Assembly: GCA_905250025.1 (NCBI GenBank)
Contig: CAJNOJ010000442.1
Span: 1-64,000, forward strand
Source of the DNA: Adineta ricciae
Taxonomy: Eukaryota; Rotifera; Eurotatoria; Adinetida; Adinetidae
Length of the DNA stretch: 64,000 nucleotides
Direction: 5' to 3'
The notes under the pieces were generated by a model. That model was not told the DNA's origin. It saw only the letters and a list, made by a program, of their open reading frames with translations, and did no database searches. Shown piece by piece: positions 1 through 64,000 of the stretch. The position numbers were made by a program, and so were the translations under genes. Positions within the stretch are counted from its first letter, which is position 1, and each line of letters begins with the position of its first letter.

Positions 1-480
1 TCAGTATATCTAATTTTTTCACAGTCGAATATATGAAAGTGTCAGTATAAAAACTGAAATAGTATAAAATGAATAATTTCTCTTCTACTTTCTCTCTCTC
101 TTTCATTGTATGTAACATAACCAGGTGACAAATAGAAGAGAAAATTCCAACACACATAAAAGAAAGAGAAAATCCATGATATATGCATATGACAGGACAG
201 GGAAAAAACCATCGTACATATATGTGATCGCGAAAGAAATCGATGACACATGATCAACAATAGGTGATTGATGTGGAATAATCCTTATGATAGTATCCGA
301 AGGATATGCAGATCATAACAATCTGGCATTTTGTTATTGATCACTGTGAAAGATTAAGGGAAAATAACCGTCTTAAATCTATCTCTCGATGTTTCCTTTG
401 TATCTTGCTATATATAAATACTTCATCGTTTTTTCATGAAAGTACAAGTTGTTTTGTAAATAAATTTGACGCATTTTCAA

Positions 481-2343
481 ATGGAATTAACCCAAGTCGA
501 ACAATATGAAAGTGATTTATCAGAAGAAGAATTATTCGAAGGTCAAGAAACAAGTGAACCTACACGAAAACAACGGAAGAAAATTTCAAAAGTTTGGATT
601 AAAAAAGTTGTATTTGATACTAGTACAGAAGCAGAAGTATCAATTGGAAATCAATGGTCAAAATATTACACGAATTATACAGAAGAGGGAAGGAAAGTGT
701 ATTACAGATGCAAAAAAGCGAAACGCCATGGTCCTCAATGTACTGCAGGTACATATCTCTTATACCATGCAGATAGTGATAAAGTGACTATCTATGAAAC
801 GGAAACAGAACATCAACATCATCAAGATGAAGTTCGTGGTATTGATGAAAGTGTTAGAAAGGTTATAGAAGATTTATTCAACGATGGTATTAAGAAACCA
901 AAACTTATTCTTCGAGCACTTGAATCAAGGAAAGTGAAAGTGCCAACGTCAATACAATTAAACAACTATCTTGTCTATTACAGGAAAAAGAAGTATGGTT
1001 CACACAAAATAAGCCTAGGTGAACTTGAAGAATGGTGTAAGAATAATGAAACTGTTCCAGTTGATGAAAATCAATCCTTTGTTGTGTTTTATAAGATCTT
1101 GTATAATAACGATGAATATGAAGATGATGAGGATATCGAAGATGATACGTGTGATAAATTTCGATTCTTCATATCGTCTCTTCGTTTACTCAATATTGCA
1201 TCAACATCACAACATATACATGCTGATGCCACGTATAAATTAGTGTGGCAGGGTTTCCCGGTTTTGATTGTAGGAACAACAGATCTAAATAAGGTTTTTC
1301 ATCCATTTGGTATGGCAGTATGCTCTAATGAGAAAACGAAAGATTTTCAATTCATATTCAACAGTCTTCAAGTTGGTATGCAGAAAATTGGTAAAGATTT
1401 ACTGAAACCAACAGCTTTAATATCAGATGCTGCTGATGCCATCAAAAATGGATTTAACAATGTGTTTGGCGAATCACACAACGAAATAATGTGTTGGGCA
1501 CATATGAAACGGAAAGTGGAAAATCGAATATGTCACATAGATAACAAAGAAGTGAGAAAAGATATATTAGAAGATATTGAGATGCTTCAACTGTGTAATT
1601 CAACAACTACGTTCAAACTAGCAACAACATTGTTCATGAAAAAATGGAAGATAAATTCGAAACAAAAGAACCAATCAATATTAGAGTTTCTAGATTACTT
1701 TGATTATGAATGGATAAAATTAAACGATGGTTGGTATGAAGGGATTCAATTAAATACACCAAGTACAAACAACGCTCTCGAGTCTACTAACAGAACAATT
1801 AAAGATGACGGAACCTTTCGAGAACGCCATGTATTATCAAGATTTCTGACAATTTCTGCAGATATAATTTATAACTGGTCAACTGAACGTGATCCATCAT
1901 CAGTTAATGTAAAAGTTTTTGCCATGGAGCCAACAATATCTTTGCAATTGTGGACATCTTCTTATCAATGGGCTCAATCAAAAAAAGAAGTTACTTGTCT
2001 TTCACATGGTTCTACTAAGAAGTACTATATTCCTGCTCGTGATATTCAATCGATTACAAGAAGTGATATAAACAAGTACAATAAGAAGCAATGGACAACG
2101 TTCAATCAGTTTAAGAAGTCATATGACATGTGGTGTATGGAGCTAGAGAATGATACTCACTGGAAAACATCAAAATGTAATTGTCCATATTTTTTAAAGA
2201 ATTATATATGCAAGCATGTTGTCGGAATGGCTATTCGTCTCAAATACTGTAAACCACCTGCATCAGCAAAAACTGTTCCAATTGGACAGAAGAGAAAGCG
2301 TGGCAGACCAGCCAAAGCTAAAGCTGCATTATTGATGCAATAA
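481..2343 (+). CDS. MULE transposase (DDE plus SWIM zinc finger plus AT-hook)
   Basis: The 620-residue product starts at the first ATG (481); an upstream TTG extension is not needed. An N-terminal acidic region and a FLYWCH/WRKY-like segment around residues 50-110 (YYRCKKAKRHGPQC) precede the MULE catalytic core. Candidate DDE residues are the Asp in IHADATYK (about 245), the Asp in LISDAADAIKNGF (about 312) and a Glu near NALESTNRTIK (about 440). A CWAHMKRKV motif follows the second Asp, as is usual in the family. A SWIM finger (CNCPYFLKNYICKH, about 560-573) and an AT-hook (KRKRGRPAKA) near the C terminus suit DNA binding. The frame is open throughout with no intron needed. A domesticated copy is possible, but the flanking inverted repeats favour a transposon. 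Confidence 0.9.
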   Translation: MELTQVEQYESDLSEEELFEGQETSEPTRKQRKKISKVWIKKVVFDTSTEAEVSIGNQWSKYYTNYTEEGRKVYYRCKKAKRHGPQCTAGTYLLYHADSDKVTIYETETEHQHHQDEVRGIDESVRKVIEDLFNDGIKKPKLILRALESRKVKVPTSIQLNNYLVYYRKKKYGSHKISLGELEEWCKNNETVPVDENQSFVVFYKILYNNDEYEDDEDIEDDTCDKFRFFISSLRLLNIASTSQHIHADATYKLVWQGFPVLIVGTTDLNKVFHPFGMAVCSNEKTKDFQFIFNSLQVGMQKIGKDLLKPTALISDAADAIKNGFNNVFGESHNEIMCWAHMKRKVENRICHIDNKEVRKDILEDIEMLQLCNSTTTFKLATTLFMKKWKINSKQKNQSILEFLDYFDYEWIKLNDGWYEGIQLNTPSTNNALESTNRTIKDDGTFRERHVLSRFLTISADIIYNWSTERDPSSVNVKVFAMEPTISLQLWTSSYQWAQSKKEVTCLSHGSTKKYYIPARDIQSITRSDINKYNKKQWTTFNQFKKSYDMWCMELENDTHWKTSKCNCPYFLKNYICKHVVGMAIRLKYCKPPASAKTVPIGQKRKRGRPAKAKAALLMQ

Positions 2344-2414
2344 TTGTATTAAAAAATTTTGTCAACAGGCTTATCAAACTGTCTATAATATTATTTAAAT
2401 AAATTCATTACTTC

Positions 2415-2631
2415 TACTGCTAAAATCTACTTTTCTACTGATAGAAATTCAATATTTTACTGATAGCATTTCTATTTTTTACTGACGGGAGATTGAATTT
2501 TCTACTGACACTTTCAGCTAATATACTGACCAGTTTAGAATTTATTACTGATAATTTGGATACTGATCATTTCAATAAATCTACCGATCATTTTCATTTT
2601 TTCTACTGACAGTTTCAATAATTATACCGAC
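2415..2631. repeat. Degenerate TAC(T/C)GAY subterminal repeat array
   Basis: Eleven copies of TACYGAY or close variants occur at about 10-30 bp spacing just downstream of the MULE transposase (for example 2436, 2458, 2480, 2503, 2524, 2546, 2561, 2582, 2604 and 2625). The 5' end of the window holds related inverted copies. Clustered subterminal motifs are commonly transposase-binding sites in MULE and hAT elements; that role is inferred here. Confidence 0.65.
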
Positions 2632-2780
2632 CACTTAAATGGTACCCTTTTAAAATTGCAAAAGAAAAGTGTTTTTGTTGTTCTGTATGAAAAGAAGATA
2701 ATGTGGGAGTGACCAATTTGAGTGGTACCCCAACAGTGACTTTTTCATCTACGCATTAGAAAAATCTGATTTTTTTAGCA

Positions 2781-3387
2781 GTTATACTACACATAAAATG
2801 CTATTCGTCTGTCATTATTTGAAATTTACGTACCACTAGAAACGAGGATCAGTCAGTGTATCTCTGCATGTATTGTGCTACATGTGCCTCATATTCGTCT
2901 ATGTTGTCCTATATCGTTTCTACTAAGAGATTTAAAACAAATGAGGGATTATTCCATATCTTTGTTTTCAAGGAATAAATAAGACGATGCAGTTTATTAT
3001 GTTACCTATCGACGAATAGGATGTTTATTTAAATATTTTCGACGGTCAGCTGGAACAGATTCACATTGGGCACAACTCCATTCGATTTACGGAGAAAACG
3101 TAATTCAAGTGCACTATGTATTTGCTGCCGATAGAGAGTGTTTTAAAGAAAACGAAGAATAAGCGAAATTAAAACAAGTCACAGCTAGAGCAAAAATTGA
3201 ATCGATTCGAATTTAACATTAGAATAGAACAGATAAAATATATGCAGATGACGAGATGTAAACAAATACCACGGGAAGCACGTGTAGCACACGACATACA
3301 GAGATACACTGACTAATCCTCGTTTCTAGCGGTACATAGATTTTAAATAACGACAGACGAATAGCATTTTATGCGTAGTATAACTAA
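2781..3387. mobile_element. MITE family A, about 110-bp terminal inverted repeats
   Basis: The left arm 2781-2885 (AGTTATACTACACATAAAAT and on) is the reverse complement of about 3285-3387, with a few mismatches. The interior shows no long ORF. It is a non-autonomous DNA element about 600 bp long. Its right end directly touches the left end of a MITE B copy. Confidence 0.7.
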
Positions 3388-3614
3388 CGGGTGTCCCAGG
3401 TCAAATGAGCCTCTACGTATTTTTTCAAGAGCTTGCTCAAATTATGACATATATAGTTGATCTTTTTTTAAAAATATAGCCCATGACATTCTCTACAAAA
3501 CTGTACGTATAGATCTGTTAAGTGATTAGTTGCAAAACTATATCTGGTCAACATTTCAATGCTGCAAAATAGTGCATTTTTGTAGGCGTTTGTTTGAAAA
3601 ATTAATTCTTTTAT
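3388..3614 (+). mobile_element. MITE family B, left half only, cut at an N
   Basis: This stretch is nearly identical to 5682-5908, the left arm of the complete MITE B. Homology stops exactly at the single N at 3615, where unrelated sequence begins. It is either a truncated copy or an assembly joint. Confidence 0.75.
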
Positions 3615-3615
3615 N

Positions 3616-4180
3616 ACGGTACCTATGATACGGAACCTTCTGTCTTTTGAAGAAAAAAAGTTTCGTACTAAACCTTTGCTGCGGAACCTTTGTTCTCAGT
3701 TTTTCCTGTAAGGTTCTCTTCGAAACCTTCATTTTACTTAACCAAAAAAAGGATCGTCCCGTGTATCGGTGGGAAGATCCTTTTTTGGTTTGGTAAAACT
3801 CCTTTTTTTTACAGTGCATTGAATGGCCCATAGAAAGTTAGCTTTAAGCGCCGAAGTTTTAGAAAAATAAACTTAACTTACAATGCTTAATGGCTGAAAG
3901 AAAAAGACGTGATTTTTCGTAACGCGATGACGTCAGGAATATAGGAGTTTCGACGAGCGCCTTTAGGGCAGATAAAAAAAGATGTAGGAAAGAAATTGGT
4001 TGATGTAAAGATACCCCTGTTAGAGTATTATTATCTGATAATGAGTAACTTCTGATGCATGGAGCTGTTGCGACGTACAGACACATGCACTCAGTACACT
4101 ACAAATGCAATTCTGTTGCTCTCTGTTAGTGACATATTTGTCTCCAGTTATGATTCACGATTTGCTACAAGAAACTACGT
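3616..4180. other. Non-coding stretch with hairpin and GAACCTT-rich repeat
   Basis: No convincing gene is visible. GAACCTT-like motifs recur, and a near-perfect hairpin (arms about 3741-3755 and 3776-3790, AAAAAAGGATC against GATCCTTTTTT) is followed by CTTTTTTTTACAGTGCA at about 3807-3823. Similar T-run plus CAGTGCA ends occur near 36010, and in reverse near 21333, suggesting a small MITE family. Confidence 0.45.
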
Positions 4181-4369
4181 TAGAAAATGAGTTTCTCAGG
4201 TTTTCGACTGTGTTCTATTAGATTGGCAACTAAGTTTTTGCACTTTTTCGACAGTTTTTTCTTTATCTATTTTTTCCTAAGAAAATCAGGCATCAGTCAT
4301 GTACACACTATCGGTATCTGTGACTCGTCACCAATGATTTTGGAGGGAAAGGATGCCGCGCCGATCGAA

Positions 4370-5300
4370 GCGTAGAGACCTCTACGCAAAGAAGGTGACG
4401 GTGTCGAATTTTAGGTCCTCCTCTTTGTCGAACCCCCGTCCGTGCAGATTGCTTGAGAGAGACCAAAAGAAGTGGTAGTCTGTTAGAGTCGAGTATAGAG
4501 AATAAAGTGAAAGGAGCATAGTTCCTTCAAACAGTTACGGTAATTTTTCGCGAGACAAATCTGCCATATCGGTTCTCGCATTATCCTGCAGAATCTAAAT
4601 TCGATCCTGCTTTTCTTTGAATTGTTGTACCACATGATTCAACTGTTAACGGCAGATAACGGTGGTGATTGCATGTCCGATTGGAAGAGAATCCCAATCA
4701 TTTGTTCCTCCGATCCCCAAAGAACGCTCAATATCAACGTCTTGGAGGGTGAGTTCACTTTAGACGTTGCAACTCCCGTTTAGCCTCTGCTGAAGCATTG
4801 ACATCGACGCCTATGATTAACATAAATGACCCACTTCTCATCTTCAGTAACCAGATTGCCCAGCCCTTGATTGTCACGATGAGACATTATGGAAATTCAC
4901 GCATGTGTGGGAGCTGATATACCGATGATTCATGAGGGATTCACACCCCATATTTTTAACTCTTGACTAAAGCGGTCAAATGTCTTTCTATCGTAGTTTG
5001 AGGGCACTCGAACTGTTCTACTGAGCATCGTTTCGCTAAGCGTGAATCTTACTTGATCAGGCGCTCGAAAAGATTGATATCAATTTTAGATCTATGTTCA
5101 TCTGTGGGCTTATATATTTTGTTGTGAAAGCGATCAAATCGACATCGCGCTGTGTGGATAGACATCTCACTCGAACCCATCGCACTACATATTTGATTCG
5201 TTGGTTCAGTCATTTCGTGACCCAAACCAAATTCATGAAGTAAAAGCGCCAGAATCTCTGTACGAAAGGTGTTCACTTCTGCGCGTTTATGTGTATCCAT
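4370..5300 (-). pseudogene. Mariner-like transposase relic
   Basis: Read on the minus strand, broken frames recover a mariner transposase in order. A helix-turn-helix N terminus (LLHEFGLGHEM, then SIHTARCRFDRF) lies at about 5280-5050. A catalytic DEKWV segment lies near 4840, a second catalytic segment (LQDNART) near 4590, and a TDYHFFWSL segment near 4470. These correspond to the conserved mariner blocks around the catalytic Asp residues. Several stops and frame changes lie between them, so the gene is dead. It sits inside the inverted-flank block between two MITE B copies. Confidence 0.8.
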
Positions 5301-5681
5301 ATCGATCGATAAAAGTTCGTTCGAACAAGAATCACACCCTTTATCTATACTCTTAGTATGAAAAATTGTAAGAACTTTGTACAGTGCGGTACAACATTTT
5401 TCAAAAAAAAACCCAAAACTTAGTTGCCAACCTAATACAACATGGTAATAATGATTCATGACAGCTGAGTGACACGTTACGCTTACAAGCTGACATATAT
5501 ATGACGTCATGAAACAAACGCATTAACGTATCATGTGATATCCATTGATTAAACTACGCCTGAACAATGTATACCATATCGATAAATTCATGATTTAAGA
5601 GAGAAGGTCTTATTCCTATAAACACACCGATTGATTAAAAATTAACATAATCAACATCATTTTACAAAAAGAAAATTATAA

Positions 5682-6606
5682 CGGGTGTCCCAGGTTAAAT
5701 GAGCCTCTACGTATTTTTTCAAGAGCTTGCTCAAATTATGACATATATAGTTGATCTTTTTTTAAAAATATAGCCCATGAAATTCTCTACAAAACTGTAT
5801 GTATAGATCTGTTAAGTGATTAGTTGCAAAACTATATCTGGTCAACATTTCAATGCTGCAAAATAGTGCATTTTTGTAGGCGTTTGTTTGAAAAATTAAT
5901 TCTTTTATTTCTTCTTGAAAAACAGATTTAAAGCTCAGTTCTAGGGCAATTTTCCTATGTTTTTGAGTGTAATCTTCCTCACAGAACCTAAAGAAAAATA
6001 TTCAGATGCGAGAGCAAAATTCTATTGGTAAATCTTTTACAACAACGCGTTGGAATCATCGGTCGTTCTTGTTATGCACCTATAGCATTTCAAAAGCACA
6101 CCTAACATGATTCTGCTCGTAGTGAGCTGATAGTGAAAACGTTATCCTTCAACTTATTAGTAAATTAAAATATGTAATACTTTTCCATTTATGAAAAAAA
6201 AATAAAAAGTACGATGGAACTTAATAGAGAGCTCTCGGAGCATGAACAGAGAGCAAACAGAAAGAGATTTTGTTCGAGTAAACAGGGAGTTTGTCTGAAA
6301 ATGCCCTTGTGGAATGGAGAGGGCTTTTCATGGGCTACAATACGGCATATTTAGTTTGTCTATATAACGACGAAAGAACAGCACAAAATCGGTAATATAA
6401 AACGAACGCCTACAAAAATGCACTATTTTGCAGCATTGAAATGTTGACCAGATATAGTTCTGCAACTAATCACTCAACAGATCTATACATACAGTTTTGT
6501 AGAGAATTTCATGGTCTATGTTTTTAAAAAAGTTCAACTATATACGTCATAATTTGAGCAAGATATTGAAAAAATACGTAGAGGCTCATTTAACCTGGGA
6601 CACCCG
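5682..6606. mobile_element. MITE family B, complete copy with TA target site
   Basis: The left arm at 5682-5905 (ACGGGTGTCCCAGG and on) is the reverse complement of about 6395-6605, giving roughly 210-bp terminal inverted repeats. The ends ACGGGTG and CACCCGT are each flanked by TA, as expected for Tc1/mariner-type insertion. The interior (about 500 bp) has no ORF. It is a non-autonomous element presumably moved by a mariner-family transposase. Confidence 0.8.
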
Positions 6607-6890
6607 TTAGTAAAAAGATCAGATTTTTCTAATGCATAGGTGAAAAAATCAATATTGGGGTACCACTCAAATTGGTCACTCCCACATGTGTGAAAATGTA
6701 TCGAAATAAAATTAAAGCTATTGTATTATAGGAATCAGAGGCTATGAGGGTAAATATCAATCAACTTCATTAGCGCTGTGATCTCGAGCAGAAGGAGAAT
6801 GGATCGACCGTTACTTCAATGATAAGTACAAAAAAGTTGTAATTGAAAAGAATAAAATAAAAACACAAAGAGAAATGCAAGTCGAAATGT

Positions 6891-8036
6891 TCAGTTATTA
6901 GCGGGTCTTTGATAAGGATGGTTCGATGGGCGAGAAGCAGACGACTGATAACGACGTGAGGCTCCCTGTTGTTCAGGTTCGTCCGATTGTTGCTCGCCAA
7001 AAATAAAATCACCAACAGCATTCAATATCTTAGTCAATCCTTTTTCTCGTTTTTTTTCGCGAACGATGACAACTTTAGGTGACGTTGACATATGATCAAG
7101 TAGTTCTTTGTTTAAGTCATTTTCTGCTTTCATTTGATCAGTCAATTGTTGAATAGCAGCTGTGTTTGAGTTTTCCTGTATTCTCTTGAGTTTCTCCATG
7201 TTTCGAGCATGTTCGGCGTCAATGGCTTCCATCATATCATCAAAACGCTTCTTATCATTTGTGAAATCAGGCTTTGGTTTTGGTGTCGTCGCCGATAATC
7301 GTTGAGAGGATGATTGATGTTTGTGTAAAGTTGTACTCAATTTCTGTTTCTTGGAATGTTCAGTTTCCTGTGCCAATAGTTGATCTTGTCGATTCTTACT
7401 CTCCATTTTCAATCGAGAAATTTCATCACTCATTAGTTCAATATCGTGTTTCCTTTCGTGATGAACGGGATCACATTTTGATATTGCCTCACATAGAAGA
7501 TCACGGATATCTCTTTTACTGTTTTCTGATGTTGATTTTTCGATAAAGTAAATGTAACTTTTGTCTATCGAGGTGAGTTCTTCAAGTAATTGCGCCGTTT
7601 TCGCTTCATAATCACGAGGTCGATCTGCTGGAATTCCATTGACAATCAGAAGTAATGATTTAGTTGGAAATTCATACGCATCATTAATGCGCATAAACGC
7701 AACGAGGTCTTCGTCTGGTATTCGTCCATTGTTTTGTCCAAAAACGAAGAGAACGATTGCCCAAGGACATTGCTCGAATGCTTTCATAATTTCAACGCGA
7801 TTTTCATCAATCAATTTCTGATTTGCTTCGACCAAACCGGGAATATTCGCCACAGAGAACGTATATCTTCCAATATTTGTCGGCATGTCTTTCCATTCTG
7901 TATGGCGGGTAACAGATCCAGCGGCGAATCTGCTCTCAAATGCTTCGTCATCATCGAGCAACCGATTTGCTAAGAAGCTTTTCCCCACTCCACTATTTCC
8001 CAATAGAATCAGACCACATGTCGTCGCCGATGCCAT
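6891..8036 (-). CDS. AIG1/GIMAP-like GTPase with coiled-coil tail (gene 1)
   Basis: A single open frame of 381 residues starts with MASATTCGL. The P-loop GNSGVGKS (residues 13-20) sits a few residues from the N terminus, as in AIG1/GIMAP and related septin-superfamily GTPases. A G2-region Thr lies in SVTRHTEW, and the G3 motif is NIPGL rather than the usual DTPGL. VFGQNNGRIPDEDL follows, and the G4 position reads VNGIPADRP instead of N/TKxD. The C-terminal part (about 200-381) is Gln/Glu/Lys-rich and likely coiled coil, ending in a basic, polar tail. It heads a cluster of three paralogues. The cellular role is unknown; membrane or immune-type functions are only analogies from other AIG1 proteins. 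Confidence 0.85.
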   Translation of the reverse strand: MASATTCGLILLGNSGVGKSFLANRLLDDDEAFESRFAAGSVTRHTEWKDMPTNIGRYTFSVANIPGLVEANQKLIDENRVEIMKAFEQCPWAIVLFVFGQNNGRIPDEDLVAFMRINDAYEFPTKSLLLIVNGIPADRPRDYEAKTAQLLEELTSIDKSYIYFIEKSTSENSKRDIRDLLCEAISKCDPVHHERKHDIELMSDEISRLKMESKNRQDQLLAQETEHSKKQKLSTTLHKHQSSSQRLSATTPKPKPDFTNDKKRFDDMMEAIDAEHARNMEKLKRIQENSNTAAIQQLTDQMKAENDLNKELLDHMSTSPKVVIVREKKREKGLTKILNAVGDFIFGEQQSDEPEQQGASRRYQSSASRPSNHPYQRPANN

Positions 8037-8039
8037 GAA

Positions 8040-8267
8040 GAATTTCTATATCTAAAAAATACGTATATTAGGAAGTTTTATTTTGATGGATTACACTAAG
8101 CAATTGTTAGATAAGTGTCAATATGGAAAGACAGACATTTTTTATTTCTTAATTAAAGACTAGTCGGCGGTGCACGCAACGATCATCACAATATTAGGAA
8201 AAAGAAAACGGAAGTGACACAACTGAAAAGACGAGAAAGACCAATGATTACCTCAAAATGTTGATGT
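8040..8267. other. Intergenic spacer between two same-strand GTPase genes
   Basis: About 230 bp of AT-rich sequence separates the gene 1 start from the gene 2 stop, both on the minus strand. It must hold the promoter of gene 1. No distinct motif is recognised. Confidence 0.5.
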
Positions 8268-9481
8268 TTATGATATAACACAAAACCCTCCTCCTCCTCC
8301 CCGTCGGTATATGATTTGAGGTGGCCGATTCGCGAGATCTGCTATTTGTTGTCTTAGCTGTGCTTGGGCTTGGTTTGATTGCTCTAAAGCTTGCCGGATC
8401 AATGCAGTATCGGCACTATTTCTGTTTGTCATGTCGTGTATCATAGTCTGATGGTCCGCTTGCATTCGTATGAGACGCTCCTGCATCTGTTGGACTTGTT
8501 CCGCTTGTCTTTCTCTCATTGCTGTTGCTTCCTGAGCTTGTTGATCAATAATGCTCTGAAAACGCTCGCTCTCCATTCTCTGTTGAATAACGAGATCATC
8601 GTAACGTAGTTGCTGAGCACGAATTTCGTCTTGGAATTGACTTTTATTGGCATCAAATGTATCTTTCATAGTTTGGATCTGCTGTTTGAGCATCGCGACT
8701 TCATCAGCTTGTAAACGAATGTCATCTTCTTTTCTATGTACTCGTGGTGATAACTCGAAGATAGCACCTAGAAATTGATTTCTTAGAGCTACTCGTTCTT
8801 CGCGGTTTCCTCGATTGATGTGATTTAGAAAGCACATTCTTCTTTCCGAAAGTTGTCTTCCAATAATATCTCGTATCATGAGTATTACTTCACCTTCATA
8901 ATTCGGTGGCCGATCTGCGGGTAGTGCATTGACTACGAGTAAGAGCGATTCAGGATTTAATGGATATGCTTTGTTAATGGAATTAAATGCAACAACATCT
9001 TCGTTACGTATGCGACCATGTTGGTGTCCAAAGACATAGATAATAAGCGAGTTCGGTCGCTGTTGGAATGCATAATCGATTTCACGCTTGTTGATATTGA
9101 CGCGAGCCTAAAAAATCGGAAAAAATGCGAGCATTTTCCTATATACCTATATCAAAAGAAATTTGTTCACAAGAAGCATCCTCGTAAAACACTGAAGTTA
9201 GATTTAAAAAAAGGAACATGTCCTATATTGTACTTGATCTTGTCGAAATGTAGGAAATGTCATACCTGATCGGCTTCGATCAAGCCGGGAATATTAAAGA
9301 TGGCATAGACATTGTCATCGATCGTAATTTCTTCATATTCTGTTCGATGTGTAACAGATCCACCACGAAATTCATGCTCGAATGCTTCTCGGCCAAGTAA
9401 AATGTTAGCTAAGAAACTTTTTCCGACGCCACTATTTCCAAGAATGATCAAACCAAACTTATTGTCGTAACTGCTGGCCAT
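8268..9481 (-). CDS. AIG1-like GTPase with coiled coil and CaaX box (gene 2)
   Basis: Two exons, 9481-9266 and 9107-8268, are joined across a 158-bp intron (donor CAG|GTATGA, acceptor TTTTTTAG|GC). Splicing restores the frame: EADQ is followed by ARVNINKREID, giving about 351 residues. The P-loop GNSGVGKS lies near residue 14 and G3 is NIPGL. The G4 region reads VNALPADRP. Residues about 190-330 are a long Gln-rich coiled coil. The protein ends GGGGGFCVIS, and CVIS fits a CaaX prenylation signal (Ser at X favours farnesylation), implying membrane anchoring. Gene 3 starts about 540 bp away on the opposite strand, so the two could share a bidirectional promoter. Confidence 0.85.
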
Positions 9482-10019
9482 ATATGTAAGCCTTGATGAA
9501 AAAGTATATCACAAGTCCCTGTTGTGTGCTGAGTAGACGTCGTTTACGTCTCCTTATATACTCTCGACGCAGAATGAATAATATCATAAGGGAAACCAAA
9601 TAAAAATATTGACAAAGATAAGAAGAACAAATATTACACATTTAACGATATTTTCTCCAACTTGCTACGATGCATCCATTTATGAGAAGAAGACCATTAC
9701 TGATACATGACTTTAAGATTTTGCTTATGTGTTTTTCTTTTTCTATAATTCAGTATGTTATCATACTGACGCAAGTAGTTTCTGAAATTACATCATGATT
9801 TCGCAAGAACGTCTGGCTCTTTATTTGAAAAAAAAGTTTATTTATTGTAGATAATCATGACAGGCCATGTGAATATCATACAGTAATACGAGTATATTCA
9901 TGACTTCCCAACTTGCTTCGCGGAAAAATCCGATTTCAACGGACATAGATAGAGTTCTTTTTATAGATTCGATCAACTTGCTTTGAAATTACTTGCTAAG
10001 ATTTAGATTATTCTATACG

Positions 10020-11246
10020 ATGATACCACAGGGAACGGCAGATATATATGGATTAGTTATTATTGGAAATAGTGGTGTGGGTAAGAGTTTTTTAGGGAAT
10101 ATTATTCTGGGTAAACAATATTTTAAGCATGATTTTGCTGCTCGATCTGTAACACATCAGACTGAGTCGATAACCTGTCAATTGGGTGACAAATATTATA
10201 GAATTTATAACATTCCTGGTTTGATCGAAGGCGACGAAGAACGCATTGCTCTGAATCGACGTGAAGTCAGTAGAGCATTTGAGGAACAGAAAGAACATTC
10301 CCTCGTTGTTATTTATGTATTTGGGCATCAGAACGGAAGAATTCGAAACGAAGATATTGTTACATTTCGAGCTATTTACAATGCGTATACATTCAATCCA
10401 GATTCATTAATAATTATCGTTAACGGGCTCCCTCCTGATCGACCCAGCACATACGATACAGACACTCAAGCTACACTTATTGGTTTACTCGGTATACAAC
10501 CAGGTCGCATTTGTTTCATCGATCGCTTGAAATTAGGTGGACCACAACAAATAGACGTGCGAACATATCTGATCGATATTATTCTAAACGTTCGTCCTCA
10601 AGTACATACTAAAACTAATGATATAAATCTGATGATTGACACTGTTCCTCAACTTGAAGCTGAACTCAATAATTTGCGGATTGAGATGGAAAACGAACGA
10701 CATGAGCATGAAGGTGTAATAGCAAATATGGAAAGAGAATATGAAGTAACTCAACGTTTATTAGGTGAGATTAATCGAACATAAAATTATTTCCAATGGA
10801 CATTTTGTTTTCTTCTGATTATTTCAGTTCTACGACGTTTATTCTGTCAGGCGAAAGCCAATCTGCGTCGGTTAGAAAGCTTTCGTGAACAACAAGAATA
10901 TTTAATACATATGTTAGGGCAGTGGGAAGCGGAAGAAATCGCTTATGCAGATGAGCCTTCATCTGACCATTATATTGTAGCAGGAACAAATAAGCAAGAC
11001 GCTGAAGAGCAATTAGCCAAAAACTTGGCTACAGAAGATCAAATTGATGTGGCATTAAATGTCGGTCGACGAGATATTGAACAAATTTGTTATGAACTTG
11101 GGCAAATTTATGGTGGAAAACTTGATCGTGAATATTACATTCTTTTTGATAATATGCGTTTTGATTCAACTATTATTGACGTCAAGCACAGTTTTCTCAA
11201 TGATTTATATGAGTTTACATGTTGTCGTTTTGGTGGTATTGAATAG
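10020..11246 (+). CDS. AIG1-like GTPase with coiled-coil tail (gene 3)
   Basis: Two exons, 10020-10764 and 10828-11246, flank a 63-bp intron (donor TTAG|GTGAGA, acceptor ATTTCAG|TT). Splicing keeps the frame (E, then VLRRLFCQAKANL) and gives about 387 residues. The start is the ATG giving MIPQGTADIYGL; an upstream TTG extension was rejected. The P-loop GNSGVGKS lies near residue 17, then NIPGLIEGD, VFGHQNGRIRNED and VNGLPPDRP at the G4 position. A coiled coil spans about 205-290. The second exon is shared with neither paralogue and ends CCRFGGIE, so the CaaX box of gene 2 is absent. Close similarity in the GTPase core marks it as a paralogue from local duplication. Confidence 0.85.
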
Positions 11247-11486
11247 AAGAGTGTGTGAGTTTGTGTCGAGGAAGTCTTTGTTCGCATTATCATTGGCGGC
11301 TGTTGGCGATTAGATCTCGTTATAACTCAATACTCGTGAAAACAGACATTCAAAATTTCACAGTGAACGATGTATCCGCGTATTCTTTTAGTGTTGGCTC
11401 TCAATGGTGCTACCGCGAAGTTAAAGGAGCTCTCACTACAATAAATTTATTTTGATAAGTTTTACATTGGTACCATTTTTGCTTAT

Positions 11487-11868
11487 TCATGCAAAATAAG
11501 AACGAGTGCCACCTGGCACAAGTCCGTTCGCTTGCCGACAAAGAAGTGAAGTTATGTCACCACGATCTGCAGCTAGTACAGGTCCAATAGTCGACATATT
11601 GCCAATCATTCGATTGGATTCATTGAAAAACATCAGTGATGCTTGAGCATAGTCATCTTGATTGCTATAACCACCGATCCAGGCTGAAAAATTGAACCGA
11701 ATCGTTTGATTATCTATGAGAGAATAAAAGTAACCTGTCAAGTTTCGCTTTTGCCACATTGTTGTCGAATGAGTAGCTTGGCCATAGAAGTGGCAATTGC
11801 CACGATCACTATGAAAACTAGTAACGCTCGCTGAGGCAGACTCGCTATGCCCTCGACTGAACCACTGA
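11487..11868 (-). pseudogene. Galactose-binding-like (lectin-type) extracellular domain, partial
   Basis: A likely exon follows a TATTTTCAG acceptor at 11877-11869 and stays open to 11487. It reads GNCHFYGQATHSTTMW, then FSAWIGGYSNQDD, FFNESNRMIG and GLVPGGTRS. This pattern of a small beta-sandwich with YSNQDD and PxGTRS recurs in secreted carbohydrate- or cell-surface-binding proteins. The frame stops right after GTRSYFA, before the expected last strands. No downstream exon, signal peptide or upstream exon was found, so this is a fragment. Its first residues are encoded by the 40-bp dispersed element at 11822-11861. Family recognition is from pattern only. Confidence 0.5.
11822..11861 (-). 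repeat. 40-bp conserved hairpin element, copy 1
   Basis: One of four 40-bp copies in the window (others at 29969, 35709 and 56771). It starts TTCAGTCGAGG and ends CGTTA, with arms GTCGAGG and, in the best copies, CCTCGAC around a 14-nt loop. In this copy the second arm reads CCTCAGC, so the stem is imperfect. Confidence 0.75.
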
Positions 11869-11880
11869 CTGAAAATAAAG

Positions 11881-12600
11881 TAGTCTTATGTGCGTTTTAT
11901 GCAAAAAAAGACAGAAGTATAACCTTTGAAAGGGTACCCAGAGACTGATCTTCATTCGCCTCACAGTCTTCAAAAGAGTCAAAGGACTACTTGTGTTGCT
12001 TTTAATTATTCTATATTCCTGACTGACAATTACTTTTCACAGGAAGCAGAAGTCCGTTACAAATGACTTATGGATTTACACCTTTAAACATGTCCTCCTT
12101 TTCCTAAAAGAAAGATAATGTCAGTAAGACCAAATGAGACTCTGTATATATTTCGCATTCGAACGTGTCGGATTGTTGATACTTTGGTAACTGGCTAGAT
12201 TACCAGGCGCAGCTCGTTGTTCGTCGGCGCCCCACAAGGGCGCCACTCACAACTCGCCGCTTCAAAGCTGTCCCTGTCTATCATATAATTACCCGTGTGC
12301 TACTAAAAAGTATCGAAAATTAATTAGCATTCCATCAGCATCTCATAGATAAAATTATCCGCGTCCGAACATTTAGGGCTATCTCCTTAATTAAAAGGCT
12401 TAAAGGCCTACAAAAACTTTGAATATATCGAAGGTCAGCATTTAAGATTGCTCTCCAGTATGTACCTTGTGAATGAATGTATTTTTGGATTACTGGCCTT
12501 TGGTATGCGACAGTCAACCTAGTGTGTTTTTACTTTTTCGTAATCAACTCTTCTATGTAGTCCTCCTCTCAGGCGCGGATGAAATGTTTTCTTCATTTCT
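11881..12600. other. Intergenic, no gene recognised
   Basis: About 700 bp with no convincing coding potential. A palindromic GGCGCCCCACAAGGGCGCC segment occurs near 12218-12242, and the rest is unremarkable. Confidence 0.4.
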
Positions 12601-12724
12601 GTCACATCCTTGTCCCTTCACCCCTCCTCCAGCCAACCTCGAGTCTCAGCATTCTTCCAAAATCATGTTTTACGAAGTTTTGAGCGTTTTTCAAGAAAAT
12701 GTTTTTTTGACCTTTGACCCTGAC

Positions 12725-12755
<31 letters not shown>

Positions 12756-12833
12756 AACAAACAAACAAACAAACAAACAAACAAACAAACAAACTTTTTT
12801 TTATATATATGACCCTCCTTTCAGTCGAGGGAA
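12601..12833 (+). repeat. Dispersed repeat family R1, copy 1
   Basis: The segment runs from TCACATCCTTGTCC through TTTGACCTTTGACC to GACCCTCCTTTCAGTCGAGG. It matches, in reverse orientation, 51361-51549 and 52773-52962. This copy carries a microsatellite where the others have a short GACAGACATACTCACAAACG stretch. No coding function is seen. Confidence 0.7.
12724..12794. repeat. Compound (ACAG)n(ACAA)n microsatellite
   Basis: Several perfect ACAG units run directly into about eleven ACAA units. Long ORFs overlapping it on both strands are artefacts of the repeat. Confidence 0.95.
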
Positions 12834-13050
12834 TATCCATGCATTTCTCATTTACATTTCATTTCTAGTGTTTTCAACGAACCGCCCGCCATGATCATTC
12901 CCTATCGGACGTCCGACTCTGAATAGCCCGGCCAGTACGACCCTATAAATATCCATGCATTTCTCATTTAAGTTTCACTTTGAGTATTTTCTCGTGTTCG
13001 TGTGATTGAAGACTTTTTCGTAACCACGGAACTTTTTTTGAGGGTTCAGT

Positions 13051-13232
13051 AAACCCCTCCCCTTAATAGAAGCCCCTCCCGTATTAGAAGCTCCCCCCAT
13101 ATTAGAAGCCCCGTCTACGGCAAAATTATTGGGAAAACTCCCTATAGGGGCAGTGGGAGTTTTTGAAAAAAGGGTTCGATTTTCAGAGTCATATTAGAAG
13201 CCCCCCGGGGCTTCTAATATGGGGAGGGGTTT
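13051..13232. mobile_element. Small GC-rich palindromic MITE
   Basis: Terminal inverted repeats AAACCCCTCC (13051) and GGGGAGGGGTTT (ending 13232) enclose several ATTAGAAGCCCC units. A perfect inverted repeat at 13191-13220 has 14-nt arms and a 2-nt loop. The 182-bp unit contrasts with the AT-rich neighbourhood. Confidence 0.65.
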
Positions 13233-13581
13233 AGAGCACTAATTTTTTTAGAGTGTAATACACCACGCATTGCGCGATGTACGACTGTTTGGATAGGTTG
13301 ACACTTTGAGAAACACCACGAACACTGACCATGGAAATAGTTGATAGAACTTCTTCAATTTCATCTAACTTTTCTTCAGTCATTAAGGATGGTCTCCCTG
13401 ACCGTTGTCGATCAAGCACGGAACCAGTTTCGATGAATTTATCATAAACGGCTTTAATAGATTTTTATGAAGGAATATTAGAGACATTTTCACGCTGAAA
13501 ATATCGTCTAACTGATGATGGTGATTCTAATTTGGCCATCATCAAAACAATTTCAGTTCGTAACTGTAAATCGATAGGCAT
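13231..13581 (-). pseudogene. Mariner-like transposase, N-terminal half
   Basis: From an ATG at 13581 the minus strand reads MPIDLQLRTEIVLMMAKL, then VYDKFIETGSVLDRQRSGRP and a second helix-turn-helix segment. This is the paired DNA-binding region of a mariner/Tc-type transposase, with the GRP linker. One in-frame stop lies near 13475, and the frame is cut off at the small MITE on its left. Confidence 0.75.
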
Positions 13582-13689
13582 TAGTGTGGTTATGAAATGA
13601 ATAACAGTCGAGTCAGCTCTTCATGATTCGACAAACAGTTAGTTTACTCTCTGTACGAATAACTACGAAAGAGGACATTGATTATTACA

Positions 13690-14143
13690 TAGATGGAGTA
13701 ATAATCTTGTGGTTCGGGAATAATGAATTCATGGTTGGATGATAGTTTTGATGACCGGTGGATTGGGAGAGGTGGATCCATTTCCTGAGCTCCACGGTCA
13801 CCTGATTTATCACCTTTGGACTTTTTTCTCCGAGGATAAATCAGAACAAATATTTATCGAACACGAGTCAAAAATCTGAACGAATTAAAAGCTCGAATCA
13901 TTCAAGGGATTCAATCATTTGAAAAACAACTTTGCATAATGTTTTTCTCGAAATAGGCAACAGATTGAATTTTTGTATTTCGCTGGAAGGTAATACTTTT
14001 GAACAGTTTTTATAAAAAACATATAAATAAAAATAAACTTTGTGAATTTCTCTATCGTTTAAAAAAAGTCGATATAGTGAAGTAAAATAGTGGAAATATT
14101 GTTAAAAACTTTTAGGAAGTGACTTTCGGGACACACTGTAGTT
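13690..14143 (+). pseudogene. Mariner-like transposase, C-terminal half and terminal repeat
   Basis: The plus strand shows APRSPDLSPLDFFLRG, then VKNLNELKARI, matching the last catalytic block and tail of mariner transposases, with stops. A terminal CGGGACACACTGTA lies at about 14130-14143, a typical mariner end. The N-terminal half just to the left is on the opposite strand, so this is not one simply decayed gene. Confidence 0.75.
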
Positions 14144-14332
14144 ATTGCAAAGGAGAAGGTGAAGAAGGAAAAGATACAAAAATTGCCAAGCGTATCTCTC
14201 TGTTTCATTTCAGATACAAATTTTTCATCACCTCAATCATTGTATTTGGATTGTTATTGTACCACGTTACAATCTTTAAAATAACCCGATATTTCCATTC
14301 GATTCAATGAGTTCAAGTAATGAGAGGCTCTC

Positions 14333-14659
14333 ATGTTCACTGAGTGCGAAAAGAAGCCAACATTTAATTTCTTGCTAGATTCTAATAAACAACCGGAAAT
14401 CATGGAGATAGGTGATACTGTGAAATCTTCATTGCAAAATGAACAACTTCCAAATTTGCCAACACCGATTACATCAAAATTACATGTACCATCACCACGA
14501 ACATCAACACCATTGAAACCAAAGCCGAACCAAACATCAAGAAAACGATTGGTTCGATTTAATCTTCCCGAAGCAAACATATCGGCTTCACCGCCGACTA
14601 TTTCATCATTATCAAAAAGCATCATGAAAATGACAATTGTCAAGGAAACAGACGAATAG
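14333..14659 (+). CDS. Small proline-rich ORF of Athena-like element (family P)
   Basis: The product is 108 residues. The C-terminal part contains LPTPITSKLHVPSPRTST, then KRLVRFNLPEANI and SLSKSIMKMTI. It aligns over its length with the minus-strand ORF at 60648-61016, which shares VPSPxT, F-N-(L/I)-P-(E/D) and LSK. Copies B and C carry broken versions. It precedes ORF1 by about 470 bp, separated by AATAAA signals, so it is probably a separate transcript. No known domain is recognised. Conservation across two different elements suggests a real protein. Confidence 0.65.
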   Translation: MFTECEKKPTFNFLLDSNKQPEIMEIGDTVKSSLQNEQLPNLPTPITSKLHVPSPRTSTPLKPKPNQTSRKRLVRFNLPEANISASPPTISSLSKSIMKMTIVKETDE

Positions 14660-15129
14660 TCATTTAGATAATTATTACATCAAGCTCTAGATTCTATGCA
14701 AAACTTTCTTGTCAACTATTTCTCTCTATGCATATTCATGTTTTGTTCATTAAACTTTATTTTGTTGTGCTTAACATCTTTTACGTTCTTCCTCTCTATT
14801 CATCGAAGAACATTTTGGTTTGAATAAAGTTCATATTCCTATTCCAGATAACAAAACATCTTTTCTTATACTAATCAATGAATCAGTCCTGCACTACATC
14901 AACTTTTAATCAACCTCACTTAGGTAGTAAATGCATCACAAAATTAAGTGTCCAGTAGTAAGAATTTACCATCTTGAGGGTGATGATGTAGTCTTATACG
15001 AAGAAATTAAGAAAAATCTGTTACCGTAGTCTTTATTCAGTGTTGCCACACTCTCTGATATTCTTTGGTCGAAATATATTCATGTTGTATGTTCTAGATT
15101 AAATTGTATAGTTCGTGATATTCTCTTCG
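14660..15129. promoter_or_regulatory. Spacer between small ORF and ORF1
   Basis: This holds the 3' UTR of the small ORF (AATAAA near 14823) and presumably the ORF1 promoter. The same spacer recurs in copies B and C with high identity, so it moves as part of the element. The assignment is positional. Confidence 0.4.
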
Positions 15130-15546
15130 ATGACTGACCACAGTGATGTTAACGACAGGAATAGCTGGTCATATCCAGATTTACAATCACAACTATCTGA
15201 ACAACCGAGGACATTTGTCTATCAAACACAACCATTTACGATAAGCGAACAGTTAGCAGAGAAAAAGAAGAAAGAAAAGAAATGTCATGGTAATCGAAAG
15301 CTGCAACACTTCAAGCGCAAGTGTCGAGCCCGTGGTTTAACTGAAGAGCAAATTCAGGGTTTAATTCAAACGAAACATCACACAATATCTGAACCATCTA
15401 TAAGTGTTCAACTAGCTACGAGCCGTCCAAATCAGTCAAATAAACGGAAGAGAGACTTATCTAAACAAAATCTTGTCTACAATTCAATGAAATCACTCAG
15501 TCAATTATCATTATCAAAGAGGAAGAAGGCGAGATATAATAGTAGG
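15130..15546 (+). CDS. Athena-like ORF1, first exon, truncated at assembly joint (copy A)
   Basis: The ATG at 15130 begins MTDHSDVNDRNSW; a GTG five codons upstream is unlikely. A lysine-rich block (KKKKEKKCHGNRK) and KRKCRARGLTEEQIQGL follow. The frame is open up to the N. Copy A retains a stretch (SKQNLVYNSMKSLSQLSL) missing from copies B and C but present in D. In the complete copies this exon is spliced to a coiled-coil and RT region. Confidence 0.7.
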
Positions 15547-15547
15547 N

Positions 15548-16068
15548 TTTGCGCAACATTTTACATCGATTGGTTAGTTGAAAATAGTTAGTAATTGCTC
15601 GAATTAATTGGGACTTCCCAGTGCCCCCACAACCAGGTACACACATCAGTAGTTGCCCGTTAAGAGTAGCTAATATATTGTAGATGACAACATATTATCA
15701 AAAGTAGTCAAAAATTTACCATTTCGCGATGAATAGTCGCCGTCGAGATGATCACAAATAATCTTGAATGCGAATGCTTGCTGTTTATTCAATGTGAATT
15801 TCACGATAATACCTGATTTGCTTGGCAATAGAACAGTTTCAATTGTACTCACAGGTAAAACTGTTGACATTGGATCCTTCAATAGACTTGTAGGGATCTA
15901 AGCAGTGACTAGTTAAATTTGCATTTCGTCGTCTTGTGTTTCTACAGTGTAATCACCAGAAATTAAATAATTTCTTGCTTTGCCTCTTTTCGTTTCTATG
16001 TCACGTTTCCATTCTTTAACCATTTTTGCATGATTCAAAGTAGTTGTGCCAAATGCATTCAAGTCATC
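15548..16068 (-). pseudogene. Helitron/PIF1-type helicase fragment
   Basis: Minus-strand frames read WKRDIETKRGKARNYLISG near 16000, then FTLNKQQAFAFKIICDHLDG near 15790, and finally QLLMCVPGCGGTGKSQL near 15625. The last is a Walker A motif in the context typical of Helitron/PIF1 helicases. Stops and frame changes separate the blocks, and the fragment ends at the N at 15547. The replication-initiator domain is not visible. Confidence 0.65.
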
Positions 16069-16069
16069 T

Positions 16070-16242
16070 TGTTACATCCCGCCATCTGATGGCACGTCCA
16101 CAGATCTTTCGTGGCCGTGATCATCTCTTTCTTTCCTTTGTGTGTTGTTTCTATATAACCTGGCGAAATAAAAGTAAAGTCAATTATGTTCTAACTACTT
16201 ATCGAACACACGCCTCTTCGCTCTCGAGCATCGAACATAACA
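16070..16242. mobile_element. Possible solo LTR
   Basis: The segment starts TGTTACATCCC and ends CATAACA, with a central CTATATAA and AATAAAAG. This fits a short LTR with inverted TGTTA/TAACA ends. No target duplication was found, so the call is tentative. It abuts the helicase fragment. Confidence 0.3.
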
Positions 16243-16342
16243 GTAAGTGTAATCTTAAATCTTCAATTAATTTCAAAAGTCATCCTATGACTGTATTTTT
16301 TTCATTTCTTAAGTTCAAATTTATGAAAGTACATAGATTTTA

Positions 16343-18740
16343 ATTTGTATACCAGGTTACATACAGAAAACCGATAAAATATCTAGTTTTAAAGTTAAGG
16401 AAATACCTTAAATCTTTTTTAATTTTGGTATATGAACAAAAGTAATGATTAAAGAATTAGAAGAAATAAACGACAGTCGTTGTTCATTTCTGATGAAAAA
16501 TATGTGAGCTAGACATTTATCTTTTATCGCTTATTAGAAATAACTATTGAGGGTGACATCAATCATGTTGTCAAGAAATGCTAATATAACTAAGACGTTC
16601 AATAGCATTGGATACTACCTTTCGTCATTCTGGTGCCAATTTCACAAGTAATCTGTAATAAATAGTTGTAAATACGGATATGTAATGTTTTCAAAGTATA
16701 CAATACAATATAAAACATGTTTACATATCATCTATTTGGTTCAATAACAGAAGTTTTTAAATTATGTACCAATCTATTAATAATTAAAGATAATTTCATC
16801 GTTACAAGTGAATATTCATCATTTTATTCATATTTTAGATAAAATTTCATTTTGAAACATGCGGTTGCTCTTGCTTCAAATATTTTTTCAATTTTTTAAA
16901 CTTTGTACAACAATAATTTGCATCTGGTATGTGTATAACAAATCAAATACTTCTCAGAAAACAACAAAGCAAGTATATTGATAAGAAGAACGAATAGTTC
17001 TTAAAATTAAAGAAAAGACAAATAGAAACTCAGTTTTATCAGAAAATCATCGATTAGCTGCTTGATAAATCAAAGATAGCTTAATTAAATAGATTTGAAC
17101 TAGATATGTATACGAAGAAATAATCTTGTAAAGAACAACATTCATTGTTTTAAAATGTAACAGTCAGATATGTTCTGCTTGTACAAGACAACATGAAGCA
17201 AATAAACTGTGTTAATGAAGAGTGTCAGTTTGTATTGATATACCACTTGTCTTAGTTAAATTATTTAGCGGAATATTCGTTGCTGATATATTAAACTCAT
17301 TGCTATCACCGCCGTCATCTTCTCTATCAGGATCATTGTCCACTTTTTTTCAAGATAAACAAGACTATCTTTTACTTCTTCAGGCACTTCCCATACGTTG
17401 TCTTGATCATCCTCTTTAAATGCTTTAGTCAATCTATCCATTAACCTATATTGAATTAGTAGTTGAACATCACTTAGACGAGGAAACATGTCATGCTTGA
17501 TTAGAACACATCGTTGATAGCGTACTTGAGCGCGATTAGCTTGAATTTCAGCAGGTGTTATCATCGATATCGTTGATGGTAATTCAAGAGTATCTGTTTG
17601 AGCAGTGGATGAAGTCATAATAGAAATTATTGAATTTGTTGAGAAAAGCTTTCAGCGCAATCCCTAACAGGATAAAAATGTGAAACACAATGAAACTAGC
17701 GATATTGCTTTCGTAATATCGTTCTGAAAAAGCAGAAATTGGTTGGACGATATACAGTTGTCAAAATCATGTACACAAACCGAGCAGAGAAGTCTTGTGA
17801 AATGGTATTTTGGGGAAAATGTGGAAGTAGGGGTGAAAGAAAATGAACTGGATTGTTAAATCGAGCTCTGATTGTTAATGGCATCTCGATAAAACTATAT
17901 TCATATCTAGAGCTTTCTAAGAAATATTCGACTTGCCAAATTCACATAGAGCCAGAGGGCGTTTTTTCATTCCATCCACACCATACATGCGATGAATTAT
18001 TGGAAAGATAAACGATAGTTAGAAAGGTGGGAGAGAGGACAAGTGTGAGCTTTATTTAAATAAGTCTTTTTGTGAAAATATACAATGCAAAATAAAGTCT
18101 ATACGTAGAATCATTTGTGGTGAAAAAATTACTGGTGTACGAGCATAAAAAAAAGCGAGCCAGATATCCAAGAAAGTATTTGTGATCGATCATAATATCG
18201 AAGCAGATGTTGAAACTTTCTGTTTGTTTGCGACTAGAAGAAAACCGATCAAGGTTTCAATTGAAACTTTTTTCGAATGCGGAAGTGTACGAAAGAATTT
18301 TAGATGGAATAGTGATAGATTAACATTGCCAGAGAAGTTTCCGAAAGATTGAAACAAAACCATCGTGGAACTACGAATGACGAACAACTGTAAGTTGTCA
18401 CTTCTGTCAATTATGATAACAATAAAAAGCAATGTAAAGTATGTATAATTGAACTGTGCTCTGCATGATGCTGATTCTCACGATAAAAAAAGGTATGAAA
18501 ATTTGTATATAGATTTTGTTTAGTCTACAATTAGATTAATATAATTATAAAGAAGTAGATTATACTGGCAATGTTTTTGCTTGTATTATGACCGGGGAAG
18601 CTTAGAAAAGAATATATGAAATAGACTTCCTATGCAGATCTGATCATGACAGACAGTAAAAAGAAGTGATAATTCTGTAGAATAAATCAGCTAGAAACAA
18701 ATCTTGCCGTGTAATCGATAAAGTTAGGTAACTTATATAA
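16343..18740. other. AT-rich intergenic region, one weak ORF
   Basis: About 2.4 kb of AT-rich sequence with many stops. Apart from the ORF at 17265-17618, no gene, tRNA or recognisable repeat was seen. Confidence 0.45.
17265..17618 (-). CDS. Hypothetical 117-residue ORF
   Basis: MTSSTAQTDTLELPSTISM is followed by a predicted helical stretch rich in charged residues. The amino-acid mix is protein-like and the frame is isolated in AT-rich DNA. No family is recognised. It lies between Athena-like copies A and B on the opposite strand, so it could be an exon of a host gene or chance. Confidence 0.3.
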   Translation of the reverse strand: MTSSTAQTDTLELPSTISMITPAEIQANRAQVRYQRCVLIKHDMFPRLSDVQLLIQYRLMDRLTKAFKEDDQDNVWEVPEEVKDSLVYLEKKWTMILIEKMTAVIAMSLIYQQRIFR

Positions 18741-18830
18741 TACTTGGATTGTGATTTTACCGCGCTACAATCTCTGAAATAACCTGATATTTTCATTCAA
18801 TTCAATGAATTCAAGTAATGAGAGGCTCTC

Positions 18831-19127
18831 ATGTGCACTCAGCGCAAAAAGAAACCAACGTTTAATTTCTTGCCAGATTCTAATAAACCATCGGAAATCA
18901 TGGAGGTAGGTGATACTGTGAAATCTTCATTGCAATATTAACAACTTCCAAATTTGCCAACACCAATTACATCAATACCATTGAAACCAAAGCCGACTCA
19001 AACATCAAGAAAACGATTGGTTCCATTTAATCTTCCCGAAGCAAACATATCGGCTTCATCGCCGACTATTTCATCATTATCAAAAAGCACCATGAAAATG
19101 ACAATTGTCAAGGAAACAGACGAATAG
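18831..19127 (+). pseudogene. Broken copy of the small proline-rich ORF (copy B)
   Basis: The ATG at 18831 aligns with the start of the copy A ORF. A TAA replaces an Asn/Glu region codon (KSSLQY then stop), and a short deletion removes the VPSP motif. Confidence 0.7.
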
Positions 19128-19646
19128 TCATTTAGATAATTATTACATCAAACTCTAGATTCTATGCAAAACTTTCTTGTCAACTATTGCTCTCTATGTA
19201 CATTCACGTTTTGTTCATTAAACTTTATTTTGTTGTGCTTGACATCTTTTACGTCCTTCCTCTCTATTCATCGAAGAACATTTTGTTTTGAATAAAGTTC
19301 ATATTCCTATTCCTGATAACAAAACATCTTTTCTTATATTATTCAATGAATCAGTCTTACACTTCATCAACTTTTAATCAACCTCACTTAGGTAGTAAAT
19401 GCATCACAAAATTAACTGTCTAGTAGTAAGAATTTTCCACACAGATATAAAAGTACGACGCGACGCTGTTGCGACAACTTCACGAACATTTTGAGGGTGT
19501 TGATGTAGTCTTATACGAAGAAATCAAGAAAGATCTGTTACCGTAGTCTTTATTCAGTGTTGCCGCACTCTCTGATATTCTTTGGTCGAGATATATTCAT
19601 GTTGTATGTTCTAGATTAAACTGTATAGTTCGTGATACTCTCTTCG

Positions 19647-21332
19647 ATGACTGACCACAGCGATGTTAACGACAGGAATAGCTGGTCATATCCAGATTTA
19701 CAATCACAACTATCTGAACAACCGAGGACATTTGTCTATCAAACACAACCATTTACGATAAGCGAACAATTGGCAGAGAAAAAGAAGAAAGAAAAGAAAT
19801 GTCACAGTAATCGAAAGCTGCAACACTTCAAGCGCAAGTGTCGAGCCCGTGGTTTAACTGAAGAACAAATTCATGGTTTAATTCAAACGAAACATCACAC
19901 AATATCCGAACCATCTATAAGTGTTCAATTAACTACGTGCCGTCCAAAACAGTCAAATAAACGGAAGAGAGACTTATATAATAAAAAACTATTAACAAAG
20001 AGGAAGAAGGCGAGATATAATAGTAGGTCGTTAAGCAGTAAAGACAACACCAGTAGTTCAAATAAACATACTTGTACTGTATACAAACAATCAAAGTATT
20101 TGAGGATGCCACGAAAGCTATTTCAACATTCATTACGTCTGCAGTTGAAGCATCCACTGAAACGGAAAAAAGAACGACACTTCATTGTAGAACGTCTTCA
20201 ACTACTTGATCAACAGTTCTATCTCGATCATATTCGATCTCTCTATCAAACTTATTTTAATCAAGGTCTTAAATTTCATATGTGGTCTGTAAGTGTTGAT
20301 GATACTGTTTTATTATCATTACCAGTTCGCATCACTTTCATAGGATGATATCCTCAAGATTGCGCAAACAACAGAACGCAGTGTCATCCAAAAGTATCCC
20401 GAAGAGTACTTGATATTATTACGAGACGAAATCAGTCAATGTACAACTGAATTAGCAATTCAATCATCATCGTGTCCACTGACTTTATCTTTACTGGAGA
20501 TTGTCGATGCGCGACTGCATGAATTTGTTCGTCTGCATCATATTGACTTAATGAGGACGATTCGTTTTCGAATCAATAAACTCAAAGACGAAGTTCATGA
20601 AAAACAACTATTTCAACACTTATCTTACTATTATTTAAATAATGATCAAGTAATTTTCATCTCGTAACCTCTGTTTATCATCGATTCGATGTTCCTAGTT
20701 TAAAGCAATTTCTCGATTGACCACTATTCGCAAGAAACAATTGAAGGTATTCGAAGAACAAACCATGCTTGAGCAACAAATCTTATGCCATCGGCTACCA
20801 GAATCTCACGACTCCATAGTACCGAATCTTGATATGAAAAAGCTTTCAAAAAAGCATTGTAAAATGGTACAAAAGCTAAAACGGTTGACATTAAACTTAG
20901 AATTACAGCGATATGAAGAGGACATCCATCGTTATGAGCAGTTATACCAAGAAGAATTCAATAAGCTTCAACAACAAATTCTAAATCCAACTTCATCTGA
21001 CTACAAACATCAAATAGATATCTTAATGTACTCTGTCGAATCCTATCTAAATAATTATAAGCATAGACTTTTACGTCAAATAAGACACAGAGAAGCATAT
21101 TTTCATACAAATTTGATCCGACAACGTCGTCGTCGACAATCGTTCATGAGAGAAAACAACATTCAGGTGCATCCACAAATTATTGTCGATGTTCCAAAAG
21201 TAGCGTTAAACGATGTCCAACTACAATTTCTCTCACAAAACGGTATCTACAAATCTATAGTTTATTGTTGGTCCTGTTTTTCTTCTTCTTTGCAAAGGTC
21301 CCAGTTACATTCGACCGAACCAAAGCTACTCT
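19647..21332 (+). CDS. Athena-like ORF1-RT gene, 5' part with three introns (copy B)
   Basis: Exons are 19647-20288, 20344-20649, 20699-21242 and 21298 to the break. Introns of 55, 49 and 55 bp have GT donors (GTAAGT, GTAATT, GTATCT) and TAG or AAG acceptors, and all junctions keep the frame. The product has a lysine-rich ORF1 region, long coiled-coil-like helices (LKRLTLNLELQRYEEDIHRY) and LNDVQLQFLSQNG|PSYIRPNQ, which is the N-terminal edge of Penelope-like RTs. It is open to the break, then truncated before the catalytic domain. The short introns match those expected for Athena elements in rotifers. Confidence 0.75.
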
Positions 21333-21669
21333 GTAAAAAAAAAGGCGTCGTACTGAACCATAAAAGGTTCTAGATTTCGGTACCATTTTCAGAACCCTCT
21401 AAGGTTCAAGCACAATCTGGTTTTATCTAAACCTTTTTTCTATTTTCTCAAAAAATGGTTCTAGTCTTCCAGAGAACAGTTCATTTTAGTTGCTCTACCT
21501 TCCACTATCTATTGGTCCCCTATTCAACTACTTATCCTTGTCTTTTGCGCGCCACTTCTATCCATGAGCTTATCTATAACTACCTATTTCTAATCCTAAC
21601 CTTAACATTGTCCTTAACTGACTATACCTGAGCTTATTCTGCACTGCCTACTTCTGTTCTTAATTTTAA
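21333..21669. other. Non-element insert, T-rich, possible MITE end
   Basis: The stretch begins CTCTGTAAAAAAAAAGG and contains GAACC/GGTTC inverted motifs like those at 3616-3823. It ends at the N at 21670. No coding potential. Confidence 0.4.
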
Positions 21670-21670
21670 N

Positions 21671-21767
21671 TCTTCCCGAAGCAAACATATCGGCTTAACC
21701 GCCGACTATTTCATCATTATCAAAAAGCATCATGAAAATGACAATTGTCAAGGAAACAGACGAATAG
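21671..21767 (+). pseudogene. 3' end of small proline-rich ORF (copy C)
   Basis: The tail LPEANI onward is present, but a TAA replaces the codon after SA. The 5' part is missing. Confidence 0.65.
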
Positions 21768-22286
21768 TCACTCAGATAATTATTAGATCAAACTCTAGAT
21801 TCTATCGAAAACTTTCTTGTCAACTATTGCTCTCTATGCACATTCACGTTTTGTTCATTAAACTTTATTTTGTTGTGCTTAACATCTTTTACGTTCTTCC
21901 TCTCTATGCATCGAAGCACATTTTGGTTTGAATAAAGTTCATATTCCTATTCCAGATAACAAAACATATTTTCTAATACTAATCAATGAATCAGTCTTAC
22001 ACTTCATCAACTTTTTATCAACCTCACTTAGGTAGTAAATGCATCACAAAATTAAGTGTCCAGTAGTAAGAATTTTCCACATAGATATAAAAGTACGACG
22101 CGATGCTGCTGCTTCAACTTCACGAGTATCTTGAGGGTGATGATGGAGTCTTTTACGAGGAAATCAAGAAAAATCTGTTACCGTAGTCTTTATTCAGTGT
22201 TGCCGCACTCTCTGATATTCTTTGGCAGAGATATATTCATGTTGTATGTTCTAGATTAAATTGTATAGTTCGTGATACTCTCTTCG

Positions 22287-24717
22287 ATGACTGACCACAG
22301 CGATGTTAACGACAGGAATAGCTGGTCATATCCAGCTTTACAATCACAACTATCTGAACAACCGAGGACATTTGTCTATCAAACACAACCATTTACGATA
22401 AGCGAACAATTGGCAGAGGAAAAGAAGAAAGAAAAGAAATGTCATGGTAATCGAAAGCTGCAACACTTCAAGCGCAAGTGTCGAGCCCATGGTTTAACTG
22501 AAGAACAAATTCAGGGTTTAATTCAAACGAAACATCACACAATATCCGAACCATCTATAAGTGTTCAATTAACTACGTGCCGTCCAAAACAGTCAAATAA
22601 ACGGAAGAGAGACTTATATAATAAAAAACCATTAACAAAGAGGAAGAAGGCGAGATATAATAGTAGGTCGTTAAGCAGTAAAGACAACACCAGTAGTTCA
22701 AATAAACATACTTGTACTGTATACAAACAATCAAAGTATTTGAGGATGCCACGAAAGCTACTTCTACATTCATTACGTCTGCAGTTGAAGCATCCACTGA
22801 AACGGAAAAAAGAACGACACTTCATTGTAGAACGTCTCCAACTACTTGATCAACAGTTCTATCTCGATCATATTCGATGTCTCTATCAAACTTATTTTGA
22901 TCAAGGTCTTAAATTTCATATGTGGCCTGTAAGTGTTGATGATACTGTTTCATTATCATAATCAGTTCGCATCGCTTTCATAGGACGGTATCCTCAAGAT
23001 TGCGCAAATAACAGAACGCACTGTCATCCAAAAGTATCTCGAAGAGTACTTGATATTATTACGAGACAAAATCAGTCAATGTACAACTGAATTAGCAACT
23101 CAATCATCACCGTGTCCACTGACTTTATCTTTACTGAACATTGTCGATGTGCGACTGCATGAATTTGTTCGTCTGCATCATATTGACTTAATGAGGACGA
23201 TTCGTTTTCGAATCAATAAACTCAAAGACAAAATTCATGAAAAACAACTCTTTCAACACTTATCTTACTATTATTTAAATAATGATCAAGTAATTTTCAT
23301 CTCGTAACCCCTGTTCATCATCGATTCGATGTTCGTAGTTTAAAGCAATTTCTCGATTGACCACTATTCGCAAGGAACAATTGAAAGTATTCGACGAACA
23401 AACCATGCTTGAGCAACAAATCTTATGCCATCAGTTACCAGAATCTCTCGACTCCATACTACCGAATCTTGATATGAAAAAGCTTTCACAAAAGCATTGT
23501 AAGATGGTACAAGAGCTAAAACGGTTCACATTAAACTTAGAATTACAGCGATATGAAGAGGACATTCATCGTTATGAACAGTTATACCAAGAAGAATTCA
23601 ATAAACTTCAAGAACAAATTCAAAATCCAACTTCATCTGACTACAAACATCAAATAGATATCTTAATGTACTCTGTCGAATCCTATCTAAATAATTATAA
23701 GCATAGACTTTTACGTCAAATAAGACACAGAGAAGCATGTTTTCATACAAATTTGATCCGACAACGTCGTCGTCTACAATCGCTCATGAGAGAAAACAAC
23801 ATTCAGGCGCATCCATAAATTATTGTCAATGTTCCAAAAGTAGCGTTAAACGATGCCCAACTACAATTTCTCTCATAAAACGGTATCTACAAATCTATAG
23901 ATGTTTTCGAACTTTAGTAAAGTTTATTGTTGGTTCTGTTTTTCTTCTCCTTTGCAAAGGTCCCAGTTACGTTCGACCGAACCAAAATTATCTCCATTGT
24001 GATCAACAACAACAGAAACAGGTCGATCGAGAATTTAACAAAACTCTTGACGTAATCGTTCCTTATCTCGCGCGTGTCTATCATATGTCGCCAACATCAA
24101 TATTTACCAGCCGATTCTCCCATCAATTGGCTACTTATCTGTGTGAACAGTACATGGCTCCAATCTCTTATGTACATGCTCATCATGCTTGACAAGAAAG
24201 AAAAGCAATCAAATGCTTCGTGTAACGGACAAAAGTGGCATATTCCATATTGATGACACCAACGATTATGAACAAAAAGCAGAAGCTTACCGAGAAAAAA
24301 TGAAGGCGTATATCGAACTAGAAAATGATCCCTTATGCGTAGTTTTTGACAAGGCAGTCAATTTGCTCAATGATCTTCGTTCGAAAAAGCATATTCTTGC
24401 ATGGTAATTTGATAAAATGATGCCGAAACCAGAGAACGCTCAACTAGCTTACCTCTATTTTGTTCCAAAACCACATAAGGTAATTTTTGAAAGTTTTTTC
24501 TTTTTTATCAATCTAAATTCCGTTTGTATTCACAGGAAGGAACACCATTAAGACCGATTGTGTCCTCAATGCATATGCCAACAACTGGCATTTCCAAGTT
24601 TCTTGATCGACTACTTCGACTGTTATTCGATCAACATGCTCGCCCTACTACAATTATCGATGGTGTTGATCTCATTCGACGACTTCAAGCATACACTACA
24701 AATGGATATTTGAAGCC
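22287..24717 (+). pseudogene. Athena-like ORF1-RT gene (copy C), multiple stops
   Basis: Exons are 22287-22928, 22984-23289, 23339-23882, 23960-24479 and 24536 to the N. Exon 1 and exon 2 are open. Exon 3 has TAA at 23816 and at 23876 (CAA in other copies). Exon 4 has a frame change near 24210 and a TAA in HILAW*F. The RT palm is entered (LRPIVSSMHMPTTGIS), but the catalytic motifs lie beyond the joint. Confidence 0.75.
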
Positions 24718-24718
24718 N

Positions 24719-26632
24719 AAATTCAGAGTTTAATTCAAACGAAACATCACACAATATCCGAACCATCTATAAGTGTTCAACTAGCTACGAGCCGTCCAAA
24801 ACAGTCAAATAAACGGAAGAGAGACTTATCTAAACAAAATCTTGTGTACAGTTCAATGAAATCACTCAGCCAATTATCATTATCAAAGAGGAAGAAGGCG
24901 AGATATAATAGTAGGTCGTTAAGCAGTAAAGACAACACCAATAGTTCAAATAACCATACTTATACTGTATATAAACAATCAAAATATTTGAGGATGCCAC
25001 GAAAGCTACTTCTACATTCATTACGTCTGCAGTTGAAGCATCCATCGAAATGGAAAAAAGAACGACACCTCATTGTGGAACGTCTCCAACTACTTGATCA
25101 ACAGTTCTATCTCGACCATATTCGATGCCTCTATCAAACTTATTTTGATCAAGGTCTTAAATTTCATATGTGACATGTAAGCGTTGATGATACTGTTCCA
25201 TTATCATTACCAATTCGCGTCACTTTCATAGAATGATATTCTCAAGATTGCGCAAACAACAGAACGCAGTGTCATCCAAAAGTATCTCGAAGAGTACTTG
25301 ATATTATTACGAGACAAAATCGATCATCATCGTGTCCACTGACTTTATCTTTACTGGAAATTGTCGATGCGCGACTACATGAATTTGTTCGTCTGTATCA
25401 TATTGACTTAATGAGGACGATTCGTTTTCGAATCAATAAACTCAAAGACGAAATTCATGAAAAATAACTCTTTCAACGCTTATCTTACTATTATTTAAAT
25501 AATGATCAAGTAATTTTCATCTCGTAACCTCTGTTTATCATCGATTTGATGTTGCTAGTTTAAAGCAATTTCTCGATTGACCACTATTCGCAAGAAACAA
25601 TTGAATTTATTCGAAGAACAAACCATGCTTGAGCAACAAATCTTATGCCATCGGCTACCAGAATCTCTCGACTCCATAGTACCGAATCTTGATGTGAAAA
25701 AGCTTTCAAAAAAGCATTGTAAAATGGTACAAGAGCTAAAACGGTTGACATTAAACTTAGAATTACAGCGATTTGAAGAGGACATCCATCGTTATGAACA
25801 GCTATACCAAGAAGAATTCAATAAGTTTCAACAACAGATTCTAAATCCAACTTCATCTGACTACAAACATCAAATAGATATCTTAATGTACTCTGTCGAA
25901 TCCTATCTAAATAATTATAAGGGTAGACTTTTACGTCAAATAAGACACAGAGAAGCATGTTTTCATACAAATTTGATCCGACAGCGTCGTCGTCGACAAT
26001 CGCTCATGACAGACAACAACATTCAGGTGCATCCACAAATTACTGTCGATGTTCCAAAAGTAGCATTAAACGATGCCCAACTACAATTTCTCTCACAAAA
26101 CGGTATCTACAAATCTATAGTTTATTGTTGGTCCTGTTTTTCTTCTTCTTTCCAAAGGTCCCAGTTACATTCGACCGAACCAAAGTTATCTTCACTGTGA
26201 TCAACAACAACAGAAACAAGTCGATCGGGAATTTAACAAAACTCTTGACGTAATCGTTCCCTATCTCGTGCGTGTCTATCATATGTCACCAACATCAACA
26301 ATCATCAACCGATTTTTCCATAAATTGGCTCCTTATCTGTGTGAACAGTACATGGCTCCAGACTAGAAAGAAAAGCAATCAAGTCCTTCGTGTAACGGAT
26401 AAAAGTGGCATATTCCATATTGGTGACGCCAACGATTATGAACAAAAAGCAGAAGCTTATCGAGAAAAAACGAAGGCGTATATCGAACTAGAAAATGATC
26501 CCCTATGCGTAGTTTTTTACAAGGCAGTCAATTTGCTCAATGATCTTCGTTCGAAAAAGCACATTCTTGCGTGGCAATTTGATAAAATGATGCCGAAACG
26601 AGAGAACGCTCAACTAGCTTATTTGTATTTAT
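24719..26632 (+). pseudogene. Athena-like ORF1-RT fragment (copy D)
   Basis: It begins in ORF1 (IQTKHHTISEPS) directly after the N. Disabling changes include TGA for the Trp of FHMW at the end of exon 1, a deletion in exon 2, an in-frame TAA (EKstopL) and loss of the YVHAH segment. It ends near AQLAYLYL with unrelated sequence to 26749. Confidence 0.75.
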
Positions 26633-26750
26633 CTATACAATAAATACATTTTACAAATATCTTACAGAAATTGATACAAACATTTATAACGACTTTCTTT
26701 TAGAAAGCTACACTGGTCAGTAAAAATAATTTACCTGCAATAATTCGAAN

Positions 26751-29201
26751 AGCTTTCAAAAAAGCATTGTAAAATGGTACAAGAGCTAAAACGGTTGACA
26801 TTAAACTTAGAATTACAGCGATATGAAGAGGACATCCATCGTTATGAACAGCTATACCAAGAAGAATTCAATAAGCTTCGACAACAAATTCTAAATCCAA
26901 CTTCATCTGACTACAAACATCAAATAGATATATTAATGTACTCTGTCGAATCCTATCTAAATAATTATAAGCATAGACTTTTACGTCAAATAAGACACAG
27001 AGAAGCATGTTTTCATACAAATTTGATTCGACAACGTCGTCGTCGACAATCGCTCATGACAGAAAACAACATTCAGGTGCATCCACAAATTATTGTCGAT
27101 GTTCAAAAAGTAGCGTTAAACGATGCCCAACTACAATTTCTCTCACAAAATGGTATTTACAAATCCATAGTTGTTTTCGAACTTTAGTATAGTTTATTGT
27201 TGGTTTTGTTTTTCTTCTCCTTTGCAAAGGTCCCAGTTACATTCGACCGAACCAAAGTTATTTTCATTGTGATCAACAACAACAGAAACAAGTCGATCGA
27301 GAATTTAACAATACTCTTGACGTAATCGTTCCTTATCACGTGCGTCTCTATCATAGGTCGCCAACATCAACAATTATCAGCTGATTCTCCCATCAATTGG
27401 CTACTTATCTGTGTGAACAGTACATGGCTCCAATTTCTTATCTTCATGCTCATCGTGCTCGACAAGAAAGAAAAGCAATCAAGTTCTTCGTGTAACGGAT
27501 AAAAGTGGCATAGTCCATATTGGTGACGCCAACGATTATGAACAAAAAGCACAAGCTTATCGAGAAAAAACGAAGGCGTATATCGAACTAGAAAATGATC
27601 CCCTATCCGTAGTTTTTGACAAGGCAGTCAATTTGCTCAATGATCTTCGTTCGAAAAAGCATATTCTTGCATGGCAATTTGATAAAATGATGCCGAAACG
27701 AGAGGACGCTCAACTAGCTTACCTGTATTTTGTTCCAAAACCACATAAGGTAATTTTTGAAAGTTTTTTCTTTTTTATCAATCTAAATTCCGTTTGTATT
27801 CACAGGAAGGAACACCATTAAGACCGATGGTGTCCTCAATGCATATGCCAACAACTGGCATTTCCAAGTTTCTTGATCGACTACTTCGACCATTATTTGA
27901 TCAACATGCTCGCTCAACTAGAATTATCGATGGTGTTGATCTCATTCGACCACTTCAAGCATACACTACAAATGGATATTTGAAGCCAACAATCTATTTG
28001 TGCACATTTGACATCACAGATTTATATACAATGTTACCACCGGAAGAATCTCTCGATATTCTAACTGAATTTCTTCTAGAACATGGATATACCAAAGTGA
28101 ATTCAGTGTCCATTGATGCCATTCGGAAATTAGCTCGTCTTGCTCTCACAGAAAATGTATTCACTTATGAGAAAAGATTCTATCGGCAAGTGATCGGCGG
28201 TGCTATGGGCTCTGCATTTACTTTGAGTTTAGCCAATGTTTTCTTATGGAAATGGGAAAAACCATTACTTCAGCAGCAGCTAAATACAAACGAAATCTAT
28301 GGAAGGTACGTTCAGTATCTTAGGAAAAGCGCTATTGTCTCAATATACTCTATTTATCTTTTATAGATATATCGATGATATCTTCTTTACTTCGAATCAA
28401 CCACTGGAGAAAATCAATGAAATGTTAGATCACGCCAACGATTTCCATCCAAATATCAAATTAGTTCGGCAAATTGGTAAGAATGTATCATTCTTAGATG
28501 TGCTTATTGAAAATGATCATGGTACATTGAAAACATCTGTGTATCACAAAGAAGCAGCCGAACCATACACAGTGCCATTTAATTCTGACCATCCTCATCA
28601 TACCTTCAGAAATACCATTGACACAGCACTTTTGCGTGCTGTACGCTATTCATCTACACTATCAATTTTTCAAAAAGAACAACGTACAATCAAACTAATG
28701 CTTCTTTACAACAAGTAATTTGATCTATTTCTGTATGTTCACAATCCGGTTTATCCGATATCTTCTAGCTATACACCACGGTTTATCTACAGCAGATCCC
28801 ACAATTTCATCACCTCTTATCCCAAAACTTCAAACATCCAACCATTCATACATGATGAAAATGAATTTAGAGCGATCCGACACAAAATGCTCAACATTCC
28901 AACTATTCTAGAATATCGAATGGCGCCCTGAATCGAAAGCGATAATGTTACCTCTGATCCTGAATCAGTAAAAACTGATGTACCAGAAACCAAATCCACA
29001 AAATGTTCGAAAAGGGAAAACCAACTCATAATTCATGACACTCATGAGCAACGCTTTCGGACATACAAACGAGATCTACACCAACTTTGGAATGAAACAT
29101 ATCGATCAACACCAATCATTCACACAAGACTAATCGTTGGTAACAGAAACAACAGAACGTTAGCACGAGAGATGATATGCCATCAACCGAAACGACCATG
29201 A
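26751..29201 (+). pseudogene. Athena-like reverse transcriptase, most complete copy (E), five introns in total
   Basis: Exons are 26751-27152, 27230-27749, 27806-28305, 28367-28714 and 28769-29201; all introns are GT-AG, 54-77 bp. RT motifs are all present: FDITDLYTMLP (motif A), GGAMGSAFTLSLAN (motif B) and YIDDIFF (motif C, split by an intron as AG|A for Arg). FLDVLI and the C-terminal RLIVGNRNNRTLA follow. The protein ends there with no GIY-YIG nuclease, as expected for Athena elements. Defects are the 5' cut at an N, a one-base frame change near 27480 and one TGA at 28929-28931. The role is RNA-templated DNA synthesis, probably at chromosome ends. Confidence 0.85.
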
Positions 29202-29534
29202 CAATCAGCCGAGACATTGACCTCAACCAGACCTACATTTCAAGCATCCTAGATTTTTCTGTATATATTATTTCTAATAAACTATTCGCTTGGGTATGAA
29301 CTTCTTCACATATCCCAGACATTAACATACAACCCATATCTCAAACAAAACGTCTATTCAGACCTTCACCTATACAACAAAGCACAAGACTCTGCATAGT
29401 ACATCTCAGTATCCTATACAAAAAAAACCAACCGATAGACAAACTGACAAGGCTGATTCCTAAGTCAAAACTACCCGATCATGAATGGAATAAGCCCCAG
29501 TCGACACACCTCGTAGAATGCTTGACTCACCCAC
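29202..29534. other. 3' UTR of Athena-like copy E
   Basis: C/A-rich sequence without an ORF between the RT stop and the hammerhead. AATAAA-like AATAAACT occurs near 29276. It is presumably transcribed with the element. Confidence 0.5.
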
Positions 29535-29580
29535 AACCAACTGATGAGACCCTTCAGCAAGGTCGAAACGCGTCTTGGTT
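29535..29580 (+). ncRNA. Hammerhead ribozyme at the 3' end of Athena-like copy E
   Basis: All core parts are present. Stem I is AACCAA (29535-29540) with TTGGTT (29575-29580). The core CTGATGA is at 29541-29547. Stem II is GACC (29548-29551) with GGTC (29561-29564) around a 9-nt loop, and GAAA is at 29565-29568. A minimal stem III (A-CGCG-T) follows, and the cleavage triplet GTC ends at 29574. Short stem III is known for hammerheads of Penelope-like elements, which often act as dimers. Cleavage would fall just 5' of telomere-like repeats. Confidence 0.88.
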
Positions 29581-29589
29581 TGCTTTGAC

Positions 29590-29605
29590 TCACCCACACC
29601 CACCC
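29590..29605 (-). repeat. Telomere-like CCCACA repeat tract 1
   Basis: CACCCACACCCACCC directly follows the hammerhead. Its complement reads GGGTGTGGGTG, matching the bdelloid TGTGGG repeat. The C-rich strand is plus, so the chromosome end it once marked would have pointed left. Confidence 0.75.
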
Positions 29606-29644
29606 TCTAATAGGTTCGAAATCGATTATGGTAGTTATATCTCA
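29605..29644 (+). repeat. 40-bp direct repeat next to telomere-like tracts, copy 1
   Basis: Begins CTCTAATAGGTTCGAAATCG and is repeated exactly at 29829-29868. Copy 1 follows a telomere-like tract; copy 2 precedes one. Confidence 0.85.
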
Positions 29645-29828
29645 CTCTACTAGAGATAAAGTACCATTATAGAGTGGAATTAGTTGTTCTCGGTATCTTT
29701 TAGATATCTGAATGACTAGTTCTCCTTTATAACAGGGTATTTAGCTTGGAATTGATTCAATGACATTATTTTGTTTTTGAAATAATGTTTTTTGATCTTT
29801 TTTGAGTTTTTTGCCATTTGAGAATGAA

Positions 29829-29868
29829 CTCTAATAGGTTCGAAATCGATTATGGTAGTTATATCTCA
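29829..29868 (+). repeat. 40-bp direct repeat next to telomere-like tracts, copy 2
   Basis: Exact repeat of 29605-29644, starting CTCTAATAGG and ending ATATCTCA. The telomere-like tract 29867-29884 begins at its end. The 184 bp between the copies is AT-rich without a gene. Confidence 0.85.
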
Positions 29869-29884
29869 CCCACACCCACACCCA
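29867..29884 (-). repeat. Telomere-like CCCACA repeat tract 2
   Basis: CACCCACACCCACACCCA, three units on the C-rich strand. It lies between the second 40-bp direct repeat and unique sequence. Confidence 0.75.
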
Positions 29885-29968
29885 AAAGAGCTATAAGAAG
29901 TATATAAAACTACTGTTCAAGTTAATACTAGTGATGACATCAACAGAAAGCATAATTCAGTATAGGCA

Positions 29969-30008
29969 TTCAGTCGAGGGTTAAGCGAGTCTGCCTCGAC
30001 GAGCGTTA
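29969..30008 (+). repeat. 40-bp conserved hairpin element, copy 2
   Basis: Perfect 7-bp stem GTCGAGG/CCTCGAC with a 14-nt loop. It differs at one position from the copy at 35709-35748. It lies between the telomere-like tracts and the ART-TPR gene. Confidence 0.8.
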
Positions 30009-30259
30009 TTTATATCAATAGTGTTGAAATATATTAACAATGCTTGAGAGTGAGGAATGGCGAGGATGCATTTTTCTGTATCTCAACCTTTAACCACACC
30101 TAGAGCCGCACTTTGATTTCATCGTACTTTTATCCTTGCTTTTGTCCAGCGCTTATTCTCACACGTTTACCTACGCCACTCACCATCAAGATTATTCGCA
30201 CATGAGTTTATAAGAACATAAAAAAAAGTATGATTATTCATCTGAATTATAGTTAATAC

Positions 30260-30794
30260 CATGGTTCCCGATTAGTTTTCAAAGTGTTGAGGGCTAAATT
30301 TTGCCAGAAAGTCTTTCTGTCAACATTCNGAGAAGTCCTTTACACTTGTTCTGTCAACATTCGTTAATTATAACATGACGTCATGTATATATATATGTGA
30401 TCAGAGCGAAAGAAGATATATGTAATGACGGCATGTAGACAGAACAAGTGTAAATGACTTTTTGAAAGAGATGGTAAAGAAAAGTCATAGACTTTCTGCT
30501 AGAAACACTGATGAAAAGTCATTAAATTTTCAGCAGAAATAATGACGAAAAACTATGGAGATTTTGGCAGAAATAGTAAAGAAAAGTAATAGACTTTCTT
30601 ATAAATACTCTATTTAATTAGAATTTAACTTAATCAGTGTTGATTTAAGGAAAAAAAATGTAATTTTAGTATAGTTTAAAACATTTACCCTACGATCAAA
30701 AATTACAAGTGGCAAAATGTTAAAAAAAATTTGACAGAAAAAATTTTATTTGGGGGAGCTAGCCCCCCCCCCCCCCCCCTTATCGGGAACCATG
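30260..30794. mobile_element. MITE with 9-bp target-site duplication
   Basis: Ends CATGGTTCCCGA (30260) and TCGGGAACCATG (ending 30794) are inverted repeats. AGTTAATAC flanks both sides (30251-30259 and 30795-30803). A 9-bp duplication suits MULE-type transposition. The interior includes a smaller hairpin (TACACTTGTTCTGTC near 30340 against GACAGAACAAGTGTA near 30445), a run of 17 C (30763-30779) and an N at 30329. Confidence 0.85.
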
Positions 30795-30823
30795 AGTTAA
30801 TACAAATAAAAAATGAGTCTTTA

Positions 30824-33800
30824 TTAGAAGTTTTGATGTTCTTGTTGTAAGCGTTGAATTTTCTCTTTCACCAAATTGATTTCAAAATGTGTTTCATGTA
30901 AAAATCGTTGTAACATACTTAGACTTTCTTGATAACATTCTAACGCTCGTCTATAAATTTTCATTCGCCAAAAGTTCGATCCCATATGATGCAAGGTGAT
31001 ACCAATATCTGGATGTCCATCGGGAAAAAGTTTTTGTTGTTCCATCAAAGCTTGATGAAATGTTTCTGAAGATAATTCTAGATCTCCATGATGGCTATAA
31101 GCAGTTGCTAAACAACTAAGTGTTCGACATATCAATATTGGTTCAAGATTGTCGGATTTAGTTAAAATATCATATGTAAGTTGAAAAAGTTCAATAGCTT
31201 TAATTGAATTACCCATGTCAAGATAAACAAGTGCTAACCGACGTTTATGAATTGGTTTGTTAGGTGGCCAGAAATGTTTACGCATTTCATCAGAACGTTC
31301 ATGAAGTTCAATAGCTTTGTTGAATTCTTTTCGAAGACGATGTAAATCAGCAATGACAGTCAAAACATTAGCTATCATTATATGACCGTTAGGGAAATTT
31401 TTCTGTCGAATTTCAAGTACCTTTTGAAAACAATCGAATGCCATATCAATTTCTCCTCTATCCGCATGTATACCACCAATATATCGTAATAAATCAGCAA
31501 TATATGGATGATCATCGGGTAAAAATCGTCGACAAGTGTCAAGAGACCGTTTGAGTTCATCATATGCCATATCCCATTGTCCAGACATTTCTAGTAAACC
31601 TCCAAGAGCCGCAAGTACTTTATAAATAGTTGGATGATTTTGGGGTAAAGTACGCTGAAAAATGTCAAGACCCTGTTCACAATATTTAAGAGCTAATTTA
31701 TAATTGTGTTTTCGTTGATAAGCCCAGCTGATACCACATAAAGATTCTGCAATATGACGATGATCTGGTCTAAAAATTTTCTTTTGGGTGCTTAAGACTC
31801 TTTCATAAAGTTCTAGTGCATCATCAAATCTACCAGCAAACATATGAACATTCGCCAGATTAAATTCTAATCGTAAATAACCAGGATTGTCAGATGATAA
31901 ATTCGATTTCTTATACAAATCTAATCCTTCAGAAATAATATCAAATGATTCTTTGTATTTACCCATAAAGAAGAGAGCTCGACCGTGTTTTTGACGAATT
32001 GCTGCTTGTAAACCCACATCTTCTGCCGGCAATCGTTGAGCTAATTTTGTAAAATAAGCACAAGCTTTATCATATTTTCCCATTGCCATGATAATACCAC
32101 CAAATATGACATGAATATTGGTTTCTTCAGTATCGTAACGAAGTAAGCGGCCATATTCGATAAAATTGTCACGACCTTCATCTGTAGCTTCGAGATGAAC
32201 ACACCAACGATTGTTAATCTCATCTTTATAGACATTTTTTATTTTAAATACTGCTGATATGCTGAATAATACTTCTCGTTCATCTTGCATGAGACTCAAT
32301 TGATCAATACGGGCAAACGCGATCGATTCAAGACTAGTATTAACATCAATCTGAACAAGAACACTCCAACGATTTTCGCGATGTTGACCCTCACCAGCAT
32401 AGATAGTAGCTACCTATTCATAAAATAAACTAATTCATTCGATAAAATAATAAACGATAAAAAGAATTTACCTCCAAATCAAGTGACGATGACCAGAATG
32501 CATTAGTTGAAACAAGGTTACCTATATTTTCTTGAAGTTTTTTTATTTCTTCAATAGTCATTCGTTGTCCATGATAAACAGTTATTGATGATGTTGTAAA
32601 TGGCCGATAGTATTGCTCTTCTTCGATTTTAGTACATAGATCAACAATAAATGGACGAAATAAAATGAGTGCATCAATATCTTCAGTTCGTAAAGCTGCA
32701 TTTAATCGATGATAAAGAAATGAATCACGAGTATACCATCGAATTGCATCATATGGCTGGTATGTTACACGAAATTCATCAATCATTTTTAATTGAATAT
32801 TATTATCTCTGTAATAATCAGCGCACATATCAAGCATATCATCTAGAGTTTGTTTTGAAGATGGAATTTCTTTTAATACATTTAATAGAATTAAAGACCA
32901 CATAAATGAAGCAGCCTCAGCTGTTACATCTCGTATAGTCCGTTGTTTTTGCTCGAAAAAACGAAATGCTAATGACTGCCGACGCCATGGTAGCATATCC
33001 ACAGTTAATTCTTGCATTAAAATAGACCAATCATCAAAACAATGTATTCTTGTATTAGGTGTTAATGAATTTGAAAATGTTTGTTCATGAATATAGATAC
33101 CTTTCAGCCATGAACATTGATTACAAGTTTCAATTATTTTTTGACCTTCTTCTTCGGATAGAGTAATAACGAAAATTCGATCTTTTTTTGGTGACATTCG
33201 AATATAATCAATACAAGAATCAAGTTCACTAAAATGTTGATAATGTTTTATAGGACATTTTATTTGTTGTTGTTCATGTGGTAATGTTAAAGGATAAAGT
33301 GATTCATCTTTAAAAAGAAAAATTAATATAATATTATCATGAAATTCATCACTCGTCGGGGTAGAAATCGTCGTAAACGATGAAGAAATTGATTCTGATC
33401 GAGACCACGATCCACTTGAATTTGATTTTGTATCGCCATTATCGATCGTCAATTGCAAATCGTTTGTATTAATAACAGATTCACCTAAAAAAGGAACTCT
33501 AAATTATACTCGAAAAAATATCGTTTTCAGCAGAAATGAGCTATGGGTAGGATGATAGTTTTTACTCTACAAATATAAACTCCGTATTTATAGGAAAAAA
33601 AGCAGATTTTCATCAATTTTTTCAGTCAAAATAGCTCAGTATAAACAAGTGAGTTCATCACGTTAAAATACAAAATTACCTATCCATCTGACAAAACCAG
33701 TAGAGAAATTATTTCATTTTTTTATGTTAATTATTTTAAAACGTCATGCTGACAGATCAATATGAGACAAATAGATGTTTTGTGATTTCGTGAAGCTTCT

Positions 33801-33943
33801 GTCTATATAATCTTACTAGCTGCTTGTACGGGCTCGATTTGTAATTTGGTTTCGGGTGAGTTCGATGCTGTTGTCATCGGATCTTTTAATCCTGATTCAG
33901 TAGAAATTGTAGTTGTCAATTGCTGTTGCTGTTCTTTTTCCAT
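30824..33943 (-). CDS. ADP-ribosyltransferase (R-S-E type) plus TPR repeat protein, one 2-bp frame break
   Basis: Exons are 33943-33817, 33484-32472 and 32415-30824. The first intron (332 bp) joins AA|S in frame (VQAA, then SESVIN). The ART domain shows the R region (YTRDSFLYHRLNAALR, about 295), STNAFWSSSLD (about 370) and, in exon 3, QDEREVLF with the ExE-type Glu. Nine to ten kinesin-light-chain-like TPRs (about 42 residues each) fill the last 450 residues. The intron between exons 2 and 3 (56 bp, GTAAAT...AATAG) leaves exon 3 out of phase by two bases. Dropping one AT from TATAT at about 32400 would give VATIYAGEG, the expected ART strand. So the gene is either recently broken or misassembled. 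It would transfer ADP-ribose from NAD; the substrate is unknown. Confidence 0.8.
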
Positions 33944-33949
33944 CTTTCA

Positions 33950-35700
33950 GAATGTGAAAGTGATCGTTTTAAGCAATAATAGATGTCAATTATAAATCAA
34001 CACTACTCATACTGTCAGAGATGAATAAAATGTTACTTTATATTTATATTTGTATTGAAACGGTAGTTTCCAACGTGTTTATTGGAATTTTCCAACTAGG
34101 CAACTTTTTCTTTCCTTTTTCTAGAAGACATTTTTGGACTTTTACTTTATAACATCTAGTATCTCTTAACCTTATCTTAAAGCAAAAACTCACTATTTTT
34201 ATTATATTATTTACGTATTTCTTTACATTTTCGTCACCATATTCTCATCTCTCTACGAAGAGAAATTATTCGTGAATTTCTATCCCGTATAATTACGAAA
34301 GAGTCCATTTTAATCAGATTAACAGTCACTATATTCTATAAACATAAATATTACGGTGACAAAATTGACTCAATTAAAGAATATATAGAGATATGAGTGA
34401 AACGCAAATGTTCTTCTTCCATATATACTCTGAAAGCTTATTTGTAAACATGTCGTTGGATAGATAATTATATTAAATTATTATAAAACAATATTTGGTA
34501 TCAAAAAAGATATTGAAATCTACTTTCAAGAATAAAAAAATCATTATTTTCCCACTGTTCGTTTTCACTTGTAATCATAATATATTTGCTGAAACTAAAA
34601 AGGTATAGATAAGAGTGCGAAAGAAGTAGAGACCTTTAGCGTCTTACTTATATCTACATCTACATCGTCATTTCATCCGTAGGCATTTTACAGACGACAT
34701 TTTGTCGTCCTCCGATAATTTAAAATACAAAATAAAAAATTTGTCTTGTTCTATACTTCTTTCATACAACTTCACAAGTGGTTTAATTTTGCCATAACAT
34801 TTAATACCGTGCGATTGTATACAACATTTATTTTCTTTTTTTATTTTTGTTTGTCATAATTTTTGTGTTCCTTTCAGTACCTTATTTTTACCCAATCATT
34901 CAACAAATGGCAACATTAACTGTTAGAAAGATGTGAATATGGGTAAAAAAAGTAACATCATCTCACTTTCTACTCTTATTCATATTGTAATTGATGGATT
35001 GTATATTTTTAAAATTATAATAGACTGAAACATTTTGTCCACATAACGATGTGTTGGTATAAGACTAAATTCTAGTGCTTTACCGATATTCTTAATTTAT
35101 ATCTACTCCATATATGATTTGTACGGTATTGATAAATAAATATTTATTAGAAACACTTTCTAACTTTACTAAAATGAAAAAAATTAAATGAAGAGTTCCG
35201 CGGGAACTTCGTCAAGTATTTAGTCTGTTGATGGTGATTTTTTCTCTGTATTTTATCATAAATTAATCAATATTAATAGTTTTTTTAAAAGACGATTATG
35301 AAAACGTGTGTTAAGAAACTTTTTAAAGTATGATGTTTTATTATATTTCATCAGAAAAATATTCTGCTGATGTCAAAGGTTTAGTCATAGAAAAAAACAA
35401 CTACAGATTGAATAAAGGAAAGCTCGCTTAATAATCTAATATACATTTAATACTTCTAAGAAAAGAACATGTGAGTAAATATTTCTACGTTAATGAGTTT
35501 GTTGTTTTAAAATGATATTATTTCATTCCTTTTTAACTCTTATTACATCGTTATTACAAATAAAATGATAGAATTGTACAAGATACAATGACTGAAAACG
35601 TTATACATGTTTTGTCTTTCTCATAGTATGTAAATTCATGTTATATGCGAATAGTTTAATATACAAACTGTATGTGTGTTGTTATTTATGTAAACATTAA
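33950..35700. other. AT-rich intergenic region, no gene seen
   Basis: About 1.75 kb without a credible ORF, tRNA or repeat. It would include the promoter of the ART-TPR gene at its left edge. Confidence 0.5.
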
Positions 35701-35708
35701 TTAACAAG

Positions 35709-35748
35709 TAACGCTCGTCGAGGCAGACTCGCTTGACCCTCGACTGAA
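35709..35748 (-). repeat. 40-bp conserved hairpin element, copy 3
   Basis: Same length and stem as the copy at 29969-30008, on the opposite strand. It lies about 25 bp beyond the 3' end of a LINE fragment. Confidence 0.8.
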
Positions 35749-35773
35749 TGAATCACACTTGGGATAGATTCAT

Positions 35774-35981
35774 TCATCATTCGGCTGCGAACAACGGAGG
35801 TCGGCAGGCGACAACAATTTTGTGCCATTCTTTTCTGTTCGCAGCAGTCTTTCGTATTTCGGTAATTGTTGGTGGTTCATCGTTATTGATCAGTCTTGCG
35901 ACGTAATCAGGATAATTTAAGCGTGGACGACCACGCTTACGTTTTCCATGACCAGGTCTGGGTGTGTATAGAGCGTATTGA
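35774..35981 (-). mobile_element. LINE 3' end fragment, cut at an N
   Basis: Nearly identical to 36179-36382 (C terminus RKRGRPRLNYPDYVARL and on). It stops at the single N at 35982 in the middle of the shared sequence. Either a second, truncated insertion or an assembly duplicate. Confidence 0.75.
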
Positions 35982-36178
35982 NATTCCATACACCTTAGAA
36001 TACCTTTTTTTTTCAGTGCACTGGATATTGATGATCGTATATGGATCGATGCAGAATCAAATGCTCTATCTAATGAGACTAATACAAGATGAAATAGATA
36101 TACCTAGATAAATTCTTCAGGGTAAGATTTCTTCACATCAACACCATGCTGGCAATGGGAATAGTCATAACATCATCA

Positions 36179-37860
36179 TCATTCGGCCGCGAACAACGGA
36201 GGTCGGCAGGCAACAACAATTTTGTGCCATTCTTTTCTGTTCGCAGCAGTCTTTCGTATTTCTGTAATTGTTGGTGGTTCATCGTTATTGATCAGTCTTG
36301 CGACGTAATCAGGATAATTTAAGCGTGGACGACCACGCTTGCGTTTTCGATGACCAGATCTGGGTGTGTATAGAGCGTATTGATTGATGAATTCATTTGA
36401 GTTTCTTCGAAGACAATGTCCAATGAAGCGCAGTTGTCGACGTTGCACTATCTGTACCATCGGTTCTTGTTTGACTATTCCGTATATGGTGTTGTTTGAT
36501 ACTTTGTCGAGTCGTTTGATCCCTAGCATTATTCTGTAACAACTAGTAGCGAAACTGTTTAGAACTTTCTCGAGTTTGTTTGTGATGGTCCAACTTTCAC
36601 AGCCAAATAAAAATATTGAAAGACAAGAAGCTTTGTAGATGTTGGTTTTTAACTGTATTGGTATTGTCGTGGATTTCCACATATTTTTCATTCTCCAAAA
36701 GGCTTTCCATGCTTGGCCTTTTCGAACTTTAATGTCGGTATTACTGTCTAATACCATTGAACCAAGGTATTTGAAATTATTGGTCCATTCTATATCTTGT
36801 CCGTTTAGTTGAATTGATTGATTGATTGTATTTTGGTTGGTCAATACTTTGGTTTTCTTTATGTTGATTTGGAGACCCACTTCGCTTGCTCTTTTTGTTG
36901 TTTGAATGAGTTGTGATTGGGCTCTTTCCAGACTATTTTCCAGAAGAGCTATGTCGTCGGCGAAGTCTAGATCGTGTATTGTTGCTGCTGGTTGGCGGCT
37001 TGATTGTCGTTTGTTGGTTATGAAGCCATATTCTGCATTTTCATCTGTGTGATCTAACTGAGCATTTTTCATAACGTAATCAATCACGATTATGAAGAGA
37101 AAAGGTGCTAGAGTGTCTCCCTGCAAAACACCAGTCGTCACATCGAATTCTTCTGAGACATTATTGTCTACAAGAACTACACTTTTTGAATTTTGATATA
37201 TAGCCTTAATTGCGTTAACTATTTTGAGGGGTATTCCATAGTGTCTCAAAATATTAAACATTATTTTTCTATCTATCGAATCAAAGGCTTTTTTAAAGTC
37301 CACAAACGTTATGAAGATTGGTAACTGTTTGTCAACTGCGCTTTCTAGGATCCTACGAATGACATGAATCTGGTCAATACAACTTCCCCTTTCCTGAAAC
37401 CTGCTTGTTTTATTCTAAGAATCGAGCCAAATGGTTCTCGTATTCTATTTAACAGGATCCTGTTATAGGTCTTAGCTGCAACTGACATTAGACTTATGCC
37501 TCTGTAGTTCGCCGTAAGCGTTTTATCGCCTTTCTTCGGTATTGGAATTATGATGTTGGTGTTGAATTGTTTTGGTATTTGTTGGTTTTCATAAATTCCG
37601 TTGCATATGTTACATAGTTGATTTAATATCCATTGACCGCCATACTTGAGCACTTCAGGTGTTATTGCGTAATCCAGTCCAGGTGATTTTCCATCTTTTA
37701 GTTGTTTGACTGCTTGTTCTACTTCTTCAAGTGTAATAAGACCTTGGTTGATTGGTAGGCCTTCAAGAGCTGGTGGGATTGCTTGAGTATCTTGGGAGTT
37801 GTTTGATTTGACGTTGAGTAGATCTGTGAAGTAGTTTTTTCATTCACTCTTTAGTTCAGC
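36179..37860 (-). pseudogene. LINE reverse transcriptase, broken frames
   Basis: In order on the minus strand: LKDGKSPGLDYAITPEV, IIPIPKKGDKT, NYRGISLMSV, QAGFRKG, then a one-base frame change near 37385. It then continues FVDFKKAFDS (motif A), GVLQGDTLAPFLF (motif B) and FADDIALL (motif C). A TGA replaces a Trp at 37840-37842. The C terminus carries the GHCLRR and RGRPRLNY segments of RTE-like LINEs. Copying of LINE RNA at a nicked target is the family role. Confidence 0.85.
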
Positions 37861-38081
37861 TGTTGAATTTATTCTAGTTCCATCTGCTCTTTTGATTTGT
37901 GATGCACTATTGTGTCTTCGCTTGCCACTGATTTCGTCGACCAGACACCAGGTTGTTCTTATTTGGTTTGATAAAGCTGCTTGTTTGAGTTGTTCAAGTT
38001 TGTCTTCTAGGAATTTTATTTTGTCGTTGTTGTAAGATGTGTCCAGTTGTTTGTTGAGTGTGTGCCATTGGTTTTTGTTTT

Positions 38082-39251
38082 TTATACTTGGGTTGTGTTG
38101 GAATTTGACTTTAGCTTTATTTCGTTGTTCGAGGATGTTGACTGTGTCCGATGTAACCCAATTTCTTCTTTTTTTTGCACCGATTTTCCAACCAACTTTG
38201 TTGTTGTTTCTTGTATGCTTGTCACAAGGTTGTCGTATCTCGTTTGTATGTCCTTGTCAGTGTTGTCGTTGTTCAAAATCTCAAAACGAATTTGCACTTC
38301 TATGTTAAATTGCGATTGTAGTTTGGAGTTATTTTTTAGTTTGTTCCAGTCAAACTTGATTCTCTTGTTTTTGTTTTCTTTCGTTGCTCGCAGACTGATC
38401 GATAGTTGCGCACTAACAATTTGATGATCAGAGTTCAATTCGACTGTGTTGTATGCACGAACATTTCGGATTGAATTCAACCATTTTCCATTGATAAGAA
38501 TATGATCAAGTTGAGCTTTGGATTTGCCATTTGGATGTAGCCAGGTCCATGATCTTGATTGCGGTTGTGGAAAGCGAGTTTGTGTTGAACGCATGTTACA
38601 GGCTTCGCAATAGTTGACGAGTCTGTTGCCGTTGTCGTCGGTCGAATGGTGGTATGTGTATTGGCCAATTGCTCGTGAATTTGTTGTGTGGCTATCAGAT
38701 CCCAATCTGGCGTTGAGATCTCCAGCGAGTATCAGGACGTTGTGTGATGGAACATCATGTGTATACCTTTGCAGGTCGTCGTAGAACATGTCTTTCTCCA
38801 CGTCACTTTTGTCTTCTGTAGGTGCGTAGGTAATGATGATGGTTATTGCTGGGTTACCCATAAAATGCACTGCCATTATGCGATTAGATATCTTTTCTGA
38901 AGAGCTGAAGAATGCTGACATTCTAGGATTCATCAGTAATCCAATGCCTCCGTGACCTTCTGGTGTTGCAGAGCAATATTCGAAGCGCCATGTTTCGTCG
39001 TTCAGTGTTTGATATGCTGTGTTTGTTTGTTCTGAGGTTTGCCAACGATGTTCTTGAACCGCTACCAAATCGATGTTGTTTTTGTTGCATCCATATATCA
39101 GTTGATGAAGTTTTCCTGTTTGTTTGAGTGTGCGTACATTGGAGGTAGATATAGTGATGGTCTTGTGTAGAATCTTCTTTTGGTTTTTAAGGTTTTTTGG
39201 TTTTAAACGACTCGTCGCTGCTTTTTCAAAGACAGGAGACTGCCTTATCAT
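38082..39251 (-). CDS. LINE AP endonuclease domain
   Basis: The frame of 389 residues includes SNVRTLKQTGKL, DLVAVQEHRW (catalytic Glu region), IIITYAPTEDKS, LAGDLNARLG (Asp/Asn pair), SWTWLHPNGKSKAQLDHILI and LNSDHQIVS with the terminal Asp-His pair. These are the ordered motifs of APE-type LINE endonucleases. The frame may extend upstream without a start codon to about 39360. It ends at a TAA before the RT, whereas a full element would have one continuous protein. Confidence 0.85.
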   Translation of the reverse strand: MIRQSPVFEKAATSRLKPKNLKNQKKILHKTITISTSNVRTLKQTGKLHQLIYGCNKNNIDLVAVQEHRWQTSEQTNTAYQTLNDETWRFEYCSATPEGHGGIGLLMNPRMSAFFSSSEKISNRIMAVHFMGNPAITIIITYAPTEDKSDVEKDMFYDDLQRYTHDVPSHNVLILAGDLNARLGSDSHTTNSRAIGQYTYHHSTDDNGNRLVNYCEACNMRSTQTRFPQPQSRSWTWLHPNGKSKAQLDHILINGKWLNSIRNVRAYNTVELNSDHQIVSAQLSISLRATKENKNKRIKFDWNKLKNNSKLQSQFNIEVQIRFEILNNDNTDKDIQTRYDNLVTSIQETTTKLVGKSVQKKEEIGLHRTQSTSSNNEIKLKSNSNTTQV

Positions 39252-39589
39252 AAGTTTCGATTCGCGTGGAATCTTCGCTAGCTGACGACGAGACGAAAGA
39301 CTGTTGCCCGGAATGGGTTCTTCAACTGTTGTTTTCGGAGTCGTTGAGAAGCACGCTTCGAGTGACTAGCCCTGAAGTGCTTACCAGAGCCCATCTTAGC
39401 CGTCGAGAACGACGTTTCCATCCGACACTGCGAGGAAGTGAAGGGTTGGGTTTTGTCGGATATGGGAATAGTAATGGCCTCTATGATTCTACATCTATTT
39501 GAATTCATTTGAAATTATCACGAAACAACTCGCGGCACAATTCTGCGTTGAATGATATATAAGAATAGGGAAAATTAAATATGGGCAAA

Positions 39590-39815
39590 TTTACGACCTT
39601 AGCGATCCCCGTCCTTTCTCAGCCTGATACTCCATTAATCTAAAGAAAACGATTTTTCCTCGATTCCGCCATGTCCTCGCGTGTATCTTCGAAGTTCGAT
39701 ATTTTCGAAAAGAAGGCACAACTGGATGAATCCTTTTGAGATTTTTCATACCTCGTTGAGATCTAATTGTGGCCAAAAGATCGAATCTAAACCGCTTTAA
39801 CGCCTCTGTATGCTT
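39590..39815 (+). pseudogene. Mariner 5' fragment, same family as 47.7-48.9 kb
   Basis: About 150-200 bp matches the reverse complement of 48695-48840, including MSSRVSSKFDIFEKK and KRxxLNRFN. Only the 5' end of the transposase gene is present; an inverted repeat arm follows at 39803. Confidence 0.7.
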
Positions 39816-40646
39816 CCTCGCCCATGGCATTTGCTTACTTCACACGCCCATCAATAATTAATATCTTTTCGATAATACTCTGGAATGTTTTTACACATTT
39901 TTCACCTTGTTATATTCAATTACCGCGGACGATGTCCTTAAACGATGCTGCAGCTTATTACTCAAAAGAAAATATGTTGAATCACAATCTACTCAACTTT
40001 GCAGTTGCCAAACGATTATACTGTTCAAATTATAAAAGAGATAACGTTGTATTAGTAAAATAAAACATTGAAAAAATAACATGATGTCCTTCACACACAA
40101 GACGATCATTCGTGAAGCAGAATTCCATGATTTTCGGACAAAATCTCTAAGAAAGCTCGCCAGTTCTGAGCGAAACCTGCTTGTAAAATTCCAGGAACCC
40201 GATGGAGAAATGCGTTAACTGTTCCGACTACCGATTTTGCCGTGTTGCTGTCGGTTCCGGTCCAAAATAAATAATTCAGTCACCGGATCCGCTTAGCGGG
40301 AATACTGCTCCCATTAAGTGTTCGGACTATCACGGAATCGGCCGTTTCCGTGCTGGATAGTGCGACCTCAGAAGGTGGTTTTCCTCTGAATAATGCTAAT
40401 TACGGAAAGGTACCAGTTCAGTGTTCTATGAGTGGGATGAAGGATGCTCGCATTTTTCGGGTTGTGATTGAACATATTTTCTTTTGAGTAATAAGCTGCA
40501 GCATCGTTTAAGGACATCGTCCGCGGTAATTGAATATAACAAGGTGAAAAATGTGTAAAAACATTCCAGAGTATTATCGAAAAGATATTAATTATTGATG
40601 GGCGTGTGAAGTAAGCAAATGCCATGGGCGAGGAAGCATACAGAGG
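39803..40646. repeat. Inverted repeat, about 185-bp arms, 474-bp spacer
   Basis: The left arm 39803-39988 and right arm 40462-40646 are near-identical reverse complements (CCTCTGTATG against CATACAGAGG at the outer ends). Mirrored ORFs (MAFAYFTRPSIINIF) in the arms are a consequence. The right arm ends exactly at the N at 40647, so a foldback artefact is possible. The spacer includes the transporter 3' flank copy 40301-40461. Confidence 0.8.
40301..40461 (-). repeat. Copy of the transporter gene 3' flank
   Basis: Nearly identical to 45366-45527, the sequence just downstream of and overlapping the last codons of the intact transporter gene. It implies a partial second copy of the locus. Confidence 0.85.
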
Positions 40647-40647
40647 N

Positions 40648-40743
40648 ATTGTTAAATTCAGCCATTAGTGCTATAATCGTACATACAAAAAAAGTCGGCA
40701 ATGCTTGTGCATAATTGATTTGCAATGGGCTCAGTTTATGTTC
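40648..40743 (-). pseudogene. Internal fragment of the nucleotide-sugar transporter gene
   Basis: Nearly identical to 45904-45998 (coding for LSPLQINYAQALPTFF and AEFNNF). It begins at the N at 40647 and ends where the Athena-2 inverted end begins. Confidence 0.85.
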
Positions 40744-41255
40744 ACAACTATATGAAAAAGAAAAGCAGTTGACTAGTTCCTGTTTAAAAGAATTAGTCGA
40801 TATTCTATTTAATAATTGTTTGCTTGAGATGAAGAGAGAAAAAGAGTTGTTTGTTTTGCGTACTTTATTGACTAGTTTCTGTCAAGTTTTGACTTGACTT
40901 CATCAGAATCTGAAAGAAAACGTAGTTGTTTGAAATGAAAGTAAATGATGTATGAAAGATACGTATGCATAAGATCGGTTCTCGTAAGAGAAGCTAGATA
41001 TGTTTATCTTATGCGATGTACCAGGACGATCTTATGTGAATTGTCGAATTTCTTCCACTATTTATAGTCCCCGATAGTGTTGCTGATTGGTGTGTTAAAA
41101 GATATGTTAATGGATCAATCAGAAGTCTAGTCTTAACCGACTAACAGCGTTGTCAATAGATTAGTCAAAGTGTTAAAAACGTTGAAAGGTCATCTGATGA
41201 AACTTTCATTTAAAAAAAAAGGAATGATTTCAAGGTAAATACATCAATAAAAGTA

Positions 41256-41326
41256 GTACCAAATACGAGGTTCGAACTCGTAGTCATCAGTGTGACACAC
41301 CATTGATCCACTCAATCATTTAGTAC
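41256..41326 (-). tRNA. tRNA-like sequence (degenerate, possible pseudo-tRNA)
   Basis: On the minus strand an A-box-like TGGATCAATGG and a T-arm CGAGTTCGAACCTCG are about 30 nt apart, with outer arms ACTAAAT/ATTTGGT that mostly pair. The anticodon loop lacks the expected U before the anticodon, so it is likely a pseudogene or a tRNA-derived SINE head. It lies within the Athena-2 5' region. Confidence 0.35.
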
Positions 41327-41640
41327 GATTATACGTCTGTCCATATTTCATTTTACCATTGAAAGTGTCAATCGGTATTATATGACAGAAAACTTCCAAA
41401 TTCCCTTTGACAGAATAGAGAAAACATTTGATTAAACAATTAAGGAATTTCTTAAAAGACCAATGATTTTCATGCATGTGTGCTATGTAAACAGATAATT
41501 TCGCTGTAATCGACACAAGATCATCATTTTCGTATAGACACCATCTCGAATAGCAGAGAATGGGTTTACGGAATTTTGGTTTTTGATCGACACCATAGTC
41601 ATTAGAATGATTTCATTAATCGTTTTCATTTTTATTCTAG

Positions 41641-42366
41641 ATGACACCCACTTTCGATGTTCAAAACTCTGCTGTCTCCGGCGATGATGGAGTAGCGCGT
41701 GATGCTGCTTTTCAAGCGCTGAGCCCATTCTCCGGAGCCTTCTCTCCTACACAAGTTCGAGAACAAATGGTTGGTCCGATTCTGAATGGTCCACCAACGT
41801 CCATTTGGAGGAGAACCACCATTTCACATTCGAATGTTGACGGGTCCTTCTGCTTGTATGCTTGTGAAAGAACAGGTGAAGCCATGTGGATACCAAATGG
41901 CGACCACTTTGTGTCCGACAGATCACAGAGGGGCCGGTCATCTAGGAGCGTCATGGATTACCTGTTCTCTCGCAGTGACCAGACAGATGGATCTCGCAGC
42001 TATGGATTCCATCATACTGGTCGTACGATTACTGGCGAGAATAGGAATATTCATCGACCCAGAAACACTCATGCCAGTATGATGGGGAGATCGGAGAAAA
42101 CCGGGTCTACTTGACTGGTCCGTTTCAGCCCAATGGCTCGTTGTGAACCATCTGCCGCTGGTATGGGGACCACGAGGATGGTAGCTCGACGAGAACGCAG
42201 AGAAAATGCGCGCAATTCTGGCTATACAACAACAATACCACAAACACCAGTAACTCCATCAACCAATTCGACCACCACTACTGCAGCAGCCGTCATCCAT
42301 ACCTCTACCAATGAAACAAGTCCACAACTCCAACAGTTGAATTTATCAGACGAAGAGTTGATGTGA
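41641..42366 (+). CDS. Athena-2 upstream ORF region, frame uncertain
   Basis: An ATG at 41641 follows a TTTTATTCTAG acceptor-like sequence and opens 157 residues (MTPTFDVQNSAVSGDDG to GRSEKTGST, stop at 42114). A second frame from 42133 gives 77 residues ending NLSDEELM. A third overlapping frame (41786-42082) is also open and contains LLARIGIFIDPETLMPV. GC content is higher than in the flanks, which keeps several frames open by chance. One of these is probably the first protein of Athena-2, broken by frame changes. No domain is recognised. Confidence 0.45.
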
Positions 42367-42379
42367 AGACGCGTGGCTC

Positions 42380-42736
42380 ATTAGGCCCTCATCTTCCTTC
42401 CTCTTTCATACATCTTCCTCTCGTTCCTTGTTCGCACGACACTCCTCAGTGTCAGGTTAGAGAGGCCCTTCTGGCCATTAACCCCAATTTCGTTTTAACA
42501 AAGAGCAATATATGATCACAAAAACTATCATTTCAATCATCAGCATATGAAACGTGGAAATTCTAAAAAGAAACATATGAACTAAAACTAAGGAAAACTC
42601 ATAGATAGTTTAATCAAATAATCTTCTCAGAAAAGTCCATCAAAAGGTTGATCTCTAACTACGGTCCGAAAGATCGCCAACCAAGACAAAAAATACATAT
42701 AATAGAACTCATGCTATCAACAAATTACATCTTCCA
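42380..42736. other. Spacer between Athena-2 ORFs
   Basis: About 350 bp without coding potential. It contains AATTTCG- and CATCTTCC-rich stretches that would serve as UTR or promoter of the RT gene. Confidence 0.4.
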
Positions 42737-44992
42737 ATGGATGAATCTTCGCTGTCTGCCGAAGAAATCCTAAGAAATAAGAAGAGCATTGACGAGCCGT
42801 CGAGAGATTTTCGTGTGAAAGCAACACAATTGTATTTGATAGTTGCGAAAGGCGAATACGACTTTCAGAATGAAAGATTAGATAGACTTCTGAAAGATTT
42901 TCCACCAGATACATACGATGTACCACTGACGCAAGAACAGCAGGCGGTAATCGACAACAAAGTTGACGACGACGATAACGATGGTGGAAATCATCCAAGT
43001 CTCACCCAAAGAGTACGAACACAAACAGATCTAAATCATGAAAACAGAATTGAGTCAAAAGGTTCAGAGATGTTTTCAGAATATGTCGAAATTTCGTACA
43101 AAAAAGCAATACTTGAAATCGAACGAGAAGTTCTTTTTTTAGAAGAACGCAGCGTCAAAGAGACGCCCTTCGAAATACAGAAAGCAAGAAAGATGAATCC
43201 TGTACTGTGAAAAGATTTCACGCTCCAAGTATAATCAATGAAACTAATCTAAGTCTTGATAGGGCCGAATATGATCTGCTGAAACTCGGTCCTAAGTATA
43301 TTCCTGATAACCCTCATCTCGCACATAAACGTATGAAAAACGAGATAGATGTGGTTATGGGAAAAATCAAAAAGATTTTTGGTGAACATGGATGGATATT
43401 ACCTGTTCAACGTTTTGAACTCTTTCAAGGTTCATTGACGAAGATATTGACCGGCTGTCACGATAAATATCATCCTTCAGATCACCTAAAAACAATCAAA
43501 AGTCTAGAAAGAAAGTTCGAAGCCACGAAAACAATCATCAGAAAAACAGATAAATCAAAAGTTTTTCATCTAGGTACAACTGATGATCACATAAACAAAG
43601 CTCGAACACACATGATGAAAACAGATGCATATCAGGACTTGAAAGGAAGAAATCCATTAGATGCATTGGTTAGTCGTACGAATGAGTTTCTATATGCTAT
43701 ATGGGTGAACAAGCATATAACCCAGAAGCATTGCGAAAATCTAAAAATACAACGGAGCGAAACTGAATTAGCTCATCTGTACTTCTTGCCAAAAGCGCAT
43801 AAACCGAATACACCATTGAGACCCATAGTAGCGGGAATGAAATCACCAACTATAGGGATATCCAAATGGTTAGATGATGTATTGAGACCGTTATTTAATC
43901 AATTAGCTTCTGAAACAGCAATTGAAAACGGTACTCAACTGATCAAGTCAGTTGAAAGATGTTCAGAGAATTATCTCACATCATCAACTACATTCATATC
44001 CATGGACGTGACAGATCTATACACAATGATCCCACAAGAAGGGGCAGTGATAGCTATCAAAAGATTACTAGAAGAACATAATCTTAAACAAATTGACGGT
44101 ATTAAGAAAGAAATTATCTTAGCTCTTACTAGATTTGTTCTAACTAATAATTATTTCTATTTTGATGGGTCATATTATAAACAGATAAAAGGAGGTGCCA
44201 TGGGTTCGCCACTAACCCTCACCATAGCAAATACATACATGTATTTTGTTGAACGTCCCATTGCGAAATGGGCTAAAAGAACGTTCTCATTGTACTATAG
44301 ATATATCGACGACTTATTCATCATGTCAAATGTACATGAAGACATATTAGAAGGTCTCGTGAGATTCTGGAATAGAATTGACAGTAGTATCATTTTTTTC
44401 CGAATCAATAGGAAAGAACGTTCAATACCTGGAAGTAGATTTTGAGAATAGAGGAGGGAAATTAATATCAAAAGTGTATCACAAACCTTCACATGAATTA
44501 TATTTTCTCCCTTTCTCTAGTATACATGCACAACATATAAAAAGGAATATTCCTTTCGGTGCTCTCGTTCGAGCAATAAGATACTCTTCAAGTTTTGATG
44601 ATTACAAACTAGAAGAAGCGCACATATGCTTGTCTTTGCTCTTGAACCAATATCCGTTGAATTTCATTTTGAAACAATTTGAAAGAGTTTCGCAAGCCTT
44701 TCATCGTGCAGTTCCGACACAACAGAATTTCTTGCAGATACGAAAAACCTTTCTAAATCACAAAAGAAATGAAATAATAAAAAAGAGAATTGATTTCGAG
44801 GTCAACACAATGTGGCATTTTTCCTTTTGTAAAGGTATGAGCGAATTTGCGACCAGTTTTCATACACTATGAAATCAATGTTTTTCGGATACACCAATAT
44901 GTAATAGGAAGCCTATTGTTGGTCCTAGAAGATTGCACAACCTTCTAGAGTATTTAGTACGTAAAAAACGAAATAAAGCATTCCTAAAATAA
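42737..44992 (+). pseudogene. Athena-2 reverse transcriptase, two frame changes and one stop
   Basis: The N-terminal part (MDESSLSAEEILRNKK, acidic, helical) runs to 43210, then shifts by one base into LDRAEYDLLKLGPKYIPD. The RT carries LAHLYFLPKAHKPN, SMDVTDLYTMIP (motif A), GGAMGSPLTLTIAN (motif B) and YRYIDDLFIMS (motif C). A second frame change lies in a T-run near 44390; the frame then resumes at GKNVQYLEVDFE. A TGA at 44870 precedes the last block (PIVGPRRLHNLLEYL). There is no GIY-YIG nuclease. No introns are seen, unlike copies A-E, so this is a distinct lineage. Confidence 0.85.
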
Positions 44993-44999
44993 TTTACCT

Positions 45000-45195
45000 A
45001 CCTACATCTTCTTCGCATCTCATAAGTAATCATAAAAAGAAGAAGATGCAGTGAACTTTTTCAACGAAACTATAGGCTCATTTAGCCCTAGTTTTTTGCT
45101 ATTACGGGTTCTTCAAGCCCTAACATAGTTCATTTCGAAAAATCTTTGTATTCCAAGTTGTTCATTGTAATTAAGTATATTTTAGAGTTTTTTGT
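45000..45195. other. Athena-2 3' UTR
   Basis: Follows the RT gene and is shared with the copy at 61.6-61.8 kb, including an AGAAGAAG stretch that is expanded there. No ORF. Confidence 0.55.
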
Positions 45196-45493
45196 ACAGT
45201 GGTTCTGATGAAGTCAAGTCGAAACTTGACAGAAACTAGTCAATAAAGTACGCAAAACGAACAATTCTTTTTCTCTCCTCATCTCAAACAAACAATTCTT
45301 AGATAGAATATCGACTAATTCTTTTAAATAGGAACTAGTCAACTGCTTTTCTTTTTCATATAGCTGGGAATACTGCTCCCATTAAGTGTTCGGACTATCA
45401 CGGAATCGGCCGTTTCCGTGCTGGATAGTGCGACCTCAGAAGGTGGTTTTCCTCTGAATAATGCTAATTACGGAAAGGTACCAGTTCAGTGTT

Positions 45494-46525
45494 CTATGAG
45501 TGGGATGAAGGATGCTCGCATTTTTCGGGTTGTGATTGTTTGCCGCACAGATGAAAAAACAAATTAATAAATTTTGGACTCGGAACATTTTTACTAATGG
45601 TATCATCAGTGCTTTCAGCATGACGAATGTAGCCATACAACGCAGCTCCCATTAAGCACACAGTGATGCCTATGAAATTATCAAATCTAATTGATATTTG
45701 TTCGTGTGGTAGAAAATGGCCGCCGACTATTATGAGAATAGTCTTTAAATGACCTACAACTTGGAAGGTGATTGGCGATGTATGTCCGATCAACCCATAA
45801 GAGCACAGATTGGCAAAACCGGCTAAGATAGCACTGAAGATGATCCATTGTGCCTCTGTGACAGTCCATCTGTGAGCTAAAACATCCATTTTTGTATGAA
45901 AATTGTTAAATTCAGCCATTAGTGCTATAATCGTACATACAAAAAAAGTCGGCAATGCTTGTGCATAATTGATTTGCAATGGGCTCAGTTTATGTTCACA
46001 TTGTACTATGCCTTGCCAAATTTGATACTGAGTGGTGATCATAACAGCAACTATACCAATACTGCTGCCTACTATACTTAAACTGACATCTGCTACCGTG
46101 GCATAAAACATTCCAGTAAGAATCACGATTAATGATAAATTGCTGCCAAAAGACGTGTGTTTCTTGTAAACAATTCGTTCCACAAAAACTAACCATGGGA
46201 TACCCAATAGTTTACACAACTGATAAAAGCCTACACTATTGAACTTTAAACTTAAGTTCATCAATCCTACCGATCCAGTGCAGAAAACTGCCATTTTGGC
46301 ACTTGTACCCCATGGAAGACGAGTGCGATCAAATAACCCTACCATAGCCATAATCTCCATTTCTATCGCTGTTACCAAGAAGTGGATTGATGTTAAAGTG
46401 AATACGAAGCTGAAATTGAATGGTGGCCCCATTAGTACTTTATTTGTCAGAATTAATCCAACAGAACTGAAAATACTCCCTACTATCCATAGGCTTGTTC
46501 TTATATAATTTGTGCTTTTGGTCAT
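45494..46525 (-). CDS. Nucleotide-sugar/triose-phosphate transporter family protein (SLC35-like)
   Basis: The 343-residue frame starts at the ATG giving MTKSTNYIRTSLW; a GTG seven codons upstream is unlikely. About ten hydrophobic segments run through the protein, with LTNKVLMGPPFNFSF near the N terminus and KHLKT-like HLKTILIIVGGHFLPHEQI near residue 275. This is the pattern of the TPT/SLC35 superfamily in Golgi or ER membranes; the closest match is the SLC35E type by pattern. No intron is needed. The last 15 residues lie in a segment duplicated at 40301-40461. Substrate unknown. Confidence 0.8.
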   Translation of the reverse strand: MTKSTNYIRTSLWIVGSIFSSVGLILTNKVLMGPPFNFSFVFTLTSIHFLVTAIEMEIMAMVGLFDRTRLPWGTSAKMAVFCTGSVGLMNLSLKFNSVGFYQLCKLLGIPWLVFVERIVYKKHTSFGSNLSLIVILTGMFYATVADVSLSIVGSSIGIVAVMITTQYQIWQGIVQCEHKLSPLQINYAQALPTFFVCTIIALMAEFNNFHTKMDVLAHRWTVTEAQWIIFSAILAGFANLCSYGLIGHTSPITFQVVGHLKTILIIVGGHFLPHEQISIRFDNFIGITVCLMGAALYGYIRHAESTDDTISKNVPSPKFINLFFHLCGKQSQPEKCEHPSSHS

Positions 46526-46529
46526 CGAT

Positions 46530-47690
46530 GCCAATGAAGAGAACACATAACTTTGATCATGGGAATAGCTTTGTAAATTTTACAAGTTCAGGATCTTTAC
46601 AACACTGCATTTTGTGTGATAATCAAGAACGAGTTAATGATAGAAACATTCAACGGTTATTTGGATAATCCAGCAAAAATGATAGTAACCTTTTTTCAAC
46701 TTCTATTCGTTCTCAAGTTCTCTTTCACGATAAGAATGCTGTTAAAGAAAGCCGATGCGAGGTTTAGCTGCTATAGCGATTAACCTCGAAGTAGCTGAAT
46801 GGTATTTATTGAGTAAAATACTTTTTCCCTATGGAAATAGTCTGTGATATTTTACTGTTCAGACAGCGTGGAGAATGCGAATTAAGGCATCCGCACTTCA
46901 AAAAAGTAATTTTTCGTTCCAGAATGAGCTTTGAGAAAAACGCACGAGAATGATTACTGAATTGCTTACTTTTCAAGTCCGTAAATATATTATTGAATCT
47001 CTAAGTTGCTTTTATTAGATTTGTGTAGAAAATGACTCTAGTTAGTTGGGACTATCATCACTTGTAAAAACGAAAAGAAAATATATCTCTTACAATATTG
47101 AGCAATAAGTGCCGCCATACATCACGGCAATCATAGTGTAACGTGCTGAAATGTATATCTATCATAGACATACAGTCTTCTAATTTTATGTAAGTTATAG
47201 GAAATGTCCACAAAGATTGGTTCTTCATTTTGTGAAACACAATCTGAAGGAGCGCGTTGATGTTTTTCGGAGTAAAAGTTTTGACCATCTACCCCCACCA
47301 CAGGCCGGGACCAATGGGCCCTCAAATCCCGTTGTACGATGTGATTGATAGACCGAAAACTCATAAATACTTTGGGTTATCCAAAAGTGATGTCGGATCT
47401 ATCTTATTTCCTTATAAGACGATAAGAAAAGAATCCTTTTCTTTATACAGCGATAGAGAAAATGAAGCTCTATTTTTCTATACTAATTGATCCCTATCTA
47501 GCTAGTGTTAAAGTGATTAAATTTGGAGCAAAACTATGAGCGCACGAAATTTCACTTTGGCAATACGTAATATTTTCGTCCATGTCTAGCTTAGTTTTCT
47601 CTTTCTGTTCTTCTTTTCAGTTTTCTTGCGTATTCTTGTTAATGCATACAAAAAGGATGGTGATCGAAAAAAATGAGATGTAAGCAAATC
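46530..47690. other. Intergenic region, no gene recognised
   Basis: About 1.15 kb. A 77-residue ORF at 47257-47490 has no family signature and is probably chance. The transporter promoter must lie at its left edge. Confidence 0.45.
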
Positions 47691-47700
47691 AAAATAAACT

Positions 47701-48850
47701 TTATTTCATGAAATGTTCAAAGTAGTCACTTTGATTATCGACACACAACTGCATTCTCTCGATCCATTTGTCAAACGTTTTTCGATATTCTTCCTGATCC
47801 AACGAGTACATAAACTCATCTGTAGCATCATGTGATGATTGAGAATCGGTTTGATCGCTTAAGTTCAGTTTGATCGAATCGAATAGCCAGAAATCGCATG
47901 GTGATAAATCAGGGGAATTTGGCGGATGACGTGTGATTGTAAGGTCTTCAGATTCAAGATAACTAGACATATCCCGATGAATATGTGGTTTGCCATTGTC
48001 ACGATGAAGAAGAATGCGATTTGTACCATACGAAAGTCGTTGGTGCTTGATTTCTTCGACAAGAGGTCGCAGGCAGTTGTCAATATAATATTCGTGGTCG
48101 ATAGTTTGGTCTCGTTCCACATGATGGATCGACAGCGGGCTAGTCGATTAAAGAAAAATAGAAATAATGTTCCTGGAGCAAATCAGTCGCGACGAGGTAC
48201 TGTAGGTGGAGCGTCACCTTTTGCCACCCAAGAAGCATTTGATGATTTTCGACCAGTTTCCTTGTAAAAAACCAAGACTGGTCATTTGCCACCACAATAC
48301 ACAAACCCCACGTTTCATCTTTAAATTTTCTTAAATTTTATTGACGGATTCGAACTCGTTCGTTCCGCTGCAAATCAGTGAGTTCTTTCGTTATATAGCG
48401 AGCCAGATTTTGGTAAGGTGTAAATGGTCTTTGATAATTTGCTGATTAGTCCCTTAGCTTAAACCAGTTTCTTCTTGTATTTCTTATATCGTCACATAAG
48501 AATCGACATCGACGATCAGACAAACTTGTTCAATGTTCTCAGAAGTCGTTGCAGCAATAGGTTTACCAGATCTTGTTTCATCATCAAGTTCTTCTTGACC
48601 TTGACGAAATCGCTGACACCATCTTTCAACTGTTCTAACGAAGGAACATTCTGAGGTGTTAAAGCGGTTCAGATCCCATCTTTTGGTCACAAGTAGACCT
48701 CAACGAGGTATGAAAAATCTCAAAAGGATTTATCCACTTGTACCTTCTTTTCGAAAATGTCAAACTTCGAAGATACACGCGAAGACATGGCGGAATTGAA
48801 GAAAAATCGTTTTCTCGAGATTAGTGGAGTGACAGGATGAGAAACTTTTT
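47701..48850 (-). pseudogene. Mariner-like transposase relic (second family)
   Basis: Read on the minus strand: MSSRVSSKFDIFEKK near 48780, helix-turn-helix VERWCQRFRQGQEELDDETRSGKP near 48600 in two overlapping blocks, a broken middle, then LLHRDNGKPHIH and HPPNSPDLSPCDFWLF near 48000-47860, and a C-terminal tail. The catalytic Asp blocks are intact, but stops and shifts lie at about 48480, 48270 and 48120. Confidence 0.8.
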
Positions 48851-48859
48851 AATTTCGCT

Positions 48860-49196
48860 CATCATTTAGGCTGTCTACTGCGAGCCGGCAGTAAGATCAA
48901 TCTGATCCATATCGACCTGATTCACTGTCCATTACTCTAAAACATGTATGAAGGTTCTCATTTTTCTCTGGTTTTAAGTCAAACAAGATTAATCATTGAT
49001 GAGCGACGGAGAATGATTAACTATGGCAGTTCTAATTTTCTCTTTAGCACATACCATCATGCACTAGTGATAAATTCGTTATACTCATCTTTTTCTGTTC
49101 TTCCAGTGGCACTCTTCATATGCTTCTTTTCGCGTGTAGTCTGTGATACGCGCTGGTCTCTTTTTCTACGGTTTTTTACAATATACAAGCGAGATA
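48860..49196. other. Unclassified sequence before an assembly gap
   Basis: About 340 bp with no recognised feature. Confidence 0.4.
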
Positions 49197-49218
49197 NNNN
49201 NNNNNNNNNNNNNNNNNN
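49197..49218. other. Assembly gap (22 Ns)
   Basis: A run of 22 undetermined bases; sequence character changes to C/A-rich on its right. Confidence 0.99.
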
Positions 49219-50223
49219 GGAGCGCAAGTGTCGAAATTTTGAGCATGTTGCTTTTTCTACCTAGTAGAATTTCTCCGTATGTCATGCGTTCGCCATAGAT
49301 ATTTCGTATTTGTCATCGGATACCCATGCTAATGGCATGTACTGAAAACGCCTATATACCTGCACCAGAACTGCTGCTCCAAAAAAATGTCAACTATCGC
49401 GCAGAGAGCTCTTTAAGACCATTCCGTATCGCAGTCGCAGGTTGCCGCAGTTGCAATGGCTCAACAGTCGAAATAAGTAATACCTGTATATTCAAGAAAC
49501 ACCCTCTCCTGTACAACTACTGCCCACTATGCCGGTCACCATCTCACACAAATGCATGAGAAACAGCTCAGATCCTGATTTGCATGGAACCAAACGGTCA
49601 CTCATCGCTTCTACCACACCAACTTAGACAAAGACTACGGCATCCAAAAAATACCCTCAAGATAATTGGGAAAAACCAACACTTCTTCGAATCCCAAACT
49701 AAATGCAGTTCGACAACACAAAAGCAGATTCCTACATATACAGCATCAAAACTAAATCTTCATTCCTATCCACAGAGTAAAAACACCGATCCTGCCAGTT
49801 CCTCCCTACCCGATTCCATCAGCACAGCAGATTCTTATTCAACGTTGAAATGAAGCTTCTTTCACTTCACAAACCATGTAGTAGCCAAAATCTTGAGGCT
49901 CCATATCCAAACTACATTCCCCTTATATATAAAAACCTTCCACTTCAATCCTTCCAATAAATAACAAAATTCGACTTTACCATCAAATTTTCACCTCCCG
50001 TACACATATACCGATGTCGACCAAATCTAACAACATACCCGTGAACCGTTCTCCGTCTGACAACATAATTTCTGAGCATCACATCTCCTTTGTCACTGCG
50101 AAACAGTCTCTATTTCACAAAAAACTACGAACGATATCCACAATCGATCGTAAAAGCGACTTCCCAGTTAAGATTCACACCCACCCTCCATACATATCCA
50201 ACTGCGCATATCTGCGAGCATGG
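49219..50223. other. C/A-rich stretch resembling an Athena-type 3' UTR
   Basis: Three short ORFs (49326, 49584, 50014) lack family signatures. Base composition resembles the 3' UTR of copy E, and CACACCCACCCTCC at about 50167-50180 resembles the telomere-like junction near 29600. It ends at the boundary of the tandem duplication. The link to Athena elements is inference. Confidence 0.35.
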
Positions 50224-50904
50224 AGGAGAACATTCCTTCGTGTGAGGATATCTGTGTATAGGTGAAAATGTTGAATGCGATTTCGAATTAATTGCTCTGT
50301 GTGATGGTATAATTTAGGATGAAGGATTTTAGGATATAGTAATAGATAGGATAAGAGAAAATTTCATTGTTGATATTCGCTACATTTTATGTATTTCTCA
50401 TTTGGTTCGATCCGTACATACACTTTCGTGTGTGTATTTGGTTTTGGAATGTGAGTTAGATGGAGATGGATGATTAGTCAGGATGAATATACTTGTGAAG
50501 GTGAAGATGCGACGTGTAATAATGGTCGGTCTGATCGCGACGGTATGGAATGGAAGTACATGGTCTGTGCACGTATGATAGTTTGTTATCACGATTGTGT
50601 AAGAGATTATGCGGGCATATGTGCTTTCAGTTGGACGTGTTGAAACTAATTTCATTCATTTACTATTTCGGTTTGGTGAAGCTGGTTGCTCTTCTCTCTG
50701 TCGGAAGTCGCTCGGCATTCGCGTTGAATCGTCCTCTCTGAAATTAAAAAGTGTAATACTGTTTTGGATAAATTCCACTCATTGCAGTATAAGTTTTCAA
50801 AGTTGAGAAATGATGCGATTGACGAAATCAGTGGAGATGAATTCGAGGTTTAGATAGAATGTAGCATTTTTTTCTAATTGATTTCCTTTTCGTTCTGATT
50901 TGGT

Positions 50905-51255
50905 ATGGGTCCATATGTTTCGAAAGTCTCAAACTATGATACGCAAATTATTACAGACAATTGGTGTGATGCGGCTAAATTGCTTAAACAGATAACAGCT
51001 GTGATCAATGAAAAAGTTCGCAATGGAGTTCATAAACTTGTGAGCATACTCGCTGTTCACAATACCGTTATGCTCATTAATATGCTACTGCTTTCACGAA
51101 TGGTTGTTGCTATCGTTATCTGGTGTTTATTTCAACATTATCGAAGTACAGCTGTAGAGATAGGTGTCGTGGACGAACCACCGGCTTATTCGATCGATAC
51201 TCCAGCATCGGCTAAAAATTCTCCAGAAAAAAATGAAGATGGATATAAAGTCTAA
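50905..51255 (+). CDS. Small membrane protein with PPxY motif (copy 1)
   Basis: The product is 116 residues, MGPYVSKVSNYDTQ. A hydrophobic segment (about 54-76, VMLINMLLLSRMVVAIVIW) is likely one transmembrane helix. The cytosolic-side tail contains DEPPAYS, a PPxY motif of the type bound by WW domains (for example Nedd4-type ubiquitin ligases). A Gly at position 2 might be myristoylated, though Pro at position 3 is unusual. The tandem copy keeps length, helix and PPxY while nearby non-coding DNA varies. No family is recognised. Confidence 0.6.
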   Translation: MGPYVSKVSNYDTQIITDNWCDAAKLLKQITAVINEKVRNGVHKLVSILAVHNTVMLINMLLLSRMVVAIVIWCLFQHYRSTAVEIGVVDEPPAYSIDTPASAKNSPEKNEDGYKV

Positions 51256-51360
51256 TATCCTCGATGACATCGCGTGAAATGACATTTTTCTCTTGTTTGT
51301 GCAAGCATTTCAATAGATTCATAGTCAGATTGTAGCTAGATGTACTGAGCATTGTTTCAT

Positions 51361-51549
51361 TCCCTCGACCGAAAGGAGGGTCATGTCGAAAAAAGTGGCC
51401 CAAAAATCGAAATTCGTTTGTGAGTATGTCTGTCGCAGGTCAAAGGTCAAATTACATTTTTTTTGAAAATGTTCAAAACTTCATAAAACATGGTTTCGAA
51501 GGGTGTTTTGACACTGAAAGTTGGTTGAGAGGGTGAGGACATGTGAGAT
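51361..51549 (-). repeat. Dispersed repeat family R1, copy 2
   Basis: Reverse complement of 12601-12833 without the microsatellite; contains GGTCAAAGGTCAAAT and AGTATGTCTGTC. Confidence 0.7.
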
Positions 51550-52316
51550 AGGGTCGATGTTAAACGTACGTTGAGCCCTGAGGTCAACGGCCCATAAGAG
51601 AATTTCATTATGAGTAGAACAAAGATTAGGTAAAAGTTTTTCATAACTCCAAATGTGCAAGGAAATGTATCATACANGAGAACATTCCTTCGTGTGAGGA
51701 TATCTGTGTATAGGTGAAAATGTTGAATGCGATTTCGAATTAATTGCTCTGTGTGATGGTATAATTTTGGATGGAGGATTTTAGGATATAATAATAGATA
51801 GGATAAGAGAAAATTTCATTGTTGATATTCGCTACATTTTATTTATTTTTCATTTGGTGCGATCCGTACATACTCTTTCGTGTGATTATTTGGCTTTGGA
51901 ACGTCAGTCAGATGGAGTTGGATGATTAGTTAGGATGAATATACTTGTGAAGGTGAAGATGCGACGCGTAATAATGGTCGGTCTGATCGCGACGGTATGA
52001 CATGGAAGCAAATGATCTGTGCACGTATTATAGATTGTTATCACGATTGTGTTTGAAACTAATTTCATTCATTTACTATTTCGGTTTGGTGAAGCTGGTT
52101 GCTCGTCTCTCTGTCGGAAGTCGCTCGGTATTCGTGTTGAATCGTCCTCCCTGAAATTAAAAAGTGTAACACTGTTTTGGATAAATTCCATTCTTTGTAG
52201 TATAAGTTTTCAAAGTTGAGAAATGATGTGATTGACGAAATTCGTGGAGATGAATTCGAGATTTAGATAGAATGTAGCATTTTTTCTAATTGATTTCCTT
52301 TTCGTTTTGATTTAGT

Positions 52317-52667
52317 ATGGGTCCATATGTTTCGAAAGTCTCAAACTATGATACGCAAATTATTACATACAATTGGTGTGATGCGGCTAAATTGCTTAAA
52401 CAGATAACAGCTGTGATCAATGAAAAAGTTCGTAATGGAGTTCATAAACTTGTGAGCATACTTGCTGTTCACAATACAGTTATGCTCATTAATATACTAC
52501 TGCTTTTACTAATGATTGTTGCTATCGTTATCTGGTGTTTATTTCAACATTGTCGAAGTACAGCTGTAGAGATAGGTGTCGTGGACGAACCACCGACTTA
52601 TTCGATCGATACTCCAGCATCGACTAAAAAGTCTCTCGAGAAAAATAAAGATGGATATAAAGTCTAA
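52317..52667 (+). CDS. Small membrane protein with PPxY motif (copy 2)
   Basis: Also 116 residues, differing from copy 1 at about a dozen positions, including several in the helix (all hydrophobic swaps). The PPxY motif reads DEPPTYS. The absence of stops or indels over 116 codons in both units suggests purifying selection or a very recent duplication. Confidence 0.6.
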   Translation: MGPYVSKVSNYDTQIITYNWCDAAKLLKQITAVINEKVRNGVHKLVSILAVHNTVMLINILLLLLMIVAIVIWCLFQHCRSTAVEIGVVDEPPTYSIDTPASTKKSLEKNKDGYKV

Positions 52668-52772
52668 TATCCTCGATGACATCGCGTGAAATGACATTTT
52701 TCTCTTGTTTGTGCATGCATTCCAATAGATTCATAGTTAGATTGTAGCTAGATATACTGAGCATTGTTTCAT

Positions 52773-52962
52773 TCCCTCGACTGAAAGGAGGGTCATGTCG
52801 AAAAAAGTGGTCCAAAAATCGAAATTCGTTTGTGAGTATGTCTGTCGCAGATCAAAGGTCAAATTACATTTTTCTTGAAAATGTTGAAAACTTCATAAAA
52901 CATGGTTTCGAAGGGTGTCTTGACACTGAAAGTTGGTTGAGAGGGTGAGGACATGTGAGATA
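52773..52962 (-). repeat. Dispersed repeat family R1, copy 3
   Basis: Matches copy 2 as part of the tandem duplication, downstream of the second PPxY gene. Confidence 0.7.
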
Positions 52963-53100
52963 GGGTCGATGTTAAACGTACGTTGAGCTCTGAGGTCAAC
53001 GGCCCATAAGAGAATTTCATTATGAGTGAAACAAAGATTAGGTAAAAGTTTTTCATAACTTCAAATGTGCAAGGAAATGTATCATACATCGAAACTGAAA

Positions 53101-55392
53101 GATTCGTTCTGAGAATGTGATGTAACTTGTATTTGTGATAGTAGGAGAATTTCCTTCGAAACACAAGTCCAAAATACAATTCTGATTTTTTTGCTTCTGT
53201 TGGTGTGACTATAGAAAAGAGACGGCGAAGAATCTTGTATAAATTATTGTTAGTATTCGTTTTTGCTAGCGTACCAAATCACAAATTGGACACCAGAAGA
53301 GGAGGTGTCTCACACTCAAGTATAATAATGCAGAGANAGTACTGTTGGCTTTTTATACATTGAAGAAATGTGTTCATATATAATCCATTTTCGTATCTCT
53401 CTTCTTGTACTTTCTCAAACCGGATGTCATTGTTTTTCAGCCAAAATTATTCCGTTTATATATATAAAAGTCAATATAATTACTTCACTGAAGATTTACC
53501 AAATCATTTCCTGCTGGATATGAAGCTTCCACATATCTCTTTTAGTCGTAAAAATCAGTTTATTCGCTCTAGTTGTAATCCAGACATTCAATTTTTATGA
53601 TTTCGCTACATTACTTACGCGCCACATTCTATAATAATAAGAAAACAGATTTCACTCAAAAATTTCTCATTACAATATTAATGAAAGAATGATAAAATAG
53701 CATGGATAAATAGGGTATCATTTTCCCTGTAGACACTATATAAAATAGTCGCATTATCAACGATGTATCATAGGATTACATATAATTTACTAACTGCTGT
53801 AAAAACAAACCTTAGACATTGCTAGCATTATTTTGGAAAGCAGCGGTATTAACGACCGAGTTCCATTCCTTTTTTGATATATGCTGCAATGGTTGCTTCG
53901 AGAAAAGATTTTTCCAGTCGATATTTTGCGATAAAATGATAACCAATATATGTTCGGTCGACAAGATTGTGCAATATAAATAAAAAAGGTACACTTCTGA
54001 ACTCGTGGGTAGACGCTCTGAATTATCATGTACAATAGCCTATTTTTTGGAATACGGAACTTAGAAAAGTTTTGAAAAAGATGTTTCAGAGCGTTTACTC
54101 GTGGTTGGATCCTTTTTTGGCCTCGCAGATTTGGAAAACCGCTTTTTGCAACATGTTGACACATTCGAAAGTTCTTTGTCGCTCACGAAATCTTTTCAGC
54201 AGGTTTAGCAGTGTAACTTTTTTATTTACAGTGCAAACACTCGTTTTCTTCCGCTTAGGATATTGGCTACTTAAAAAAGGTACATATACTCACCATTACT
54301 AGAATGCAAGCTGAAACGAATGAAACTAAAAGGCACATGTGAAGAAAAAGAATACAGTAGCTGTAAGATAGAGAGCTGTATTTACGTGTGTATCTGTGCA
54401 TGACTATTTAACTAGTATGTACGTTAACGACCGATACGTCATATAAATATAATATTTTTCGTTTCTATTCACTTCCTTTCGGCTATTGGTAAGATACTGT
54501 ATGTATATGATATTGAAACTAGCTAGGTATTGGCATTTATCTAATGAATAAAACTGACCAAGTTCCATTAATAAACTTTTGTGATCGTATTGATAACAAT
54601 AAGCTTACCTAAATAAACTATTTCACATCATTTACTAGCGTTCTGTTTAAAACACCAACAGTTCACAATTTGATTATCTTAATACTGCGTTCTAGAAAAT
54701 TTATTTTACAGAATCCCAAAAGTTTCATATTTATGCATCAATGATCTGAATAGAAATTCAAACAATGAAAACATTTCGTAGTTTCAAGCATTTCTTTAAG
54801 CTTTTCTCTTGCTTTTTTTTTCAATAAAAGGGCAAGTTTTTTTCTCGTTAACCTCAACTGTACCAACACCTACGAGGCTGTATTAGCTTCATATTCAATA
54901 CCATACAATACCTGACTTCATGTCCAACCACTGAAACCGATATCGTGAAAGGTTCCACATCCATCACAAATACCATTTAAATCAAAAGAGACTATCATTT
55001 CGACGCTCATTTAACATTAGATCATGGAAAACAGATACACAGGAAATAATAAAGTGAAGCAACAATATTATCTATTCAACTCTAAGATTGAGAATTTGAA
55101 CTTCATATAAATCAGTACAAAATTTCCTTTATTTTCTAACTTCGCTCTGATCATCTGCAAAATACAAAAGAATGGACACATCATGAGCCCACAGAGAGCA
55201 ATACTCAATGAAACCCATGCTGTATTCGTACATAGCCCCGTCCTATGCGGAAAACCAAAGCTATTATCTGCTTCAATAATTTATTTCTCACGCATCTCAT
55301 ACATCACTATTCGGAATCGAATCATCTATTTACATCTCACCCGCTTCAATCATATCAATCAAAAGAACAAATCATTGTAAACGAAAATTTCA
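53101..55392. other. Unclassified region, no firm gene
   Basis: About 2.3 kb with an N at 53337. A minus-strand ORF at 53812-53994 (IDWKNLFSKQPLQHISKKEW) is protein-like in composition but isolated. A T-run plus CAGTGCA segment lies near 54225. The stretch 54850-55200 is C/A-rich like Athena-type UTRs. Nothing else is supported. Confidence 0.4.
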
Positions 55393-56620
55393 TTTACTCT
55401 GGCAGTCCGACAGCATACCATGTGCATGGAAACAAGCGGTAATCATTCCACTGTTCAAGAAAGGGGATAATCAAGAATGCGAAAATTACGGTGGAATAAG
55501 CCTGCTTTCAATCGTGGGCAACGACTTCAGACAAGACACGAACAATTGGCGCGGGAAGAACAAGCTGGCTTTCGTCCGTGCAGAGGCTGCTGCGATCAAG
55601 TATTCACACTACGACAATTGCTTGAAGAACATATTCGTTGTGGCAAGAGACTAGTTGCTGTATTCATCGATTTCGCCACTGCATTTGACAGTGTTCACCG
55701 ACCGGCACTATGGAGATCACTTGTTGCTGAGGGTGTGCCTGACAAGATCGTACATTTACTACAACAGTTGTACGAAGGGACGAAAAGCTGCATTCGTGTA
55801 AATGGAAAAAAAATCTGAAGAATTTTCGGTACATACAGGTGTTCGTCAAGGCTGTGTCGCCTCACCACTGCTCTTCAATATAGTTGTTGACGCAGTCATG
55901 AGAAAAGTCTTTAAAAATCGACATGGTGTACAATTTGGTGATAACGAATTCATTACAGATCTAATGTTCGCTGATGACAGCGTAGTCTTCGCAGAATCAG
56001 AATCAGAAGCTTCTGAAGTCATTCAAAACGTCAAAGATGCTGCGTATCCATACGGCTTGATCGTCAAACTCGACAATTTACAACTTGAACAAGTCCAGCA
56101 ATACAAGTACCTGGGTTCAATAGTCGAAGCGCAAAGAATCGCTGCAACAGCAGACATCACCAAGCGAATCGGACAAGCTACAGCAGTGTTTGGAACATTG
56201 ACTTGGTGCTTTTGGTGCAAAATGCGGATCTATAAATCACTCGTTCTCTCAGTGTTGCTGTATGGTGCGGAATCATGGACATTACTACAGAGCGACCTAA
56301 AGAAACTCGAAGTCTTTCAAATGCGCTGTCTACGTCGTATCTTGAGTATCTCAATTCGAGATAAAGTAAGAAATGAAACCATCAGGAAGTGGTATTGCGA
56401 TCAACCTAGTATATCCGATGAAATTCAAAAGCGACGAATGCGTTGGTTTGGCCATATCAGAGATGACCTCGAAAAACACAGGCTTAGTCCAGTGGAACCA
56501 AAAGAACAAGCACTGGACAAACAACAATGGAAGGTCATTACACACAAAGTCATCAATGGCATAGTAGCACCTACAGCAGCGTACTGGTTGCGCGGGCGAC
56601 CTCCACCAGTCGTGCGCTAA
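55393..56620 (+). pseudogene. 5'-truncated LINE reverse transcriptase
   Basis: Broken frames read VIIPLFKKGDNQECENYGG, EEQAGFRPCRGCCDQVF, VFIDFATAFDSVHRP (motif A), GVRQGCVASPLLFNIVVD (motif B) and LMFADDSVVFAE (motif C). A C-terminal QKRRMRWFGHI and RGRPPPVVR tail follows. Frame changes lie near 55520 and in an A-run near 55808. The sequence around motif A differs clearly from the LINE at 36-39 kb, so it is another family. No endonuclease is present. Confidence 0.85.
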
Positions 56621-56770
56621 GGGACATCAAGTTCAAGCTCTTTCATGTAGTCGTTCATTATATCCTCAACGTTTCCTTTTTAATTGTTGAAAAGTATTTT
56701 CTCTTATTCAAAACAAAGCTCTCTAGTAAAAGTTAAAAAAGCAATAATCGATTTAACACACATCGATCTA
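56621..56770. other. Short spacer between LINE remnant and GH35 relic
   Basis: No feature apart from the 40-bp element that follows. Confidence 0.4.
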
Positions 56771-56810
56771 TTCAGTCGAGGATAATGCGAGTCACTCTCG
56801 ACGAACGTTA
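56771..56810 (+). repeat. 40-bp conserved hairpin element, copy 4
   Basis: Most divergent copy (stem GTCGAG/CTCGAC kept, loop changed). It starts a few bases beyond the stop codon of the GH35 pseudogene. Confidence 0.75.
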
Positions 56811-56818
56811 TTTATTTC

Positions 56819-58915
56819 TTAGTTTATAATAATACGCTGAACAAGACCAACCGATCCAGGTGATGGCGCTCCCAAATCATCAAATACAGTAATTAAATTA
56901 TTTTTCGGCATAACCCAATCTGGTGGAATATGATAATATCGTTGCGTTGGCTCGACACAACCAGTTTGCGTTTGTGTACACCAGCCCGGTGTTGTCTGAC
57001 AGACAGCTTGAATTAACCAATAGAGACCAATGTCATTTCCATTAATAAATATATGTCCACGATTCAGACCTTGAGCATCAAGTAATATTGGATTTGTATT
57101 GGTATCTTCTCGTATAAGATGATCAAGATCAAATCGTGCTTGAAACCATGTTATTGTTTTATTAATACTTTTAGTCCAATCACTATTCCATGGAACTTCT
57201 ACTGAACCTTTTTCCGTGAAAATTTGCAAATTTTCTCCCACTAAACCTTTTTGATGTTGCCAGAAATTAGTTTCGGTTTGATTATCGACTAGTAATTGCC
57301 CATCAAGCCATACGTTACCAACGATTCCTTTATAATCCAAATTATATGCTGGTACACCGCTGTGTAGTCCAAGCGAAATCGAAAGAATTTCGAGTAAATG
57401 CTGCTGATTTATGGTGAAATTTGAAAGATCTAAAAGGATTTTTGCGTCAATATAGTCTAGTCCTGCTTCATGATTATTGAATTCAGCTAAATATTTTCCA
57501 TCCATAAAAATTAATAGTGCATTTCCTTGACGTGTTTGTACTTGAAGTAAGATTTGTGAAGATGTGTGATTTAATGTTACATTCCGACGATACCATAGAT
57601 AAATAGTTTCATCTTCAGTTATTATAAGTTGTTCAATCGGTTTTGGAGAAGATACAAATGGTAAGCTCGATACAGTCGGTTCAGACCACGTTCGCCATTC
57701 AAGTGGACCAGCAACAATAGGAACTATTTCTGTATTGTTACTATTAATATCACTATAATTTGCACTGTCATACAATATAATCATATTATCGTCATAGATA
57801 CGAACTGATTTAGCAGATACTGTGATATTTTGATTTCGATAGAGTACACTAATTGGGTTCTGAAATTGATTGACTACAAAATACATGGATGGTGGATATG
57901 AGTAAACGAATTGCTGAGTACCATTAGCCCATGCCATGCCATTCCAGTAAGGTAACATAGTACGATTTGGATTTTGACTTAATAGAACTTCAGCACGATC
58001 GGCAATTAAATGTTGTAGACGACTCAATTGAGTATATTTCGGTTCATTTGGTGTACCATCAGAATGTAAACACACATCGTCAGCATATTTTGTTGCAATA
58101 GCTGAGGCCGCTGTGCGTCCATAATTGTTTCCTCCATGCCACATGTAATAGGCATGATAAGCACCACCGCCAGCAAACCATCCAGCAACTGCATTAGCAA
58201 TATCGGCTGTTGTGCGTACATTCATTGGGTCTCCCCAATATTGAAGCCATCCTTAATCCTCAGTAAATAACATCGGTTGACCAGGATAAGTATATGGATG
58301 ACGATCAATCCATCCATCATCTAAACAGTTGCATGAATTGCATGTTTCGATTGTCGAATTCGCTGCATAACCATTACACATAATCCAAATAATTTCTGTT
58401 GATGCAAGTTCATTTCTCACTAAATCACCACACCATTTCACATAATCAAAATCAGGCGTACCGTATTCATTTTCAATTTGAGCAAGGATAATAGGACCAC
58501 CATTTTTAGCAAGATAAGGTGTTATATAATCGATCAGATTCAAAATGAATCGACGCATTATATTTTTCCATGGATCATTATTTGAACGAATTGATATATT
58601 TGGTATTTGATTGATCCATACTGGCATTTCACCATAATTCCATTCAGCGCATATATACGGACCTATGCGTAGATTCACAAATAAACCAGTAGTAGCAGCT
58701 TCTTCAAGAAAACGACTTAGATTGGCACGACCACTAAAGTCAAGTACACCTTGTTTGTATTCGTGTATATTCCAAAAAACATAAGTTTGAATCGTATTAA
58801 GACCTTGATTTTTAGCCATTTTCATTATATAAGGCCACATGCCTGGTGTTGAACGAGAATAATGTATAGCACCCGATATAAGCATCGTTCGAACATTATT
58901 TATCGTTATCGCCAT
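56819..58915 (-). pseudogene. GH35 beta-galactosidase pseudogene, 5'-truncated, one nonsense codon
   Basis: About 699 codons. The first residues read MAITINNVRTMLISGAIHY, which corresponds to the start of the GH35 catalytic barrel; the signal peptide and preceding residues are missing. The acid/base Glu lies in AQIENEYG (about 147) and the nucleophile Glu in LFTED (about 219). A TAA at 58255-58253 follows at codon 221, inside the conserved GW-containing block (GWLQYWGDP), and the frame then continues open to 56819. The C-terminal jelly-roll part includes GHIFINGNDIGLYW. Both catalytic residues survive, so decay is recent. The family removes terminal beta-galactose from glycans. The upstream end is capped by telomere-like repeats. 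Confidence 0.9.
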
Positions 58916-58921
58916 CTTGAG

Positions 58922-58957
58922 GGTGTGTGGGTGTGGGTGTGGGTGAGGGTGTGGTGT
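58922..58957 (+). repeat. Telomere-like TGTGGG tract at the truncated 5' end of GH35
   Basis: GGGTGTGTGGGTGTGGG and on, about five imperfect TGTGGG units. It directly abuts the GH35 start (3 bp between). The G-rich strand runs away from GH35, the polarity of a chromosome end capping the gene. Confidence 0.85.
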
Positions 58958-58975
58958 AGATAGAGGATGTCATGA

Positions 58976-59013
58976 CTATAGTTTTGTCCTTTCTCAAGGG
59001 ACGTTCATCAGGT
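58976..59013 (-). ncRNA. Degenerate hammerhead ribozyme
   Basis: On the minus strand CTGATGA (59013-59007) is followed by GTCC/GGAC stem II around CTTGAGAAA. The core then reads AAAA where GAAA is expected, and AC is inserted after CTGATGA. The loop (CCCTTgAGaAAGG) closely resembles that of the hammerhead at 29535. The cleavage triplet GTC and telomere-like repeats follow in the same order. It is probably inactive. Confidence 0.6.
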
Positions 59014-59019
59014 AGTTTA

Positions 59020-59368
59020 TGATAGGAGTCATGATCTGAATGGAGTTCTAGAAGAGGTAGTATTATGAGTCGCTTTTATCGTAGTGCAGTGAAGAATGAT
59101 GAAGTGAAGTTTTTTATTATGTTGTTTATCGTGACAAAAGGGAACTACGCAAAGGAGAAATGTACATCGGGGTTGTAAAGTTTCAATCGGTTGTTTGAAA
59201 AAGTGGTGATGGTTGCTTTGGTTGGCTGTTTATTTGTTTTGACGATTATCGGTGGTGATAGCTAGAACGTCTTGGCTTTACACGCGCTCGTAGTAGTATG
59301 GAGACTAAAATAGAAGATTGAAGGAAAAGAGGATTTATTTGGCGAAAAGTGAGATCGGTTTAGATCCC
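59020..59368. other. 3' region of the minus-strand element
   Basis: About 350 bp with no ORF of note, between the hammerhead remnant and the membrane-protein gene. Confidence 0.4.
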
Positions 59369-60128
59369 TTAGTACCTACGACTACGAGGTGTGGGTTGTC
59401 CACTGTGAGGTACTGGAGCAGACTTCGGTCTGTTGGCTGATGAATTAGCGGTGACAGATAAATTGTATCTGGTTCTTCTTTCTGCAGCTCTAAGGTGGTG
59501 ATTGATTGTGATTATGAAAGGAAATGAGTGGTCGAACGGGGTACATGTACTCACGTTGGGTTTGACATGACTTTGATGTGTAATGTACTGGTCGATGGAC
59601 TTTTCGGCAATGACCGAGTGAGTAAATGATAATAACTGTCGTCGAGAATACAATTAGTATAACGAGCAGAGCTATAATAAGAATAAGAATGAGAATGATG
59701 GGTGTTGAGTTGAAGTCGAGTGAATTGGTAGTTGATAGTTGACCTGTTTGATGCGAATGGACAGAAAACACAATGAATGATATTTCTTTGCGATCTCGCT
59801 GGAGCTCTGCATCGCCTGTGATACTCGATAGTAGATGATTGATTCGAACACATACTGGGGACTTGTGGTTGAGTAGTTGTGGTTGCTATCGTGTCAGGAC
59901 TCATTATATTCGAACAAGGTTCAGTCATCTTAAGCAGTTGCTTTTCCAATTGATCACATGAAACACATTTGGGCCCAAGCCAGCAGTCTTGTGTATTTTT
60001 TTCCATAGAACTGGCACGGATTCGTTCCGAGCAATCGACCACTTGATGAAATATGCTTCATTTGAAAACTGACTTTGTTTTGGATAAACTTGGAAAAGTT
60101 GTTGAGAAATACTATCTGAAACGGACAC
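59369..60128 (-). CDS. Single-pass membrane protein, cysteine-rich ectodomain (model uncertain)
   Basis: A Cys-rich segment (KNTQDCWLGPKCVSCDQL, then MTEPCSN) precedes a TTTTQPQVP stretch. A candidate 40-bp intron (CCCA|GTATGT to TATCACAG) restores the frame into SDAELQRDRKEISF. A strong transmembrane helix follows (ILILILIIALLVILIVF). A second GTGAGT...ACCTTAG intron leads to a last exon ending RSRRY or, in another frame, VVVGTKGI. Upstream frames disagree around an A7 run near 60000, so one base may be missing. It lies downstream of the small proline-rich ORF on the same strand and may be an accessory gene of the element. No family recognised. Confidence 0.45.
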
Positions 60129-60129
60129 C

Positions 60130-60647
60130 GTAAGAAACTAAGGTGAAGAATTCTTATATTGCTAAAACATCGTAAAAATTATGAGTGTTACGACTTCACG
60201 CGTGTCTCCAGAGAGGTTAAATCACTTGAGTGACTGAAACTTATTGTTTTACCATTGGAAGATGATCAGAAACGCCAAGATTGTTGAATAATCGGAAAAG
60301 ATATATTTCATTTCGCATTCGTACATATTCGAGAGATTCAAATATAATAACACCTAAATCTACTATACTGCACATCTCGGAATTCCTTACCTATTTGGAA
60401 AATTTGATGTATGACTGATTTGTGGTACGATTAAACGGTTCTGTATTGCTGAGATAGATCTGTTTATATCTGCAATAGACAAAGAAGCTATGGTTAAGTT
60501 TAGATAAATGCGTTTAAACACATAATAGGCTTGCAATTCTTTACGCTTTGCAGCGGAAGAGAACATAAAGGAGAAAACAGTATAGTATATAATAAAGTGA
60601 GTCATTGGAATGAACATATAAGCTAATAAACGATTTACTAGTAAAGA
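60130..60647. other. Intergenic, no gene recognised
   Basis: About 520 bp of AT-rich DNA between two minus-strand ORFs; probably holds the promoter or an upstream exon of the membrane protein. Confidence 0.4.
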
Positions 60648-61016
60648 CTAAAGTTCGTGGAAGTATGTCTGTTTATGGTAAAATCGACTGACTTGTTTCT
60701 GATCAGGTTCATTTTTGATCGACATATTCTTGACACATTTTGATAATAATCGAACGTTGGACAACGAATTAGATAATCCTGAATCTGGTATGTTGAATGT
60801 AACCCTTAGACCTCGCGGTTTTGGATTTGGATCTCGTGGTGTTGCTTTTAATGTTTTCGGCGATGGCACACTTGGAGTTCTTGTTATTACTGGAAGTGGA
60901 TTTGCCAGTTGGTCCTTTTGAATTGTAGGTGACACAGTATAACTTATATAACCATTGGTTCGGATCATGTGTTTGTTAAGGTGTGATGGCACTAGTACAC
61001 ATCCACCTTCACTCAT
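60648..61016 (-). CDS. Small proline-rich ORF (family P), diverged homologue
   Basis: The product is 122 residues. VITRTPSVPSPKTLKATPR, then RGLRVTFNIPDSGLSN and LLSKCVKNMSIKNEPDQ align with the ORF at 14333-14659 (VPSPxT, F-N-I-P-D, LSK). The shared part is about 80 residues, and the first 25 and last 15 differ. It is intact here although copies B and C are broken. Function unknown. Confidence 0.65.
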   Translation of the reverse strand: MSEGGCVLVPSHLNKHMIRTNGYISYTVSPTIQKDQLANPLPVITRTPSVPSPKTLKATPRDPNPKPRGLRVTFNIPDSGLSNSLSNVRLLSKCVKNMSIKNEPDQKQVSRFYHKQTYFHEL

Positions 61017-61226
61017 ATTTTCTTTTGCTCATGTTCGTGTATGCATTCCTTTATTGTTTCCACACATATTCGTTTATGCATTCTTTTCCTTTCTTCATTC
61101 GTTTATACATTCGCGCTATCTTTTTTTCTATTCGGTGAGAAGATTTGTATTGTTTCGTGGAACGCGAATAAACAGTTTAGGTATATAGTCGAACTAGATC
61201 AAAGGATATACAATCCTAACACTCAC

Positions 61227-61970
61227 CTTTGCTCTTGAACCGATATCCGTTAAATTTCATTTTGAAACAATTTGAAAGAGTTTCGCAAGCCTTTCATTGT
61301 TCAGTTCCGATACAACAGAGTTTCTTGCAGATACGAAAAACCTTTCTAAATCACAAAAGAAATGAAATAATAAAAAAGATAATTGATTTTGAGGTCAACA
61401 CAATGTGGCATTTTTCCTTTTGTAAAGTTATGAGCGAATTTGCGACCAGTTTTCATACACTATGAAATCAATGTTTTCCGGATACACCAATATGTAATAG
61501 GAAGCCTATCGTTGGTTCTAGAAGATTACACAACCTTCTAGAGTACTTAGTACGTAAAAAACCAAATAAAGTATTCCTAAAATAATTTACCTACCTACAT
61601 CTTCTTCGCATCTAATAAATAATCATAAGAAGAAGAAGAAGAAGAAGAAGATACAATAAACATTTTTAACGAAACTACGGGTTCATATACGCGTAGCTCT
61701 AGTTTTTCACTACTACGGGCTCTTCAAGCCCTGACATAGTTCATTTCGAAAAATCTTTGATTCCAAGTTGTTCATTCTAATTAAGTATAATTAGAGTTTT
61801 TTGTACAGTAGTTCTGATGAAGTCAAATCGAAAATTGACAGAAACTAGTCAATAAAGTACGCAAAACAAACAACTCTTTTTCTCTCTTCATCTCAAGGAA
61901 ACGATTCTCAGATAGAATGTCGACTAACTCTTTTAAATAGGAACTAGTCAGCTGCTTCTCTCTTTCATAT
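61227..61970 (+). mobile_element. 5'-truncated Athena-2 copy
   Basis: Matches about 44633-45363 from the C-terminal RT block through the terminal segment. It carries the same TGA after FHTL, an expanded AGAAGA tract near 61630-61651 and the hairpin segment near 61816. The sharp 5' start suits incomplete reverse transcription. Confidence 0.85.
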
Positions 61971-62551
61971 AGTTGATATAGATGAGTAACCCAGACGAAA
62001 GAAAAAACATAAAGCTCGGCCGCTAAGAGATCCTCCATACGATCAAAACATTTTGCAGGTTAATGTTCAAAAGAACTCGCTCGTTATAACTACGGTGGAA
62101 TGTCATAACGTTTTGCTAATTTTGCTCAACTATCAACATTTAGACATATAGTCATACCTCCAACAGTAATATCATTGAAAAAAGCATGAATTTAATGGCG
62201 AACAAGTGATTGCATATATATTTTTTTGTTTAGATTAACATTAATCCAAAAGTATTGTTTTATTATGTATGCTTTTTTGTTTTCTAACAACTATTACTAA
62301 ATTCAATCTAGGATCATATTTTGAGACATTACCAATTCGTTTAGTGTTGATTTAGTTTCAACAGATAATTCTATACGTAAATTGGTCTTTAACGTCAACA
62401 TCCTTCTCTATTCCCACACGTACAAAGATTCAAAGATTTAATCTTATACATTAGAAGTCACCTAGTAATTCTTGAATATCCCAAATAAAGCCCTCTGACT
62501 TCTTTCTAAAAACTCCATCATTTCTAAAATTTAGATTTCGCAAGCCTGCCT
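61971..62551. other. Intergenic, no gene recognised
   Basis: AT-rich, no feature seen. Confidence 0.4.
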
Positions 62552-63105
62552 CTGACTCAATCTTCCAATCGTGATATTGAAAGAAAATAATATGCACTTA
62601 TATTCTTTTGAGAGGACAAAGAAGAGATTCATCCCTTTTCTTTTCCTTTCGCTCTTCACTAGTTTGAGGTATTTTTCCGTGGTAGGAAGTTGTGACGAAG
62701 GTTGTTCCGACGTATTCAAATCTATGACGCAATCTTCCAATCGTGATATCGAAAGAAAATAATATGCACCCATATTCTTATGAGAGGACAAAGAAGAGAT
62801 TCATCCCTTTTCTTTTCCTTTCGCTCTTCACTAGTTTGAGGTATTTTTCCGTGGTAGGAAGTTGTGACGAAGGTTGTTCCGATGTATTCAAATCTTTGAC
62901 TCAATCTTCGAATCGTGATATCGAAAGAAAATAATATGCACCCATATTCTTATGAGAGGACAAAGAAGAGATTCATCCCTTTTCTTTTCCTTTCGCTCTT
63001 CACTAGTTTGAGGTATTTTTTCGTGGTAGGAAGTTGTGACGAAGGTTGTTCCGACGTATTCAAATCTATGACTCAATCTTCCAATCGTGATATGGAAAGA
63101 AAATA
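62552..63105. repeat. 172-bp tandem satellite, about 3.2 copies
   Basis: Units start near 62558, 62731, 62903 and 63075 (CAATCTTCCAATCGTGATAT). Unit-to-unit differences are few. Repeated 63-residue ORFs at 172-bp spacing on the plus strand and overlapping minus-strand ORFs are by-products. Confidence 0.9.
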
Positions 63106-64000
63106 AGTTACGCACGAGCGATCATAGTAGACGAATCTATATAAAATGGGCTTGTCCATTGCTTTTTACTTTTTTAAGAGAGGGGTATATCTATTTTGAT
63201 GTTTTATCGTTGGTAGTCATTTGGTCGGTAGGAAGGTAGGTGAAAACTTGCTGTATGCAGCGAATCCATACTTTTTCAATAATATGACGCAACATCCTCA
63301 AGAAAATGAGCTGTGGGCTGTAGTTCGAATGTGCCTCTAATAGAACTGCTAGATATGCTATGCTTTTGATGCTGTTATATGTCATAGATAATGTTGCATC
63401 TAAATGCATGATTTATCAAATTTTGCTCATTCTGTAGGAGGCCATACAAGTCAATTAGATGAAGTTTTTGGATGTAGTTGATAGAAGTTGATAAATTTGA
63501 CATGAACCTTGTCGTATTTCTTACATGAGAGCCTTTTGATTTCAGCGATATGTGCGAGTTTTTTTTTCATATGAATTGATTTTATGGCTTGCTAAAATAA
63601 TCCAACTAACTGAATATAGGTGCAAAGATGTGGCTGATCAAGAACTTGACCTATACAGAGCTGATGAATTATATTTATATTGGAAGCTTTATTGTAACGT
63701 AACAATAGGGTTCTCGATACAGAAAGCTTCATCATAAGTGATGTGAGAAAGGACCATCGTGATAACTTAGTTTTAAGTCTCTACTCAGTGATCGTTAGTT
63801 CATTAATGTCATATGATCTTGTTCATGGGATCGTGTGCAGTACCGTTAAGATTGTAAGTTATATAGAGAAAATACTATAGAAGTCTTCTGCGTAGTTTTT
63901 GGTATCCTTTATATTCTTATTATTGCGGTTCGAATGGGTTTATCTTTAGAGGAAGTATTTTAATTTCTGTGTTTTCGAATATTCATTTTCGAAAAATCGC
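63106..64000. other. Window end, no gene recognised
   Basis: About 900 bp of AT-rich sequence; a 61-residue ORF at 63552-63737 has no support. Confidence 0.4.

Follow-up and report, generated by a model that had tools for sequence, protein, structure and literature searches.

A truncated GH35 gene capped by telomere-type repeats and a retroelement end in Adineta ricciae, with a recurrent motif at the junction

The GH35 remnant and its intact paralogs

The stretch of DNA analysed here (the window) comprises bases 1-64000 of contig C442, which is 70,464 bases long, in the Adineta ricciae assembly (130.46 Mb, 1033 contigs; the other contigs are designated in the same way). On its minus strand lies a GH35 (beta-galactosidase) gene that lacks its 5' part and adjoins a short tract of telomere-type units, beyond which comes the decayed 3' part of an Athena/Terminon-type element (Table 1). 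The GH35 barrel is matched by Pfam PF01301 (Glyco_hydro_35; E 5.6e-64) from profile position 2 onward, within the minus-strand frame 58253-58969, and the frame 56819-58252 continues past an in-frame TAA through the C-terminal domain. The initial annotation, which placed the feature at 58253..59013, contains the junction between gene and tract but covers only the first part of the GH35 remnant (56819-58912).

Table 1. Features of the GH35 junction, of the element abutting it and of the second, opposite-facing element (window coordinates)
Feature	Position	Strand	Evidence
GH35 (beta-galactosidase) remnant without its 5' end; the rest co-linear as far as the normal C-terminus	56819-58912	-	Pfam GH35 and BetaGal_gal-bd; paralog alignments; 691 codons compared
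In-frame TAA stop within the GH35 remnant	58253-58255	-	sequence
Single base separating the end of GH35 homology from the seed; filler or overlap	58913		sequence; codon alignment
Seed ATCTTGAGGG, gene side of the repeat tract	58914-58923	+	sequence; genome-wide counts
Telomere-type tract: TGAGGG, TGTGTGGG, TGTGGG, TGTGGG, TGAGGG, TGTGG	58918-58955	+	sequence
Degenerate hammerhead (58974-59015) and spacer, element 3' end	58951-59015	-	model R1; regex and alignment of 11 copies
Decayed 3' part of Athena/Terminon-type element, ~2 kb	58951-60976	-	85% C634; 76%, 81% C281; 75-76% two places C298
Short-ORF remnant, two overlapping pieces in two frames	59560-60178	-	tblastn 57%, 58%
RT-like frame of the other element	27872-28823	+	tblastn with P0222, 37% and 40%, E 6e-55
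Hammerhead ribozyme, 3' end of that element	29535-29580	+	Rfam Hammerhead_1 30.8 bits, E 1.1e-5, gathering 34
C-rich units of telomere type, immediately following the 29.5 kb hammerhead	29587-29610	+	word search; second stretch 29866-29883

Four full-length paralogs, with stop-to-stop frames of 741-747 aa, are present in the same genome on C14, C38, C193 and C634, those of C14 and C38 being near-identical and probably alleles of each other; the closest database relatives of the remnant, P0001 (78%) and P0002 (76%), are both full length as well. Upstream of the residues AITIN, each of the four paralogs carries a further 35-39 residues in the same open frame (48 from the first Met in C634), consisting of a signal-peptide-like start, as judged by eye, and the 19 residues preceding AITIN. 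These first ~35-39 codons are missing from the window copy, which begins at AITIN, and the original description of a truncated gene with no signal peptide is thereby borne out. An intron ahead of the barrel was considered and rejected, since the four paralogs read through this region in one open frame. At the DNA level, homology with the C14, C38 and C193 genes stops in the alignment at one shared base, 58912, and the local alignment with the C634 paralog stops earlier, at 58892.

The missing 5' part is absent from the far side of the element, and a search for it elsewhere in the genome, as originally proposed, yielded no separate piece. A 44-residue N-terminal query gave six genome matches at E<=10, none of them on C442: the four intact paralogs, one weak match on C158 and one orphan at C193:135392. 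The orphan (C193:135392-135560) was rejected as the lost piece; it is a near copy of the start of C193's own GH35 gene, N-joined to the later part of that gene, and is probably an assembly or allele artefact. The proposed comparison with intact copies could be made with the four paralogs, in which the seed motif is not present at the corresponding place, but no unbroken allele of the locus itself was found in the assembly. C875, tried as such an allele, matches at 91-98% over 53334-55399 and has no match past 55399.

dN/dS is 0.13-0.22 in the four pairs that include the window copy, vs 0.06-0.12 in the six other pairs, with dS being high, and this gives only a hint of possibly relaxed selection on the remnant. 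Because the remnant has one stop in ~698 codons and a dN/dS only slightly above that of the other pairs, the break seems to be recent when set against the paralogs.

A broken reverse transcriptase (RVT_1, in two frames and LINE-like by look) lies on the plus strand at 55471-56620, just downstream of the GH35 stop. A hairpin-like stretch noticed by eye (TTCAGTCGAGG...TCGACGA.CGTTATTTAT) occurs in near-identical form downstream of two minus-strand genes of the window, at 56772-56812 and at 29974-30014, in the latter case within a dispersed repeat.

The junction and the elements on either side

Read on the plus strand from 58914, the junction begins with ATCTTGAGGG, here called the seed, and continues with TGTGTGGG and the remaining units of the tract up to 58955. 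The words GGGTG, TGTGGG and TGAGGG together occur ten times on this strand within 58918-58952, and TGTGGGTGTGGG, with at most two mismatches allowed, has ten matches in the 64 kb window (five of them in the tract) vs 1.39 (sd 1.19) in shuffles. TGTGGG has been identified in A. vaga (PMC7943196), and it is with this A. vaga repeat that the A. ricciae tract is compared. The TGTGGG-type units beside the gene are thus confirmed, as is the polarity reported for them at the outset: the tract is on the plus strand and GH35 on the minus, with the G-rich strand directed away from the gene. With repeats that start at a break inside a gene and a G-strand pointing outward, the site resembles de novo telomere addition (chromosome healing), from which it differs in its first added bases, a recurrent non-repeat motif, and in the retroelement that overlies the end.

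Gene and tract might also have been brought together by a misjoin or collapse of the assembly at ~58.92 kb. The assembly does contain at least one N-joined near copy, the C193 duplicate, and it is from the assembly that the junction is known; the junction, however, contains no N, the gene break and the seed lie one base apart, the seed recurs elsewhere and the polarity is as expected, all of which makes an artefact of this kind highly improbable.

The element abutting the tract ends, as had been recognized initially, in a degenerate hammerhead in minus orientation. Over the 1.5 kb beyond the tract the element has relatives on other contigs. Eleven copies, the window's among them, share this end, in which CUGAUGA leads into a short helix II and GAAAC into a helix III of two pairs with GUC; helix I comes next, and then a spacer of ~15 nt and CACACCC-like units. 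Rfam, searched over 58700-59400, gave four weak matches at E<=10 and no hammerhead, and none of its hammerheads matched this end type; a purpose-built model (R1), derived from ten relatives with the window copy left out, does find the end, at 58951-59015 on the minus strand (67.3 bits, E 6.8e-15). Over the 11 rows of the alignment 94.2% of cells are paired, and sliding the partner by 1-3 columns leaves at most 49.6%. A two-sided change (GU, UA, AU) is seen at one of the 11 pairs, which belongs to helix II. The covariation score and the count of double-change cells were reached in none of 500 shuffles, but the number of pairs with a double change was reached in 442 of the 500 and the number of further pair types in 408. 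The window copy has lost a core G, two of its four modelled helix I pairs are broken, and (ACACCC)n/(TCACCC)n units lie directly downstream of it, at 58918-58955.

The short ORF that survives here as a remnant is retained, in longer frames, in the C634, C281 and C298 copies. The arrangement is that of the Athena/Terminon telomere-associated Penelope-like elements, with a minus-strand hammerhead, a short spacer and (ACACCC/TCACCC)n joined to other DNA, G-strand outward; the difference is that the window copy is reduced to 2 kb, with only the 3' part present, and that its ribozyme is decayed. Because tblastn found no RT in 58951-60976, the element is filed as an apparent truncated remnant whose 3' end resembles the Athena/Terminon family, rather than as a full member. 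The initial identification of an Athena-type retroelement end is upheld with regard to the 3' hammerhead and the units, but only for a decayed fragment.

The element lies 11.5 kb from the contig end, which is without a telomere array. Since no telomere-type cluster is found between the element and the contig end, a terminal history of the GH35/element site is something that we only infer; the site is internal now, as an FG-GAP repeat frame (C442:68473-69633) lies distal to the capped break. This distal DNA, which over 59-70 kb combines repeats with a gene in a mosaic and lacks a telomere-type cluster, would be compatible with end joining, in which the broken GH35 end was ligated to a piece already bearing both repeats and element, and no repeat synthesis took place there. 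The seed, however, lies exactly on the gene side, as it does at other sites, and random joining would not produce such a placement, which leaves ligation an improbable source of the cap.

Several other repeats occur in this region. A dispersed repeat of ~250 bp, with partial copies on several contigs, lies at the outer edge of the element (60971-61221), and 61227-61975 is a 90% copy of 44634-45366; a weak RT-like piece of Penelope-like kind (E 0.009 to 0.04) is seen on the plus strand at 61229-61318. A 172 bp tandem repeat (3.2 copies, 96%) occupies 62553-63106, and C329 carries a relative of 62553-64000 (84%).

The second element of the window faces the opposite way. Its RT-like frame at 27872-28823, which is putatively Penelope-like by its motifs, has weak domain support (RVT_1, E 0.11) and matched none of the PDB sequences; the relative P0222 scored E 2.4e-4 and 7e-4 against two RT families, both below the family cut-offs, and its structure model (mean pLDDT 46.6) was too poor for a fold search. 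On either side of the segment at 29.9-58.9 kb lies an element 3' end with its G-strand outward. The segment is not pure host DNA, because the first ~130 bases inside its left boundary are a dispersed repeat and other element pieces lie within it. A further RT-like piece of Penelope-like kind is present inside the segment at 43870-44695 (plus strand).

Related element ends and the recurrence of the seed

Genome-wide, the first type of hammerhead end, that found beside GH35, occurs at 19 places within three mismatches (the decayed window copy is not among these), and the second, canonical type at 31 places within one mismatch, including the window copy at 29.5 kb; the reversed control gave 0 for each. 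Most of the 19 relatives go on with telomere-type units and then with differing flanks. Flanks mostly differ between copies, with C488 and C722 sharing theirs and C493 and C537 likewise. A set of 34 junctions was assembled from 19 of the first type and 15 of the second, both window junctions being included; eight of these have no CACCC within 110 nt of the matched word, and hence not every copy bears telomere-type units.

At the C634 joint, a GPCR-like frame (7tm_1, E 1.4e-5, under the Pfam cut-off) ends ~150 bases ahead. On C298, P0222, the RT-like relative, aligns only from its residue 95 of 327, at a CACCC tract and 40 bases from the next hammerhead; this is a second case of a coding frame that lacks its 5' side, is capped and has a hammerhead end behind it. 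Pfam and PDB gave nothing useful for the RT-like frame in the C298 array, which has 375 database relatives, with domain PF26215 common to the 120 relatives listed, and which is again putatively Penelope-like by its motifs. The hammerhead end on C298, which stands behind an RT-like frame lacking its 5' part and closed off by a CACCC tract, corresponds to the layout given for Terminons (PMC6431247).

The seed itself is widespread. CTTGAGGGTGNGNG occurs 343 times in the genome, vs 0 for the reversed pattern and ~3 expected (an estimate from base composition), and in 215 of the 343 (63%, vs ~35, or ~10%, expected) the seed follows AT (ATCTTGAGGGTGNGNG). The CNNNAGGGTGTGGG class provides a fairer control, with 144 sites vs 8 for the reversed pattern; among the first 100 listed of these 144 sites, 59 have CTTG, 14 have CATG and 27 have some other word. 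The sequence was read at six of the 343 sites (on C3, C5, C30, C79, C89 and C178), and as these were chosen from rows reading CTTGAGGGTGTGGG, only their flanks and 3' end are informative. The flanks are mutually dissimilar, and four of the six go on with TG (GGGTG) before diverging. In the ~17 bases viewed past the matched 14-mer, neither known element type is represented by its spacer, and none of the 50 hammerhead places found is on the contigs of these six sites; a ribozyme of another type may lie further on. A Helitron-like start (between A and TC) was considered for the seed and dropped, as C or A sometimes stands ahead of CTTGAG and the flanks differ.

At element junctions the seed is found, as exact CCTCAAG (CTTGAGG on the G-strand), at the host side, that is, the far end of the tract, in 7 of the 34, the other 27 being without it. 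Longer TGTGGG arrays were viewed on eight contigs (C581 and C934 left out): that of C171 starts with CTTGAGGG, that of C94 with TTGAGGG, and six with neither. The purpose-built model found no hammerhead in the array loci of C171 (2.0 kb) and C94.

Within the window, ATCTTGAGGGTG is also found on the plus strand at 14971, 19491 (there as TTGAGGGTG) and 22128, in a recurring stretch common to these places; it is followed by ATGATG or TTGATG and so falls outside the 343-site pattern, and either chance or a link with the seed could account for it. On the minus strand at 49653-49663, ATCTTGAGGGT is followed by ATTTTTTGG, which may be a further scar or may be due to chance.

These distributions bear on the proposal that an endonuclease-less element primed in one step on the broken GH35 end, with the repeats, and perhaps the seed, supplied by the element RNA's 3' tail and telomerase playing no part; element RNA tails would then end in CUCAAGAU. 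Priming at breaks is stated to be possible (PMC3846280), the copies on C634, C281, C488, C722 and C537 join their flanks via only one or two units, and the seven seed-bearing element junctions are also in keeping with such an origin. The same seed is, however, common to elements of two hammerhead types, and it is present both on contigs where neither type was found and at the C171 array, whose 2.0 kb locus gave no hammerhead match; single-step priming thus seems to us somewhat unlikely.

Proposed history of the locus and its significance

There is good support for a break in the gene and for the capping of the broken end. The best reading of the order of events is break, then repeats, then element, which is preferred because the motif with which the tract opens beside the gene also stands at the start of tracts where no hammerhead was found. 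The initial annotation had proposed chromosome breakage, healing and later element addition; truncation, capping and polarity agree with this, while priming in one step by element RNA competes with it as regards the succession of events.

The explanation that we favour as a whole, and consider moderately probable, combines a cut, telomerase-type extension from the seed, the copying on of an Athena/Terminon RNA, and decay. GH35 would have been cut at ~58912/58913, with loss of the upstream part from this chromosome arm, the truncation being what is observed. The free 3' end would have been extended by ATCTTGAGGGTG(TGTGGG)n, the sequence seen there today, most likely by a telomerase that entered its RNA template a few bases outside the repeat portion, to give a G-rich overhang directed away from the gene. 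Ends of the HHR-(ACACCC)n type are described as attaching to G-rich overhangs, with priming at deprotected telomeres or breaks (PMC6431247, PMC3846280), and by this mechanism an RNA of Athena/Terminon type, terminated by hammerhead-(ACACCC)n, may have paired with the overhang and been copied onto the end, giving rise to the 2 kb remnant. Later the silent GH35 remnant would have gained its stop codon and the ribozyme would have decayed, and the arrival of other element pieces and the FG-GAP frame on the distal side would have made the site internal.

Because a non-repeat motif on the gene side is common to two element types and to sites where no element end was found, we take the best explanation of the seed to be that it was copied from sequence adjoining the template in telomerase RNA, where CAAGAU would lie next to the repeat template. 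The 27 junctions without the exact seed and the six longer arrays without it speak against this. A template edge of this kind might also yield TGAGGG units, when a TG end realigns there. More specifically, ATCTTGAGGG may be the first stretch copied by the bdelloid telomerase at a broken end, from a template near 5'-CACCCACACCCUCAAGAU-3', with hundreds of break scars as the result; this is a tentative proposal, to which we give rather less than an even chance. A search of the accessible literature gave no combination of TTGAGGG with bdelloids, and the motif is not described in the available portions of PMC6431247 and PMC3846280, though it may be reported in the primary Terminon/Athena papers; no rotifer telomerase RNA is named in the accessible parts of the literature on telomerase RNA and rotifers.

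The nearest precedent for reading the seed in this way appears to be the vertebrate TERC-ITS, telomeric insertions beside a non-repeat copy of telomerase RNA that have been ascribed to break repair (PMC8537989, PMC2246262). In both cases telomeric repeats adjoin non-repeat sequence; here, in contrast, the extra motif is only ~6 nt long, its link to telomerase RNA is inferred, and it is found at hundreds of places, known from occupied sites. The locus is a new case of known processes, and the recurrent seed is what is new.

If the telomerase reading is true, the telomerase RNA is expected to hold ACACCCUCAAGAU, and if the seed sites result from break repair, empty sites are expected without a pre-existing ATCTTGAG. 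A seed that is the edge of the telomerase template would provide a direct handle on the bdelloid telomerase RNA, would account for the TGAGGG variant units, and could tell telomerase-made scars from those made by retroelements. Were ATCTTGAGGG indeed copied first, the genome would carry hundreds of signed break scars, some of them short inserts and others occupied by Penelope-like elements; one such scar would lie in the window, where C442:29.9-58.9 kb would have a cap at either end, because the elements flanking it face outward. A single oddity thereby becomes a signature in the sequence, whose occurrences can be counted throughout a genome that desiccation and DNA breaks have shaped, and the seed scars, if that is what they are, would map desiccation breaks and point to the telomerase RNA.
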